Source: a virus
Reading direction: 5' to 3' (one strand)
Length of the DNA: 46,080 nucleotides
Virus record (IMG/VR): IMGVR_UViG_3300044632_000108
Span: 1-46,080 of that record
Numbering within the stretch: position 1 is the stretch's first letter; each line of letters opens with the position of its first letter. Both the position numbers and the translations under genes were made by a program. The notes beneath the pieces are model-generated. The model was not told the origin of the DNA. It made no database searches and worked only from the letters and a program-made list of their open reading frames with translations. Shown in pieces: positions 1-46,080 of the stretch.

Positions 1-18
1 CTTTTTGATTATTTTCAT
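1..18 (-). CDS. 5' end of an unidentified gene, truncated by the window edge
   Basis: Only the first six codons are inside the window (MKIIKK). The start is well supported: the stop region of the preceding gene reads ATGAGGAGGTAATATG, so a perfect AGGAGG Shine-Dalgarno lies across the upstream stop codon with correct spacing to this ATG. This suggests translational coupling to the PA14-domain gene. The lysine/isoleucine-rich start would fit a signal peptide or membrane protein, but six residues are too few to say. Confidence 0.6.
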
Positions 19-19
19 A

Positions 20-2173
20 TTACCTCCTCATCCCAATCATTACATTTGCAATCTGTGAAACAATGATTACTGGGATAATGACTTCTTGGGCCTTTTCTCT
101 CTGATCGTCTGTCATATCCATACCTAATTCAGAGAAATTAGATAGGAGTTCTGTAACATCCACTTCAAATACTGCTCCAAGTGGGTCTGCTAAGAATGCT
201 TCTGTTTGTACTTCTGTTACTGCATCTGCTAATGTAAATGGCATTGGGGTTTCTCCTGCATCCCCTGCTCTTTCTGCGAACTCAACAAATGCTTCTGCAA
301 GTACTGGGTTAGACTTCATCTGCTCAGCAATCTGTGCAACTTCTGAAGCCTTAATACCAAGGTCTTCTGCAACCTCTTGCTTTGCTTCTTGTGTCAATGC
401 TTTAAGCGTTTGACTAACTGCTGTGATTTGTTCAGGGGAAAGAGTAACTAACTTATTATCCTTGCTTGTAAGGTTAGCAATAACTCCAGATAAATCTTCT
501 GAAGTTCCAGTTCCCTTTTTAGGAATGAGGGCTGCCAATACTTCATCTTTGATTTCTGCATCTGGTTCAATCCAAGGATTATCTTCTGGCTCTGGATTTG
601 GTCCAGGTTCTGGTGAAGGTTCTGGAGTAGGTTCTACAGTAGGTTCTACAACTGGCTCTTCAGTTGGTTCTGGATCTGGGGTAACTTCTGGGGTAGGTTC
701 AGGTGTAGGCTCTTCTGTAGGGTCTACTGTAGGCTCTGGTGATGGCTCTGAGGTAGGTTCAGGCGTTGGTTCATCTGTAGGCTCATCAGTTGGATCTGGC
801 GAAGGCTCTGGAGTTGGTTCATCTGTTGGCTCTTCGGTTGGTTCTGGAGAAGGTTCTGGTGTGGGTTCTGGGGTAGGCTGATTGGCTGCAGCATTGGCTG
901 CTGCCTGAGCAATAGCAGCATTAAGTTCTCTTTGTGCCTGCTCATAATAATAATCCCATGCATCACCAATAGCATTATTTAAATCAATTATTGACTGATT
1001 ATATATTTCTATTCTGCTATTCTTCAAGTCTAAAGCATCTTCTGTATCTGAAATGGCATCAAGATGTTCCTGTGTCTTGGTTTGCAAAACCTGATTCATT
1101 GATGACAGTGTTGTATTCTCAGAGTTGTATACGCTTAGTTTGTTATTGTATACTGCCAATTTATTGTTATAGTTTGTTTGTGCTATAGCCTGTGCTGCAA
1201 CAGCATCATTGTAAGCATTTATTTGTGATTGAGTTGGTCCTGATCCAGAAGAAAATGTATTAAGATTACAACTAAAATTTTGTCCCCATACTCTTGGATT
1301 TCCAGCATAGTCACAACCTGCACCAGTCCATCCTCCAGGGATTCCCCAGCCAAGAAGGTAGGATCCAGGGCCTCCTCCGTTGTACCACCATATTTCTACA
1401 TCTAAAGTTTTGTCTTCACTAACATCATATACGGGAGAGTAATCGCTCCAAGTTGTCCCTTGCTCTACCCAGTTATCAACAGCAAGTTGCCCGTCAACAT
1501 ACATTCTAAAACCATCATCCGTATATCCTGCAAAGTAGGTTTGTGTAAACCATGAAGGGACTGTTATCTGTCCAGTAAATTTAACTATAAAGTTTTCATA
1601 TCTATTTCCGCACACTGGAAGTTGCATAGAGTTTGAGTTCCAGGTGCCAGAACAAAGAACAGATCCTGGGGTAGCAACATTACCCTGCCTAACAAGAGTA
1701 TAAACAGTGTATGCCAAACCTGTTCCTCCAGCACTCTGCATATTAGATTGTGTGGTTTGAACATTAATATTGGCTATGCTGAGAGCATCCTGTGCATCGT
1801 TTCTTTCTTCAAGAGCATTGTTTTTATGTTCAAGGGCCAAGGCTACTGTGGCTGTCTGCCCATCCACATTTGATTGGGCAAGGTTCTTTGCTTCTAAGGC
1901 TGTGGCTTCTGCTTCTACTGCATCTTCGTGGGCATCATAGGCATCATCTTTAAGTTCCTTCGCATTTGTGGCTGAGGCAAACTTATTTTCTGCTATCTCT
2001 ATAAGATCTATAAATTCATCCTTGTAGCCAAGATCGTCTACGCTATCGTTAAGTTCCTGTATTTCTTGGGCTGCTACTGTGAGTGGATCATCAGAGTGGG
2101 CTTCCTGGGGGGCTATAAGTAGCCAGCCAAAGGCTAGAACTGTGGCTGTTACTATTCTTAGTAGTCGTTTAAT
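20..2173 (-). CDS. Exported PA14-domain protein with coiled coils and Pro-rich linker, AUU start
   Basis: The first canonical in-frame start is a GTG at 1867, but the frame stays open upstream and encodes a good Sec signal peptide (MKRLLRIVTATVLAFGWLLI, likely cut near AHS/DD). I place the start at ATT 2173-2171, which follows the purine-rich AAGGGGGAAAGG at Shine-Dalgarno distance; no ATG, GTG or TTG lies in frame between 2173 and 1867. The product is about 717 residues. After the signal come a charged helical region (about 30-145), a PA14-like beta domain (about 150-305, with GYTDDGFRMYVDG and aromatic strands), a second coiled coil, a Pro-Glu-Thr linker (about 432-532) and an alpha-helical C-terminal domain. 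It ends in a hydrophobic stretch (VIIPVIIVSQIANVMIGM) followed by RR, a possible membrane anchor. PA14 domains typically bind glycans. A surface role in the infected cell or at lysis is inferred; a virion role is also possible. Confidence 0.75.
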   Translation of the reverse strand: MKRLLRIVTATVLAFGWLLIAPQEAHSDDPLTVAAQEIQELNDSVDDLGYKDEFIDLIEIAENKFASATNAKELKDDAYDAHEDAVEAEATALEAKNLAQSNVDGQTATVALALEHKNNALEERNDAQDALSIANINVQTTQSNMQSAGGTGLAYTVYTLVRQGNVATPGSVLCSGTWNSNSMQLPVCGNRYENFIVKFTGQITVPSWFTQTYFAGYTDDGFRMYVDGQLAVDNWVEQGTTWSDYSPVYDVSEDKTLDVEIWWYNGGGPGSYLLGWGIPGGWTGAGCDYAGNPRVWGQNFSCNLNTFSSGSGPTQSQINAYNDAVAAQAIAQTNYNNKLAVYNNKLSVYNSENTTLSSMNQVLQTKTQEHLDAISDTEDALDLKNSRIEIYNQSIIDLNNAIGDAWDYYYEQAQRELNAAIAQAAANAAANQPTPEPTPEPSPEPTEEPTDEPTPEPSPDPTDEPTDEPTPEPTSEPSPEPTVDPTEEPTPEPTPEVTPDPEPTEEPVVEPTVEPTPEPSPEPGPNPEPEDNPWIEPDAEIKDEVLAALIPKKGTGTSEDLSGVIANLTSKDNKLVTLSPEQITAVSQTLKALTQEAKQEVAEDLGIKASEVAQIAEQMKSNPVLAEAFVEFAERAGDAGETPMPFTLADAVTEVQTEAFLADPLGAVFEVDVTELLSNFSELGMDMTDDQREKAQEVIIPVIIVSQIANVMIGMRR
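578..880 (-). repeat. Pro-Glu-Thr/Ser-Pro tandem repeat coding region
   Basis: About 100 residues of degenerate PTPEP, SPEP, TEEP and TDEP units form an extended acidic linker in the PA14-domain protein, between its coiled coil and its C-terminal helical domain. In DNA this appears as repeated short ggttctggt/gtaggttct units. Such linkers commonly span cell-wall layers or act as stalks; that role is inferred here. Confidence 0.85.
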
Positions 2174-2211
2174 TACCTTTCCCCCTTGCAGACGACATGT
2201 CTGATAGGATG

Positions 2212-2220
2212 ATTATACCA
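2212..2220 (-). promoter_or_regulatory. Extended -10 promoter for the PA14-domain gene
   Basis: The minus strand reads TGGTATAAT, a perfect extended -10 (TGn TATAAT). No convincing -35 hexamer is visible at 16-18 bp, as is usual for extended -10 promoters. Transcription would start near 2205, giving a leader of about 30 nt that contains the AAGGGGG ribosome-binding region. It lies immediately downstream of the terminator of the secreted coiled-coil gene. Confidence 0.7.
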
Positions 2221-2230
2221 TTTTATTGCA

Positions 2231-2263
2231 CAAAAAAGGGGCTACCGTAATTGGTAACCCCTT
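2231..2263 (-). terminator. Intrinsic terminator after the secreted coiled-coil gene
   Basis: On the minus strand AAGGGGTTACC pairs with GGTAGCCCCTT across a 6-nt loop (11 bp with one G-U), followed by a run of six T. It lies 15 bases beyond the stop codon of the 390-residue secreted protein and directly before the extended -10 of the next gene. Confidence 0.9.
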
Positions 2264-2277
2264 TAGTGTTGGACTAA

Positions 2278-3450
2278 TTACTTAACTAAAGTAACCTTAG
2301 CCTTTGGATTCTTCTTGTTCCACTTTGTAGCAAGTGCATTGAATGACTTCTTCAAAGAAGAAAGTGCTGCTGCATTATCTGCAGTCAACTTAGCAATCTG
2401 TGCATCCTTAGCAGCAAGAGCAGCATCTGATGCTACCTTTGCATCTGCAAGTGCCTTATCTGAAGCAGCCTTTGCCTGAGCAACTGCTGTTGTTGTGTCG
2501 TCCTTGAACTTTGCAAGTTCTGCATTCTTAGCAGCAATTAGAGCAGTGTGCTCTGCTGTTGCCTTAACAAGTGCAGCATCTGAAGCAGCCTTTGCAGCAA
2601 GTGCTGCATCCTTAGCAGCAGTCTGTGCAGCAAGTTCTGATACTAGATCACGAACTGTGATTTCTGCATATGGTGCAAGTGCTCGTGCTGGCAAACCAAC
2701 TACATCAGCAGTTGTTGCATCTCCAGCAGTTGTTGGAGCAAACATAACAAGTGCACGAGTTCCAGTTGTTGGAAGTGTTGCAGTAAACTTTGCAACTCCA
2801 AAATTTGAAAGTGTAAGACCAGTTACTGCTGTTGCAGAATCTAGTGTTGCTGTTGCAGCAAACACTGTTGCAGTAATTGACGTACCAGTAGTTGGTGCAG
2901 ACACCTTATTACCAAATACGTCTGTTGCTGTAACTAAAATGTCTTGCTTTGTTCCAGCAGCACCTGAAGCAGGAGCAGATACTGTAAGAGTATTAATCTT
3001 ACCAGCAGTTCCCTGTACGTAGTAGGTAAGTGTTGTACCTTGGTTTGTTATAACAACTGTTCCAATTGCTGTCGTTTTAGTATATACATAAAACGTTGCT
3101 GTTGTTCCTGTACCAGTCGCAATGGATAAACTTGATGATCCAGATGCCGATGTTACTGGTGCAGCGGTTGTGTGTAGTGCAGACACGATTGTTGCGTTTG
3201 TTGCTACAACAGAAACTACTGTTCCTGTGTCAACTGTTGCGACGAACTTAAGTGCGTCTGCAGCGTCAACTGTGTTGTCTGCAGGTACTGGCAATGAAGC
3301 AGGTGTTGAGATTGATGAAGCGGTTGTGTTAGCCGTTCCAGCAAGATCTACAGCGACTGTCATTACAGCAGCACTTGCAGGTGTTGCTACGATTGTGCCC
3401 AAAGTCATGGCTGCAACCATGGCTAGTGCGATTTTCTTAAATGAGTTCAT
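2278..3450 (-). CDS. Secreted coiled-coil protein with signal peptide, host-like
   Basis: The 390-residue protein begins with a clear Sec signal peptide: basic MNSFKK, a hydrophobic core and an ASA-type cleavage site near residue 27. A long Ala/Thr/Val-rich beta region (about 30-265) resembles Ig-like or invasin-like surface repeats, including a stretch around VTATDVFGNKVSAPTTGT typical of bacterial Ig-like folds. Then comes an Ala-rich coiled coil (about 268-365, with repeated AAKAASDAALVKA units) and a basic tail (KWNKKNPKAKVTLVK). I know of no phage virion family with this make-up; it looks like a cell-surface protein of an actinobacterium, probably acquired from a host. An AAGGAG ribosome site precedes the ATG. 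It lies directly after the large terminase gene and ends at a strong terminator, which suggests an independent, abundant product. Function is unknown. Confidence 0.8.
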   Translation of the reverse strand: MNSFKKIALAMVAAMTLGTIVATPASAAVMTVAVDLAGTANTTASSISTPASLPVPADNTVDAADALKFVATVDTGTVVSVVATNATIVSALHTTAAPVTSASGSSSLSIATGTGTTATFYVYTKTTAIGTVVITNQGTTLTYYVQGTAGKINTLTVSAPASGAAGTKQDILVTATDVFGNKVSAPTTGTSITATVFAATATLDSATAVTGLTLSNFGVAKFTATLPTTGTRALVMFAPTTAGDATTADVVGLPARALAPYAEITVRDLVSELAAQTAAKDAALAAKAASDAALVKATAEHTALIAAKNAELAKFKDDTTTAVAQAKAASDKALADAKVASDAALAAKDAQIAKLTADNAAALSSLKKSFNALATKWNKKNPKAKVTLVK

Positions 3451-3470
3451 TTAATTTATTTCTCCTTGTT

Positions 3471-5252
3471 TTATAGTGTTTTTAGTCTGTCCAGGTAGTC
3501 TTTTATTTCTTCTATCTGGCTAGGTTTATATTGTATCACGTTCTCAGGTAGTTCGTCAACTCGCTTAGGTCTATCCCTAAAAGTATGAACCTCTACCTCA
3601 GTGTCTGTATTTTTTGGGGTATGTGATATTGCCCCAAATATTGCTCCACACACAGCATCAGCCAAGTCCTTTGACTTTTTGCGGGGGTGGTCAACTTTAT
3701 CATTTCTCATAATCTTTAATTGGGTTAGTTCATCAAATAATAAATCTATGGCTGGCATGGCAAGCCTTTCCTCATAGACAAGCATAGCCATATCTTCGTA
3801 GTGCTTCTTAGCAACAGAAACAGTATCAGTTCTCATTCCAACCTGCTTTAATTCATTTTGAATATCAAATGATTGCCAACGGTCAAAGGAAACCATTCCA
3901 ACATCAAACCCTATCCTTCTGAGGTTCTGGATCCATTGTTTAACCTCAGAGAGATTAACTGGGCCTTCCACCTTTGGCTCCCACCATGCTACTGCATCTA
4001 CTACTACAATAGGTGCTACCTGCTCATAGTTATTAATGACTTGTATGTTTACCCATTTTTCTACGTGTGCAATTGCTACCGCACACTTATCATGTTTTTG
4101 TGCAAGGTCAGCATGAACATAATATTTTTTAGTAGGGTCTGGCTTAAATGATTCGTCAAATCTTTTAAAGTTATCTATTGGGTTTCTTAATGTCATACAG
4201 GCTCTTACTTTTTCTGCCTGCTTAAAAAATGCATCAGAAGCAAAAGTTGGTACGCATGCAAAGCGCATCATTGCATCTCCAAGGTCTGTCATAAATGCAA
4301 TCATAAAGTCATCAATCTTGCGAGTAGGATTTACTTCCCATGTAGGTCTCTTTAGTGCAAACACTCCTGGATACTTGTATGAGATTATATGATCTTCATC
4401 CCACGAAATTTGAAACTTATTATCTGGGTCTGTGTCTGGAAGTAATGGATTAATTATAAATTCGTGTGTTTTTTCAACTGATTCTTTTTCAGCAATCACT
4501 GCATCATACTTTTCTGAAATAAAGTCGCCTGGAAATCTTGGGAACGAAAGTAAAACAACCTTTCCAAGGTCTGGGAAACGAGAATCTACTGATCCACGGA
4601 AAGCCTTGTAGATGTTGTCTGCAGTCTTTCCTTGTTCATTTCCAGTTCCAACCTCAGATGCAAAACCAGAAATCTCATCAAGCACTGCAAGTAACAAGTT
4701 CAAACCCTCATGTGACTCACGCTCTGAGTGACCAGAGTAAACAGTAATTGATTTATCAAACTCAACTGAGTCTGCCTTAGCATTATACTTTCCAGCAAAC
4801 CAAGGGGACTTTTCAATCTTAGATTTAAAACCTTTAAAGAAAACATTTTTTGCTTGTTGTGCGTTAATAGCAACATTGATAAGGTCTATAGCATCTCCAG
4901 AGGGCTTACCAAAATACTTTGCAGGGTCTTTAAGGCACAATAGTTTATATACTATATATGAACATGCTACGGTTGATGTAAAGTCTTTTCCAGATCCCTT
5001 GCCAAGTTGCAGAATGATTTCATTCTTTGTGTATTTTTCATAATAACGAGTTCCTTCTTCTTGCCCCATTATGTCTATCAAATCTTCTTTACGATATATC
5101 TGGCTCATGGCCTCAACAATGTCATATTGAATATCTGAAAGTGGTGGCTGACCAAGATAGTCTGGAGACTCAACAAATGTCTTTGCGTTTACTGGGGTTT
5201 CTTCAAAGTGATTGCTTTTAAGAACTTCTAAAAAATCATCAAAGTCTGACAT
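3471..5252 (-). CDS. terL: Terminase large subunit
   Basis: The packaging motor ATPase/nuclease pumps concatemeric DNA into the prohead through the portal. The 593-residue length is normal. The N-terminal ATPase has a Walker A-like LGKGSGKD (about 83-90) and a Walker B strand LLLAVLDEIS with the DE pair at 192-193. The C-terminal RNase H-like nuclease shows acidic residues in HADLAQKHDK (D382), SFDRWQS (D457) and KDLADAVCGA (D529/D532). The start overlaps the stop of the preceding small-subunit gene by one base (TAATG), so the two are translationally coupled. Unlike in many siphoviruses, the gene is not next to the portal in this window; it lies after the recombination genes. Confidence 0.93.
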   Translation of the reverse strand: MSDFDDFLEVLKSNHFEETPVNAKTFVESPDYLGQPPLSDIQYDIVEAMSQIYRKEDLIDIMGQEEGTRYYEKYTKNEIILQLGKGSGKDFTSTVACSYIVYKLLCLKDPAKYFGKPSGDAIDLINVAINAQQAKNVFFKGFKSKIEKSPWFAGKYNAKADSVEFDKSITVYSGHSERESHEGLNLLLAVLDEISGFASEVGTGNEQGKTADNIYKAFRGSVDSRFPDLGKVVLLSFPRFPGDFISEKYDAVIAEKESVEKTHEFIINPLLPDTDPDNKFQISWDEDHIISYKYPGVFALKRPTWEVNPTRKIDDFMIAFMTDLGDAMMRFACVPTFASDAFFKQAEKVRACMTLRNPIDNFKRFDESFKPDPTKKYYVHADLAQKHDKCAVAIAHVEKWVNIQVINNYEQVAPIVVVDAVAWWEPKVEGPVNLSEVKQWIQNLRRIGFDVGMVSFDRWQSFDIQNELKQVGMRTDTVSVAKKHYEDMAMLVYEERLAMPAIDLLFDELTQLKIMRNDKVDHPRKKSKDLADAVCGAIFGAISHTPKNTDTEVEVHTFRDRPKRVDELPENVIQYKPSQIEEIKDYLDRLKTL

Positions 5253-5797
5253 TACTGCTCACTAATTGATTCAGATACAATCGTTACTACTTCGTTTTGC
5301 TTTGCAATAGCAGATAGTCGCTGCATAATAATATCTCTTACTTCAGGATGTTCTGACGCTATGTCTCTAAGAATTCCCACAAGAACTTCTTGCCTTCTTT
5401 CAATCTCTATCATTTCTTCAGCAAGTTCTTTGTTCTCAAGAAGGCCAGCCTTTTGTAGCATGTCAATTCTTTTAGACTCAATGTCCATTACAAGTTTAAT
5501 TGCAGCAGTCTTTGCACTAAGATTATTAGTCATTGATGCCTCATCAATAACTTCGTATGTGCGAGATACAAGTTTGCTATAGTGTGTATCTGCAGCAGCA
5601 AGTGCTTCTTTAGCACGAGCACGAATAGCGTCGTTGGCAGATGCCATGACCTTCCATTCATTAATAAGGGTTACGACTTTGGTTCTTGGTATGTCCAGTT
5701 GCTTTGAAATTACTGTAGGGTCATTGCCCTTTAGGTATTCTTCTACTACTTGATTAACTTGATCAAGATGTTTAACTAGATCATCTTCAGTTGACAT
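5252..5797 (-). CDS. terS: Terminase small subunit (probable)
   Basis: The 181-residue protein lies immediately before, and is coupled to, the large terminase. Residues about 24-55 (NDPTVISKQLDIPRTKVVTL) look like a helix-turn-helix of the kind used by small terminases to recognise the packaging site. The rest is predicted helical (an RARAKEALAAAD segment and long amphipathic helices to about 170), fitting the oligomerisation core of small terminases. The start overlaps the end of the Nmad1-like gene by 11 bases. The call rests on position plus HTH/helical layout, not on a diagnostic motif. Confidence 0.75.
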   Translation of the reverse strand: MSTEDDLVKHLDQVNQVVEEYLKGNDPTVISKQLDIPRTKVVTLINEWKVMASANDAIRARAKEALAAADTHYSKLVSRTYEVIDEASMTNNLSAKTAAIKLVMDIESKRIDMLQKAGLLENKELAEEMIEIERRQEVLVGILRDIASEHPEVRDIIMQRLSAIAKQNEVVTIVSESISEQ

Positions 5798-6059
5798 TGT
5801 TTAATTCCCTTGCTATTTTTAGCAGTATGAGATAACCGATTAGGTCATCTAAATCATTATCGCCAACATAAGATCCACCTCTAGTTATTCTAGAAAGTTT
5901 GTCATCAATGCGAACATGCAGTTGCTCTACACTGTCTGATGTAGCAAAAACTCTAACAGGATTGAGAGCAGAATCTCCATAAGATTTATTTTTTGCAATC
6001 AGCATCTCTTTAATCTCATCACAAACTTGAGCAATGGTAAACTGTGTCTCAGAACTCAT
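5787..6059 (-). CDS. Nmad1/DUF1599-like nucleotide-modification-associated protein
   Basis: The 90-residue protein contains AKNKSYGDSALNPVRVF, the signature of the DUF1599 (nucleotide modification associated domain 1) family, followed by DDKLSRI and DDLIGYLILL, which match the helical MazG-like arrangement with acidic metal-binding residues. The family is linked by genome context to phage DNA base modification or nucleotide metabolism; its reaction is not established. I chose the ATG at 6059 over one six codons upstream because GAGGAGG lies at the correct distance before it. It overlaps the small membrane-protein gene by 11 bases and the small-terminase gene by 11 bases. Confidence 0.75.
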   Translation of the reverse strand: MSSETQFTIAQVCDEIKEMLIAKNKSYGDSALNPVRVFATSDSVEQLHVRIDDKLSRITRGGSYVGDNDLDDLIGYLILLKIARELNNVN

Positions 6060-6183
6060 CTTCGTCCTCCTCGTCACTTAAGTCAAAAATATCTGGAAAG
6101 TTTTTAAAGGAATTAACAACATAGGCTATGCCTACTGAACTAGCCACGGTAATTGCTAAAATAATCTTTTTTGTTTTACTCAT
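6049..6183 (-). CDS. Small single-pass membrane protein with acidic tail
   Basis: Direct translation gives 44 residues: MSKTKK, a hydrophobic segment (about 7-24, IILAITVASSVGIAYVV), then NSFKNFPDIFDLS and an acidic tail (DEEDEDEF). The ATG overlaps the stop of the small HTH gene as ATGA, and the tail codons double as the Shine-Dalgarno of the next gene, so it is embedded in a coupled operon. The basic N-terminus suggests the acidic end faces outward, or the reverse if it acts as a tail anchor. I recognise no family; a role in membrane perturbation or exclusion is only a guess. Confidence 0.65.
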   Translation of the reverse strand: MSKTKKIILAITVASSVGIAYVVNSFKNFPDIFDLSDEEDEDEF

Positions 6184-6335
6184 CGTTTAGACTTCCTTAA
6201 TCCAAATTTTGCAAGATACACATAAATAGTTTCCACGCTTACCCCACACTCCTTTGCAATCTCTTCTGGAGTCTTTTTGTCCATAAGATAACGCTTACGC
6301 ATAAAAACTTGTGATGTATATAGTTTAGCAGCCAT
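6180..6335 (-). CDS. Small helix-turn-helix protein
   Basis: Direct translation gives 51 residues. The segment RYLMDKKTPEEIAKECGVSV followed by ETIYVYLAKFGLRK is a compact helix-turn-helix of the resolvase/homeodomain-like type (turn at ECGVS). There is little besides the HTH. It begins 4 bases after the RuvC-like stop and ends with an ATGA overlap into the membrane-protein gene. Likely a small DNA-binding protein, regulatory or accessory to packaging or recombination; which of these is unknown. Confidence 0.75.
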   Translation of the reverse strand: MAAKLYTSQVFMRKRYLMDKKTPEEIAKECGVSVETIYVYLAKFGLRKSKR

Positions 6336-6339
6336 GATG

Positions 6340-6930
6340 TTATTTGTCAACTCCAATTGCTTTACCCCAGTTTTTTATAGCCCAATGACCAATGCCACAC
6401 GCATCTGCGACATCATTATCAGTAATAGTTCTATCATAGATTGTATTAATAAACTTTATAGTTCTTTCTTTTCTAAGCATACGCTCATGCGCTTTATAGT
6501 AAGACTCAGACTTTCCAGGTATTTGTGAACGAATAAACAACTGTTCATCCTTAGATATTTTTTTATTACCTATAAAATTTTGCCAAGTAATGGGAGAAAC
6601 TTTTCCTATAACCTTTGTACCAGTTTGCCCTGCTGATCCAAGTATTGCTCCCTGCACCAATGCAAGATCTGCAGCAGTCTTTGGGCTATTCATAAACACG
6701 GTGTGCTCAATTACAATTGCCTCAAACCCACCGTAAATATCAAAAAATGCTTTTACCTTTTTACCAGCATCCATAACCTTTTCGTATACATTGTTTCCTT
6801 CAAAATATATTTTTCCTATAGAGTCAAGATCGTCTTCATAAAATAATGCAAAAGCAAGACTATTAGTACTAGCGTCAATGGCACAAATAGTCTCTGGCTT
6901 TATTTCTAGACCCCACTTATTTTTTACCAT
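6340..6930 (-). CDS. RuvC-like Holliday junction resolvase
   Basis: The 196-residue protein has the RNase H-like fold signature of RuvC: the first acidic residue in CAIDAST (D19), a glutamate in AIVIEHTVF (E75) and the late acidic pair in DNDVADACGIG (D173/D176). The order, spacing and length fit RuvC-type resolvases, which cut four-way junctions symmetrically as dimers. In phages these enzymes resolve branched replication intermediates before packaging, consistent with its place between the replication genes and the terminase. It overlaps the preceding zinc-finger gene by 14 bases. Confidence 0.88.
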   Translation of the reverse strand: MVKNKWGLEIKPETICAIDASTNSLAFALFYEDDLDSIGKIYFEGNNVYEKVMDAGKKVKAFFDIYGGFEAIVIEHTVFMNSPKTAADLALVQGAILGSAGQTGTKVIGKVSPITWQNFIGNKKISKDEQLFIRSQIPGKSESYYKAHERMLRKERTIKFINTIYDRTITDNDVADACGIGHWAIKNWGKAIGVDK

Positions 6931-7201
6931 TTGTTTTGTCCTTAATCTTTTTAATTGCTTTGACTACTGCTTCTGGATTTACCGAACAAGATGAGCATAC
7001 TGCAAAATCATTGTATATCGACAGTGGCATAGAGCAAGATTTGCACAACCTTGTCTTTCCTTTTCTTTTCATTCTCTTTGATTGCATATACCTTGCAGCA
7101 ATTTTTTCTTTTGTTGCAAGTTCTCTGCATTCGGGAGAGCAATATATCTGGTAAGATACAGACTGAGAAAATTGTTTATCGCAAAAGTTACAATGTCTCA
7201 C
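6917..7201 (-). CDS. Small protein with two zinc ribbons
   Basis: The 94-residue protein has two Cys4 metal sites: CNFC with CSPEC (residues 4-25) and CKSC with CSSC (about 53-72), separated by a basic helix (ARYMQSKRMKRKGKTR). This layout suggests nucleic-acid binding. It overlaps the Cas4-like nuclease gene by 14 bases and the RuvC-like gene by 14 bases, so it is made together with two recombination nucleases and may assist one of them. No named family recognised. Confidence 0.75.
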   Translation of the reverse strand: MRHCNFCDKQFSQSVSYQIYCSPECRELATKEKIAARYMQSKRMKRKGKTRLCKSCSMPLSIYNDFAVCSSCSVNPEAVVKAIKKIKDKTNGKK

Positions 7202-8003
7202 TTAGAATCTCCAGGGGTGCAATCTTTATTACACCTTGTCCTGCAGACTCACATGCTTTTCTAATTGGGCATGACTTGCATATCTTAGAGTTGGACCTAT
7301 AGTTCTTGACTGGTAAAGTTTTATTTTCCCATGCCTTTCGAACTGTCCTCATCCAATCAAATGCCTGGTCTACCCACCGACGGTAATGATCGTTTACATC
7401 TACGGGAATCAAAAGAAGTTCATGATTATTTTTGTTTTCATAAATCATAACACCCTTTGGCCGTTTTAAGATTTTCATATAGATAAGTAATTGCATTAGG
7501 TGGCCAGTCTTGGCTTTACCTGCTGCCTTTCTATATTCAAACCCTTCATTCATCATTGTTTTAATTTCACCAATGAGTTCTTCTCCCTGCCAATCAAGCA
7601 TAACATCGCCATATCCAAAGATAGGTGGGTCGTCATGTCTGATCTTAAACTCTGTTGTTGCTTCATTTTCATCATTACGATATACTTTTGCAACTCCAGA
7701 GTTCATCATTGCACTCTGAATTCTTGCATGAGACAATGTTCCAGCAGTCATATTTGCTGCAGCGTATGCATCGGCATTGTCTTCAAATGTTTGTCCATCA
7801 AAAGCAAGGTACCAATATCTGGCACACTCTCCATGACCGTAGGCAATGGTAGAAGGGGCAAAAGTCTTTTTGACTGTATGCTTATCTACTCTGTTAATAG
7901 TATAGCCCTCTCTGATTTTTTCAACAAGGGCAGCAACATCCATCGAGTGGACTGGCTTTTCTTCTGGCTTTATCATAACTGTATGTAGTAAATTTTTTGT
8001 CAT
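7188..8003 (-). CDS. Cas4-like Fe-S PD-(D/E)XK exonuclease
   Basis: The 271-residue protein shows the RecB/Cas4 nuclease core: GYGDVML (D133), then GEELIGEIKT (E146, K148) and a downstream GHLMQLLIYM helix matching the QxxxY motif. One cysteine near the N-terminal part (GECARYW, C60) and three near the C-terminus (KICKSCPIRKAC: C242, C245, C251) are arranged as in Cas4 and AddB nucleases, where they hold a [4Fe-4S] cluster. Such phage enzymes resect DNA ends for RecA-type recombination. No cas1/cas2 or CRISPR repeats are present, so a CRISPR role is not supported. A promoter-like element precedes it. Confidence 0.87.
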   Translation of the reverse strand: MTKNLLHTVMIKPEEKPVHSMDVAALVEKIREGYTINRVDKHTVKKTFAPSTIAYGHGECARYWYLAFDGQTFEDNADAYAAANMTAGTLSHARIQSAMMNSGVAKVYRNDENEATTEFKIRHDDPPIFGYGDVMLDWQGEELIGEIKTMMNEGFEYRKAAGKAKTGHLMQLLIYMKILKRPKGVMIYENKNNHELLLIPVDVNDHYRRWVDQAFDWMRTVRKAWENKTLPVKNYRSNSKICKSCPIRKACESAGQGVIKIAPLEILSETL

Positions 8004-8026
8004 TATATCTCGTTTCTAGTACTATA

Positions 8027-8035
8027 AGTATAGCA
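8027..8035 (-). promoter_or_regulatory. Extended -10 promoter before the Cas4-like gene
   Basis: The minus strand reads TGCTATACT, an extended -10 in the 34-base gap after the 101-residue gene stop. Transcription would start near 8020 with a short leader before ATG 8003. It has the same form (TGn TATAMT, no clear -35) as other candidates in this window. Confidence 0.5.
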
Positions 8036-8037
8036 GA

Positions 8038-8343
8038 TTATCGGATTATATACTTTAGGGCAGATACAAGATTGTTAATTGACTCCGCTGCAGTATAGTA
8101 AAGATTCTTCTTTCCCCTGTCAGATTTGTCAACATTGGCCATCCATGTAGCCTTTAATGACATCTTTGCAGCGATTGCCTGTAAGCGAACTATTTCAACT
8201 GTTGCCACATTAAGTGGTATGTCTGGTTTGATAATGATCTTGGCTATAAAGGTAAGGGCTGTAGTCAACTCCTCATCCTGCATATAGTCTGCTATTTCTG
8301 CCAAACCATTTACCATCTCTATTGTTGTCTGTTGCTGTTCCAT
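8038..8343 (-). CDS. Conserved-looking small helical phage protein, unknown function
   Basis: The 101-residue protein is mostly helical (MVNGLAEIADYMQDEELTTA at the start, KKNLYYTAAESINNLVSALK at the end) with no metal site, signal peptide or membrane segment. It sits between the resolvase-like nuclease and the Cas4-like nuclease and its ATG overlaps the stop of the former by one base, so it is part of the recombination operon. I do not recognise a function; a structural partner of the neighbouring nucleases is possible. Confidence 0.7.
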   Translation of the reverse strand: MEQQQTTIEMVNGLAEIADYMQDEELTTALTFIAKIIIKPDIPLNVATVEIVRLQAIAAKMSLKATWMANVDKSDRGKKNLYYTAAESINNLVSALKYIIR

Positions 8344-8624
8344 TATTCCTCCATCATATCTTCTAGTATGCTCATTTCAATTATAGCAAGTCTGACTTTA
8401 GAGTTACCCTCGCCTATCACGACAACGATGGCTGGGTCTTTGCCATTCTTCATAGCATCGGTGGTAGCCTTTGCCCAAACATCTTTGTTTAAGGTAAAAG
8501 ATTTACCTACCTCTTTAAAGTCTACGACAAAGGTTTTCCAAGAGGCATCACCTTTTTGAGTGTTGCGTCCAGAATTCTTGTGCTGTTTGGCACCAATTCT
8601 TTTACTCTCGCTTTTCTCAGTCAT
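8343..8624 (-). CDS. Small PD-(D/E)XK nuclease, Holliday-junction-resolvase-like
   Basis: The 93-residue protein has the compact layout of archaeal/phage Hjc-type nucleases: a basic N-terminus with KNSGRNTQKGD, an acidic residue at D26, the strand TFVVDFKEV giving D35-x-K37, then KDVWAKATTDAMKNGKDPAI and a final strand VRLAIIEM. In this fold D26, D35 and K37 would bind the metal. It overlaps the preceding zinc protein by 8 bases. The alternative is a very small restriction-like nuclease with another DNA substrate. The catalytic pattern is visible; substrate specificity is inferred from the family. Confidence 0.65.
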   Translation of the reverse strand: MTEKSESKRIGAKQHKNSGRNTQKGDASWKTFVVDFKEVGKSFTLNKDVWAKATTDAMKNGKDPAIVVVIGEGNSKVRLAIIEMSILEDMMEE

Positions 8625-8793
8625 TTTTTTTTACCTTTTTATATCCTTTTTTAAATAACATGACTTCTGACAAATGTTTATCTGAACACATCCAAGAAGC
8701 CATGCCAGTTTCCATATAAACTCTCATTGTTTTTACTTCTTTTTTACAAGTCTTACAAGGAAACTTTCCTTCGTATATGCTGTAGTTAGTCAT
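8617..8793 (-). CDS. 58-residue zinc-binding protein
   Basis: Direct translation from ATG 8793 gives an uninterrupted 58-codon frame. It contains FPCKTCKKEVKTMRV followed by MASWMCSDKHLSE, a CxxC...CxxxH arrangement typical of a small zinc site, and ends in a basic tail (KKGYKKVKKND). It overlaps the recA-like stop by 8 bases and the next nuclease gene by 8 bases, which is the usual packing in this operon. Likely a nucleic-acid- or protein-binding accessory factor of the recombination module. Confidence 0.75.
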   Translation of the reverse strand: MTNYSIYEGKFPCKTCKKEVKTMRVYMETGMASWMCSDKHLSEVMLFKKGYKKVKKND

Positions 8794-9796
8794 TTAACCT
8801 AGACTTAATTGATTCTTGCAAGTCAAGATCCTCTCTTACCCGATTGACAAATGCTTCTTTACCCTGGACTTTTGAACCGTCAGGAAGGATGTACCAAGCA
8901 CCTGTTCTCTCTACAATACCATTTAATTCAGCAGTAGTAACCAGATCACCGATGGTGTCAAGACCAATATCGTCACCTCTAAAATAAAAATCATACTCAC
9001 CAGACTGGAACCCTGGAGAGGTTTTGGAGAACTGGAGTTCCCACTTAATAGTTCTACCAATTTTTTCTTCAATTAATTTATCTCCTACCTTAATCTTTCC
9101 TTTAATCGCTTGATTGTCTGACTCGGAACTAAATAACTTAATGATGCAAGAAGAATAAAACTTAGTAGCCTGACCACCAGAAGGCTGCTGGCTAGTATAC
9201 ATAGCGTTAATATTATTGCGAGACTGACTAATGAGAACAAGAAGAGTAGGCTTAACTTTGTTGTTAGCATAATTAAGCATTTTCCATGCGTTGCTAAAGT
9301 CACGGGATTCTGCTCCAATCTGTTTTGTATTTTCTAACGCTTTCATTTCATCTGTATCTTTTTCAAAATAGATTGCAGGAAGCATTGATGTAATAGAGTC
9401 TACCACGATTAGGTCTACACCAGCATTCATAAGTCCAACGCCAACATCTACCATATCGCTAATGGTTCTTGCTTGCGAGTAGATTAGTTTTTCTGGATCT
9501 ACCCCTAAAGTTCTAGCCCAGTCTTCTGAGTATGACATCTCTGAGTCAATCCAGGCACACAGTTTACCTTCTGCTTGTGCTAGAGCAATCATCTGAAGAC
9601 ACATAGAAGACTTTGCTGACGACTTTGAGCCCCAGATAAGCACTTGTCTTCCGTATGGTAGACCACCACCAAGAGCACGGTTTAAACCAAAACTAGGTGT
9701 AGGCTGATACTCATAGTTGATACCTACACCACTGCCTAATCTTTTTCTTAACTTAGGGTCTAACTGTGCTAATGCTTCTTCTATACTAACTGACAT
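8786..9796 (-). CDS. RecA/UvsX-like recombinase
   Basis: The ATPase forms filaments on single-stranded DNA for strand exchange. From ATG 9796 the length is 336 residues. Motifs: a P-loop GSKSSAKS (about 56-63), the Walker B strand GVDLIVVDSITSM, and an L1/L2-like region with LVLISQSRNN followed by a GGQATKFYSS segment resembling GGxALKFYAS of RecA. The P-loop has Ala where the last Gly of GxxxxGK(S/T) is expected; T4 UvsX also deviates at this position. I prefer ATG 9796 over 9802 because GGAGG is 6-7 nt upstream of the former but abuts the latter. It overlaps the polymerase gene end by 11 bases. Confidence 0.9.
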   Translation of the reverse strand: MSVSIEEALAQLDPKLRKRLGSGVGINYEYQPTPSFGLNRALGGGLPYGRQVLIWGSKSSAKSSMCLQMIALAQAEGKLCAWIDSEMSYSEDWARTLGVDPEKLIYSQARTISDMVDVGVGLMNAGVDLIVVDSITSMLPAIYFEKDTDEMKALENTKQIGAESRDFSNAWKMLNYANNKVKPTLLVLISQSRNNINAMYTSQQPSGGQATKFYSSCIIKLFSSESDNQAIKGKIKVGDKLIEEKIGRTIKWELQFSKTSPGFQSGEYDFYFRGDDIGLDTIGDLVTTAELNGIVERTGAWYILPDGSKVQGKEAFVNRVREDLDLQESIKSRLND

Positions 9797-12700
9797 GTAC
9801 ATCCTCCAATGTTACGGTTCCGTCTTTAGTCTTGCCAAAATCAAACTTGTAATACTTTCCTTCTTCGATATGCATATATGCTTTTGGAAAAGATGTTGGA
9901 AACACTGTAATCGAATGAAGATCTCTCTTTGTGTCTGCCAGTGTAAGTGACGCCATTTTCTTTCCAGCCTTAGTAACTCTTGGCTTAAAGGAAACCACAA
10001 ACATTTCATCATCTTTGAATGGTAACTGTTTGTATCCTAAAAACTTAACAAGAGCATGAGATGACTCTTTTATTTCTTCAGACGGAATGAAAGATACAAT
10101 CCGATTATCATTACAAAGAACCAAATAAGAGCGACCTGTCTCAATAGTTGTATTTTCATCATCAAATATGCCCACAGACCCAGTCTTGTCCAAAATTTCA
10201 ACTCGTGACCATCCTGTTCCTCGTTTAATTGATTTTACCATACCCATAAATATATATGATCCCTTTTCTTCAAAGTCAACAATATCCTGAATAAATGCAT
10301 AGTAGTGAGAAGGTATTGTGATATTAAACTCTGGAAGGTTTAAAAACTCATAAAGATTTTCTTTAATTGCTTTATCATCCCTTGGATTATCTAGAAATGT
10401 TGCAGCACCAATAGCCTTCAGTGCCTGAAGTGCCCTAGAGTTTACTCCATTACCCTTTGTAAAGGTAAACTCTTCAAGTTCTTTGTAAGAACTAAATGGT
10501 CGTGCTGTAATATATCTTTCTGCAATTTTGTCAGATATAAACTTGATAGCAGTGAGCCCAAACCGAATACCCTTACCCTCAATTTTAAAATCGATATCCG
10601 AATCGTTAATGTGAGGTAACTTAACGCTAATGCCCATTCTTTTTGCCTCAATAAGGTATTCAGTTCTTGCATCTTTATCCTTTTCATTCTTTAACACTGA
10701 GTACATGAACTCAAGTGGATAATAATACTTTAACCATGCTGTCCAATAGGATAGGGTTGAGTACGCTACTGCGTGAGACTTATTAAATGAGTACCCTGCG
10801 TGAGCCTCAAAGTCATGCCATAAGTCTAAAGCAGCATGCGGTGTAATATATTTGGATGCTCCCTCTACAAACTTTTCTTTAAACTGATCAAATTCTTTAG
10901 CATCTTTTTTCTTTCCAATGATCTTTCTAACTTTGTCTGCTTCCGACATGGACATACCGCCAAGGTGTACGCATGCTTGCATAACTTGTTCCTGGTAAAG
11001 AATACAGCCATATGTGTCCTCCGTAAATTCTTTTAGTACTTGGTGTGTGTAAGATATATTTTGACGACCATGTTTACGATCAACATAGTCCTTTCCAATG
11101 GTATTCATAGCACCTGGACGAACAAGAGCATTGGATGCTGCAAGTTCGTTTAGGTTTTTAACGCCCATCTTAACAAGAAGGTTTGTGTATGGTGCTGCTT
11201 CACACTGGAACACACCTTTTGTGTATCCGTCTGATAACATCTGATAAACATTTGCATCATCCATCTTGATTTTAAGAAGGTCAATCTTCTTGCCATCTCG
11301 CTCTTTAATTATGTCAATAGTATCTTTAAGAACTGAAAGAGTCTTAAGTCCTAATGCATCAATCTTAATCAAGCCAATCCTTTCGGCTTCTTCCATATCA
11401 ACACCAACCACTGGAATTCTTTCATCAGATCCAGTAGAAGATCTAGTTTCAAGAGGTGCATATCTAAATATTGGCTCCTTGCTTGTTACTACACCTGCTG
11501 CATGTATGCCTGTTCCACGAATACGACCACGAAGTTGTTCTCCGTAAACTTCTACTTCTGGATACTTTTCACGAAACTCGTATGTTGATTTTGATGTACA
11601 ATAATCGTCCCAGGAGTCTACCGTCTTTAATACTTTATTTACATCTGAAAGAGGAATGTTTAATATTCGTGCAACATCTCTGACAATCCCCTTACCAGTA
11701 AATTCAAGGAAGGTAGCAATAGATGCAACATGTCGATACTGTCTAACTAAATAATCTTTTACTTCTTCACGACGAGTATCCTGAATATCTGTATCAATGT
11801 CTGGAAAGTCATTACGCTCTGGGTTAATAAAACGGAAGAACAAAAGTTTGTGCTCAATAGGATCAATGTCCGTAATCTTTAATGCGTAGCAAACTAGAGA
11901 ACCAGCAGATGAGCCACGACCAGGACCAACCATGATCTCTTCCTTCTTGGCCCAGTTAATCATGTTGCTTACAACAAGGAAGTATGGTGCAAACTTTTTG
12001 TCTTTAATAATCTGTAATTCTTCTTCAAGTCTGTCAAGATACTCTTGTTTTTCTGACAATCCTCGTTCAACCAAGCCTTCCATAGCAACCTTCGCAAGTT
12101 CTTTATCAGGGCTCTTGTACTGTACTGGAAGAAGATTGAGACCTTCCTGAATGCCATAGTCTCCTACTGTATCTGCTAATAGGAGTGTGTTTGAGTATAT
12201 GTCTGGTCTATCAATACCCTGCGATTCCATGGCTGCTTTAATCTCTTCATATGAGAGCAGGTGAATATCAAACTTGTTAAATGTAATCTGACGGTCTTCG
12301 CCATAAAGATAGTCAAGTCGTTCCATCATGTCTTTTTTCTTTTTTGATTTTTCATATGTAGCATCTTTTACAAACTTGCCATGTGTATTTAAAAGCAACT
12401 TAAATTCTTGAACTTCTTTTTGTGATGAATCAACATGGTGGCAGTCTGGAGTAACAACAACCTTAATTCCAAATTCGTCTGCTAATTCTATAAGATACTT
12501 ATTTATGTGGGGTTCGTTATGTGGCATTACTTCAATATAGTAGTCATTGCCAAACCGTTCTTTAAACCAAGAGATATATTTCTTAGCAAGAGCAAATTCT
12601 TCTTCTTCTAACGCTTTTACAAGTACACTACTTGGGCAAGCAGATGTTACGATAATTCCTTCTTTGTATTTTTCTAAAATAGTAAAGTCAAATCGTGGCT

Positions 12701-13061
12701 TTTTAAAAAAACCATCTGTCCAAGATAGTTCACTAATCTTGTTGAGGTTTTCTAAACCAATTTGATTCTTGGCTAGAAGGATAATGTGATTGTAGACAAG
12801 ATCTTGTTGACCTTCTCTTTCAGACTTATCTCGTGTATCAGATATGTCTGCACACATGTATCCCTCTAGCCCAAGAATTGGCTTTATGCCCTTTGCTTTT
12901 GCAATACGGTGCAGTTCCCTATGCCCAGATAAAGTACCGTGGTCGGTGATAGCAATTGCTGGCATCCCCAACTCAACTGCACGGTTCACGTATTCTTCTG
13001 GAGTAGCAATCCCATCAAACAAACTAAAATGGGTATGGACATGTAGGCCTACGTAGTTCAT
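9786..13061 (-). CDS. dnaE: DNA polymerase III alpha subunit (class C, DnaE-type)
   Basis: The 1,091-residue replicative polymerase starts with a PHP domain (LHVHTHFS at 6-13, ITDHGTLSGH, and CHHVD near 207). The palm carries GPGRGSSAGS (379-388) and the catalytic PDIDTDIQD (420-428), with the third acidic position expected in the following strand. A helix-hairpin-helix region and an OB-fold-like C-terminus (about 890-1090) follow, with TLADTKRDLHSITVF resembling the DnaE OB end. The length is slightly under bacterial DnaE (about 1,160). Lying with primase, helicase and an SSB-like protein, it suggests the phage brings its own replisome core. No beta clamp or clamp-loader gene is seen in the window, so host factors may be used. 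Confidence 0.95.
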   Translation of the reverse strand: MNYVGLHVHTHFSLFDGIATPEEYVNRAVELGMPAIAITDHGTLSGHRELHRIAKAKGIKPILGLEGYMCADISDTRDKSEREGQQDLVYNHIILLAKNQIGLENLNKISELSWTDGFFKKPRFDFTILEKYKEGIIVTSACPSSVLVKALEEEEFALAKKYISWFKERFGNDYYIEVMPHNEPHINKYLIELADEFGIKVVVTPDCHHVDSSQKEVQEFKLLLNTHGKFVKDATYEKSKKKKDMMERLDYLYGEDRQITFNKFDIHLLSYEEIKAAMESQGIDRPDIYSNTLLLADTVGDYGIQEGLNLLPVQYKSPDKELAKVAMEGLVERGLSEKQEYLDRLEEELQIIKDKKFAPYFLVVSNMINWAKKEEIMVGPGRGSSAGSLVCYALKITDIDPIEHKLLFFRFINPERNDFPDIDTDIQDTRREEVKDYLVRQYRHVASIATFLEFTGKGIVRDVARILNIPLSDVNKVLKTVDSWDDYCTSKSTYEFREKYPEVEVYGEQLRGRIRGTGIHAAGVVTSKEPIFRYAPLETRSSTGSDERIPVVGVDMEEAERIGLIKIDALGLKTLSVLKDTIDIIKERDGKKIDLLKIKMDDANVYQMLSDGYTKGVFQCEAAPYTNLLVKMGVKNLNELAASNALVRPGAMNTIGKDYVDRKHGRQNISYTHQVLKEFTEDTYGCILYQEQVMQACVHLGGMSMSEADKVRKIIGKKKDAKEFDQFKEKFVEGASKYITPHAALDLWHDFEAHAGYSFNKSHAVAYSTLSYWTAWLKYYYPLEFMYSVLKNEKDKDARTEYLIEAKRMGISVKLPHINDSDIDFKIEGKGIRFGLTAIKFISDKIAERYITARPFSSYKELEEFTFTKGNGVNSRALQALKAIGAATFLDNPRDDKAIKENLYEFLNLPEFNITIPSHYYAFIQDIVDFEEKGSYIFMGMVKSIKRGTGWSRVEILDKTGSVGIFDDENTTIETGRSYLVLCNDNRIVSFIPSEEIKESSHALVKFLGYKQLPFKDDEMFVVSFKPRVTKAGKKMASLTLADTKRDLHSITVFPTSFPKAYMHIEEGKYYKFDFGKTKDGTVTLEDVHVS

Positions 13062-13062
13062 C

Positions 13063-13719
13063 TTACCAATCAGCGTTGGTAGATGAAGTTACTGAAGGGC
13101 CATCAAAGCCCAGGTAGAACGCTTCTTGTTCCGCATATGGAATCTTCTTTAGTGCTGACTCCAAAGGATAAGGTTCGATATCTTTCCAATCAAATGGTTC
13201 CTTATCTGGTGCTGATGGAATTAGTGTGTAATTAGTTTCAGTACCCTGACCATTACGCTTTAACTTCCATACTACGTTTGAGATGCTTCCTGTTTCAAGA
13301 GCATACTCACGAATTGTATTAAATGATGATTGCTTGCTGATACCCATTGACCAGATAGCAACATATGGTGCTTCAATGCCATCGTCAACTAGGACGTTGC
13401 AGTAAAAGCGAAGACGGCCACGCCATCCAGCCTTTGGATCTTTACGGTGCATTTCTTCTGCCCAGTCACGGCCTTCTGTTTCCATTGTGTCTACAGCCTT
13501 TCGCTTGTAGTCCTTTGGATTTACATGCTCCTTAACAACAAGTGCTAAGCCACGCTTTTCTGCATAGTTTGCAGAGTCCTCATCAAGTTCTTCAATGAAT
13601 CGGATTTTTACAGACTGACCGTCTGCTAGTTTGAGCCACTTTACTTTTGGCCCTTCGTTTTCATACTTTGGTCTATCGAGCAGGGCATTAATGTTCTTGA
13701 TTCCCTTTACAATGCTCAT
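13063..13719 (-). CDS. Single-stranded DNA-binding protein-like
   Basis: The 218-residue protein lies between primase and polymerase. The N-terminal half contains strand-rich segments (VKWLKLADGQSVKIRFIEEL; WRGRLRFYCNVLVDDG) that fit the OB-fold core of gp32-like ssDNA-binding proteins in phages, and the C-terminus is acidic/polar, ending NADW. There is an AAAGGAGAAAA ribosome site before ATG 13719. Its position and predicted fold support SSB; no single diagnostic motif is present, so this is a context-supported call. Confidence 0.6.
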   Translation of the reverse strand: MSIVKGIKNINALLDRPKYENEGPKVKWLKLADGQSVKIRFIEELDEDSANYAEKRGLALVVKEHVNPKDYKRKAVDTMETEGRDWAEEMHRKDPKAGWRGRLRFYCNVLVDDGIEAPYVAIWSMGISKQSSFNTIREYALETGSISNVVWKLKRNGQGTETNYTLIPSAPDKEPFDWKDIEPYPLESALKKIPYAEQEAFYLGFDGPSVTSSTNADW

Positions 13720-13744
13720 ATTTTTTCTCCTTTGTGTGTTTGTA

Positions 13745-14689
13745 TTAGTTTAGCATAGACTCTATGGTTTTGTCAAACGAAGACCTTAAACTTTTAATTT
13801 CTTCGTCTGGCATATCGCCTATGTCTTTGTATTGTTTATTTAGTTGTATAACGGAAACACGAGATCCAAGTTTTTCAATTATCCTGTTTTTCATGTTTCC
13901 TCCTGCCTCATCATTATCTGCAATAACAAGAATGTTATTGAAATACTTCTGAAGCAATTCTATTTGTTTTCCTGAGACATTGGCCCCAAGCGTTGCGACT
14001 GCAGGTATGTCCAATTGGTCAAGTCTGATTACATCAAACGAAGACTCTACTACATATACTATATCAGATTTCTTTACACGATGCAAGTTGAAAAGAGTTT
14101 TGCTTTTAGGCAGACCTGGAGTATTTTTAAAGTCTTTACCTTCAATGGATCTTCCAACAAAACCAAGGGGTATGCCGTCTGGACTATGCACTGGAACTGT
14201 AACCATATCCTGTTTTTCTGAATACCCTAAAGAAAATTTAACACAAGACTGTTTAGTTAATTTACGATACTGAAAATAATTTTTGGCTCTATCAGATGCA
14301 ACAAGGTTGTTATGAAGTCTTTTTATAATTAGTTCGTCAAATGGCCTGTATTGTTCTTCTTTGATAAGAGCACGATCAATCTCTATAGCAAGATTACTTG
14401 CTTTTTCTTTACTCTTTATAAACCTTGCTGCCTCAAAATATGTTCTGCCAGAGGTATGCATTACTAACTCTATTAAGTCTGCAGACTTTTGACATGAGAA
14501 ACAAAAGAACATTCCATTGGTTTTGTGTACTTCTGCTGCGGGGGTTCTGTGATTATTATGAAATGGACAAAATATTATAAAATCTGCATCTAGTTCTGAC
14601 TCGACTGTTGTGCCTGATCCTGCAAGGACTCTTTTAACTTGCTCGGCTGTATAGGGACTAGGCTGGTTCCGTCTATTCCTGCTATCCAT
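13745..14689 (-). CDS. DnaG-type primase
   Basis: The 314-residue protein has a CHC2-type zinc domain (CPFH at 41-44 and CFSC at 63-66) and a TOPRIM catalytic domain (VVESSFDVIRLDQ with E215; VIADNDEAG with D258 and D260; DIGD near 289-292). It lacks the C-terminal helicase-binding domain of bacterial DnaG, so it is a short phage primase that makes RNA primers for the DnaE-type polymerase. Its ATG has AAGGA at a good distance, yet it lies 100 bases inside the end of the preceding gene in another frame. Confidence 0.9.
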   Translation of the reverse strand: MDSRNRRNQPSPYTAEQVKRVLAGSGTTVESELDADFIIFCPFHNNHRTPAAEVHKTNGMFFCFSCQKSADLIELVMHTSGRTYFEAARFIKSKEKASNLAIEIDRALIKEEQYRPFDELIIKRLHNNLVASDRAKNYFQYRKLTKQSCVKFSLGYSEKQDMVTVPVHSPDGIPLGFVGRSIEGKDFKNTPGLPKSKTLFNLHRVKKSDIVYVVESSFDVIRLDQLDIPAVATLGANVSGKQIELLQKYFNNILVIADNDEAGGNMKNRIIEKLGSRVSVIQLNKQYKDIGDMPDEEIKSLRSSFDKTIESMLN

Positions 14690-14961
14690 TCGCTTTTCCT
14701 TTTCCCTGCGTAAACTCCGTGTACTGATAATTCAAATTCAAAAAAGTCTTTACTATCATTATACCGTAAAGTGAAGTCTGGGTCAATGTCAATTCTTGGA
14801 ACATACCCACTCAACCTCATCTCTGAAACTAATAATCTTACGTATTCTATTTTTAATCTTCCAAGCAAAGCCTCGTCTTGGATTATGCCACTTATATAAA
14901 ACCTTTTAAGTGGCTTGTGATGATAGAAATCTGGAGGGATGTTCTCCTTAGTTTGTGACAT
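14590..14961 (-). CDS. Unknown replication-module protein
   Basis: The 123-residue protein has an alpha/beta pattern (KRFYISGIIQ, then KIEYVRLLVSEMRLSGYVP, then beta strands to DFFEFELSVHGVYAG) and a Gln/Ser-rich end, with no recognisable motif. Its last 100 bases overlap the start of the primase gene in a different frame. A TATAAT lies five bases before its ATG and there is no Shine-Dalgarno, suggesting a leaderless mRNA. Function unknown; its place between helicase and primase hints at a replication accessory role. Confidence 0.65.
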   Translation of the reverse strand: MSQTKENIPPDFYHHKPLKRFYISGIIQDEALLGRLKIEYVRLLVSEMRLSGYVPRIDIDPDFTLRYNDSKDFFEFELSVHGVYAGKRKSEWIAGIDGTSLVPIQPSKLKESLQDQAQQSSQN

Positions 14962-14966
14962 ACCAT

Positions 14967-14972
14967 ATTATA
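14967..14972 (-). promoter_or_regulatory. Candidate -10 element for a leaderless mRNA
   Basis: The minus strand reads TATAATATGGTATG: a perfect TATAAT, then five bases, then the ATG at 14961. It sits just after the helicase stop codon. The usual 6-8 nt from the -10 to the transcription start would place +1 at or next to the start codon. It lacks the upstream TGn seen at other sites, so confidence is moderate. Confidence 0.45.
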
Positions 14973-14973
14973 A

Positions 14974-16194
14974 CTACTTATCTTCATAGTCTTTGTATCT
15001 ATAGTATCCCTTGTCAAAATCGCATTGGACCAGGAAGTCTCCCATAAATCCATTACGATTCTTTCTAAAGGCACACTCAATGATATCGCTATTGGCACCA
15101 CGACCTAAAGCAAGTACCCAGTCAGCATCGTAGGCAATCTGTCTAGACCATGCTGTCTGACCTAAAGTAGGAACCGTAGACAGGTCGTTGACATCGTCTG
15201 GGGTAGCAGAAGAGATAGCAATAATAGGAACCTCTTCACCAATAGCCATTAGTTTTAGTTCTCGTGAAAGGTTCTTCATTCGTACCGTTTCATTATCTGA
15301 CTTTTGATTAGGTGCCATTAACTGAAGGTAGTCAACGATTACAAAGTCTGGCTTGTACTGGTCAATCTTTCCACGAAGAACAGATGGGTTGATTTCCCCA
15401 CCCTGATCGTTTGAGATAATGTGAAACTCTGGTTTGCCTTGTAGGTTTTTTTCATGCCATTCCTTAAGCATGTCCAACTCTATCTCTCCGTTACTCAACT
15501 TTCTGTGTGACCAACGGCCCTCACCCATGATAGTAAAGACACGATTACGGACTTCCGTTTCGCTCATTTCAAGGCTTATGACCAGTGGGCTACGACCCTG
15601 TTTCCAGGCCTGTACAGCGAAATAGAGAGCCAACCACGACTTTCCGATACCTGGGTATGCCAAGAAGACTCCCAACTGCCCTGGCATGATTCCAGAGGGT
15701 AAATAGTTGTCAAATCCTGGCAAGCCAGTCTTGATGCCAACATGTCCTAGGGCTTGTTGCTTCTTTACATTTTCAAAGTAAGCAATCGCAGACTCTAGGT
15801 CTGTTACATCAATATCACGAATAGCAGCAGTATTCTTTTTTAGTTCTGAGGTCTTTGTGATAAGACCCTCTAAAGCCTTGCCACCCTCACCCTGTTGAAC
15901 ATCGGTGGCAGCAGACCTTAATATGTCTTTTAGGCTGTCCCGTAGATACTCTCCCTGCAACTCTTCAAGGTGATGCTTTGTTGACCCAACACCTGGCACT
16001 GGATCAAAGTCACGAAACTTTTCTCTTACTAGGTCTGTTGGCGGAAGAGATGAATTATTCTCAAAATAAAGTCTTATGAAGTTCCAGATATCTCCATGAG
16101 TTCTAAGAAGATTGTCGACATTGGCCTGTAGCAGAACATGAATATGCTTATCCTGAAGAACGGCAGTGATTAATTTTGACTCTGTGTTATTCAC
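14974..16194 (-). CDS. DnaB-type replicative helicase
   Basis: The 406-residue protein has the RecA-fold helicase core of the DnaB family: a P-loop in FLAYPGIGKSW (about 178-187), VISLEM (about 205-210, H1a region), a Walker B in VIVDYLQLM (285-293) and RELKLMAIGEEVPIIAIS (about 311-328), which matches the helicase sensor region, then an arginine-rich end (ECAFRKNRNG). The first Gly of the P-loop consensus is Ala, which is common in this family. The N-terminal helical domain (1-120) is present. The ATG overlaps the preceding gene by 8 bases. It unwinds the fork for the phage polymerase and primase. Confidence 0.93.
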   Translation of the reverse strand: MNNTESKLITAVLQDKHIHVLLQANVDNLLRTHGDIWNFIRLYFENNSSLPPTDLVREKFRDFDPVPGVGSTKHHLEELQGEYLRDSLKDILRSAATDVQQGEGGKALEGLITKTSELKKNTAAIRDIDVTDLESAIAYFENVKKQQALGHVGIKTGLPGFDNYLPSGIMPGQLGVFLAYPGIGKSWLALYFAVQAWKQGRSPLVISLEMSETEVRNRVFTIMGEGRWSHRKLSNGEIELDMLKEWHEKNLQGKPEFHIISNDQGGEINPSVLRGKIDQYKPDFVIVDYLQLMAPNQKSDNETVRMKNLSRELKLMAIGEEVPIIAISSATPDDVNDLSTVPTLGQTAWSRQIAYDADWVLALGRGANSDIIECAFRKNRNGFMGDFLVQCDFDKGYYRYKDYEDK

Positions 16195-16495
16195 TTAGCC
16201 ACTCCTTAGCCATTCGTCTACGCTCTGCTCTCTCTTGACTATCTTTCAGTCTATCTTTTTTTGCCTGTAATATTTTTTCTGCATTATATGCAAAGTAATT
16301 CCATGATGGGGTTTCTGAAACAGCAAAGTAATACTCAAGTATATCGTAACATCCTGGCAAGGTGTAGGACTCAATGAGAGCATCAGATGCCCACTGTTCT
16401 ACATTTAGGTTCAGAGATGGCTTTGATTCGTACCTTGCGGTATGATACTTGCTGTATCTTGAAAGCAAAGCCATACGGTCTTTGCGTTCAGCCAT
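16187..16495 (-). CDS. Small basic helical protein before the helicase, possible loader
   Basis: The 102-residue protein has a Tyr/Trp-rich first half (HTARYESK, QWASDALIES, ETPSWNYFAYN) and a highly charged helix at the end (KKDRLKDSQERAERRRMAKE). It lies directly before, and overlaps by 8 bases, the DnaB-like helicase, the position often occupied by phage helicase loaders or helicase-interacting proteins. No loader motif can be seen, so this role is inferred from position only. Confidence 0.65.
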   Translation of the reverse strand: MAERKDRMALLSRYSKYHTARYESKPSLNLNVEQWASDALIESYTLPGCYDILEYYFAVSETPSWNYFAYNAEKILQAKKDRLKDSQERAERRRMAKEWLSE

Positions 16496-16704
16496 TACTT
16501 CTCTTCAGCCTCGGTTTGTGCTTCTAAAATCTTGGCAGTTAATTTGTCTTCAACAAACTTGTAGACACGCTCAAAAGCCTGATCGGTATTTTCTCCGTCA
16601 CGCTTAGAGTCAACTACTCCAAGGTCAAGCCTTAGTGATTGAAAGTTTCCTAGATTTAATGTGTACCCCAGTGTTACAGATACCTTTGTTGATTCATTTT
16701 CCAT
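16495..16704 (-). CDS. Small phage protein of unknown function
   Basis: From ATG 16704 the product is 69 residues: a beta-rich start (TKVSVTLGYTLNLGNFQSLR) and a helical end (TDQAFERVYKFVEDKLTAKI). An in-frame start at 16785 would lie inside the preceding HTH gene; I prefer 16704 because GAAGGG precedes it by about six bases. Its layout (two strands with a conserved-looking LGNFQSLRLD, then DQAFERVYKFVE) looks like a phage protein family seen near replication genes, but I cannot name it. Its stop overlaps the next ATG by one base. Confidence 0.65.
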   Translation of the reverse strand: MENESTKVSVTLGYTLNLGNFQSLRLDLGVVDSKRDGENTDQAFERVYKFVEDKLTAKILEAQTEAEEK

Positions 16705-16717
16705 GCTATACCCTTCG

Positions 16718-17260
16718 CTAAATAGATTCGCCCCAAATGGGTACAAACCGTCCATCTTCTGTTCTCGTATATGTAAGTATACCATCGCCCATTCTGCGTG
16801 TCAACTCTTGCTTGCTGGGCGTAATATCATTAGTAATTAGTTTATCTTTTCTTGGTCTGCCAATATGGTGTGTAGCAAGTATATCACGAATCTCTCTTAC
16901 TTGGGATTCTGAATAGTATGACCTTACTTGAAATCCTCTTGCTCCACCTTTTTGAGATCCCGTCGGAAATGGAATGACTCCTCGTTTCATTAATGATGGC
17001 ATATATTTTTTATGACGATTAACTAAATCAGCAGTCTGACCTACGGTATAGGCTCGCTCTCTTTTATTTTTAAAATCACTAATTAAACAACTTTCAATTT
17101 GATCTTTTGTTATATTATAAACAGACATTATTCCATTAGACTTGTTAAGATGATGAACTCTTACTAGGTCTTTATTTAAAAACCAAACTTTTTTATTCCC
17201 TGGAATTACAGGGAGGACATTGTAGCCTTCGCTCTCAATTGTTCCCTTTTTAATAGCCAC
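16718..17260 (-). CDS. Putative DNA-binding regulator with MerR-like HTH
   Basis: The 180-residue protein contains YTVGQTADLVNRHKKYMPSL (about 71-90), which fits a MerR/excisionase-like winged helix, followed by a variable segment and SESQVREIRDILATHHIG and GRPRKDK, a basic AT-hook-like patch. The start is GTG, supported by AGGAGGGCAA immediately upstream. The first 55 bases overlap the end of the zinc-ribbon gene in another frame. It sits at the boundary between tail-fibre and replication genes, a sensible place for an early regulator; its target is unknown. Confidence 0.7.
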   Translation of the reverse strand: MAIKKGTIESEGYNVLPVIPGNKKVWFLNKDLVRVHHLNKSNGIMSVYNITKDQIESCLISDFKNKRERAYTVGQTADLVNRHKKYMPSLMKRGVIPFPTGSQKGGARGFQVRSYYSESQVREIRDILATHHIGRPRKDKLITNDITPSKQELTRRMGDGILTYTRTEDGRFVPIWGESI

Positions 17261-17397
17261 TTGCCCTCCTGAGAATTACTAGGTGGATGGAAAAATGCTC
17301 TTGCTCCACAAGACATGCAATACATTTCTAGATTATTGATTTCTGAATATTGTCGATCAAGAAACATTCTACCTTTGCATCTTTTACAAAAAATCAT
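17206..17397 (-). CDS. Small zinc-ribbon protein
   Basis: The 63-residue protein has CKRC (4-7) and CMSC (27-30), the two knuckles of a short zinc ribbon, with a basic C-terminal helix (KWLLKREQLRAKA). It begins where the fibre-tip gene ends (one-base overlap) and overlaps the HTH regulator gene by 55 bases. It is a likely nucleic-acid-binding or transcription-related factor; no closer family recognised. Confidence 0.72.
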   Translation of the reverse strand: MIFCKRCKGRMFLDRQYSEINNLEMYCMSCGARAFFHPPSNSQEGKWLLKREQLRAKATMSSL

Positions 17398-17840
17398 CAG
17401 TTAGGAATTCCAACTATTATTAGATTAACTCCTATAGAAGTATCTCCGCCAACATTAAACTTTACTGTTCCAGAAATTCCAGATGTTGTAATGGCTGACA
17501 AGGTTACTGTAACATCTTTTCCAGCATCAGTATTTCCAATGTTTATTGGTGTTGCAGTAACAATTGGGGCAAACTTAAATTCACTTGGAAAATTATAAGA
17601 AAAGGGTTGAGAGGAGCCAGCAGTTTGTGAAGAACTAGACGTTACCTGGACATAACCTCCAATAATTCTTGCTTCTGAGGTTTTAACGCTTTGCTTTCCT
17701 GCATTAGGCGTGTCTACAGTTACATACTTATATATAGATGTTGATGCTTGTGTTGAGAGATCGTTAATAGCCTTAACTATCTGGTAAAGATAGGTTACGT
17801 CTAGTGGCTGTCCTCTTTCGGGTAATGGTAAAATTGCCAT
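17397..17840 (-). CDS. Tail tip or fibre protein (putative)
   Basis: The 147-residue protein begins with a helical segment (LDVTYLYQIVKAINDLSTQA), then a beta-rich domain with regular strands (FSYNFPSEFKFAPIVTATPI and TVKFNVGGDTSIGVNLIIVG) resembling the C-terminal receptor-binding domains of phage fibres, such as the H-type/gp37-tip-like FAxxPxVxxTP pattern. It lies last in the tail module. A TGGTATAAT lies six bases before the ATG, with no Shine-Dalgarno, so it may be translated from a leaderless mRNA. Receptor binding is inferred. Confidence 0.7.
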   Translation of the reverse strand: MAILPLPERGQPLDVTYLYQIVKAINDLSTQASTSIYKYVTVDTPNAGKQSVKTSEARIIGGYVQVTSSSSQTAGSSQPFSYNFPSEFKFAPIVTATPINIGNTDAGKDVTVTLSAITTSGISGTVKFNVGGDTSIGVNLIIVGIPN

Positions 17841-17846
17841 AATATA

Positions 17847-17855
17847 ATTATACCA
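17847..17855 (-). promoter_or_regulatory. Extended -10 promoter giving a leaderless mRNA for the tip gene
   Basis: The minus strand reads TGGTATAATTATATTATG: a perfect extended -10, six bases, then the start codon. Transcription would begin at the A of ATG. The hexamer overlaps the stop codon (TAA) of the preceding gene, so the intergenic space is almost nil, and no ribosome site is present. Confidence 0.6.
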
Positions 17856-18285
17856 GAGGAATCGTTCCAGAGTCGTAAATCTTTAAATCTTCATTTAGTG
17901 CTGGATTTATTGAAGATACTTGGATTCTTACTCTAACAGAGGTTGTTCCAGTTTTTAAGAATGAGTAGTTAGTTGATCCAGTTGTTGCTTTAAACGCTGG
18001 TGCAGAAGAATCAAACCCTACAAAAACATCATACATTATTTGTGTAGAAACATCTCCAGATGCCCAGTTTACAAACACGGTATTCCCCACAACATTTATA
18101 TCTCCAATACCTATAAAGACCTCTCCAGATTCTGTAACAAATATTTGAGAATATGGAGATTTTCTATTTTTGTCTTCTGATACTAGTCGAAATCTTACAA
18201 CGGTTGCATTAGATCCTGTTACCTTTCCCAGGGATTCTTTTTTAACAACTACATTTTTAATTCCTTTGTCTGGTGTATTTGTCAT
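17848..18285 (-). CDS. Tail fibre protein with a fibronectin-III-like fold (putative)
   Basis: The 145-residue protein is beta-rich. The segment ATVVRFRLVSEDKNRKSPYS followed by a WASGDVSTQIMYDVFVGFDS stretch and TTSVRVRIQVSSI has the strand order and Tyr/Trp placement of a fibronectin type III-like domain, as in many siphovirus tail proteins. It lies 2 bases after the collar-like fibre gene. No catalytic motif is visible. Likely a short adhesion or spacer subunit of the tail tip. Confidence 0.65.
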   Translation of the reverse strand: MTNTPDKGIKNVVVKKESLGKVTGSNATVVRFRLVSEDKNRKSPYSQIFVTESGEVFIGIGDINVVGNTVFVNWASGDVSTQIMYDVFVGFDSSAPAFKATTGSTNYSFLKTGTTSVRVRIQVSSINPALNEDLKIYDSGTIPLV

Positions 18286-18287
18286 TT

Positions 18288-19451
18288 TTAAACATCCAGA
18301 ACAAATCTAAACTCTATATAGTTGGTTGTATTAGATGACTTAATCACTGGCCTAGCATTAATATTTTTAATTACAGAATATCCAGTTAGTCCGTATAAAG
18401 AGTTTGTAGATGTTGTGTTTTCAACTCTTAAGGCATCTAAGCAAACATAAAAAGAATCTGAAGGTAGGCCATCTTTAGTAATATAAGCATAGATTTTTGC
18501 TGTTGAAGCATTGGACCATTTAAAGCCCAAAGTTTTGTCTAACTCTTGAAAGGATTTCTTGACTACAATATATCTATTATTTGTAAAATCATGAGTGTTT
18601 GCAGAAGACCCACTTTCATATCCCACATCATCAATATCAACAACAAACTTGGCATACTGAGTAAAACCGCCTGCGCCAGTATGAGAAAATTCTAACATTA
18701 TTTTAACATTATCTGGAACAGCATTTTGATTTGTAACTCTATTAACAACAGAAAAAGCAAGCCTTAATTCATCAGACGGGCTGTTTTTAGTAAAATCTAC
18801 AGAGGTCGGATCTAATGTTATGTAGTCTGAACCGACTAGGGCAAACAAAGAGTTTTGTGGACTATACTCAAGGGTAGATGTATCCCCTCGCATTGCAATA
18901 ATATTATTTAAGAATCGACATCTTTCGTTTCTTGCAACTCTATCCTCATCTGTAAAAATTCTATTGTCAGCATTTGTAGAAAAAACTTTTGATTCTTGAT
19001 TTATGTTTCCATTGTTTTGGTCTCCATCTAGTGGGCCATATTGTATGGGTATTTCTAAAGGAGACTCTCCGTCAATACTGTATAGCCAGTTGTCTGTTTC
19101 TGCAAAAGAATAAACAACTCTGCTATCAAATGATCCAGCAACTGGGTTAGATCCTGCAGAAAATATTCCTACCTCAGTAATTTCATACCTTTCTTCTGTA
19201 GGCATTTCTGCTGTAAGCACTACCTTTGATAGTCCTTCTTCATTTACAAATCCCCTTGAAATAATTGGAACACGAAACATCTCAAAATTTAAAGATTCTT
19301 TATTTTTCATAGAATTTAATTCTTCTGTGGTAAAGGTATGGTCTGGAGTTACTGGGTTAGCCCCGCATCCAACCGCAATATGCGATGCATAAGACGGTGT
19401 CTGTCCTACTAGATATTTTGCTAAAAGATTTTTCCCTGTATTAGTTATCAT
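18288..19451 (-). CDS. Tail fibre/collar-like minor tail protein
   Basis: The 387-residue protein opens with MITNTGKNLLAKYLVGQTPS and HIAVGCG, the pattern of N-terminal tail-fibre attachment domains (T-G-K-x-L...IAxGxG), followed by EMPTEERYEITEVGIFSAGS, also typical (the EIxEVGLF motif). The C-terminal half (about 220-387) is beta-rich, including FVVDIDDVGYES and AKIYAYITKDG. It probably attaches to the tail tip. Its ATG overlaps the stop of the preceding gene by one base (TAATG). Confidence 0.8.
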   Translation of the reverse strand: MITNTGKNLLAKYLVGQTPSYASHIAVGCGANPVTPDHTFTTEELNSMKNKESLNFEMFRVPIISRGFVNEEGLSKVVLTAEMPTEERYEITEVGIFSAGSNPVAGSFDSRVVYSFAETDNWLYSIDGESPLEIPIQYGPLDGDQNNGNINQESKVFSTNADNRIFTDEDRVARNERCRFLNNIIAMRGDTSTLEYSPQNSLFALVGSDYITLDPTSVDFTKNSPSDELRLAFSVVNRVTNQNAVPDNVKIMLEFSHTGAGGFTQYAKFVVDIDDVGYESGSSANTHDFTNNRYIVVKKSFQELDKTLGFKWSNASTAKIYAYITKDGLPSDSFYVCLDALRVENTTSTNSLYGLTGYSVIKNINARPVIKSSNTTNYIEFRFVLDV

Positions 19452-20017
19452 TAAACGCTCCCATAGTATATTGTATCATCAAAAATGTTTCCAGCGGTCA
19501 ATATTTCGACCTCCGCTTGCTCACCCTCTTTTACATTAACCAAATTAATTACTAGGTCTCCAGTTATTGGATCTATATATACTGACTTGCAGTTCGGGAC
19601 CTTTGTTCTTTTTGTTAGATCTGGATCTGTTCCAACAAGGTCATAACCGTTGCCACACACTGGAAGGTGATTGAAAATAGACAGGGCCAAAGATTTAAAG
19701 TAGGAGTCGGACGATTGCAATCTTAAAACATTGTTTGGGTTATACTGCAAATACAAGTCTGTAAGGTTTTTGATTGGAGCATATATTACTTTCTGCCCAT
19801 TGACTAAATCGTGTCTTGATATTGTTGCAAGTTCATATCCACCAATGTCTTCAAAAATTAAGTCTGTCATTATTTCAATAGACATTGTGTCTTCTTGTTC
19901 TAATATTAAGTCTAGCGTTGCAACTTTTACCGAATCGTCAGTTTCTTTTTTAGATGCTTCGGGAATTGCAGCCACAGAAGAAAGATATGTCGGATACTTG
20001 AGTCCTTCTACATTCAT
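19451..20017 (-). CDS. Minor tail protein, unknown type
   Basis: The 188-residue protein sits between the hub-like protein and the fibre genes, coupled to both by one-base overlaps. It contains a helical part around HDLVNGQKVIYAPIKNLTDL, a central SYFKSLALSIFNHLPVCGNG and a beta part (CKSVYIDPITGDLVINLVNV). No catalytic motif or signal is seen. By position it is part of the tail tip or fibre network. Two cysteines (CGNGYDLVG and PNCKSVY) may form a site; note the resemblance of CGNGYDLVGTD to the Cys repeats in the tape measure protein. Confidence 0.65.
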   Translation of the reverse strand: MNVEGLKYPTYLSSVAAIPEASKKETDDSVKVATLDLILEQEDTMSIEIMTDLIFEDIGGYELATISRHDLVNGQKVIYAPIKNLTDLYLQYNPNNVLRLQSSDSYFKSLALSIFNHLPVCGNGYDLVGTDPDLTKRTKVPNCKSVYIDPITGDLVINLVNVKEGEQAEVEILTAGNIFDDTIYYGSV

Positions 20018-23000
20018 TAGGCCACCTCACTTAAAAACAAAGTCATTTCTGGTCCATCCGAACTTCTTGAAAATTCAATATTATATACAACAAACCTGTT
20101 GTTTGGATCTGATGCCATACTTATATCGTTTTCTTTATAGTCTACGCTAACAATGTCTCCAAGTTGAATTGTTGGTATTGAAAATATTTTAACTCCTAGG
20201 GATCTTCTTGGTTTTGTAACTTTTTCAACAAGCCATTTCATCAAACTAGAAGCCTCATCTTGTGACTGAATATATACAGTTTCTAAAGCAAAGTCTCGCT
20301 TACCATGTGTCATTCTGCTAAGTTTAATATCCTGATAGTCTTGTTTAAATTTATATGGATTAGAGATTAATTTATCTGCAACAAACTGTGGATTAGAGAC
20401 AAGAGTATTTTTATTAAAATATTCATCTACCGTAAGATTATTTTCAGACTGCTGAGTAAAAGTAATTCCTTGAATTCTTAAATAGTTACCACTTGTTTCA
20501 TCCAAAGTAATTGGAGCATCTGTTGTATTAAATATAAGAAACTCTGCTCCATATGATCCTGCTCTAAACCCAGATACAACATAACTCTTCATTTTATTAA
20601 ATGTTGGAGAAATTTTAGCGCTAAGGGCTGGATACGCTTTGTCATATTTAAAATTAAACACGGCTGCTTCTCTCATAATACTTCCAAACTCTTCAAAATA
20701 AATATCATACTTTGGTGGCTCAGAAGAACCAATTCCAGTTAAATATGTATTTTGTATTAAGCCACTAATTGAATACTTTCTAAAAGATTCATTTGCGTCA
20801 ATTTCAATATCTCCAAAGGCAGAGTTTACTGGGGCACCTAAAGAAAACGATGTATTTTGAGAATAGTTATTGCATAGTGCATACACATTTTCAAACATTG
20901 CTCTAGAAGATCCTCTTGTAAATAATGCAATATTGGAATAGGCTGGTAGAGGATTTTGGTCATCTACGGATACTAAAAGACTTCCATTTAGATATAGATA
21001 AAATCTTCTTGTTTTTCCTATGTCTTCGTATTCTACTGCTAAATCATATACCGTTGGATTTTCTTCAGCAAAACTTCTTGACTGTCCAGTAAATCTTCCG
21101 TCATCTACCGTAATTTCTCCTAGGCCTTCCCACAGTTTCACTGGAACCGCTGTTCCGTTGTCAGACTCTACCTTATAAAAAAATACGTTGCTAACACTTT
21201 CTTTTTCTGTTTTTGACAACTTTCCAAGTCCCAACGCTGCAATTTCAAAATAATAACCAACATTCGTTGTTGGGTTTAGCATTACCGCAATTCCAGCAGA
21301 ACCTCCAGAAACATTTATATTTTTGTCTGGTGTAGAACCATTTACAACAAAGTAAGTAGAAGATCCGTTTGAGGTTTGGCCTCTGTCTTGATTATTTTCT
21401 ATTTTGCCAACAATCCTCATTCTTGTTCCAAAGTGTTTGTACTTTTTATTCTCTAATGACTTATGGACATATGATAAAAAGTTTCTTGGCTTTTCTTTTG
21501 TTGTAAAATTAGGACCAGTTAAAGACAGAGCAGAAGACTGAATAGAACCTGGCTGTTGCTGTGTTGATGTTCCTATTTCTCCAGTAAGAGTTGTAGAAAG
21601 AAAGTTTTTAATAAGTCCAGTTCTTGAAGATGTTCTTGCAAGAGCATCAGAAGATGACCCAGTGTCTGTTACTTTCCCAGCAGCAGCAACTGATGTTGTT
21701 GGAAGTTCTTTATTATCAAATAGGTATTCAGATGCCATGTAGCATCCTTTTATGTTGTCGTCTGATTTCCAATAATCAGATATTCCAGCAGAGTGTGCAA
21801 CAACTTCTGTTCCAAATTGACCACGACCATGTTTTACCACTGGACCATTTTGCAGTTTAACAATTCCTTCTTGCTCAAAGTATTTAGGCTCAGAATAAAT
21901 TCTTACCAAACCAGTTGGGTATATCTTTCCATTGAATGGCAGTTTGGCAAAATAATCTTGATAGTCTTCAATAGATGTAATCCAAACATTTCCAAATCCA
22001 GTTACATTATATTGAACAGCATCGTATTTTATAATTTCTCCTTGTGAATAAAAGTATCCATTATATCTACCAATCCAATATGACGCTTCTCCTAGGCTAA
22101 AGGTATTATTAATAACAATACCGTTTTTTACAATTGGAACATCTGCAGACAGATCTGCGTTTAGTGGAATTGCACTGAGCAGATAGGAAGACTGCGTTCC
22201 AATTTCATTATTTAAAGATTTTGTATTTTCGCTGCCAGAAACTTCCCATAGAAGAACTGGCTTGTAGACATAAAACCTTTCGTCATCCAAAAGGCTTGCT
22301 TGTCTTAATGATCCTATAGATCTTTGGATATGTCTTGTTGTATAATTAATTACTCCATCATTATAAACATTGTTAGACTGTGCTGACACAGAAATGATGT
22401 TGGCAAGTTTAGAATTGATAAGTGTTTTATTTTTTATCTCTTTATCTTGAAATAGATCATTTGTTCCCTTTAGAGCAAAGGTGGTTGGTCTTTGTGCAAT
22501 GGTTGGCATAATATAGTTTTTGCTCATCATAACAAAGTTATTATACTCATCAAAGAACATTGCTGTTTGTGTTGATACCGCCAAATCTTCTAAGATTTCC
22601 GCAACGCTTTTATCTGGGCCAACAAAGAAGTATGGAATTATTATTTCTTTTTCATTCTCTACTCTTTTAAATGTATAATTGGAAAATCCTATGTAATCTA
22701 ATAAAAGAGAAACTGCAGAACTAACAGAAACTTCTGTCATTAATATTTGTGGAGCAGTTATTGATTCTAAGTACCAGTAAAGATCTCTTAGAGTTATTGA
22801 GATTTTTTTGTTTTCTATATCTGCCTTTGGGAATGAATCAGAGTACAAAGTCTTTATTGGAACCCAATAGTCCCATCCATCTACATCTACTATAACCTCA
22901 TAAAACTTAAACTGTATATGTCTGTTTATATATTTTGAGATAATGCTTCCTTTGCCAGTCACAAAAGAAAAAGGATTGTTTTCGTTAAATGCTTGATCAT

Positions 23001-24327
23001 AATCAAATATATTTACTGTTCCATTTGATGCAACTAGTTGCCCTACTGGAAGACCACTTAGTCCTAAGTCTGAAGCGCTTTTATTTACTGAATAGTCTAG
23101 GGTTTTATCTGATATGTTCATTACTAGTCTTGGAGAAATTTCAATTAAATCAAATGTTGAGTCTTTTACATTCATTGTTTCAACAACAATTCTTATTCCA
23201 GAAATAAACTCAAACTCTCTATATTGCTTTTTTCCATCAAGAGATCTAGTAAACACATCAGGAGATGTTGCGTCTGTAACAAAGTTAGTGAGTCTATCTA
23301 CAGTTTCATCTTGAACATACCACCCATATTTTGGTTTTATAATTGTATAATCCACACCGTTCCATATATGATATTCGCCCATATCATTTTCATTTTCTTT
23401 GATTAAGTAGGCATACCCAGTTACAGACTTATTTGGAAGTAGAGATATGCTTGAGTATACTTCTGCAAAAACAAAGTTAGACCTCCATTCATCTGGCACA
23501 ATTAATCCGTAAGCAATCTCAACATATCCATCGCTTTGAATTATTGCAGACCCATCTTTTCTTCTTTTTGATGGGTCAAAAGATATGACATCTTGCCAAT
23601 TGTTATCTTTTAAAAATTGTATTTTCCATTTGCTAGGAACTTTTTGATTTAGTTCTCCAAAGAATGGGTCTAAAAATGATCCCGTTGAAGATGAAAATGG
23701 TCCAAGATTTTCTGTTCCAGTGTGTGTTTGCATTTTAATTACAACCCTATTTGTTGGAATTTTTTCTTTATAAACAACAAAAGGGCATGCATCCTCAATG
23801 TCATATTGGGATCCACGAACTTTAGAAGCAATTCCATATTCTTGCCCTGACTCTGTTCTGTATGAAGTCCAATATTTAAATAAATCATTTTTGTCTGGCA
23901 TATAATATCTTGGTCTATCAGCCATAAATAGATTGGGGTGATGAAGTTTTCCATTCTCAAAAAATACTGCCTTGTTAATACCAGATCTTGGTCTAAATTG
24001 ATTGAAGCAGTCTTCTAAAGAATATAAGGTTTTTAATTTTTCTTTCTTTGTTAAAAAGGTAGTGGGGATATCGTTATTATCAAATGTACCATCAACCAAA
24101 ACATCAGCATCAGTTGCGTCAGTATAAAAATTTCCAGCATCATTAATGTCAAAACTTGTGGGTAAGGAAGAGTAGACGGTAGATGCTTGTGTTGGTCTAT
24201 ACCTATAGTTTCCAATATGTTTTATATTGGTTGGAATGTTCATATTCCATTCTGCTATGACTACCGACTTATTTCTGACAGTTGGAGAAGTCTCTAGGAA
24301 TGTTTGTAGGTCTTTGTCTTCAAACAT
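20017..24327 (-). CDS. Tail hub/baseplate-like protein with ConA-like domain
   Basis: The 1,436-residue protein follows the distal-tail-like gene and is coupled to it by a one-base overlap. A region of about 946-1157 (with strands GYYFEIAALG, RRFYLYLNGSLLVSVDDQN, NIALFTRGSS) has the jelly-roll pattern of LamG/concanavalin-like glycan-binding domains. The C-terminal part (DFALETVYIQSQDEASSLMK, then SIPTIQLGDIVSVDY) resembles the hub domains of siphovirus tail-associated proteins. No lysozyme or peptidase motif is obvious. It would sit at the tail tip, contacting the cell surface. GAGG lies before the ATG. Confidence 0.75.
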   Translation of the reverse strand: MFEDKDLQTFLETSPTVRNKSVVIAEWNMNIPTNIKHIGNYRYRPTQASTVYSSLPTSFDINDAGNFYTDATDADVLVDGTFDNNDIPTTFLTKKEKLKTLYSLEDCFNQFRPRSGINKAVFFENGKLHHPNLFMADRPRYYMPDKNDLFKYWTSYRTESGQEYGIASKVRGSQYDIEDACPFVVYKEKIPTNRVVIKMQTHTGTENLGPFSSSTGSFLDPFFGELNQKVPSKWKIQFLKDNNWQDVISFDPSKRRKDGSAIIQSDGYVEIAYGLIVPDEWRSNFVFAEVYSSISLLPNKSVTGYAYLIKENENDMGEYHIWNGVDYTIIKPKYGWYVQDETVDRLTNFVTDATSPDVFTRSLDGKKQYREFEFISGIRIVVETMNVKDSTFDLIEISPRLVMNISDKTLDYSVNKSASDLGLSGLPVGQLVASNGTVNIFDYDQAFNENNPFSFVTGKGSIISKYINRHIQFKFYEVIVDVDGWDYWVPIKTLYSDSFPKADIENKKISITLRDLYWYLESITAPQILMTEVSVSSAVSLLLDYIGFSNYTFKRVENEKEIIIPYFFVGPDKSVAEILEDLAVSTQTAMFFDEYNNFVMMSKNYIMPTIAQRPTTFALKGTNDLFQDKEIKNKTLINSKLANIISVSAQSNNVYNDGVINYTTRHIQRSIGSLRQASLLDDERFYVYKPVLLWEVSGSENTKSLNNEIGTQSSYLLSAIPLNADLSADVPIVKNGIVINNTFSLGEASYWIGRYNGYFYSQGEIIKYDAVQYNVTGFGNVWITSIEDYQDYFAKLPFNGKIYPTGLVRIYSEPKYFEQEGIVKLQNGPVVKHGRGQFGTEVVAHSAGISDYWKSDDNIKGCYMASEYLFDNKELPTTSVAAAGKVTDTGSSSDALARTSSRTGLIKNFLSTTLTGEIGTSTQQQPGSIQSSALSLTGPNFTTKEKPRNFLSYVHKSLENKKYKHFGTRMRIVGKIENNQDRGQTSNGSSTYFVVNGSTPDKNINVSGGSAGIAVMLNPTTNVGYYFEIAALGLGKLSKTEKESVSNVFFYKVESDNGTAVPVKLWEGLGEITVDDGRFTGQSRSFAEENPTVYDLAVEYEDIGKTRRFYLYLNGSLLVSVDDQNPLPAYSNIALFTRGSSRAMFENVYALCNNYSQNTSFSLGAPVNSAFGDIEIDANESFRKYSISGLIQNTYLTGIGSSEPPKYDIYFEEFGSIMREAAVFNFKYDKAYPALSAKISPTFNKMKSYVVSGFRAGSYGAEFLIFNTTDAPITLDETSGNYLRIQGITFTQQSENNLTVDEYFNKNTLVSNPQFVADKLISNPYKFKQDYQDIKLSRMTHGKRDFALETVYIQSQDEASSLMKWLVEKVTKPRRSLGVKIFSIPTIQLGDIVSVDYKENDISMASDPNNRFVVYNIEFSRSSDGPEMTLFLSEVA

Positions 24328-24968
24328 TATACCTCTTCCAAACTTATTGATACATTCCAGTAATCAAAATTTGATCCTCGTTTTTCAACAGAATATGAAA
24401 AATCACTAATAAACATTTCTATTAACTGGTTATATTGTCCTAGGTGATCATATGGGTCTGGAGTTCCTTTAAATATTCCTTTTCTATCGTATGCAAGAAA
24501 TACCCAGAATGAGCCCTTGTGAGAGTCATACCATTCAAGCATATCTGCTCCACCTGCTCCGCCATCTGTTGTGTATGACTTAACTGATGATAGTCCAGTG
24601 GCAACATCAAAATGCGGTACATCTGCATGAGATCTTGATGGAATAAGTTCCCAACTTGTGCTTAACTGAAGTTTATCTGCAATGTGATATGATCGCATAC
24701 GACCATTGATCATTCTTTCCCGCTTTTCAATACGCTCTTGTGAAAACTCAATTGGCTGCCTATTGTCATCAGTAATTAACAAAAACTGATCTAGCAATGT
24801 GTCATCTTCGACAACTTCTGGGTCTACCCCAATTTCATAACCATATGGGATGTATAAGCCATCTTGCAGTGTTCCAGAATTTTCTGACCAAAGCATGCCG
24901 CTAGGTCTATTATATTTTTTACGACCCTGCATGTATACAACTCTAGGGTCTAACTCATCTTCTGCCAC
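24327..24968 (-). CDS. Distal tail protein-like minor tail protein
   Basis: The 213-residue protein lies directly after the tape measure gene (14-base overlap), the usual place of the distal tail (Dit) protein that caps the tube and anchors the hub. Sequence features: an Asp/Glu-rich start (DPEVVEDDTLLDQFLLI), a mixed alpha/beta middle (LQLSTSWELIPSR) and a last segment typical of tail tube-like folds (FISDFSYSVEKRGSNFDYWN then VSISLEEV), which resembles the last strands of tube/Dit domains. No signature motif is visible, so the name rests mostly on position. Confidence 0.72.
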   Translation of the reverse strand: MAEDELDPRVVYMQGRKKYNRPSGMLWSENSGTLQDGLYIPYGYEIGVDPEVVEDDTLLDQFLLITDDNRQPIEFSQERIEKRERMINGRMRSYHIADKLQLSTSWELIPSRSHADVPHFDVATGLSSVKSYTTDGGAGGADMLEWYDSHKGSFWVFLAYDRKGIFKGTPDPYDHLGQYNQLIEMFISDFSYSVEKRGSNFDYWNVSISLEEV

Positions 24969-27900
24969 TTATTGCCACCCCCCTAATTCTTCTGTCGTCA
25001 ACCTGCTTAATTGTTGCCATCACTGCTTGTGCAATATCATTTGGATTTGCATCTGTTCTAGCATTAACCGTTAATGCATATGTATTATTATACACTGATC
25101 CGCCAACTGATTCTCCATTATTTATTTTCTTCATATTGTCTAGACCGTAAGAATCGACAGCATACTTGCTCATAACGAACTCCCCTGGAGTTAGCATTGC
25201 TGGTACTGTGTCAGTACCTTTTGCAAAACCACCTATAGCAAATCGCATTGGGTTTATGAGGCCACCCTTTGACATATACATATGTCCTAGTCCTCCACCA
25301 CCTGGCTCATTTTGCGTTGTTGGAAGTTTGACTGTAGTTCCTGACCAAATCATATTTCCACCATTATACTTAGGGTCAGTTTTAAATTTAGGATTTAAGT
25401 CATACAATTCTGACAAAGACATATTATTGTCTTTTGCAATGTCCCATAGGGTGTCTCCTGGTTTTACAACATACTTTGTTGTGGTTGGTGTTGCTGTTGC
25501 TGTTGGTGTTGCTGGAATTATAGGATCATCAACCTTGTTGCCCTGCTTGATGCAGTCATTTCCTACTAGGTCATATCCATCAGGACAGACTGTTTTTGTT
25601 GGACCCACCTTAACACAGTCATTTCCTACCAAATTATATCCTTCAGGACAGACTGTCTTTTTTTCTGCTTCTTTTACGCAATTATTTCCAACCAGTGTGT
25701 GGCCATCAGGACAAATTATTTCTGTTGTTCCTTCTTTAACGCACTTGTCTCCGACCTGCTTAAATCCAGCAGGGCATACAATAACTGTTGCACCCTTCAT
25801 TACGCAATTAGTTCCATCAAACTCATAGCCTTCTGGACATGTCACTTTTTGTTCTGGAGTTATAACTGGTGTGTTTACCTTTTGCTCCTGGTATCCCTTG
25901 ATAAGACTTCCTTGAATATTTAAAGCATCTTGCATTGACTTAATAAATTGAGCACTTGCTATTCTTGCAAGGTCAACAGCATTTTTAATTGCTTCCCATT
26001 GCTCTCTAGTTTTTCCTAGAGTAGTTAATCCTGCTATTGCATTTTCTAATGCAAGTTCGTTTAGTCGTAAGGTTTCTCTATTAGGCTCAAGGCTTTTTGT
26101 CTCAATCTCATAAATTTGATCTTGCAATTCTTTAATTTTTGTTTCAATCTCAATTCTACTTCTTCCATCTTCTGATCTTAGTTGTGAAAGTTCATATTCT
26201 CTCGATTGCTCTAAAGCCTCTTTTTGTTTTGTAACAGCGTCTGCAGCCTGTTGTGCTCTCATTTCCTGGGCTGCACGAGCAGCAGCAGCAATGTCTCCAG
26301 AGGTTAGGGCTTCGGCAAGAGTTAACTGTCCCTTTTGTTGTTGAGATATTGAGGCATTTGCCTTTTCAACCTCGTCTAAAGCCTCAAGCCTTTTATCGTA
26401 TTGCTCATTAACTTTTTCTTCTTGATCTTCAATCTGCTTTAATCCAACTTCTTCTATTCTTATTTTTTCTTGTGCTAAGGCAATTTTTTCTTCCGCCTTC
26501 TTAATTTCATCATTTAGCGCTTTGTTGTCAACATTAAATCTAAGTCTAAGTGCTGTTTCTTTTACATCAAAAGATTCCATTGCATTGCTAAACCCAGTAT
26601 CAAATATTTCTTGCATTCCCTCTATAGTTAATAATTTAATTTTAAATTTGTTTTCTGCTTCTTTTTTTAAACTATTTAGCAAGTCCCTAAATACTTTGAG
26701 CGTGGCTGGCGTATCAATACCTATAGCCAATTGTCCCATCGCCTCTGCACTATTAATAATCAACTCTATTTCTTCTCTGGTAAATTGTCCTATTGCTTGA
26801 ATTAAGTTTGTATATGCTTTTCCTTCGTCTTTTACTTCTGATATTTTTTTGGTAATTGCTTCAGTAGCAGCCATTTGTTTTTGTGCTTTTGTTGCTTCTT
26901 TTGCTGCTTTTATAACTTTTTTAAGTTGTTTGTCTGACAATTTACTGTTAGCAATTGCTGCTGCAGTACCAGAGTCTGCAACCATGTCTAGGGCAATAGA
27001 ACCCTCTACTCCAGCAGCCTGAAGTCTTTCAAGCGCAACATTTTGATTGCCAATATTCTTAACCATTCTATCTTGTGTGCTAACAAAATCTCCAAGTGCG
27101 ATTGACTGAAGGGCATCACCAATACTTTTTGCACCATCTTTTAATGCTACAATTTCACCGTTTTTAAATTTAAACAATTTGTTTTTTTGTTTTTCAAACT
27201 CTGCTGGATCCATACCAACAATAAGATCAATCAGGTCTTCTCCTGCGCCTAATCTTCTCATATCGTTTTCAATACCGCTGAAAACTTCAATAGTTTTCTT
27301 TCCACCAAATATCTTGTTTAATGATTTAAAGGAAGCATCAAAACCTTTGGTAACCTTTATAGTATTTTTACGAACATCTCTTAGTTTCTTTAATAGGTCG
27401 TCTAGTGGAGAAGCGTCTGGACCCTTTTTATCTCCTGGAGTATTACCTGTAACTACAGCACCAGAATCTGATTTAACAATATCTGTTAACTGTGTGCTTT
27501 TAGCATTAGCAAAATCATCAAAAGTTTTTCCTTTGTTTCCATCCATCGCCAGCCAATTTTTATACTGTTCCTGCATTGCAGGGTCGCCTTCCATGCCGAA
27601 CATAACTCTTAGGTTTTGCATATACACTTTTTGTTGAAAATCATCTAGTCCTAAAAAATGCTCACTATTTTTACGAAGTGCTTCCATCTCTTCTTTGCCA
27701 AGAACTGTTGCAGCGATCTTTAAATCAACCTTGCCTTTGAGGGCCTCTATTTCTGCTAAATCTGTTTTTAAGGCTTCACGAGCATCTTCATCTGTGTTGT
27801 AATAGTTTAAAGCAACATCGAGATCTATGACCTGTCCTGATTGAGAAATTTTTTGGAATAGTTGAAGATCTTTTGCTGCCATATCTGGATCTTGTAATGA

Positions 27901-30900
27901 TAGTCGAGCAACAAAATCTGCAGATTGTTTTGGATCTTTGAACATTGCCACAACTCCCATTGCTTCATTTGCAAACTTTCCACCAAACTTTGTTATAATG
28001 GTAGCAACAGCCTCCATAGATGTTGCGTCCTTACCAAACTTATCAAATATTTCAATCATTTGTAATGGGTCTATTTGTCCACTTGCCATTTCCATTTTTA
28101 ATGTATACTTTATTTCATCTTTTAATTTAGAATCATTTATTCCTGATGTAGCAAGAGGAACGACATCTTCTAAATTGGTTCCTTTATATCTTTTTGTAAT
28201 TGCTTTGTCTACACCTGTCATAAGTGCTTTTCTAGTTGCTCCTTCGGATTCACTAAAATTTTTCTGAATATCTCCAACCAGCGCTGCATTTTGTTCAAGT
28301 AAGCGCACTCTATCTTTGGAATACTGTAGTGTAAGTTCATCTATTTTATTTTGATCGCCTTTGGCTTTAGCAATTTCCATCTCTTTTATATATTGCAATT
28401 CTACAGAGTCCATCATTTCTTGCTGCTGCTCAAGAGCCATTTTTTGCATAGCAACGCTTGCACCAGAGGCTTCTCCAATTCTTTTATTTCTATCTTTTTT
28501 AGACAAGAAGTACCCAACGCCTGCGCCAAGTGCTGCGCCAATAATAGTTCCTACAACTGGGACTGCACTACCAATAGTTGCTCCCATTGCTGCTGCGCCA
28601 GCAGCGCCTAATCCAGCAGCAACAAAACCTGTTCCAGCACCTGCTGCAGCACCTCCAAGAGTAAAGCCTCCAGTCTTAAGTTTGTCTGTGCCAGTAAACC
28701 CTCCAGCCTTTCTTGCTGCTTCTGTTGACAAGTTCATTTTTTCTCTTGTATCTTGCAGTATCTTTACTCTAACTCCTATTGGATCCTTAAGAATGTTTTC
28801 TCCGTTTGGTCCTAAGAATTCAATCAATTTTGCATTTACACTAATTCCAAAAGAATAGTCTCCAAGTTCTTGAGCAAGATTTCCTACAATGCTTCTCGCT
28901 TGTGCTGGGCTTAATGCTCCTGAAGCAACAGCAGTTGCCATCTGATTAAATACTTGGTCTTGTGCTACTTGCTTACTTCCAGATGATTTTATTGTTTCTC
29001 CAACATTTTTAGCCATAGCCTTTCCGTCTTCGCCTGCCATGAAAGATTCTCCAAATGTTGTTTTCCCTGTTTTTATTTGGAATGGAGAAAAGGCCTCTTT
29101 TCTTTTTCTGTCCATAGTTTCTCCTGCAGAAACTGTGTTTGCAAATTTTGAGAGATTTCTAATTGATTCAGATCCAGAACCCATTGCTTCTGTCAATTTC
29201 ATTGCTGCATCTTGTGCTTTATCAAATTGCATTCTTTGATATATGTATGCAGCAGTAATGGCACCAACACCTACAGCGAGTGCACCCATTCTGCTACTTA
29301 GCATTGGAAGAATCATTGCAAGCCCCATAAGTGGCATCATTAATTTTTGAAACATTTCTCCAACTGAACCTGGAATCATTGATCCAACCATTGCCACACC
29401 AGCAACACCCATTGCTGCACCACCCATGCCCATGCCAGTTTTTGGAGTGCCTGCTGCTTTTGCTGCTGCTTTTGCTTCTTTGCTTGCGTTGTACTTTGCC
29501 TTTAGTTTTTGTTGCATTCTTGCTGCTACACCTTGTTTTTTAACATTTTCAGTCATGTTATCTGTTACTACTTTTTGTGTAACTGCAACTTTTGCTGCTA
29601 CATTATTTAATGTTTTTCCATTTCCTTCTAGTTTTTTTAGTTGACGCCTTAAAGACTTTTGCTCAGCATCTATCGGTCCCGATCCATATAGTGCTGTTCT
29701 AGATGCTGCTGCTTTTGCTTGAGAGTGCTCTTTAGCAATTCTTTGTTTTACCTCTTGAGATGACATAGGGGCTTCTGAAAAACCAGGAATTTTTATACCT
29801 CTTGGTCCTTGACGAACTGATGGGGCTATAGATGCTGGAGCAATTCTTGTATCTTTTGGGCTATTAGATTTAAATTTACGATTGTTTGGCTCTGATTTTA
29901 TTTTTTTAGTTTTTTCGTTTTCATCTTCTGAAACTTCGTCAGGCTTTACCAAAATAGAACTATGTTTTTGATGTAAAGTTTTCCAGTCTACTTTTAAGCC
30001 TTCTTTAAGTCTTTCTAGCATCATAACATACTGAGGCCTTAAAGGATCGGTTAAAGGCATTTTTGCTACGTATGGCTCTGCTTTTGCAAGTTGTCTTTGA
30101 ATTTCTGATTTCATAGCACGATCATATTCGTCTGGGCTCATATTTAATGCAATGTCTTTTGTTGCATTAGCAAACCAATTTGGTGAATTTTTTGCCTGTT
30201 TTCCTGGAACGCCCTTTAAATTTTCTTCTGCCATTTCAGCAAGAGAAGGCATTTTTTCTGAAAGTGTTCTTACACCTGAAGCCTTATCAAATACCCCCGC
30301 AGTTCCAACATCTGTTAATACATTTCCTCCTAGGTTTCCTCTTTTAAGGTCTTTGTCTCCACGAAGGTTAGCGGACACCAATTGTCTAAAATATTGATCC
30401 TGAGTAAAACTTTTTGGAATTGAATCGGCATACTTTGGGTCAAACTTTGACTCTAAAACAATAATCTTTCTTTTTCCTGTTGGGTCTGTTGGATCTATCA
30501 TTGTGCTTATGGTCTGTTTTGGAGTGTCTAGTCCTTGAACACTTCTAGCAAAATCGGTTGCTCTTTTTTCTGCTATAGCATCTAGTTCGCTCATCATTGG
30601 CTTTACAAATACTTTTTGACCATTTGGTTTTTCATAAAGTCCACCAATTTCTCTTACAGCAAAACTTCTTCCAGAAGTTCCAGATATTTGTCTTCCAAAG
30701 TTTGTAGGTTTCTTTTGACCAGTTTTTGTCTTTGCTGCATCATCTGCTATTGCCTTTAATCTTGACTCTTGAGTCTGTGCTTTTTCCATGTTTTCTTGAA
30801 TTAACTCTGGTGCTGTTACTGGCCCTTTAGAAGTCTTTTGACTTATAACAGGCGTTGTTCCTGTTCCAAGTCTGTTCATGTTTACAACAGTTCCGTCATT

Positions 30901-33726
30901 TAGAGTGACAGTTGAAGACTTTGTTACAATCTTATCTGTTCTTCCTTCTCCTGTACCAAAGCCTTCTTTAATACTAAAGTCTTTTATAAATCCTTTATCT
31001 TTTGCATTTTGAAGAATTTTTCTGCTTTCTTCTGGAGTAGTACCAAGTCCTTTGCCCATGTTAAATCTGTAATCTGTTGCATAAAGTTGTTGTGCTTTTT
31101 GTAATCCCTTGTCGTCAGGACCTAACAGTTCTGGCACTCTGTTTCTAAACAGATCGTCCATAATTGAATCATTTATATATGGCTTAGTGCTCATTCCTAT
31201 TGCTTCACGGAATGCTCTATCCATTGATGCTGCTTGAGTTGCATTCATTCCAGAAGCCTTCCATTTTTCTGGACCACGGCGCTCCCACTCTTTTATAAAC
31301 TCTTCCTTAGATACTCCACTGGTTGTACTTGGCATTATTTTGTTCATCCACTCAGGGAAATCAAACATTAATCCGTGCTTGGTTGTTGTCATTGCTGGCA
31401 AACCTTGAGACTTAAAGATTTGCTCCATCGCAAGCAGTTTTGCTTTTTGATCTGCACTCATGTATGGGTTTGTTCTTATAATTTCTTGGATGTCTTTTGG
31501 AGTGCTCTTTCCACCTACGTGAGTTTTATTAACTACATTATTATCTTTTTTAATTTCTTCTGTACCTTTTTTAAATCCTGGCAACTTTTTACCTGAAACC
31601 ATGTGTGCAATAAATGGTTTGTTTGCTGGATCCTGTGCTGCATCTGCTGGAATAACTGCTTCTCCAGGAGAAGCAAGAATTGGGACAATATCTCCTGCAC
31701 CCTTTGGCCCTGGAATATTTGTAACACCATTAGAATATTTTTTGCTTTGAGGCATTCTTCCTTTTCCTACTGGTCCAGTAAACCCTACCTGTGCTGCGAT
31801 TGCGTTTCTGTATGCTAAAGCCAAAGCGTTTACTGCTGCTGTTTCTGAAGTAAATGTTTGTCGTAATCTTTGATGAACCTGATCTAAAGATGCTGCTACC
31901 GCAGAAGCCTCCATCTGTTCTTTAGTTAAATAATCTGTTTGTTGCCCTAAAATCTGTGTTGATGATCCCGCTCTATTAAAAGATGACTTCATTGCTGCAA
32001 ATAACTTAATTATATTTGCAACACCGTTAGCAAGCAAACCAAATGTCATAAGGGCTACTGGCCCAATTGCACCTAGGGCAACTGTAAGTATTGTAATAAA
32101 TCTTTTACTTCCGTCACCTAAGCCATTAAACTTTTCTAGAACTTTACCAACAAACTCAACAATGGGCGTCAAGGCTTTTAAAAACTGTTCTCCAACTGGA
32201 GCAAGAGAAACCTTTAGATCTTCAATTGTTTTCTTAAACCTGTAGGTAGTTGAATCTTCTATCCTTGCTAATTCTCGTTCAGACAAAATTGCTAATTCTT
32301 CTGTAGTTGCTTTTGTAAGTTGTAAAACTCGTGACGCTTGTGTTCCCTGTGCTGTTACGTTTTGAAATAGCGTTGATAATCTTGAGAACTGAAACTTTCC
32401 AAATAATTGCTCAATTGCTCTAGCACGATTAAGAGGATCTAAAGTATCTAGTGCTGCTGCAAAGTCTACTACAGTTCCTTTAACATCTCCAGCATTTGCT
32501 TCTACAATACCCTTGATATTTATGCCAAGTCCTGCAAGCATCTTGGATGCTTTTTCAGATGGATTAATTAAAGATGCAAGACCAGATTTAAGTGCGTTAG
32601 CGCCTTCTGATGCATTAATTCCACCTTCTTTCATAGCAGTCAGGAAGAATGCAAGGTCTTCTACATCTCCACCAAGTTGTTGAACAACTGGTCCAGCCTT
32701 TGGAATAGCAATTGTTAAATCTTCAATAGATACGACAGTCTGGTTTTCTACTGCGTTAAGGAAGTCAATTTTCTTTGCTAAATCTTCTGCAGCGACACCA
32801 AACGCATTGGTTACAGAAATAGTTGTCTCAAGGGCCTGCTCTTGCTCAACACCACCAAGAACAGCAAGGCGAGTTGCTTCCATTACTTGAGCCTTTAGTT
32901 CTTCCCCCATCTTACCCATTGCTGCAGCATTGGCAGCCATCTCCATAGTTTTTTCTACAGCAACGCCATACTTGGTATATTCTTTTGCAAGCAACTGGAT
33001 ATCTTTAACCATTGCATCGGTTTCTTCTTGTGTGGTAAACATTTCACCATAGACACGCTTAAACCTAATAGCCTGCTCTTCAAGTTTCATGAAGGTCTTA
33101 GCAGCGGTAGAGCCAAGCAACATTAATGGAACTGTAAAACCAACCATCAACTGACGACCAGCCCATTGAGTATTTTTACCAAAGTTTAAAAGATTGGTAG
33201 AGCCTTGCTTTAATAATTGATTTAGTAGTTGCTGTCTTTGTGCTGCCATTGCTGTTTGTGTACCCAGATTTTTCATGTCTAGGGTAAGCGGTCTTACTGC
33301 AATAGCCTGAAGAGCACCATTGGCTCCTCTGCCCATCTTAATATACTGGGTCTGTATATCTTTTACACGCTCTCGTGCAACCTTGTTTATTGTTTCAAAT
33401 TCAGACTTAAATAGTCTACCAAAAGTTTTTGTGGCTGCGCCAGTGTATCTAAAATACTCTCTAGATGTTAACTTGTTTCTTTCTAGAGCATTAGTAAAAT
33501 GTTCGGTACTTGTTGCTACCGTTCGCATCGATGCCTGGAATTGTCCAGTTGCATTTATGCTGTTCATCAAGTTTTGTGCTTGATTTGCTGCTACCGCTGA
33601 CGCTGCTGCGCCAGACTTCGACATTTGTGTGTGGAAGGCTGATATTTGACGCTGTAGAAGTTTTAAACTTGCTAGAGCATCCGACGTATCAATATTTACA
33701 TGAATATTGGATTGAACATCAGCCAT
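24955..33726 (-). CDS. Tape measure protein with LysM and cysteine repeats
   Basis: The 2,923-residue protein sets tail length and is ejected with the DNA. The first about 600 residues hold the conserved tape-measure core (YGEMFTTQEETDAMVKDIQL, AANAAAMGKMGEEL, PVVQQLGGDVEDLAFFLTAM) and a hydrophobic segment near 545-575. Next come a VPILASPGEAVIP motif (about 681-693), an insert with a possible kinase-like domain (about 1010-1265), hydrophobic segments (1430-1495), a glycine-zipper segment (about 1690-1740), coiled coils (2400-2550), five 21-residue Cys repeats (2630-2731), a LysM (2749-2802, KYVVKPGDTLWDIAKDN) and a second VPAMLTPGEFVM motif near 2841. LysM binds peptidoglycan, fitting cell-wall crossing. 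The size predicts a very long tail, although the inserts may not all contribute to length. Confidence 0.95.
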   Translation of the reverse strand: MADVQSNIHVNIDTSDALASLKLLQRQISAFHTQMSKSGAAASAVAANQAQNLMNSINATGQFQASMRTVATSTEHFTNALERNKLTSREYFRYTGAATKTFGRLFKSEFETINKVARERVKDIQTQYIKMGRGANGALQAIAVRPLTLDMKNLGTQTAMAAQRQQLLNQLLKQGSTNLLNFGKNTQWAGRQLMVGFTVPLMLLGSTAAKTFMKLEEQAIRFKRVYGEMFTTQEETDAMVKDIQLLAKEYTKYGVAVEKTMEMAANAAAMGKMGEELKAQVMEATRLAVLGGVEQEQALETTISVTNAFGVAAEDLAKKIDFLNAVENQTVVSIEDLTIAIPKAGPVVQQLGGDVEDLAFFLTAMKEGGINASEGANALKSGLASLINPSEKASKMLAGLGINIKGIVEANAGDVKGTVVDFAAALDTLDPLNRARAIEQLFGKFQFSRLSTLFQNVTAQGTQASRVLQLTKATTEELAILSERELARIEDSTTYRFKKTIEDLKVSLAPVGEQFLKALTPIVEFVGKVLEKFNGLGDGSKRFITILTVALGAIGPVALMTFGLLANGVANIIKLFAAMKSSFNRAGSSTQILGQQTDYLTKEQMEASAVAASLDQVHQRLRQTFTSETAAVNALALAYRNAIAAQVGFTGPVGKGRMPQSKKYSNGVTNIPGPKGAGDIVPILASPGEAVIPADAAQDPANKPFIAHMVSGKKLPGFKKGTEEIKKDNNVVNKTHVGGKSTPKDIQEIIRTNPYMSADQKAKLLAMEQIFKSQGLPAMTTTKHGLMFDFPEWMNKIMPSTTSGVSKEEFIKEWERRGPEKWKASGMNATQAASMDRAFREAIGMSTKPYINDSIMDDLFRNRVPELLGPDDKGLQKAQQLYATDYRFNMGKGLGTTPEESRKILQNAKDKGFIKDFSIKEGFGTGEGRTDKIVTKSSTVTLNDGTVVNMNRLGTGTTPVISQKTSKGPVTAPELIQENMEKAQTQESRLKAIADDAAKTKTGQKKPTNFGRQISGTSGRSFAVREIGGLYEKPNGQKVFVKPMMSELDAIAEKRATDFARSVQGLDTPKQTISTMIDPTDPTGKRKIIVLESKFDPKYADSIPKSFTQDQYFRQLVSANLRGDKDLKRGNLGGNVLTDVGTAGVFDKASGVRTLSEKMPSLAEMAEENLKGVPGKQAKNSPNWFANATKDIALNMSPDEYDRAMKSEIQRQLAKAEPYVAKMPLTDPLRPQYVMMLERLKEGLKVDWKTLHQKHSSILVKPDEVSEDENEKTKKIKSEPNNRKFKSNSPKDTRIAPASIAPSVRQGPRGIKIPGFSEAPMSSQEVKQRIAKEHSQAKAAASRTALYGSGPIDAEQKSLRRQLKKLEGNGKTLNNVAAKVAVTQKVVTDNMTENVKKQGVAARMQQKLKAKYNASKEAKAAAKAAGTPKTGMGMGGAAMGVAGVAMVGSMIPGSVGEMFQKLMMPLMGLAMILPMLSSRMGALAVGVGAITAAYIYQRMQFDKAQDAAMKLTEAMGSGSESIRNLSKFANTVSAGETMDRKRKEAFSPFQIKTGKTTFGESFMAGEDGKAMAKNVGETIKSSGSKQVAQDQVFNQMATAVASGALSPAQARSIVGNLAQELGDYSFGISVNAKLIEFLGPNGENILKDPIGVRVKILQDTREKMNLSTEAARKAGGFTGTDKLKTGGFTLGGAAAGAGTGFVAAGLGAAGAAAMGATIGSAVPVVGTIIGAALGAGVGYFLSKKDRNKRIGEASGASVAMQKMALEQQQEMMDSVELQYIKEMEIAKAKGDQNKIDELTLQYSKDRVRLLEQNAALVGDIQKNFSESEGATRKALMTGVDKAITKRYKGTNLEDVVPLATSGINDSKLKDEIKYTLKMEMASGQIDPLQMIEIFDKFGKDATSMEAVATIITKFGGKFANEAMGVVAMFKDPKQSADFVARLSLQDPDMAAKDLQLFQKISQSGQVIDLDVALNYYNTDEDAREALKTDLAEIEALKGKVDLKIAATVLGKEEMEALRKNSEHFLGLDDFQQKVYMQNLRVMFGMEGDPAMQEQYKNWLAMDGNKGKTFDDFANAKSTQLTDIVKSDSGAVVTGNTPGDKKGPDASPLDDLLKKLRDVRKNTIKVTKGFDASFKSLNKIFGGKKTIEVFSGIENDMRRLGAGEDLIDLIVGMDPAEFEKQKNKLFKFKNGEIVALKDGAKSIGDALQSIALGDFVSTQDRMVKNIGNQNVALERLQAAGVEGSIALDMVADSGTAAAIANSKLSDKQLKKVIKAAKEATKAQKQMAATEAITKKISEVKDEGKAYTNLIQAIGQFTREEIELIINSAEAMGQLAIGIDTPATLKVFRDLLNSLKKEAENKFKIKLLTIEGMQEIFDTGFSNAMESFDVKETALRLRFNVDNKALNDEIKKAEEKIALAQEKIRIEEVGLKQIEDQEEKVNEQYDKRLEALDEVEKANASISQQQKGQLTLAEALTSGDIAAAARAAQEMRAQQAADAVTKQKEALEQSREYELSQLRSEDGRSRIEIETKIKELQDQIYEIETKSLEPNRETLRLNELALENAIAGLTTLGKTREQWEAIKNAVDLARIASAQFIKSMQDALNIQGSLIKGYQEQKVNTPVITPEQKVTCPEGYEFDGTNCVMKGATVIVCPAGFKQVGDKCVKEGTTEIICPDGHTLVGNNCVKEAEKKTVCPEGYNLVGNDCVKVGPTKTVCPDGYDLVGNDCIKQGNKVDDPIIPATPTATATPTTTKYVVKPGDTLWDIAKDNNMSLSELYDLNPKFKTDPKYNGGNMIWSGTTVKLPTTQNEPGGGGLGHMYMSKGGLINPMRFAIGGFAKGTDTVPAMLTPGEFVMSKYAVDSYGLDNMKKINNGESVGGSVYNNTYALTVNARTDANPNDIAQAVMATIKQVDDRRIRGVAISGRR
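25321..25482 (-). other. LysM domain within the tape measure protein
   Basis: Residues about 2749-2802 read KYVVKPGDTLWDIAKDNNMS and end in SGTTVKLP, a complete LysM with the YxVxxGDTLWxIA signature and the closing G-x-x-(I/V)-x-(I/L)-P strand. LysM binds N-acetylglucosamine-containing glycans such as peptidoglycan. It follows a Thr/Pro linker and precedes the C-terminal tape-measure motif. Confidence 0.92.
25534..25839 (-). repeat. Five 21-residue cysteine repeats in the tape measure protein
   Basis: Five units start at C2630, C2651, C2672, C2693 and C2714, an exact 21-residue (63-nt) period. Each has the form CPxGYxxxGxxCVK, with two cysteines 11 residues apart. Nucleotide identity between neighbouring units is high (ccatcaggacagactg and tagtcatttcctac-like blocks recur), so they arose by tandem duplication. 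The paired cysteines suggest disulfides or a small metal-binding fold; this is unusual in a phage tape measure protein. Confidence 0.93.
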
Positions 33727-33746
33727 CCATTAACACCTCTTTTTAT

Positions 33747-34070
33747 TTAATTGTTTACAAGATTGCCAAGTAGAGTAGCGTCTGAAAGTCTAATTCCAGA
33801 TGCCTCTTCAACGATCTTGTATACTGTAGGAAGATCCATATTTTCTTCTAGGGCTTCCTTGTCTTCTGCCAATTCTGGCTTGTATTGTTGCATTGCAATT
33901 TGTACGCACTCCATAAGCAGATTCATTGACTTCTCATTATCTTCTGCTACCTTTGCGATATCTTCAAACTTCTTCATAAACGGACGAAGTAGTGAGATTT
34001 TTAGTGGTCTTACCTTGATCTTGGTTCCGTCGATCAGAGTTACTGTTTTTTCTTCTGTGGCAGTTGCCAT
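33747..34070 (-). CDS. Tail assembly chaperone, short paralogue (G-like)
   Basis: The 107-residue protein aligns along its length with the first about 100 residues of the preceding 226-residue gene: TLIDGTKIKVRPLKI against SLIDGTVIEAGPLKI, and NMDLPTVYKIVEEASGIRL against NLDLPTIYKVIDIAAGIKI. It lies just before the tape measure gene, the position of tail assembly chaperones that coat the tape measure during tail assembly. TATAAGGAGGAATAG precedes the ATG, so translation is strong, and a TGGTATAAT promoter lies in the 55-base gap upstream. It lacks the C-terminal T-like extension. Confidence 0.82.
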   Translation of the reverse strand: MATATEEKTVTLIDGTKIKVRPLKISLLRPFMKKFEDIAKVAEDNEKSMNLLMECVQIAMQQYKPELAEDKEALEENMDLPTVYKIVEEASGIRLSDATLLGNLVNN

Positions 34071-34096
34071 CTATTCCTCCTTATAAGGTTTAGTTA

Positions 34097-34105
34097 ATTA
34101 TACCA
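34097..34105 (-). promoter_or_regulatory. Extended -10 promoter for the short tail chaperone
   Basis: The minus strand reads TGGTATAAT between the two tail chaperone genes. Transcription would start near 34090, giving a leader of about 20 nt with a strong AAGGAGG ribosome site before ATG 34070. No -35 match is obvious. This would let the short chaperone and tape measure genes be transcribed separately from the long chaperone. Confidence 0.65.
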
Positions 34106-34125
34106 TAGCGGAGTCATATTTTTTG

Positions 34126-34806
34126 CTATTCGTAAACCTCATAAGTAAGGCCCATTCCAATTCCAAACCCAGCCTTTTCTGCATTCTTTCCTTGTAATGC
34201 AAGAATGTCTTTTCCATCTACGGCCTTACCACCACTGAATACTTTGGCCTTCATGTCTTCCCATGCATTTGGATTCCCTGAATTTTTATCAAGATCCACT
34301 CCTTGCATGGCAGCAGCAAACTTTTTATCACTGTAGTCTAACTCTCTTTTGATTTTAATAGTTGCTGTAAGTTCTGGCATTGAAAGAGACTCTTCTAGTT
34401 CTTCGTAGTCTTTCCATATCCCTATAAGAAATGCTTCTGACTCAAGTTTTGCAAGATCTAGCGTTTCCCATGAAGAGCCACTGTCTACTGCTTGAGACTT
34501 AACCGTGTCTTCAGACTTTTGATTTATCTTAATTCCTGCTGCAATGTCAATTACTTTATATATAGTTGGAAGGTCTAAATTATCTTCAACATCTTCCAAG
34601 GTTTTGATGTGTGGGGCATATTGTTTCATTGTTACTAAACAACAAGAAACTAAAACAGATATAGATTCATCGTCTGATTTTGCTTCTTTTATAGTTTCAA
34701 AAATTTCTAAAAACTCTCTAAGATATTTTATTTTAAGAGGTCCAGCCTCAATGACTGTACCGTCTATAAGACTAAACTTTATTTTTTCATAAATGCTTGT
34801 TGCCAT
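34126..34806 (-). CDS. Tail assembly chaperone, long form (G-T-like fusion)
   Basis: The 226-residue protein has an N-terminal chaperone domain (1-105) paralogous to the next gene and a C-terminal domain (about 110-226) with LSMPELTATIKIKRELDYSD and ALQGKNAEKAGFGIGMGL, a T-like extension. In many siphoviruses the short and long chaperones are made from one gene pair by programmed frameshift; here the long form is a continuous frame and the short form is a separate gene. The ATG lies six bases after a TGGTATACT element with no Shine-Dalgarno, so the mRNA may be leaderless. It follows the major tail protein terminator. Confidence 0.82.
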   Translation of the reverse strand: MATSIYEKIKFSLIDGTVIEAGPLKIKYLREFLEIFETIKEAKSDDESISVLVSCCLVTMKQYAPHIKTLEDVEDNLDLPTIYKVIDIAAGIKINQKSEDTVKSQAVDSGSSWETLDLAKLESEAFLIGIWKDYEELEESLSMPELTATIKIKRELDYSDKKFAAAMQGVDLDKNSGNPNAWEDMKAKVFSGGKAVDGKDILALQGKNAEKAGFGIGMGLTYEVYE

Positions 34807-34812
34807 TATATA

Positions 34813-34821
34813 AGTATACCA
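34813..34821 (-). promoter_or_regulatory. Extended -10 promoter giving a leaderless long-chaperone mRNA
   Basis: The minus strand reads TGGTATACTTATATAATG: an extended -10, six bases, then the start codon at 34806. It lies 12 bases downstream of the major tail protein terminator, so transcription is stopped and restarted. No ribosome site is present between the -10 and the ATG. Confidence 0.6.
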
Positions 34822-34832
34822 AATGGAAATGG

Positions 34833-34861
34833 AAAAGCCCAGACTTTCAAGGGTCTGGGCT
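34833..34861 (-). terminator. Intrinsic terminator after the major tail protein gene
   Basis: On the minus strand AGCCCAGAC pairs perfectly with GTCTGGGCT across an 8-nt loop, followed by TTTT. It lies 17 bases after the stop codon of the major tail protein gene and directly before the extended -10 of the long tail chaperone gene. Confidence 0.85.
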
Positions 34862-34878
34862 AATCCTATTAAGTTGTA

Positions 34879-35532
34879 TTATGCTGTTAGAGAACGATCT
34901 ACGATTCTACCGTATGATGCGTCATCGTTTGGAAGAAGACGGAATGATACTTCAAACATTGAAGCCTCATCACGCTTTGCTGATACTGTTACATTCTCAA
35001 TTGAGAGTGCACGGTATGCAACGTAAATTCTTTCCTTTGGTGTTGCAGCGGAACCAGATCCTGGACCTACTGCTACAAGGCCACGCTCTAATGGAACGTC
35101 ACCAATATCTCCTGCAGACATCTTGAGTTGTGAAACTCCTGATGCTGATGTAAGATCTGTGTCATCTGCTGCAATTGCTACTAGAAGATTTTCTAGTGTT
35201 GCCTCTGCGAAAGATGTATTTAGATTAACTGTCATACCTTGCTTGAATAAACGAGCAACGTCGAGAAGTTGATCTACTGCTACCTCACCGAAATCAGGTT
35301 GGAATGCGAGTTCCAAACCGTTTGATGTGTAGCCTACGTTTGTGTATGCTTCATCTGCATCTACAGTATCCTTATAAGATGTTGCGGATGCGGTGAATGC
35401 TGGTAGATCTGTACCTGCTTGGGTATCAGTAATCTTTCCTGCGTTGTCAAGTCCGATTGGACCTGCATCATGCGTAAATAGTGCTGCTGCACCTACGATG
35501 ATGTTACTACTTGAACCACGGCTGTATGCCAT
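34879..35532 (-). CDS. Major tail (tube) protein
   Basis: The 217-residue protein lies between the tail-terminator-like gene and the tail chaperones, the standard place for the tube subunit. Features include a small-residue-rich N-terminal arm (MAYSRGSSSNIIVGAAALFT), a tube-domain strand NGLELAFQPDFGEVAVDQLL, and C-terminal strands ENVTVSAKRDEASMFEVSFR typical of tail-tube folds (a final strand pair ending in LLPNDDASYGRI). It has its own candidate promoter and a strong terminator, fitting high expression. The ribosome site is GAAAGAGGTGAG before ATG 35532. Confidence 0.88.
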   Translation of the reverse strand: MAYSRGSSSNIIVGAAALFTHDAGPIGLDNAGKITDTQAGTDLPAFTASATSYKDTVDADEAYTNVGYTSNGLELAFQPDFGEVAVDQLLDVARLFKQGMTVNLNTSFAEATLENLLVAIAADDTDLTSASGVSQLKMSAGDIGDVPLERGLVAVGPGSGSAATPKERIYVAYRALSIENVTVSAKRDEASMFEVSFRLLPNDDASYGRIVDRSLTA

Positions 35533-35583
35533 ATTTTCTCACCTCTTTCATTTTATTAAAAAAGGGCTTGTTTCCTCATCCTA

Positions 35584-35589
35584 ATTATA
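35584..35589 (-). promoter_or_regulatory. -10 element for the major tail protein gene
   Basis: The minus strand reads GCAGTATAATTAGG, a perfect TATAAT in the gap before the major tail gene. Transcription would start near 35577 and give a leader of about 45 nt with a GAGGTGAG ribosome site. No TGn extension or clear -35 is seen, so this is a weaker candidate than the others. Confidence 0.45.
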
Positions 35590-35600
35590 CTGCCTTTTTA

Positions 35601-36200
35601 TTATGGGTTATTTAGGTCTGGGTATACAGCATGCCAGTCGTAATCGATGATCATTTTATTCCCCGCATAAGTACGGGCTGTACCAAAGTCTATAATGTCC
35701 CTGGTTTCTTCCAACTGATATATCTTAAAGTTATGAAAGTAAGGCACATAGAATGTTCCGTGTCCAGGAATGGTCGCAACTGGTCTAAGGGTTTCAGTTT
35801 CTATTTCAACCTCTAGAGTAGACAGAATCCAAGCATTTAGGTCTTCTGCTGACTCATCCCCTCTATCAAGAAAGTCTTGAATTTTCTGAGTTATTCTTAT
35901 TAGGTTTGGCACAGCATTTTCTTCTAAAGCATTAAAATAATAAAGTAGTTGTTCACATTTGATGTGAGGGAATGGCATTCTTCTCATTTTAAACATTCTA
36001 TCGTATATTGCAGCATTGCCATTAAACACAAACACTCCTGGAGTTCCCTCTGTTAGATTGTCAATAGAAAATTCTTGAGCCAATCCTGCCATATCGGTTG
36101 GCATTGTTGGAAACATTGGGATAGCGCCAAAGTCTGGACCAAGTTTTTGCTGTAAAAATGCGTTGATAAATGATGGTGGATGATCGATGACTACTGACAT
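35601..36200 (-). CDS. Tail terminator-like protein
   Basis: The 199-residue protein starts at ATG 36200 in a one-base overlap with the stop of the preceding gene. It lies between the gp10-like gene and the tail tube gene, the position of the tail terminator or tail completion protein that caps the tube and joins it to the head. The sequence is mixed alpha/beta: MSVVIDHPPSFINAFLQQKL at the start, a helix KCEQLLYYFNALEENAVPNL, and strands ETLRPVATIPGHGTFYVPYF and NKMIIDYDWHAVY. The assignment is based on gene order. Confidence 0.65.
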   Translation of the reverse strand: MSVVIDHPPSFINAFLQQKLGPDFGAIPMFPTMPTDMAGLAQEFSIDNLTEGTPGVFVFNGNAAIYDRMFKMRRMPFPHIKCEQLLYYFNALEENAVPNLIRITQKIQDFLDRGDESAEDLNAWILSTLEVEIETETLRPVATIPGHGTFYVPYFHNFKIYQLEETRDIIDFGTARTYAGNKMIIDYDWHAVYPDLNNP

Positions 36201-36874
36201 TATGCACCTACTCCTGCGTTAGCAATCCAGCGATAGCCTGTTGAAATTCCTTTTGATCTGCCCATTCTTTTCCCTGCTGCCATATCTTTTTTGTACACTA
36301 TTGGATTTTCAAGATACTTGGCAACTCCACTAACCCTTAAGAATGCTTGAGAAAAATATCTATTAAAGAACATATCAAACACTTTTTCAAAACCACCTTC
36401 TACTGCAGTTCCTCCAGGATTGTCAACTCTAACTTCATTTTTTGTAAACACCATTTCTCCATTATCTTCAAACGCTAAAGCCTGAGCAAGCCTTGGCCTA
36501 ATTGTAACTGGAATTCCTTCTTCCATAATTCTTGCCTTGTCATAAAACGGAGTTCTTGATCCATTCTTAATTGATGTAGACTGACTAAAAGATGATTTAA
36601 AAGATAATCCTAATTGGCTGGTGGTATATGATATGTCGTATAGTCTTGCACTGGGGCTTCCTGTTTGATGCCATTCGTAAATATGGTGCAGCATTTCTGG
36701 GTTTACCCTTGCGTTTGAGTCTATAAACTCTTTCATAAGTTCTACTGTTTCTAGTCCTAGTGTTTTTAAGAATACAGTTTTTCCTCTATGAATACCCTCT
36801 AAAAATCCAACAGAGTAATCAACAATATTGTTCATATCTTTTTTAAATTGCATAGAATTAAATACTGTTCTCAT
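36200..36874 (-). CDS. HK97 gp10-like head-tail connection protein
   Basis: The 224-residue protein starts at ATG 36874, overlapping the end of the head-closure gene by 4 bases. A long N-terminal helix (FKKDMNNIVDYSVGFLEGIH) and a later basic part (KRMGRSKGISTGYRWIANAG) fit the HK97 gp10-like family of minor head-tail proteins. Gene order (adaptor, closure, gp10-like, terminator, tube) is the usual order for long-tailed phages. Some family members are tail components; the exact place in the virion is not decided by sequence. Confidence 0.65.
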   Translation of the reverse strand: MRTVFNSMQFKKDMNNIVDYSVGFLEGIHRGKTVFLKTLGLETVELMKEFIDSNARVNPEMLHHIYEWHQTGSPSARLYDISYTTSQLGLSFKSSFSQSTSIKNGSRTPFYDKARIMEEGIPVTIRPRLAQALAFEDNGEMVFTKNEVRVDNPGGTAVEGGFEKVFDMFFNRYFSQAFLRVSGVAKYLENPIVYKKDMAAGKRMGRSKGISTGYRWIANAGVGA

Positions 36875-37320
36875 ACGTCACCTGTTTGATTTTCTGATCT
36901 TCTGATAATCAACTTATAAGATTCTACTACTCCAAATGGTCCTACAAAAGGCTCGTAGGTGGCTATCTCAAATAGCGTTCCCTTCCCAGATCTTGGACCA
37001 GAGGTTTCTAGATAAACTAAGTTTCCTTCTTGATCTTTTACATCTGTTATGAGTATATTAGTTAAAGAATTCTTGTTGTCTCTAGAAGATATTCTAATGT
37101 CTGACTTTGTCCTTCCAACTAAAATGCTATTCTGAGTAATGTTTACATTTGGCTTTACTTCTTCTTTAAATGCTGAGCCTCCTGATGAAAAACTGCAAGC
37201 AAAGGTTCTATCTAAAACCCATTGTTTTTTAATTGCTCCAAAGTCGCCTTGCTCAACAATTGGATGATATAGAGAGGCTTGCATTGGAAACATAAAGTCT
37301 GGAGTTTCACAAACAGTCAT
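36871..37320 (-). CDS. Head closure (stopper) protein-like
   Basis: The 149-residue protein is beta-rich (FGAIKKQWVLDRTFACSFSS; KPNVNITQNSILVGRTKSDI; YKLIIRRSENQTG) and lies directly after the adaptor gene. Head-closure proteins have a small beta-barrel and lock DNA in the filled head. The stop of the adaptor gene and this ATG share one base, so the two are coupled. The call comes from order, size and beta content. Confidence 0.65.
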   Translation of the reverse strand: MTVCETPDFMFPMQASLYHPIVEQGDFGAIKKQWVLDRTFACSFSSGGSAFKEEVKPNVNITQNSILVGRTKSDIRISSRDNKNSLTNILITDVKDQEGNLVYLETSGPRSGKGTLFEIATYEPFVGPFGVVESYKLIIRRSENQTGDV

Positions 37321-38201
37321 TACAACACCCCAAGTTTTGTAATAGACTTAGTATACTTCGAGAGTATCTTGTCTACAAGTATATTTCCTGTTCCTTCGAA
37401 TAAACCTTTATCAAATTGAATTCTATATTGATCTGTGTTGTATGAAGAAATAAATCTCTTGTAATAATCTAACTTCCCGCATTCTATATCGTGAACAAGC
37501 ATCTCTGTTGCCTTAACAATATCTGATGGAACAGATGTGTGTCCGTATTCGACGGTTATTCTGTAGTCCCAAGTTTTTCCAAATCCTCTATAAATAAACT
37601 GTGGATCTAATGAATCGGAAGACGCTGCAGGTAATACTAGTGGGGCTGACTCTGCACGATTAATATTGTCCGTTGATTTCTCAACAATTGCTGTCTTGTC
37701 AGATGTTACTTCATATTCTCTGTCTGTAACCAATTTGTTATTTTCATATACCGTTAAAACTTTTTTTACATCATCCCAGATAGGCAAATAGTCTGATCCA
37801 GTTCCTGTAAAATTTAAAACCTTTTTCTTATAATAAAATCCTTCTCCAACTATTGAATCAATAATTGCTCTTGCTAATTCTTCATTATCTGCATAGGCAG
37901 AAATGTCTGAGGCTGTATCTCCCTTTGTAGTTGGGTTTACGTACGGCCTGACTATTTCGTATGTAGTATCAGAAACAATATCTCCGTCAATAATAACTTC
38001 TACTCTATAGTCAGAGTCATATCTTCCAGGAAGGTTTATTGTTACTGTGTCTCCCGTTGAAAGTTCATCAAATTCTAATGTAGAAATTGAAAGGTCCGCC
38101 AAATCGGTAACAGTAACAGTTACATCTTCGTCCACTACAGATGTAGGAACTGTATAAGTAACTGGTATATTAGCGTATGGCGGAACCCTCAATATTTCCA
38201 T
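37320..38201 (-). CDS. Head-tail adaptor protein with N-terminal beta domain
   Basis: The 293-residue protein has an Ig-like N-terminal domain (about 1-90; VTYTVPTSVVDEDVTVTVTD, then strands to DSDYRVEVIIDGD) joined to a helical adaptor-like part (about 100-293; DNEELARAIIDSIVGEGFYY, DYRITVEYGHTSVPSDIVKA, helix DIVKATEMLVHDIECGKLDY). The latter fits the gp15/gp6-like head-tail adaptors that bind the portal. The added beta domain is longer than in typical adaptors (about 100-150 residues) and may lie on the neck exterior; that is inferred. Confidence 0.68.
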   Translation of the reverse strand: MEILRVPPYANIPVTYTVPTSVVDEDVTVTVTDLADLSISTLEFDELSTGDTVTINLPGRYDSDYRVEVIIDGDIVSDTTYEIVRPYVNPTTKGDTASDISAYADNEELARAIIDSIVGEGFYYKKKVLNFTGTGSDYLPIWDDVKKVLTVYENNKLVTDREYEVTSDKTAIVEKSTDNINRAESAPLVLPAASSDSLDPQFIYRGFGKTWDYRITVEYGHTSVPSDIVKATEMLVHDIECGKLDYYKRFISSYNTDQYRIQFDKGLFEGTGNILVDKILSKYTKSITKLGVL

Positions 38202-38203
38202 TT

Positions 38204-38629
38204 TTACAAACCAAAAGCCTTCTTGACTTCTTCTGGTTCTGCAATTCTAACATGTTTGCGAGTTAACCACTTGTCTGCCTGTTGTTTTGTTACAATATTG
38301 TAACCTTTAGTTACAGACCCGACTTCTGACCAATAAACGCTTTTTGTTGAGTGAATAGCGACCTTGTCTCCAAGACCATCTACCTTAACAGTTTTCTTAG
38401 GGCCGTCTGCTGCCATTGAACCAATTGCTCCTGTTTTAGTAAATCCTAGTGCCTGGACTGGCTCTTCTACTGCTGGTTCTTCGACAACTGGTGCCTCAAC
38501 TACTGGTGCTTGTACTGGCTCCTGTACTGGCTCTGGTGCTTGTGCTGGCTCCTGTACTGGCTCTGGTGCTTGTGCTGGCTCTTCTACAAATTCATGTATT
38601 GATCGCATTTCGTTATTATTATTTTCCAT
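38204..38629 (-). CDS. Small protein with Pro/Ala/Glu repeats after the capsid gene
   Basis: The 141-residue protein starts with an Asn-rich MENNNNEMRS, then a Pro/Ala/Gln/Glu repeat region (about 16-62, with EPAQAPEPVQ units), and a folded C-terminal domain (about 63-141; KVAIHSTKSVYWSEVGSVTK, then KGYNIVTKQQADKWLTRKHV and a closing EEVKKAFGL). A similar small domain is common in actinobacterial phages next to the capsid gene; its role is not known to me (minor head or head-tail protein). AAGGAGG lies before ATG 38629, and an extended -10 promoter lies just upstream. Confidence 0.72.
   Translation of the reverse strand: MENNNNEMRSIHEFVEEPAQAPEPVQEPAQAPEPVQEPVQAPVVEAPVVEEPAVEEPVQALGFTKTGAIGSMAADGPKKTVKVDGLGDKVAIHSTKSVYWSEVGSVTKGYNIVTKQQADKWLTRKHVRIAEPEEVKKAFGL
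38521..38580 (-). repeat. Two perfect 30-bp tandem copies in the Pro-rich small protein
   Basis: The 30-base unit beginning cctgtactggctctggtg occurs twice in a row without mismatch and encodes two copies of a ten-residue block (EPAQAPEPVQ). Related but diverged units flank it. This is a recent in-frame duplication, expected to vary in length between related phages. Confidence 0.9.
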
Positions 38630-38647
38630 TGTATCCTCCTTGTTTGT

Positions 38648-38656
38648 ATTATATCA
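38648..38656 (-). promoter_or_regulatory. Extended -10 promoter after the capsid terminator
   Basis: The minus strand reads TGATATAAT, an extended -10 located 12 bases beyond the capsid gene terminator. The predicted start near 38641 gives a leader with AAGGAGG eight bases before ATG 38629. No -35 match is evident. It would restart transcription for the connector genes at a level separate from the capsid. Confidence 0.65.
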
Positions 38657-38668
38657 CTAAAGTATTAA

Positions 38669-38698
38669 GGGGGACAGGAGAGTGAACTCCCGCCCCCC
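38669..38698 (-). terminator. Intrinsic terminator after the major capsid gene
   Basis: On the minus strand GGGGGGCGGGAG pairs with CTCCTGTCCCCC across a 6-nt loop (12 pairs, two of them G-U). The T-tract is weak (CTTAATACTTT), so this may act as a partial terminator or an mRNA 3' stabiliser. It lies 22 bases after the capsid stop codon and before an extended -10 promoter. Confidence 0.75.
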
Positions 38699-38720
38699 AT
38701 TAAAGGTTACTGGTTACAGA

Positions 38721-39851
38721 CTATGCGTCTGAAGCAGCATCTGCGTATGCAATGGCGTCTTCTTCTTCCAACTGGAGTCCGAAGCGAACGAATACTGTGT
38801 ATTCAATCGTGTCCTTCTTTGCTACGTATTCACGGTTTACAGTGATGTCTCTTTGGAATCCCCATACACGGTTTGCTGGGAATGTCAAGTCGACATATCC
38901 TGCTGGGTAGTAAGGAACTTCCTGAACTTCGATTCCGAGAACACGAGTTGTACGTGCTCCACCGAATGTCTGTCCGATACCATCAAGGTAGTTCTGACGA
39001 TTTGCTTGTGTGCATCCTGGAATTTGTCCAGCAAACGCTTCAGCAACTGCATCAGCAAGTGTACCGTTATTCTTAACGATTCCACCGAATACGTCTGTAC
39101 CTGCGTAGAACTTAAGATTGTTCTTAAGTGCACGGTACTTACGTGGCATTGCATTGATGATGCCCTGCATTACATCAGGTGTCCAAGCATTATCTGCTAC
39201 GGTCACTACTGACTCATGTGCTCCACCATCTTTGGTCTTCTTAATAAAGCCTGGCATGATTGACAAGAATGATCCTGTTGAACCATCACCATTGATAGCG
39301 AGATCTTCGATATCATTTGCGAATGCGTTGGTCATCAAGCGTACTAAGTGATCTTCTAGAGCGTCACCTTCTACACCATCTTCCAATGATTCTGCTGTTA
39401 CTTCCCAATCAAGACGAATCTTCTTGGTAGTAAGTTCGACCTTAGAGAATGTTGCGCCTGTGTTTGTGTATGTACCAATTGCTTGCGCTGCTGCACGAAT
39501 TACACGCTCACCGACGTTTACCTTCTCAAGTTCCATTGAATTAGCCTTCATTGTTACACGACGGCCATCCTTTGCTAATACTGTAGCGTCCCAAACATAG
39601 TCGATAAAACGACGTGCCTGCTCGGGGCGCAAAATTCCAGAAGCCGCTGAACCACTAGGGTTAACAGCATTTGCTCCGCTTGTTGATCCAAGTGTTGCTG
39701 TTGGAATGTTTCCGAGAGTGTTTGCTCCTGGATTTGATACTCCACCAATACCACCTGATGCGAAAGCACCTTGACCCTGATACAGACCTGGAGTTTCTCC
39801 TCCTAGATTTGCTTCAGCGCCTGGCTGGTTTTTGATTATTTCTTCTGACAT
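38721..39851 (-). CDS. Major capsid protein
   Basis: The 376-residue protein follows the protease/scaffold gene. The first about 75 residues are Gly/Asn/Ser-rich (LGGETPGLYQGQGAFASGG) and flexible, as in capsid N-arms removed or reordered on maturation. The rest matches the HK97 fold layout: ILRPEQARRFIDYVWDATVL, LDWEVTAESLEDG, then DHLVRLMTNAFANDIEDLAI and NGDGSTGSF, an A-domain-like middle, and YPAGYVDLTFPANRVWGFQR near the end. I chose ATG 39851, where AGGAGGTGACAAT gives a perfect ribosome site; an earlier in-frame ATG at 39878 (ATGA overlap with the protease stop) has none. A strong hairpin follows the gene. Confidence 0.92.
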   Translation of the reverse strand: MSEEIIKNQPGAEANLGGETPGLYQGQGAFASGGIGGVSNPGANTLGNIPTATLGSTSGANAVNPSGSAASGILRPEQARRFIDYVWDATVLAKDGRRVTMKANSMELEKVNVGERVIRAAAQAIGTYTNTGATFSKVELTTKKIRLDWEVTAESLEDGVEGDALEDHLVRLMTNAFANDIEDLAINGDGSTGSFLSIMPGFIKKTKDGGAHESVVTVADNAWTPDVMQGIINAMPRKYRALKNNLKFYAGTDVFGGIVKNNGTLADAVAEAFAGQIPGCTQANRQNYLDGIGQTFGGARTTRVLGIEVQEVPYYPAGYVDLTFPANRVWGFQRDITVNREYVAKKDTIEYTVFVRFGLQLEEEDAIAYADAASDA

Positions 39852-39874
39852 ATTGTCACCTCCTAGTGATTTGT

Positions 39875-40453
39875 TCATTTGAATAGATCGGCTGTTTTGA
39901 GGAAACTACCGCCCCATAGGGATTTTTCAACCGTTTCAGATTGATTCTGAAAGATATCGCCGATATCTCCAGACTTTCGGAATGCGGTGTCTGCTTCCAC
40001 AGCGTCTACTCGTTTTCCAAATTCATTAAATTCACTTGATACTGCTGCAATATCTTTTGCAACTGCTGCAAATGAATCCTTAACTGTATCAACATCTACC
40101 TTTGAAGACTTAAGAAGTTCTACTTCTGCTTGCAAAGCCTTTACTGTTGACACTAGATCGCTAAAGGCTGATTCTAGAGTATTTTTCATTTCGGTAACTG
40201 CTTCTGCAACTACCTCTTCTGACTTAGATACTTCTACAACTGCTTCAACTACTGTTTCGACTGCTTCAGCATCTTCTGCTTTAGTAATCTCTTCTGCTAC
40301 AACTTCATCGGTCTTAGCAACTTCTGTTGCCTCAACCTCTTCTGCCTTAGCAACTTGTTCAGTAACTTCTGCAACTGATGCATCTGCCTCTGGAGCGACC
40401 ACAACATCTTCAACTACATCTGTCTTTTCAACTTGTGTTTTTGATTTTGTCAT
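39875..40453 (-). CDS. Nested scaffold protein from an internal start
   Basis: Within the protease/scaffold gene, AAGGAGGTACAACCTATG (minus strand) sets a near-perfect Shine-Dalgarno seven bases before the in-frame ATG at 40453, codon 254. The resulting 192-residue product is only the acidic coiled-coil scaffold domain (start MTKSKTQVEKTD). This matches the phage lambda C/Nu3 pattern, in which the scaffold is made as a separate, abundant product from inside the protease gene. The rest of the gene has no comparable site. It would form the core around which the prohead assembles. Confidence 0.8.
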   Translation of the reverse strand: MTKSKTQVEKTDVVEDVVVAPEADASVAEVTEQVAKAEEVEATEVAKTDEVVAEEITKAEDAEAVETVVEAVVEVSKSEEVVAEAVTEMKNTLESAFSDLVSTVKALQAEVELLKSSKVDVDTVKDSFAAVAKDIAAVSSEFNEFGKRVDAVEADTAFRKSGDIGDIFQNQSETVEKSLWGGSFLKTADLFK

Positions 40454-41212
40454 AGGTTGTACCTCCTTGTTAATCTTAGAAGTATTAATGCCTTTAGCAC
40501 TATCAACTAAGAATTTTATCATTACTGTTTTTTCGTTATCCGTTTTTTCAACGAACCCTATATTTTCCATTTGTTCTCCACTGACTGGGCTGAGTTCTGA
40601 TTCGTTCTCAGATGATATTACAATACCGTTTTCCTTGTCGTAAAAAACATTTTCTAAAACTGTTAAGTCTCCCTTTACGATATCTACACCATCAACTTTT
40701 TCAACCGATACTATATTGGCAAATTGATTTGCTGGTGAATCTACAAGGCTTAACTCTATCAGGTCGTAGTCTTTAATAATTCTAATTTGTGAGTCTGACT
40801 TTTCATCAAATCCGTCATCCCATTTGTTCATTCGTCCACCAATAGAAAAACCTGTTAGTGTTCCGTCTAGAACTTTTTCCCAAGTATCTTGTGCACCTTT
40901 TGAAACATATGCTGAAACAAAAACGCCTCTGTAAAATTTCTTTGAGTCTGGATCAAAATACTTATCTTCTTTAAAATTTACCATCTTACCAACTGCAAGT
41001 GGTTGATGCATTTCACGAATGTTTCCTCTAAACTTTGCAAAAGCGTTCATAGATGCTTCTGCTGTTACGATATCCATCTGCTTGTCTAGATTGTCTAATG
41101 ATGCAAAACCTGAAACGATGCGTCGTTCTTTGTCGACCTTACTAAAAGGCATTGATAGACGAAGATTTTCCCCATCTGAATTCCAATGGGCTTTAGATAT
41201 ATTGCTCACCAC
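39875..41212 (-). CDS. Prohead protease fused to a scaffold domain
   Basis: Residues 1-165 form a prohead serine protease of the XkdF/U35-like type: a conserved core (RRIVSGFASLDNLDKQMDIV), a His at H69 (IREMHQPLAVG), the nucleophile region GTLTGFSIGG (S123) and LIELSLVDSPAN. A linker precedes a Val/Glu/Ala-rich acidic coiled-coil domain (about 254-400) that looks like scaffold. The two codons GTG GTG begin the frame; there is no ATG nearby. TATAAT lies just before them, and the second GTG (41209) would be at +1 of a leaderless mRNA, so the true start may be 41209. The protease would cleave scaffold and capsid arms within the prohead. Confidence 0.85.
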   Translation of the reverse strand: MVSNISKAHWNSDGENLRLSMPFSKVDKERRIVSGFASLDNLDKQMDIVTAEASMNAFAKFRGNIREMHQPLAVGKMVNFKEDKYFDPDSKKFYRGVFVSAYVSKGAQDTWEKVLDGTLTGFSIGGRMNKWDDGFDEKSDSQIRIIKDYDLIELSLVDSPANQFANIVSVEKVDGVDIVKGDLTVLENVFYDKENGIVISSENESELSPVSGEQMENIGFVEKTDNEKTVMIKFLVDSAKGINTSKINKEVQPMTKSKTQVEKTDVVEDVVVAPEADASVAEVTEQVAKAEEVEATEVAKTDEVVAEEITKAEDAEAVETVVEAVVEVSKSEEVVAEAVTEMKNTLESAFSDLVSTVKALQAEVELLKSSKVDVDTVKDSFAAVAKDIAAVSSEFNEFGKRVDAVEADTAFRKSGDIGDIFQNQSETVEKSLWGGSFLKTADLFK

Positions 41213-41215
41213 TAT

Positions 41216-41221
41216 ATTATA
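41216..41221 (-). promoter_or_regulatory. -10 element directly before the protease/scaffold start
   Basis: The minus strand reads GGAGGGTATAATATAGTGGTG. TATAAT is followed by six bases and then GTG at 41209, the same spacing as at 17847 and 34813. GGAGGG could also serve as a ribosome site about 10 bases before the first GTG, so the two readings (leaderless or normal leader) cannot be separated by eye. Confidence 0.45.
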
Positions 41222-41264
41222 CCCTCCATTTTACACAAGTATCACATTCTGGACATATCGGACA

Positions 41265-42857
41265 TCAGGGAGTTTTTCTTCCTTCACCCTTTGGATTTCG
41301 TCCAGCAACGGTTGAAGAACTGTCAGAGTTGTTGTTTGTTCTCTCTGAATCCCTAGCCCTTGTTGTGCTTGCTTCTGCTGCAGCCTCTGGCTTAAGTTGT
41401 AAGACTTCGTCCCCACCTTCTCGCTGTGGCATGTCAAGAGCAACTCGTGCTTCATTCGGAGTCATGATCTGATTCTTTACATACCTCTCAAGGATTTGAG
41501 ATTGTGCGATTTCATCTGTTAGGGTTAACTCGTTAAATACAAATTCAACAATGTCTGTCTTTTCACGAATGATCTTATTGATCATTTTTTCCAATTGTCT
41601 TTGTGCTGGCCTTGCAACCTGCTCCTTAAAGGTACGATCCTGTGCAAGTGCTGCTGCAATAGATCCAGAATCGCCACCTCCAAGTTTAGACAATGGCACT
41701 TGATGTGCTACCAGGATGTCATCACGGTTTTGCTTACGATACTCTTTAAATGAGCCGTCTTGTATACCGTCTTCGATGGGTTCCATTTTAAATTCAACTT
41801 TATTGTTTTCGCTATCACCTGGAAGTGGAATATATAGCGTTCTGTGTGACTGCCCTCTGAGATTTGTCTGCAAGAATCGGAACATCTTATCTTCTGCGTC
41901 TCCAGAAAGTTTTGCACCTTTTAGTGTTACTACGTATCTTGGCACTGCTTTATTTGCAAAGTAGTCAATATTATATTGTGAAGCAAGCGAGTCTCCATGC
42001 AGGGAGTTGATGGCCGACATAATGTCTGGTACTCCGTAGAAAGTGTTAAGAGGTGAGTATTGCTTAAAGTGAATAATCTCGTTTGGTCTTGCATCTGTTG
42101 TTAGTGGGTTTGGATTCTTTGCTCCAAAATTACGGAAGTAAACAATCTTATTTCCAATAATTTGTACATATCCGTCTTTGATTCTTCTTACTCTCATTGT
42201 TGTTGCTGGGATGTGACCGACATACCCAATCTCTCCACGAGTAGTTCTTCCTACTTCTAGATATCCGTTTCCAGTTGATTGAAGATCTGTATAAACCTTT
42301 TCCATAGTTGCAGTAAAAGAGTCATCGTCATTGAGTGACTCTAGCCAATCTCTTGCTTCAATCTTAGTTCTTTCAATTCTTTTTCTTGCCTTTTGTGTAG
42401 CGCTATTGTCTTCTGAAGACTCTAAACGAAGCATTGTTCTTTGAGAGATATGAAACTCATAGCCAAGTCCGACAATGTTTTCTACCTTTGCATCAATGGC
42501 TGCGTGGTTTGCAAAAGAAGTGTCGTAATAGTTTGCCAATTCATATAGGTTCCATGGTGGTGTAATAACATCGAACATTCCGTAGCCGTTTACATATACT
42601 AGGCCTGGGTTTATTTCTTTTGACTGTGCTCCATCAATACCGCTTTTTCCAGCAAGTGCTGCAGTTGTGTATTGCGTTGTTGGTTCAACCATCTTTGTTG
42701 AAGATCTGCTTATGCGTCTTTTAAAGTTTGAGTCTAGGCCGTCTAGAGTCTTTAGTGTTTCCCAATTACCCTTAAAAGGATCTGAGTTTAAGAATGGCTC
42801 GTCTTTACTGATTGCACGATCAATGCTTGCCCCAATAACAATTTCGTTATCTTCCAT
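41265..42857 (-). CDS. Portal protein (PBSX/HK97-type)
   Basis: The 530-residue protein has the portal core: NYYDTSFANHAAIDAKVENI (about 109-128), GNGYLEVGR, HIPATTMRVRR, EIIHFKQYSPLNTFYGVPDI and NIDYFANKAVPRYVVTLKG, typical of PBSX-type portals (PF04860-like), then a helical tail with TFKEQVARPAQRQLEKMINK and NEARVALDMPQREGGDE. The dodecameric portal is the DNA gate and tail-attachment site. The C-terminal residues (about 495-530) are Ser/Asn/Arg-rich and disordered. GAGGAG lies before the ATG. It directly precedes the protease/scaffold gene, which is standard. Confidence 0.92.
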   Translation of the reverse strand: MEDNEIVIGASIDRAISKDEPFLNSDPFKGNWETLKTLDGLDSNFKRRISRSSTKMVEPTTQYTTAALAGKSGIDGAQSKEINPGLVYVNGYGMFDVITPPWNLYELANYYDTSFANHAAIDAKVENIVGLGYEFHISQRTMLRLESSEDNSATQKARKRIERTKIEARDWLESLNDDDSFTATMEKVYTDLQSTGNGYLEVGRTTRGEIGYVGHIPATTMRVRRIKDGYVQIIGNKIVYFRNFGAKNPNPLTTDARPNEIIHFKQYSPLNTFYGVPDIMSAINSLHGDSLASQYNIDYFANKAVPRYVVTLKGAKLSGDAEDKMFRFLQTNLRGQSHRTLYIPLPGDSENNKVEFKMEPIEDGIQDGSFKEYRKQNRDDILVAHQVPLSKLGGGDSGSIAAALAQDRTFKEQVARPAQRQLEKMINKIIREKTDIVEFVFNELTLTDEIAQSQILERYVKNQIMTPNEARVALDMPQREGGDEVLQLKPEAAAEASTTRARDSERTNNNSDSSSTVAGRNPKGEGRKTP

Positions 42858-42859
42858 AA

Positions 42860-43246
42860 TTACTCCTCGTCTCCATACAATGCTATTGTATCTTTTGCTG
42901 CTTGAACTGCTCCAAGATCGTTTAGATTAGGAAGCAATCCAGAGTTCATTCTGTCTACTTGCTCGCTATACTCTTCTTCAGATACACGAGATGAGCCAGC
43001 AATAAATTCTACAGTTCCGTCTCCTGGGTCTCCGTAGTGTATTGCTGCCTGCTTTAGTTCTGAAATTTTTGAAATGTCCCCTCGCATAGAAGGAATATTT
43101 AAGACAGAACCATGACCATCTGAGAAATATCTTCCGTTGGCCTTTTTATAAATGTATAGACCCCAGTCATAATCTTTTTCAATGACTCTACGTCTGACAT
43201 TTTTAACAATTGGTTGACCAGTTTTTGGGTCTATTAACGAATCCAT
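42860..43246 (-). CDS. Small head-associated protein of unknown function
   Basis: From ATG 43246 the product is 128 residues; a GTG two codons upstream (43252) is possible but less likely. It has no known motif: an Arg-rich segment (VRRRVIEKDYDWGLYIYKKA), a Gly/Ser/Pro-rich middle (GDPGDGTVEFIAGSSRVSEE) and an acidic tail (ALYGDEE). It ends two bases before the portal gene, so it is likely a portal-linked or internal head protein. A TGGTATACT element lies seven bases before the ATG, with no ribosome site. Confidence 0.65.
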   Translation of the reverse strand: MDSLIDPKTGQPIVKNVRRRVIEKDYDWGLYIYKKANGRYFSDGHGSVLNIPSMRGDISKISELKQAAIHYGDPGDGTVEFIAGSSRVSEEEYSEQVDRMNSGLLPNLNDLGAVQAAKDTIALYGDEE

Positions 43247-43253
43247 ATCCACA

Positions 43254-43262
43254 AGTATACCA
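43254..43262 (-). promoter_or_regulatory. Extended -10 promoter for the head module, possibly leaderless
   Basis: The minus strand reads TGGTATACTTGTGGATATG: an extended -10, seven bases, then ATG 43246. No Shine-Dalgarno lies between. It follows the stop of the LamG-like gene by six bases and would drive the small protein, portal and perhaps the protease. Confidence 0.55.
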
Positions 43263-43264
43263 TA

Positions 43265-46080
43265 TTAAACGGGATCAACCGTAAATTTATTCCAGGAAAT
43301 GTCATTATATAAAGAGTACGCATAATCTCCAACTGTCAATGGGAAGTTGTCTCCTACAATTAATTTATTTGTTCCAGTATAACTCTTGTATACCTCTGAT
43401 GGGTTTACTCCATAATAACTGGTTTCAGCCAACACAAGAACTTTATTCCAGTTAAATGATCCAACATTCCAGAACTCCCAGTCCAGACCTAAACCAGATA
43501 AAACCTTTACCCTAAACCATGGTCTTTCTGATATGTTTTGGACTTCTTGAAGGTTTGTTGATTGATAGTAAGAAATACTATTAAACATTAGTGGGCCAGT
43601 CAATCTTGTTGCCCCTTCAAAAAATGAAAAGTCAAGACTGTCTGCAAAATTAATACCTAAGAATCCCCACTCTTGAAGAGTTAGCACTGGCTCTTTTACA
43701 ATCTTTCCGTTCCAGTAAAACCCAATGCCGTCTTGAACTAAACCAGTCTTTGCATCAATTGCGTAAATTTTTGCTCTTCTTCCACTTGGGTCATTTGCAA
43801 CCATGTAAAACTTTATATATGATCCTTTGCTTTCTACTTCAAATATTTGAGTTGGTGCGTATGGAAAGTAGTCTCCATCAAATCTAACAGCCATTTGCAT
43901 TGCTATTACTTTAAAGTTATTTGCTCTGCTTGTATTCATAGGAATAGAAAGTCCACGATTAACAATAGGATCGTACTGCCCCTTTACTTGAATACCACTT
44001 GTTTTTGTAAGATACAAATATGGAGATGATCCAGTATATATAGAAAATGGATTATTCTTTTTAAAGTTATAGTAAATTCCAGTTTTGGTATATGGGTATA
44101 TAGGGGTTCCAAACCTAGTTCCTATTGGACTTGCGTCTGATTCATTTAGTGCCTGCGATGCGTAAGAAAGTTTTTTAATATTGACATTGTGAGTTGATGA
44201 ATTTTTAACATTTATATCAATATGCGTAACTATAGAGAGATCGTTAAAGTCTACACCAACTGGTGGATAAATTATCATATTGTCTACAACTTCATACTTT
44301 GTAGTCATCCAGTCTGAGCCAGGAATTAAAATTCCATTTCTAGAAGGTCTTTCTGTTTTTGTAAAATAAAAAGAAGTTTGATTTGCCCCCAACTCTGTAT
44401 ACTGAAATGTAACATAAGTTTTTACTATTGCTCCATCTGTGTCATACCTATAGTCTTTTGCTATTTTGTTTTTAAGATCTTCATAATCATTATAACCAGT
44501 AAATAAATAATTATCAAGTGACTCATAAGTTCTTTGAACTGGCAGACCATACTCATTAGCAAGTTCTGCATATGTCCAGTCAACTGGTTCAGTTTCTATT
44601 GCAATAGTTTTTGATGGTATTGGATAGTCTATATTAAACTGTATAAAATCAAGGTCAAAATACTGATCCCCCCGTTTATCTAAAACTGATTCAGCAAAAT
44701 ATGTTAGCGGAATTTGATCTTCCCAATATGCGTTTGCAGACACTGTTAAACTGTATGTATCAAAAATTTCATCTGGCAAAAGAGTATAACTTGCCACATG
44801 ATCTATAAGAAAATCTTCATCAGATATAAAAACACCACCTCCAGATATAGCGCCGTTAGCCGTATCTGTTGTTCCTCCATGTGGTGACATTGATGTTGTG
44901 TCTACTCCACCGTCTATATTTATTAACTGATTGTTCTGATACACAGCAAAAAGATCTTCGTTCCAAACTGGAACACCTATCTCATTAAATAATGACCTAA
45001 TTTTTTGAAAGTTGTATTTTGTACAAAAGCCAATCTTATAAATTTTACCCGTAAATGTAGAAGTTTCGTCTTTTTTACCGCCTACATATAGTCTTAAATC
45101 TGATAAAGATCCAAAGAAATCTGAGGCTGGATTTCCAAACCTAGAAACAAACGCTGGAATATTTAGCCCAACATCAATCAATTCTCCAGGCTCTGCAATA
45201 GTTGGAGAGTATATCGTTTCTAAGACTCCATCATAATTTATAGAGTATGATATTTGATTGTTGATTAGTTCTATTGCAAAATAACTATTGGTGTTTTCTT
45301 TTTCAATTCTAAAAAGTGTCTGAGTAGTAGGAGATAACTCTGGTATTTTCATACAACCATAAAATGCAGATATTGGAGTTTTTAAAAAATCAAAGTTTTT
45401 AAAAAATAAATACCCAGAAACAGACTCCCAGTTTGAGTTAGGTCTAAAAGAAAAAAAGTTTTCTGTATCAGATGACTGTGCCAACTTGCAATCTGACAAC
45501 AACTCTTCTTCTGTTTTTGATGACAAAAATATTTCTGGAAGAGGCCCAGAAGGTACAGATAAAGATTTATTAACAATTGATGTGTTATCGTTAAATGCTT
45601 GTTGCCAAGATCCGACCTTTGGATAAGAATAGTTTGCAGTATAATCTGCAAAAGCATAATCAATAAATACGGAAGTTCCGCTATATGATGTATTAATGTT
45701 TTCTGGTATTTCTACACCTTGACCAAAAACAAATCTTCTTTTTGCCATAGCGGTTGCAACCACGTATGGGTAAATTCCAACACAATCAATCTCTATTGGA
45801 TAAACATCTTCATGTGTATAAAATCCTATCCAGTCCTGATTTTTTTGATTTTCGTTTAACATTTCTGGGAAAGAAATAGTTTCTCTGTCATAACCTAAAG
45901 ATATAACTTCTTGTCCATTAATGACAAGAGACGCAACATCTTTTCCAATTCTTAAGTGAACGAGCATTGGTCTTGTCCACTCTCCAACATAATATGTTCT
46001 ATATTCTTTACCAACTTTAAGACCTATCGCTGGACCGTCAACATATATACCATCATCCGAAGCGATTGGTCCTATGATTT
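43265..46080 (-). CDS. Large LamG/ConA-like virion protein, 5' end outside window
   Basis: The frame is open to the window edge: the 36 residues before the internal Met at 45967 (reading IIGPIASDDGIYVDGPAIGL, then ...YYVGEWTRP) continue the same domain, so the true start lies beyond 46080. At least 937 residues are visible. Repeated beta-sandwich strands (YYVGEWTRPMLVHLRIGKDV with NGQEVISLGYDR; FFGSLSDLRLYVGGKKDETS; FIDYAFADYTANYSYPKVGS) match LamG/concanavalin-type glycan-binding domains; at least two such modules seem present. The position before the portal is unusual for a fibre and fits a host-binding or head-decorating structural protein. No enzyme motif recognised. Confidence 0.75.
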   Translation of the reverse strand, partial: IIGPIASDDGIYVDGPAIGLKVGKEYRTYYVGEWTRPMLVHLRIGKDVASLVINGQEVISLGYDRETISFPEMLNENQKNQDWIGFYTHEDVYPIEIDCVGIYPYVVATAMAKRRFVFGQGVEIPENINTSYSGTSVFIDYAFADYTANYSYPKVGSWQQAFNDNTSIVNKSLSVPSGPLPEIFLSSKTEEELLSDCKLAQSSDTENFFSFRPNSNWESVSGYLFFKNFDFLKTPISAFYGCMKIPELSPTTQTLFRIEKENTNSYFAIELINNQISYSINYDGVLETIYSPTIAEPGELIDVGLNIPAFVSRFGNPASDFFGSLSDLRLYVGGKKDETSTFTGKIYKIGFCTKYNFQKIRSLFNEIGVPVWNEDLFAVYQNNQLINIDGGVDTTSMSPHGGTTDTANGAISGGGVFISDEDFLIDHVASYTLLPDEIFDTYSLTVSANAYWEDQIPLTYFAESVLDKRGDQYFDLDFIQFNIDYPIPSKTIAIETEPVDWTYAELANEYGLPVQRTYESLDNYLFTGYNDYEDLKNKIAKDYRYDTDGAIVKTYVTFQYTELGANQTSFYFTKTERPSRNGILIPGSDWMTTKYEVVDNMIIYPPVGVDFNDLSIVTHIDINVKNSSTHNVNIKKLSYASQALNESDASPIGTRFGTPIYPYTKTGIYYNFKKNNPFSIYTGSSPYLYLTKTSGIQVKGQYDPIVNRGLSIPMNTSRANNFKVIAMQMAVRFDGDYFPYAPTQIFEVESKGSYIKFYMVANDPSGRRAKIYAIDAKTGLVQDGIGFYWNGKIVKEPVLTLQEWGFLGINFADSLDFSFFEGATRLTGPLMFNSISYYQSTNLQEVQNISERPWFRVKVLSGLGLDWEFWNVGSFNWNKVLVLAETSYYGVNPSEVYKSYTGTNKLIVGDNFPLTVGDYAYSLYNDISWNKFTVDPV

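Follow-up and report, generated by a model that had tools for sequence, protein, structure and literature searches.

A predicted kinase-like domain in an exchangeable slot of the tape measure proteins of uncultured phages

The tape measure gene and its surroundings

The window analysed here is the 46,080-base IMG/VR virus record IMGVR_UViG_3300044632_000108, taken at its full length; its G+C content is 38%. An open reading frame at 24955..33726 (-) encodes a tape measure protein (TMP) of 2923 aa, with a Pfam PhageMin_Tail match of 1.9e-24 and matches to several PHROG tape-measure families, the N-terminal family match being present in this ORF with both the Pfam and the PHROG profiles. Two parts of the protein align with TMPs that carry no kinase-like domain: a conserved N-terminal part (aa 1-720; 31567..33726 (-)), which is 68-82% identical to its kinase-free counterparts, and a conserved helical/hydrophobic part (aa 1333-2653; 25768..29730 (-)). 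The second of these follows the cassette that is the subject of this report.

Towards the C-terminus of the TMP, a LysM domain (25321-25473 (-)) is preceded by repeated CPEGYxLVGNDCVK units. A second PGE-type motif near the C-terminus, DTVPAMLTPGEFVM (aa 2839-2852; window about 25150-25190 (-)), is conserved across many TMP relatives and could mark a processing or binding site. Elsewhere in the window, a 615-aa protein (20-1867 (-)) combines a PA14 domain with PT-rich disordered repeats.

The closest cultured relatives of both the TMP N-terminus (about 31% identity) and the DNA polymerase III of the window (54%) are Streptomyces phages, and the host is therefore likely to be an actinobacterium. 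The phage group is presumably a freshwater one, from the sampling sites typical of such IMG/VR records. The TMP of Streptomyces phage LilMartin has only the N-terminal part in common with that of the window (blastp), and the kinase-like domain was not detected when it was looked for in this cultured TMP.

Residue conservation and predicted fold of the domain

Residues 1004-1268 of the TMP (29923..30717 (-)) form a discrete domain, whose ordered core ends at about aa 1258. The initial annotation had set residues of about 1010-1265 apart from the tape-measure coiled coil and had quoted three motif stretches from them as kinase-like; all three were found in frame, within the interval of the TMP ORF assigned to them.

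Conservation was followed in 165 distinct aligned sequences and in a 104-sequence alignment filtered at 92% identity, for which query numbering + 1003 gives TMP numbering. K1042, R1122, D1124, D1126, N1131 and D1139 occur in 165/165 of the distinct sequences with a residue at the position concerned. K1042 (30601..30603 (-)), in a VKP motif at the end of predicted beta3, lies on model strand E35-40, in keeping with its proposed role as an ATP-binding Lys. The proposed Glu helix likewise has a counterpart, as E1053 (30568..30570 (-)), the predicted helix C Glu, falls in model helix H44-59; it is present in 161 of the 165 aligned distinct sequences and differs in four. The predicted catalytic loop, D1124-K-D1126-L-x3-N1131 (30334..30357 (-)), comes directly after model helix H106-119, with its D-x4-N spacing running from D1126, and is followed by D1139 of a D-V-G motif (30310..30312 (-)), the predicted metal-binding Asp, placed after a short second hairpin strand. 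D1126, N1131 and D1139, which had been read as a catalytic loop plus metal Asp (D...N...D), thus have a kinase-like placement in the model. G1019-x-S1021 (30664..30672 (-)), in the turn preceding the second strand, is found in 164/164 aligned residues and is possibly the equivalent of a phosphate loop. In the 104-sequence alignment, G16, S18, K39, R119, D121, D123, N128 and D136 (query numbering) are invariant.

No family member that had lost the catalytic set was found among the 165 aligned distinct sequences. The initial annotation had allowed for a kinase or a pseudokinase; the kinase-like character stands, with catalytic residues intact, and the retention of all of them speaks against a pseudokinase. 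The pattern formed by these residues is more than chance would produce. The dN/dS between the domain of the window and six homologues was 0.15-0.28, and the median for 69 close pairs was 0.12; these values are well below 1, indicating purifying selection on the domain.

An AlphaFold2 model of the domain, built from the 104-sequence alignment, reached a pLDDT of 92.3 and a pTM of 0.90. The model comprises N-lobe strands and helix C, a hinge, helix E, the catalytic loop, a beta7-beta8 hairpin with its Asp, and a helical C-lobe. In query numbering, strands 9-13, 26-29 and 35-40 lead into helix 44-59, strands 68-74 and 84-91 and helix 106-119, after which come the catalytic loop, very short strands at 128-129 and 133-134, D136, and helices within 159-253. 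The C-lobe consists of six helices predicted past the DVG motif, mostly at pLDDT >90. The order of elements is that of a kinase: beta3 bears K39 and helix C bears E50, helix E is followed by D123-x4-N128, and beta8 by D136. The beta7-beta8 hairpin is unusually short.

All 50 of the PDB matches listed by Foldseek were kinases, with TM scores of only 0.19-0.40; the highest (0.40) was to CtkA, a HipA-like kinase. Superpositions were weak (TM <=0.40 in PDB and <=0.49 in BFVD, with rmsd often >10 Å), and the fold claim therefore rests on topology, motif placement and kinase-only matches combined. A single-sequence AF2 model (pLDDT 46.5) and its fold search were uninformative and were kept as a control only. 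Although the sequence was the same, this low-confidence model matched unrelated folds with no kinase enrichment, indicating that the search is not biased towards kinases for this query. On the modelling, we regard a kinase fold for aa 1004-1268 as well supported; of the checks that the initial annotation had proposed, the predicted structure with its kinase-only list of PDB matches and the invariance of K1042, D1126, N1131 and D1139 in homologues both point in this direction.

Searches of Pfam, NCBIfam, PHROG and PDB sequences with the domain gave no convincing match. HipA_C was absent among the matches of 39 family members at E up to 5, and nothing in the window matched PI3_PI4_kinase (PF00454) at E up to 10. 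Several candidates were rejected: Pfam SMP_C2CD2L, which was below the cut-off and confined to the C-terminal helix; weak Pfam, NCBIfam and PHROG matches of single family members, which were sporadic; and PDB profile matches, which were coiled-coil or designed helical proteins aligned to the C-terminal helices. In profile comparisons (hhalign), the score with HipA was not above shuffles, and the comparison with HSTV-2 gp16 was weak, its register not consistent. The comparison with the Onyinye gp16 family scored 26.6, above 150/150 column shuffles, and was in register through 'vY..pdG..vfVK...GL.tP'. The suggested HipA/PI4K type is the best subfamily lead, and the domain probably works as kinases of that type do, but no HipA_C or PI3_PI4_kinase threshold was reached, and we do not claim membership of the HipA or PI4K family because the HipA profile comparison did not exceed shuffles.

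Distribution and exchange of the cassette

The domain recurs in hundreds of IMG/VR contigs, confirmed by tblastn with several queries; a single IMG/VR scan confirmed at least 412 relatives by tblastn. E-values for related loci are relative to the candidate stretches. No relative was found in an annotated phage collection searched with the domain and a consensus-like sequence, or in a genome contig collection searched with the domain. Every kinase-bearing ORF with a visible N-terminus (236/236) is a TMP, and a free-standing copy of the domain was never encountered in the loci examined. In one relative (L350) the kinase is split across two reading frames within the TMP gene, a possible frameshift that is either real or an assembly error.

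Presence of the kinase varies among TMPs with a related N-terminus. Among the best 80 of >589 matches, 10 loci were truncated or undecidable; of the 70 assessable TMPs, 36 have the kinase domain and 34 do not. Alignments to the kinase-free TMPs start at aa 1 and break off at about 712-732 (at 828 in some); they pick up again at 1333-1455, and the stretch between is hypervariable among relatives. The boundary of this slot is marked by a seam motif of the 'PGPKGAGDxVPAMLSPGEAVIPA' type, in the window PGPKGAGDIVPILASPGEAVIPA (aa 672-694; 31645..31713 (-)), which occurs once or twice per relative and sometimes brackets the kinase. In L411, for example, seams at 679 and 1030 bracket a kinase at 749-1010, and in L230 seams at 1186 and 1540 bracket one at 1258-1513. 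Identity in the N-terminus is decoupled from identity in the kinase (92.8% with 51.8% in one comparison, 92.3% with 82.3% in another), as expected under cassette exchange. The domain resides exclusively in TMPs in these loci, is present in some close relatives and absent from others, and is swapped as a cassette.

The slot also holds other domains. A second mobile domain of the window (aa 736-985; 30772..31521 (-)) was found in 19 related TMPs, 13 with the kinase and 6 without it. In kinase-free TMPs (L409, L418, L416, L403/L404 and L410), an ART-like cassette lies in the same slot at TMP aa about 736-1006. The cassette of L403 has a DUF3626 match of 1.1e-4, below the cut-off, and has relatives in six TMPs, 0/6 of them with the kinase; we take DUF3626-type domains to be ADP-ribosyltransferases (ARTs). 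In the set of related TMPs compared, no protein has both the kinase and the ART-like cassette, and the two take up the same region. A further cassette that recurs, marked by an ASHI...W..NLIPDLGYINGY motif, lies at TMP aa about 776-1015 in L405, L414 and relatives, and one copy of it stands alongside a kinase (L440).

Proposed role and known systems

The reading that we favour, with a probability of roughly 0.6, is that aa 1004-1268 constitute a catalytically intact, highly divergent HipA/PI4-kinase-type effector cassette of the TMP, which would be injected through the tail and phosphorylate a host component. ATP-dependent phosphotransfer by the domain is likely. We infer tail delivery and action on a host component because virion-delivered ARTs and polyvalent proteins offer an analogy (PMC5512222, PMC9503650). 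In this view several effector cassettes can replace one another in the TMP, after its conserved N-terminal part and ahead of its hydrophobic middle; the kinase would be one of them, and would be assembled into the virion as part of that protein. It may exit the tail together with the DNA or just ahead of it, fold or refold within the host, and there phosphorylate a component in favour of infection, most likely a translation, transcription or defence protein. An intact kinase-shaped domain suggests that these phages inject a putative protein-modifying enzyme along with their DNA. A broader proposal, to which we give somewhat less than even odds, is that the TMPs of a large group of uncultured, presumably freshwater phages are modular vehicles, with a slot at repeated seams that would be loaded by recombination with alternative enzymes, among them a new kinase family and ART-like domains, and emptied into the host by the tail.

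A kinase that lies inside the TMP in every case, with no free-standing copy in the loci examined, might instead serve the virion, phosphorylating the tail or the TMP during assembly or DNA ejection, or acting as a structural plug. This is unlikely, as 34 close relatives (among the best 80 of >589 matches) assemble a kinase-free TMP, the N-terminus and the kinase diverge independently (92.8% versus 51.8% identity), and an unrelated ART-like cassette fills the same slot elsewhere, which is hard to square with a needed role in assembly. The domain could also be kinase-shaped and yet not a phosphotransferase, whether as a pseudokinase, an enzyme of AMPylation/glutamylation-type transfer or a nucleotide-binding immunity decoy. 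Kinase folds performing other chemistries exist, and both the extreme divergence of the family and its very short beta7-beta8 hairpin would fit such a role; however, the catalytic residues are all invariant, unlike those of typical pseudokinases, and we consider this improbable.

More improbable still is a PI4K-like kinase of lipids or small molecules, acting for instance on the phosphatidylinositol of an actinobacterial membrane during tail penetration. Actinobacterial membranes do contain phosphatidylinositol, the cultured phages that come closest in TMP and polymerase infect Actinobacteria, and a structural neighbour, HSTV-2 gp16, has a sub-threshold PI3_PI4_kinase match (1.5e-5) and relatives annotated as phosphatidylinositol kinase. 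The annotated function of the haloviral protein is nevertheless putative, the window has no PI3_PI4_kinase family match, and the C-lobe is small with no evident lipid-binding element. The explanation that we find hardest to credit is that there is no kinase fold at all and that the motifs are coincidental in a new phage domain. The poor superposition scores and absent sequence-family match speak for it, but it has to contend with a high-confidence model, kinase-only PDB matches among those listed, structurally well-placed motif residues, and a search that returned unrelated folds for the low-confidence model and so was unbiased towards kinases.

Tape measure proteins are usually viewed as rulers and membrane conduits. 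If the favoured reading of an injected effector cassette is true, a conserved, catalytically intact kinase-like domain at this site, where close relatives may have an ART-like domain in its stead, makes the TMP an effector delivery platform. The family is concrete and testable, with hundreds of contigs and no existing family model found in the searches made; it bears on which cargo other than DNA the tails of siphophages deliver, and offers a lead toward host targets in what are presumably freshwater bacteria. In the literature searched, most subscription journals excepted, no kinase domain was reported in a tape measure protein; papers pairing 'tape measure protein' with 'kinase domain' concerned unrelated genes where checked.

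The domain shares with HipA and CtkA a sequence of elements, namely a small Gly/Ser turn, the beta3 Lys, the helix C Glu, 'GL.xP', the D-x4-N loop and a later metal Asp, but differs in having no HipA_C match and a shorter beta7-beta8 hairpin; unlike HipA toxins, it has no HipB antitoxin pairing and is embedded in the TMP ORF. Its top viral structural matches (Foldseek) were to kinase-like domains in phage proteins of the head and tail region: Onyinye gp16, a portal fusion, an ART protein and HSTV-2 gp16. Onyinye gp16, encoded two genes ahead of the terminase, is annotated as an ADP-ribosyltransferase and has a C-terminal ART domain, and its aa 264-331 match HipA_C and PI3_PI4_kinase weakly; its homologues in mycobacterial prophages are annotated as minor capsid/ART fusions. 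These phage proteins and HSTV-2 gp16 resemble the TMP domain in the Lys, helix C, the GL.TP segment and an N/D-x4-N loop, and lie among head/packaging genes or are fused to head proteins. Whereas the Onyinye gp16/HSTV-2-type domains belong to head or neck-region proteins and have a DPH/DRH catalytic loop and a longer hairpin, the TMP family resides in the tail tape measure and has an R-x-D-K-D-L-x3-N loop; the N1131-D1139 spacing is 8 residues, compared with 13 in HSTV-2 gp16.

Polyvalent proteins (Iyer et al. 2017; PMC5512222) also have a kinase inside a large multidomain phage protein, with co-delivery with DNA and cassette-like recombination proposed; tape measure proteins are unmentioned there. 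Their kinases are without a C-terminal subdomain, and His and Asp are separated by an insert (PMC5512222), whereas the TMP domain has a helical C-lobe and no His. Virion MuF/portal-fused ARTs and phage T4 Alt are packaged enzymes delivered as infection starts (PMC9503650). The likeness here is that ART-like cassettes fill the same slot in related TMPs; these virion enzymes differ from the TMP kinase in fold and chemistry, and are delivered from the head, not the tail. As a modular vehicle, the TMP would resemble polymorphic toxins and polyvalent proteins, except that its cargo would enter the host by way of the tail and not from the head.
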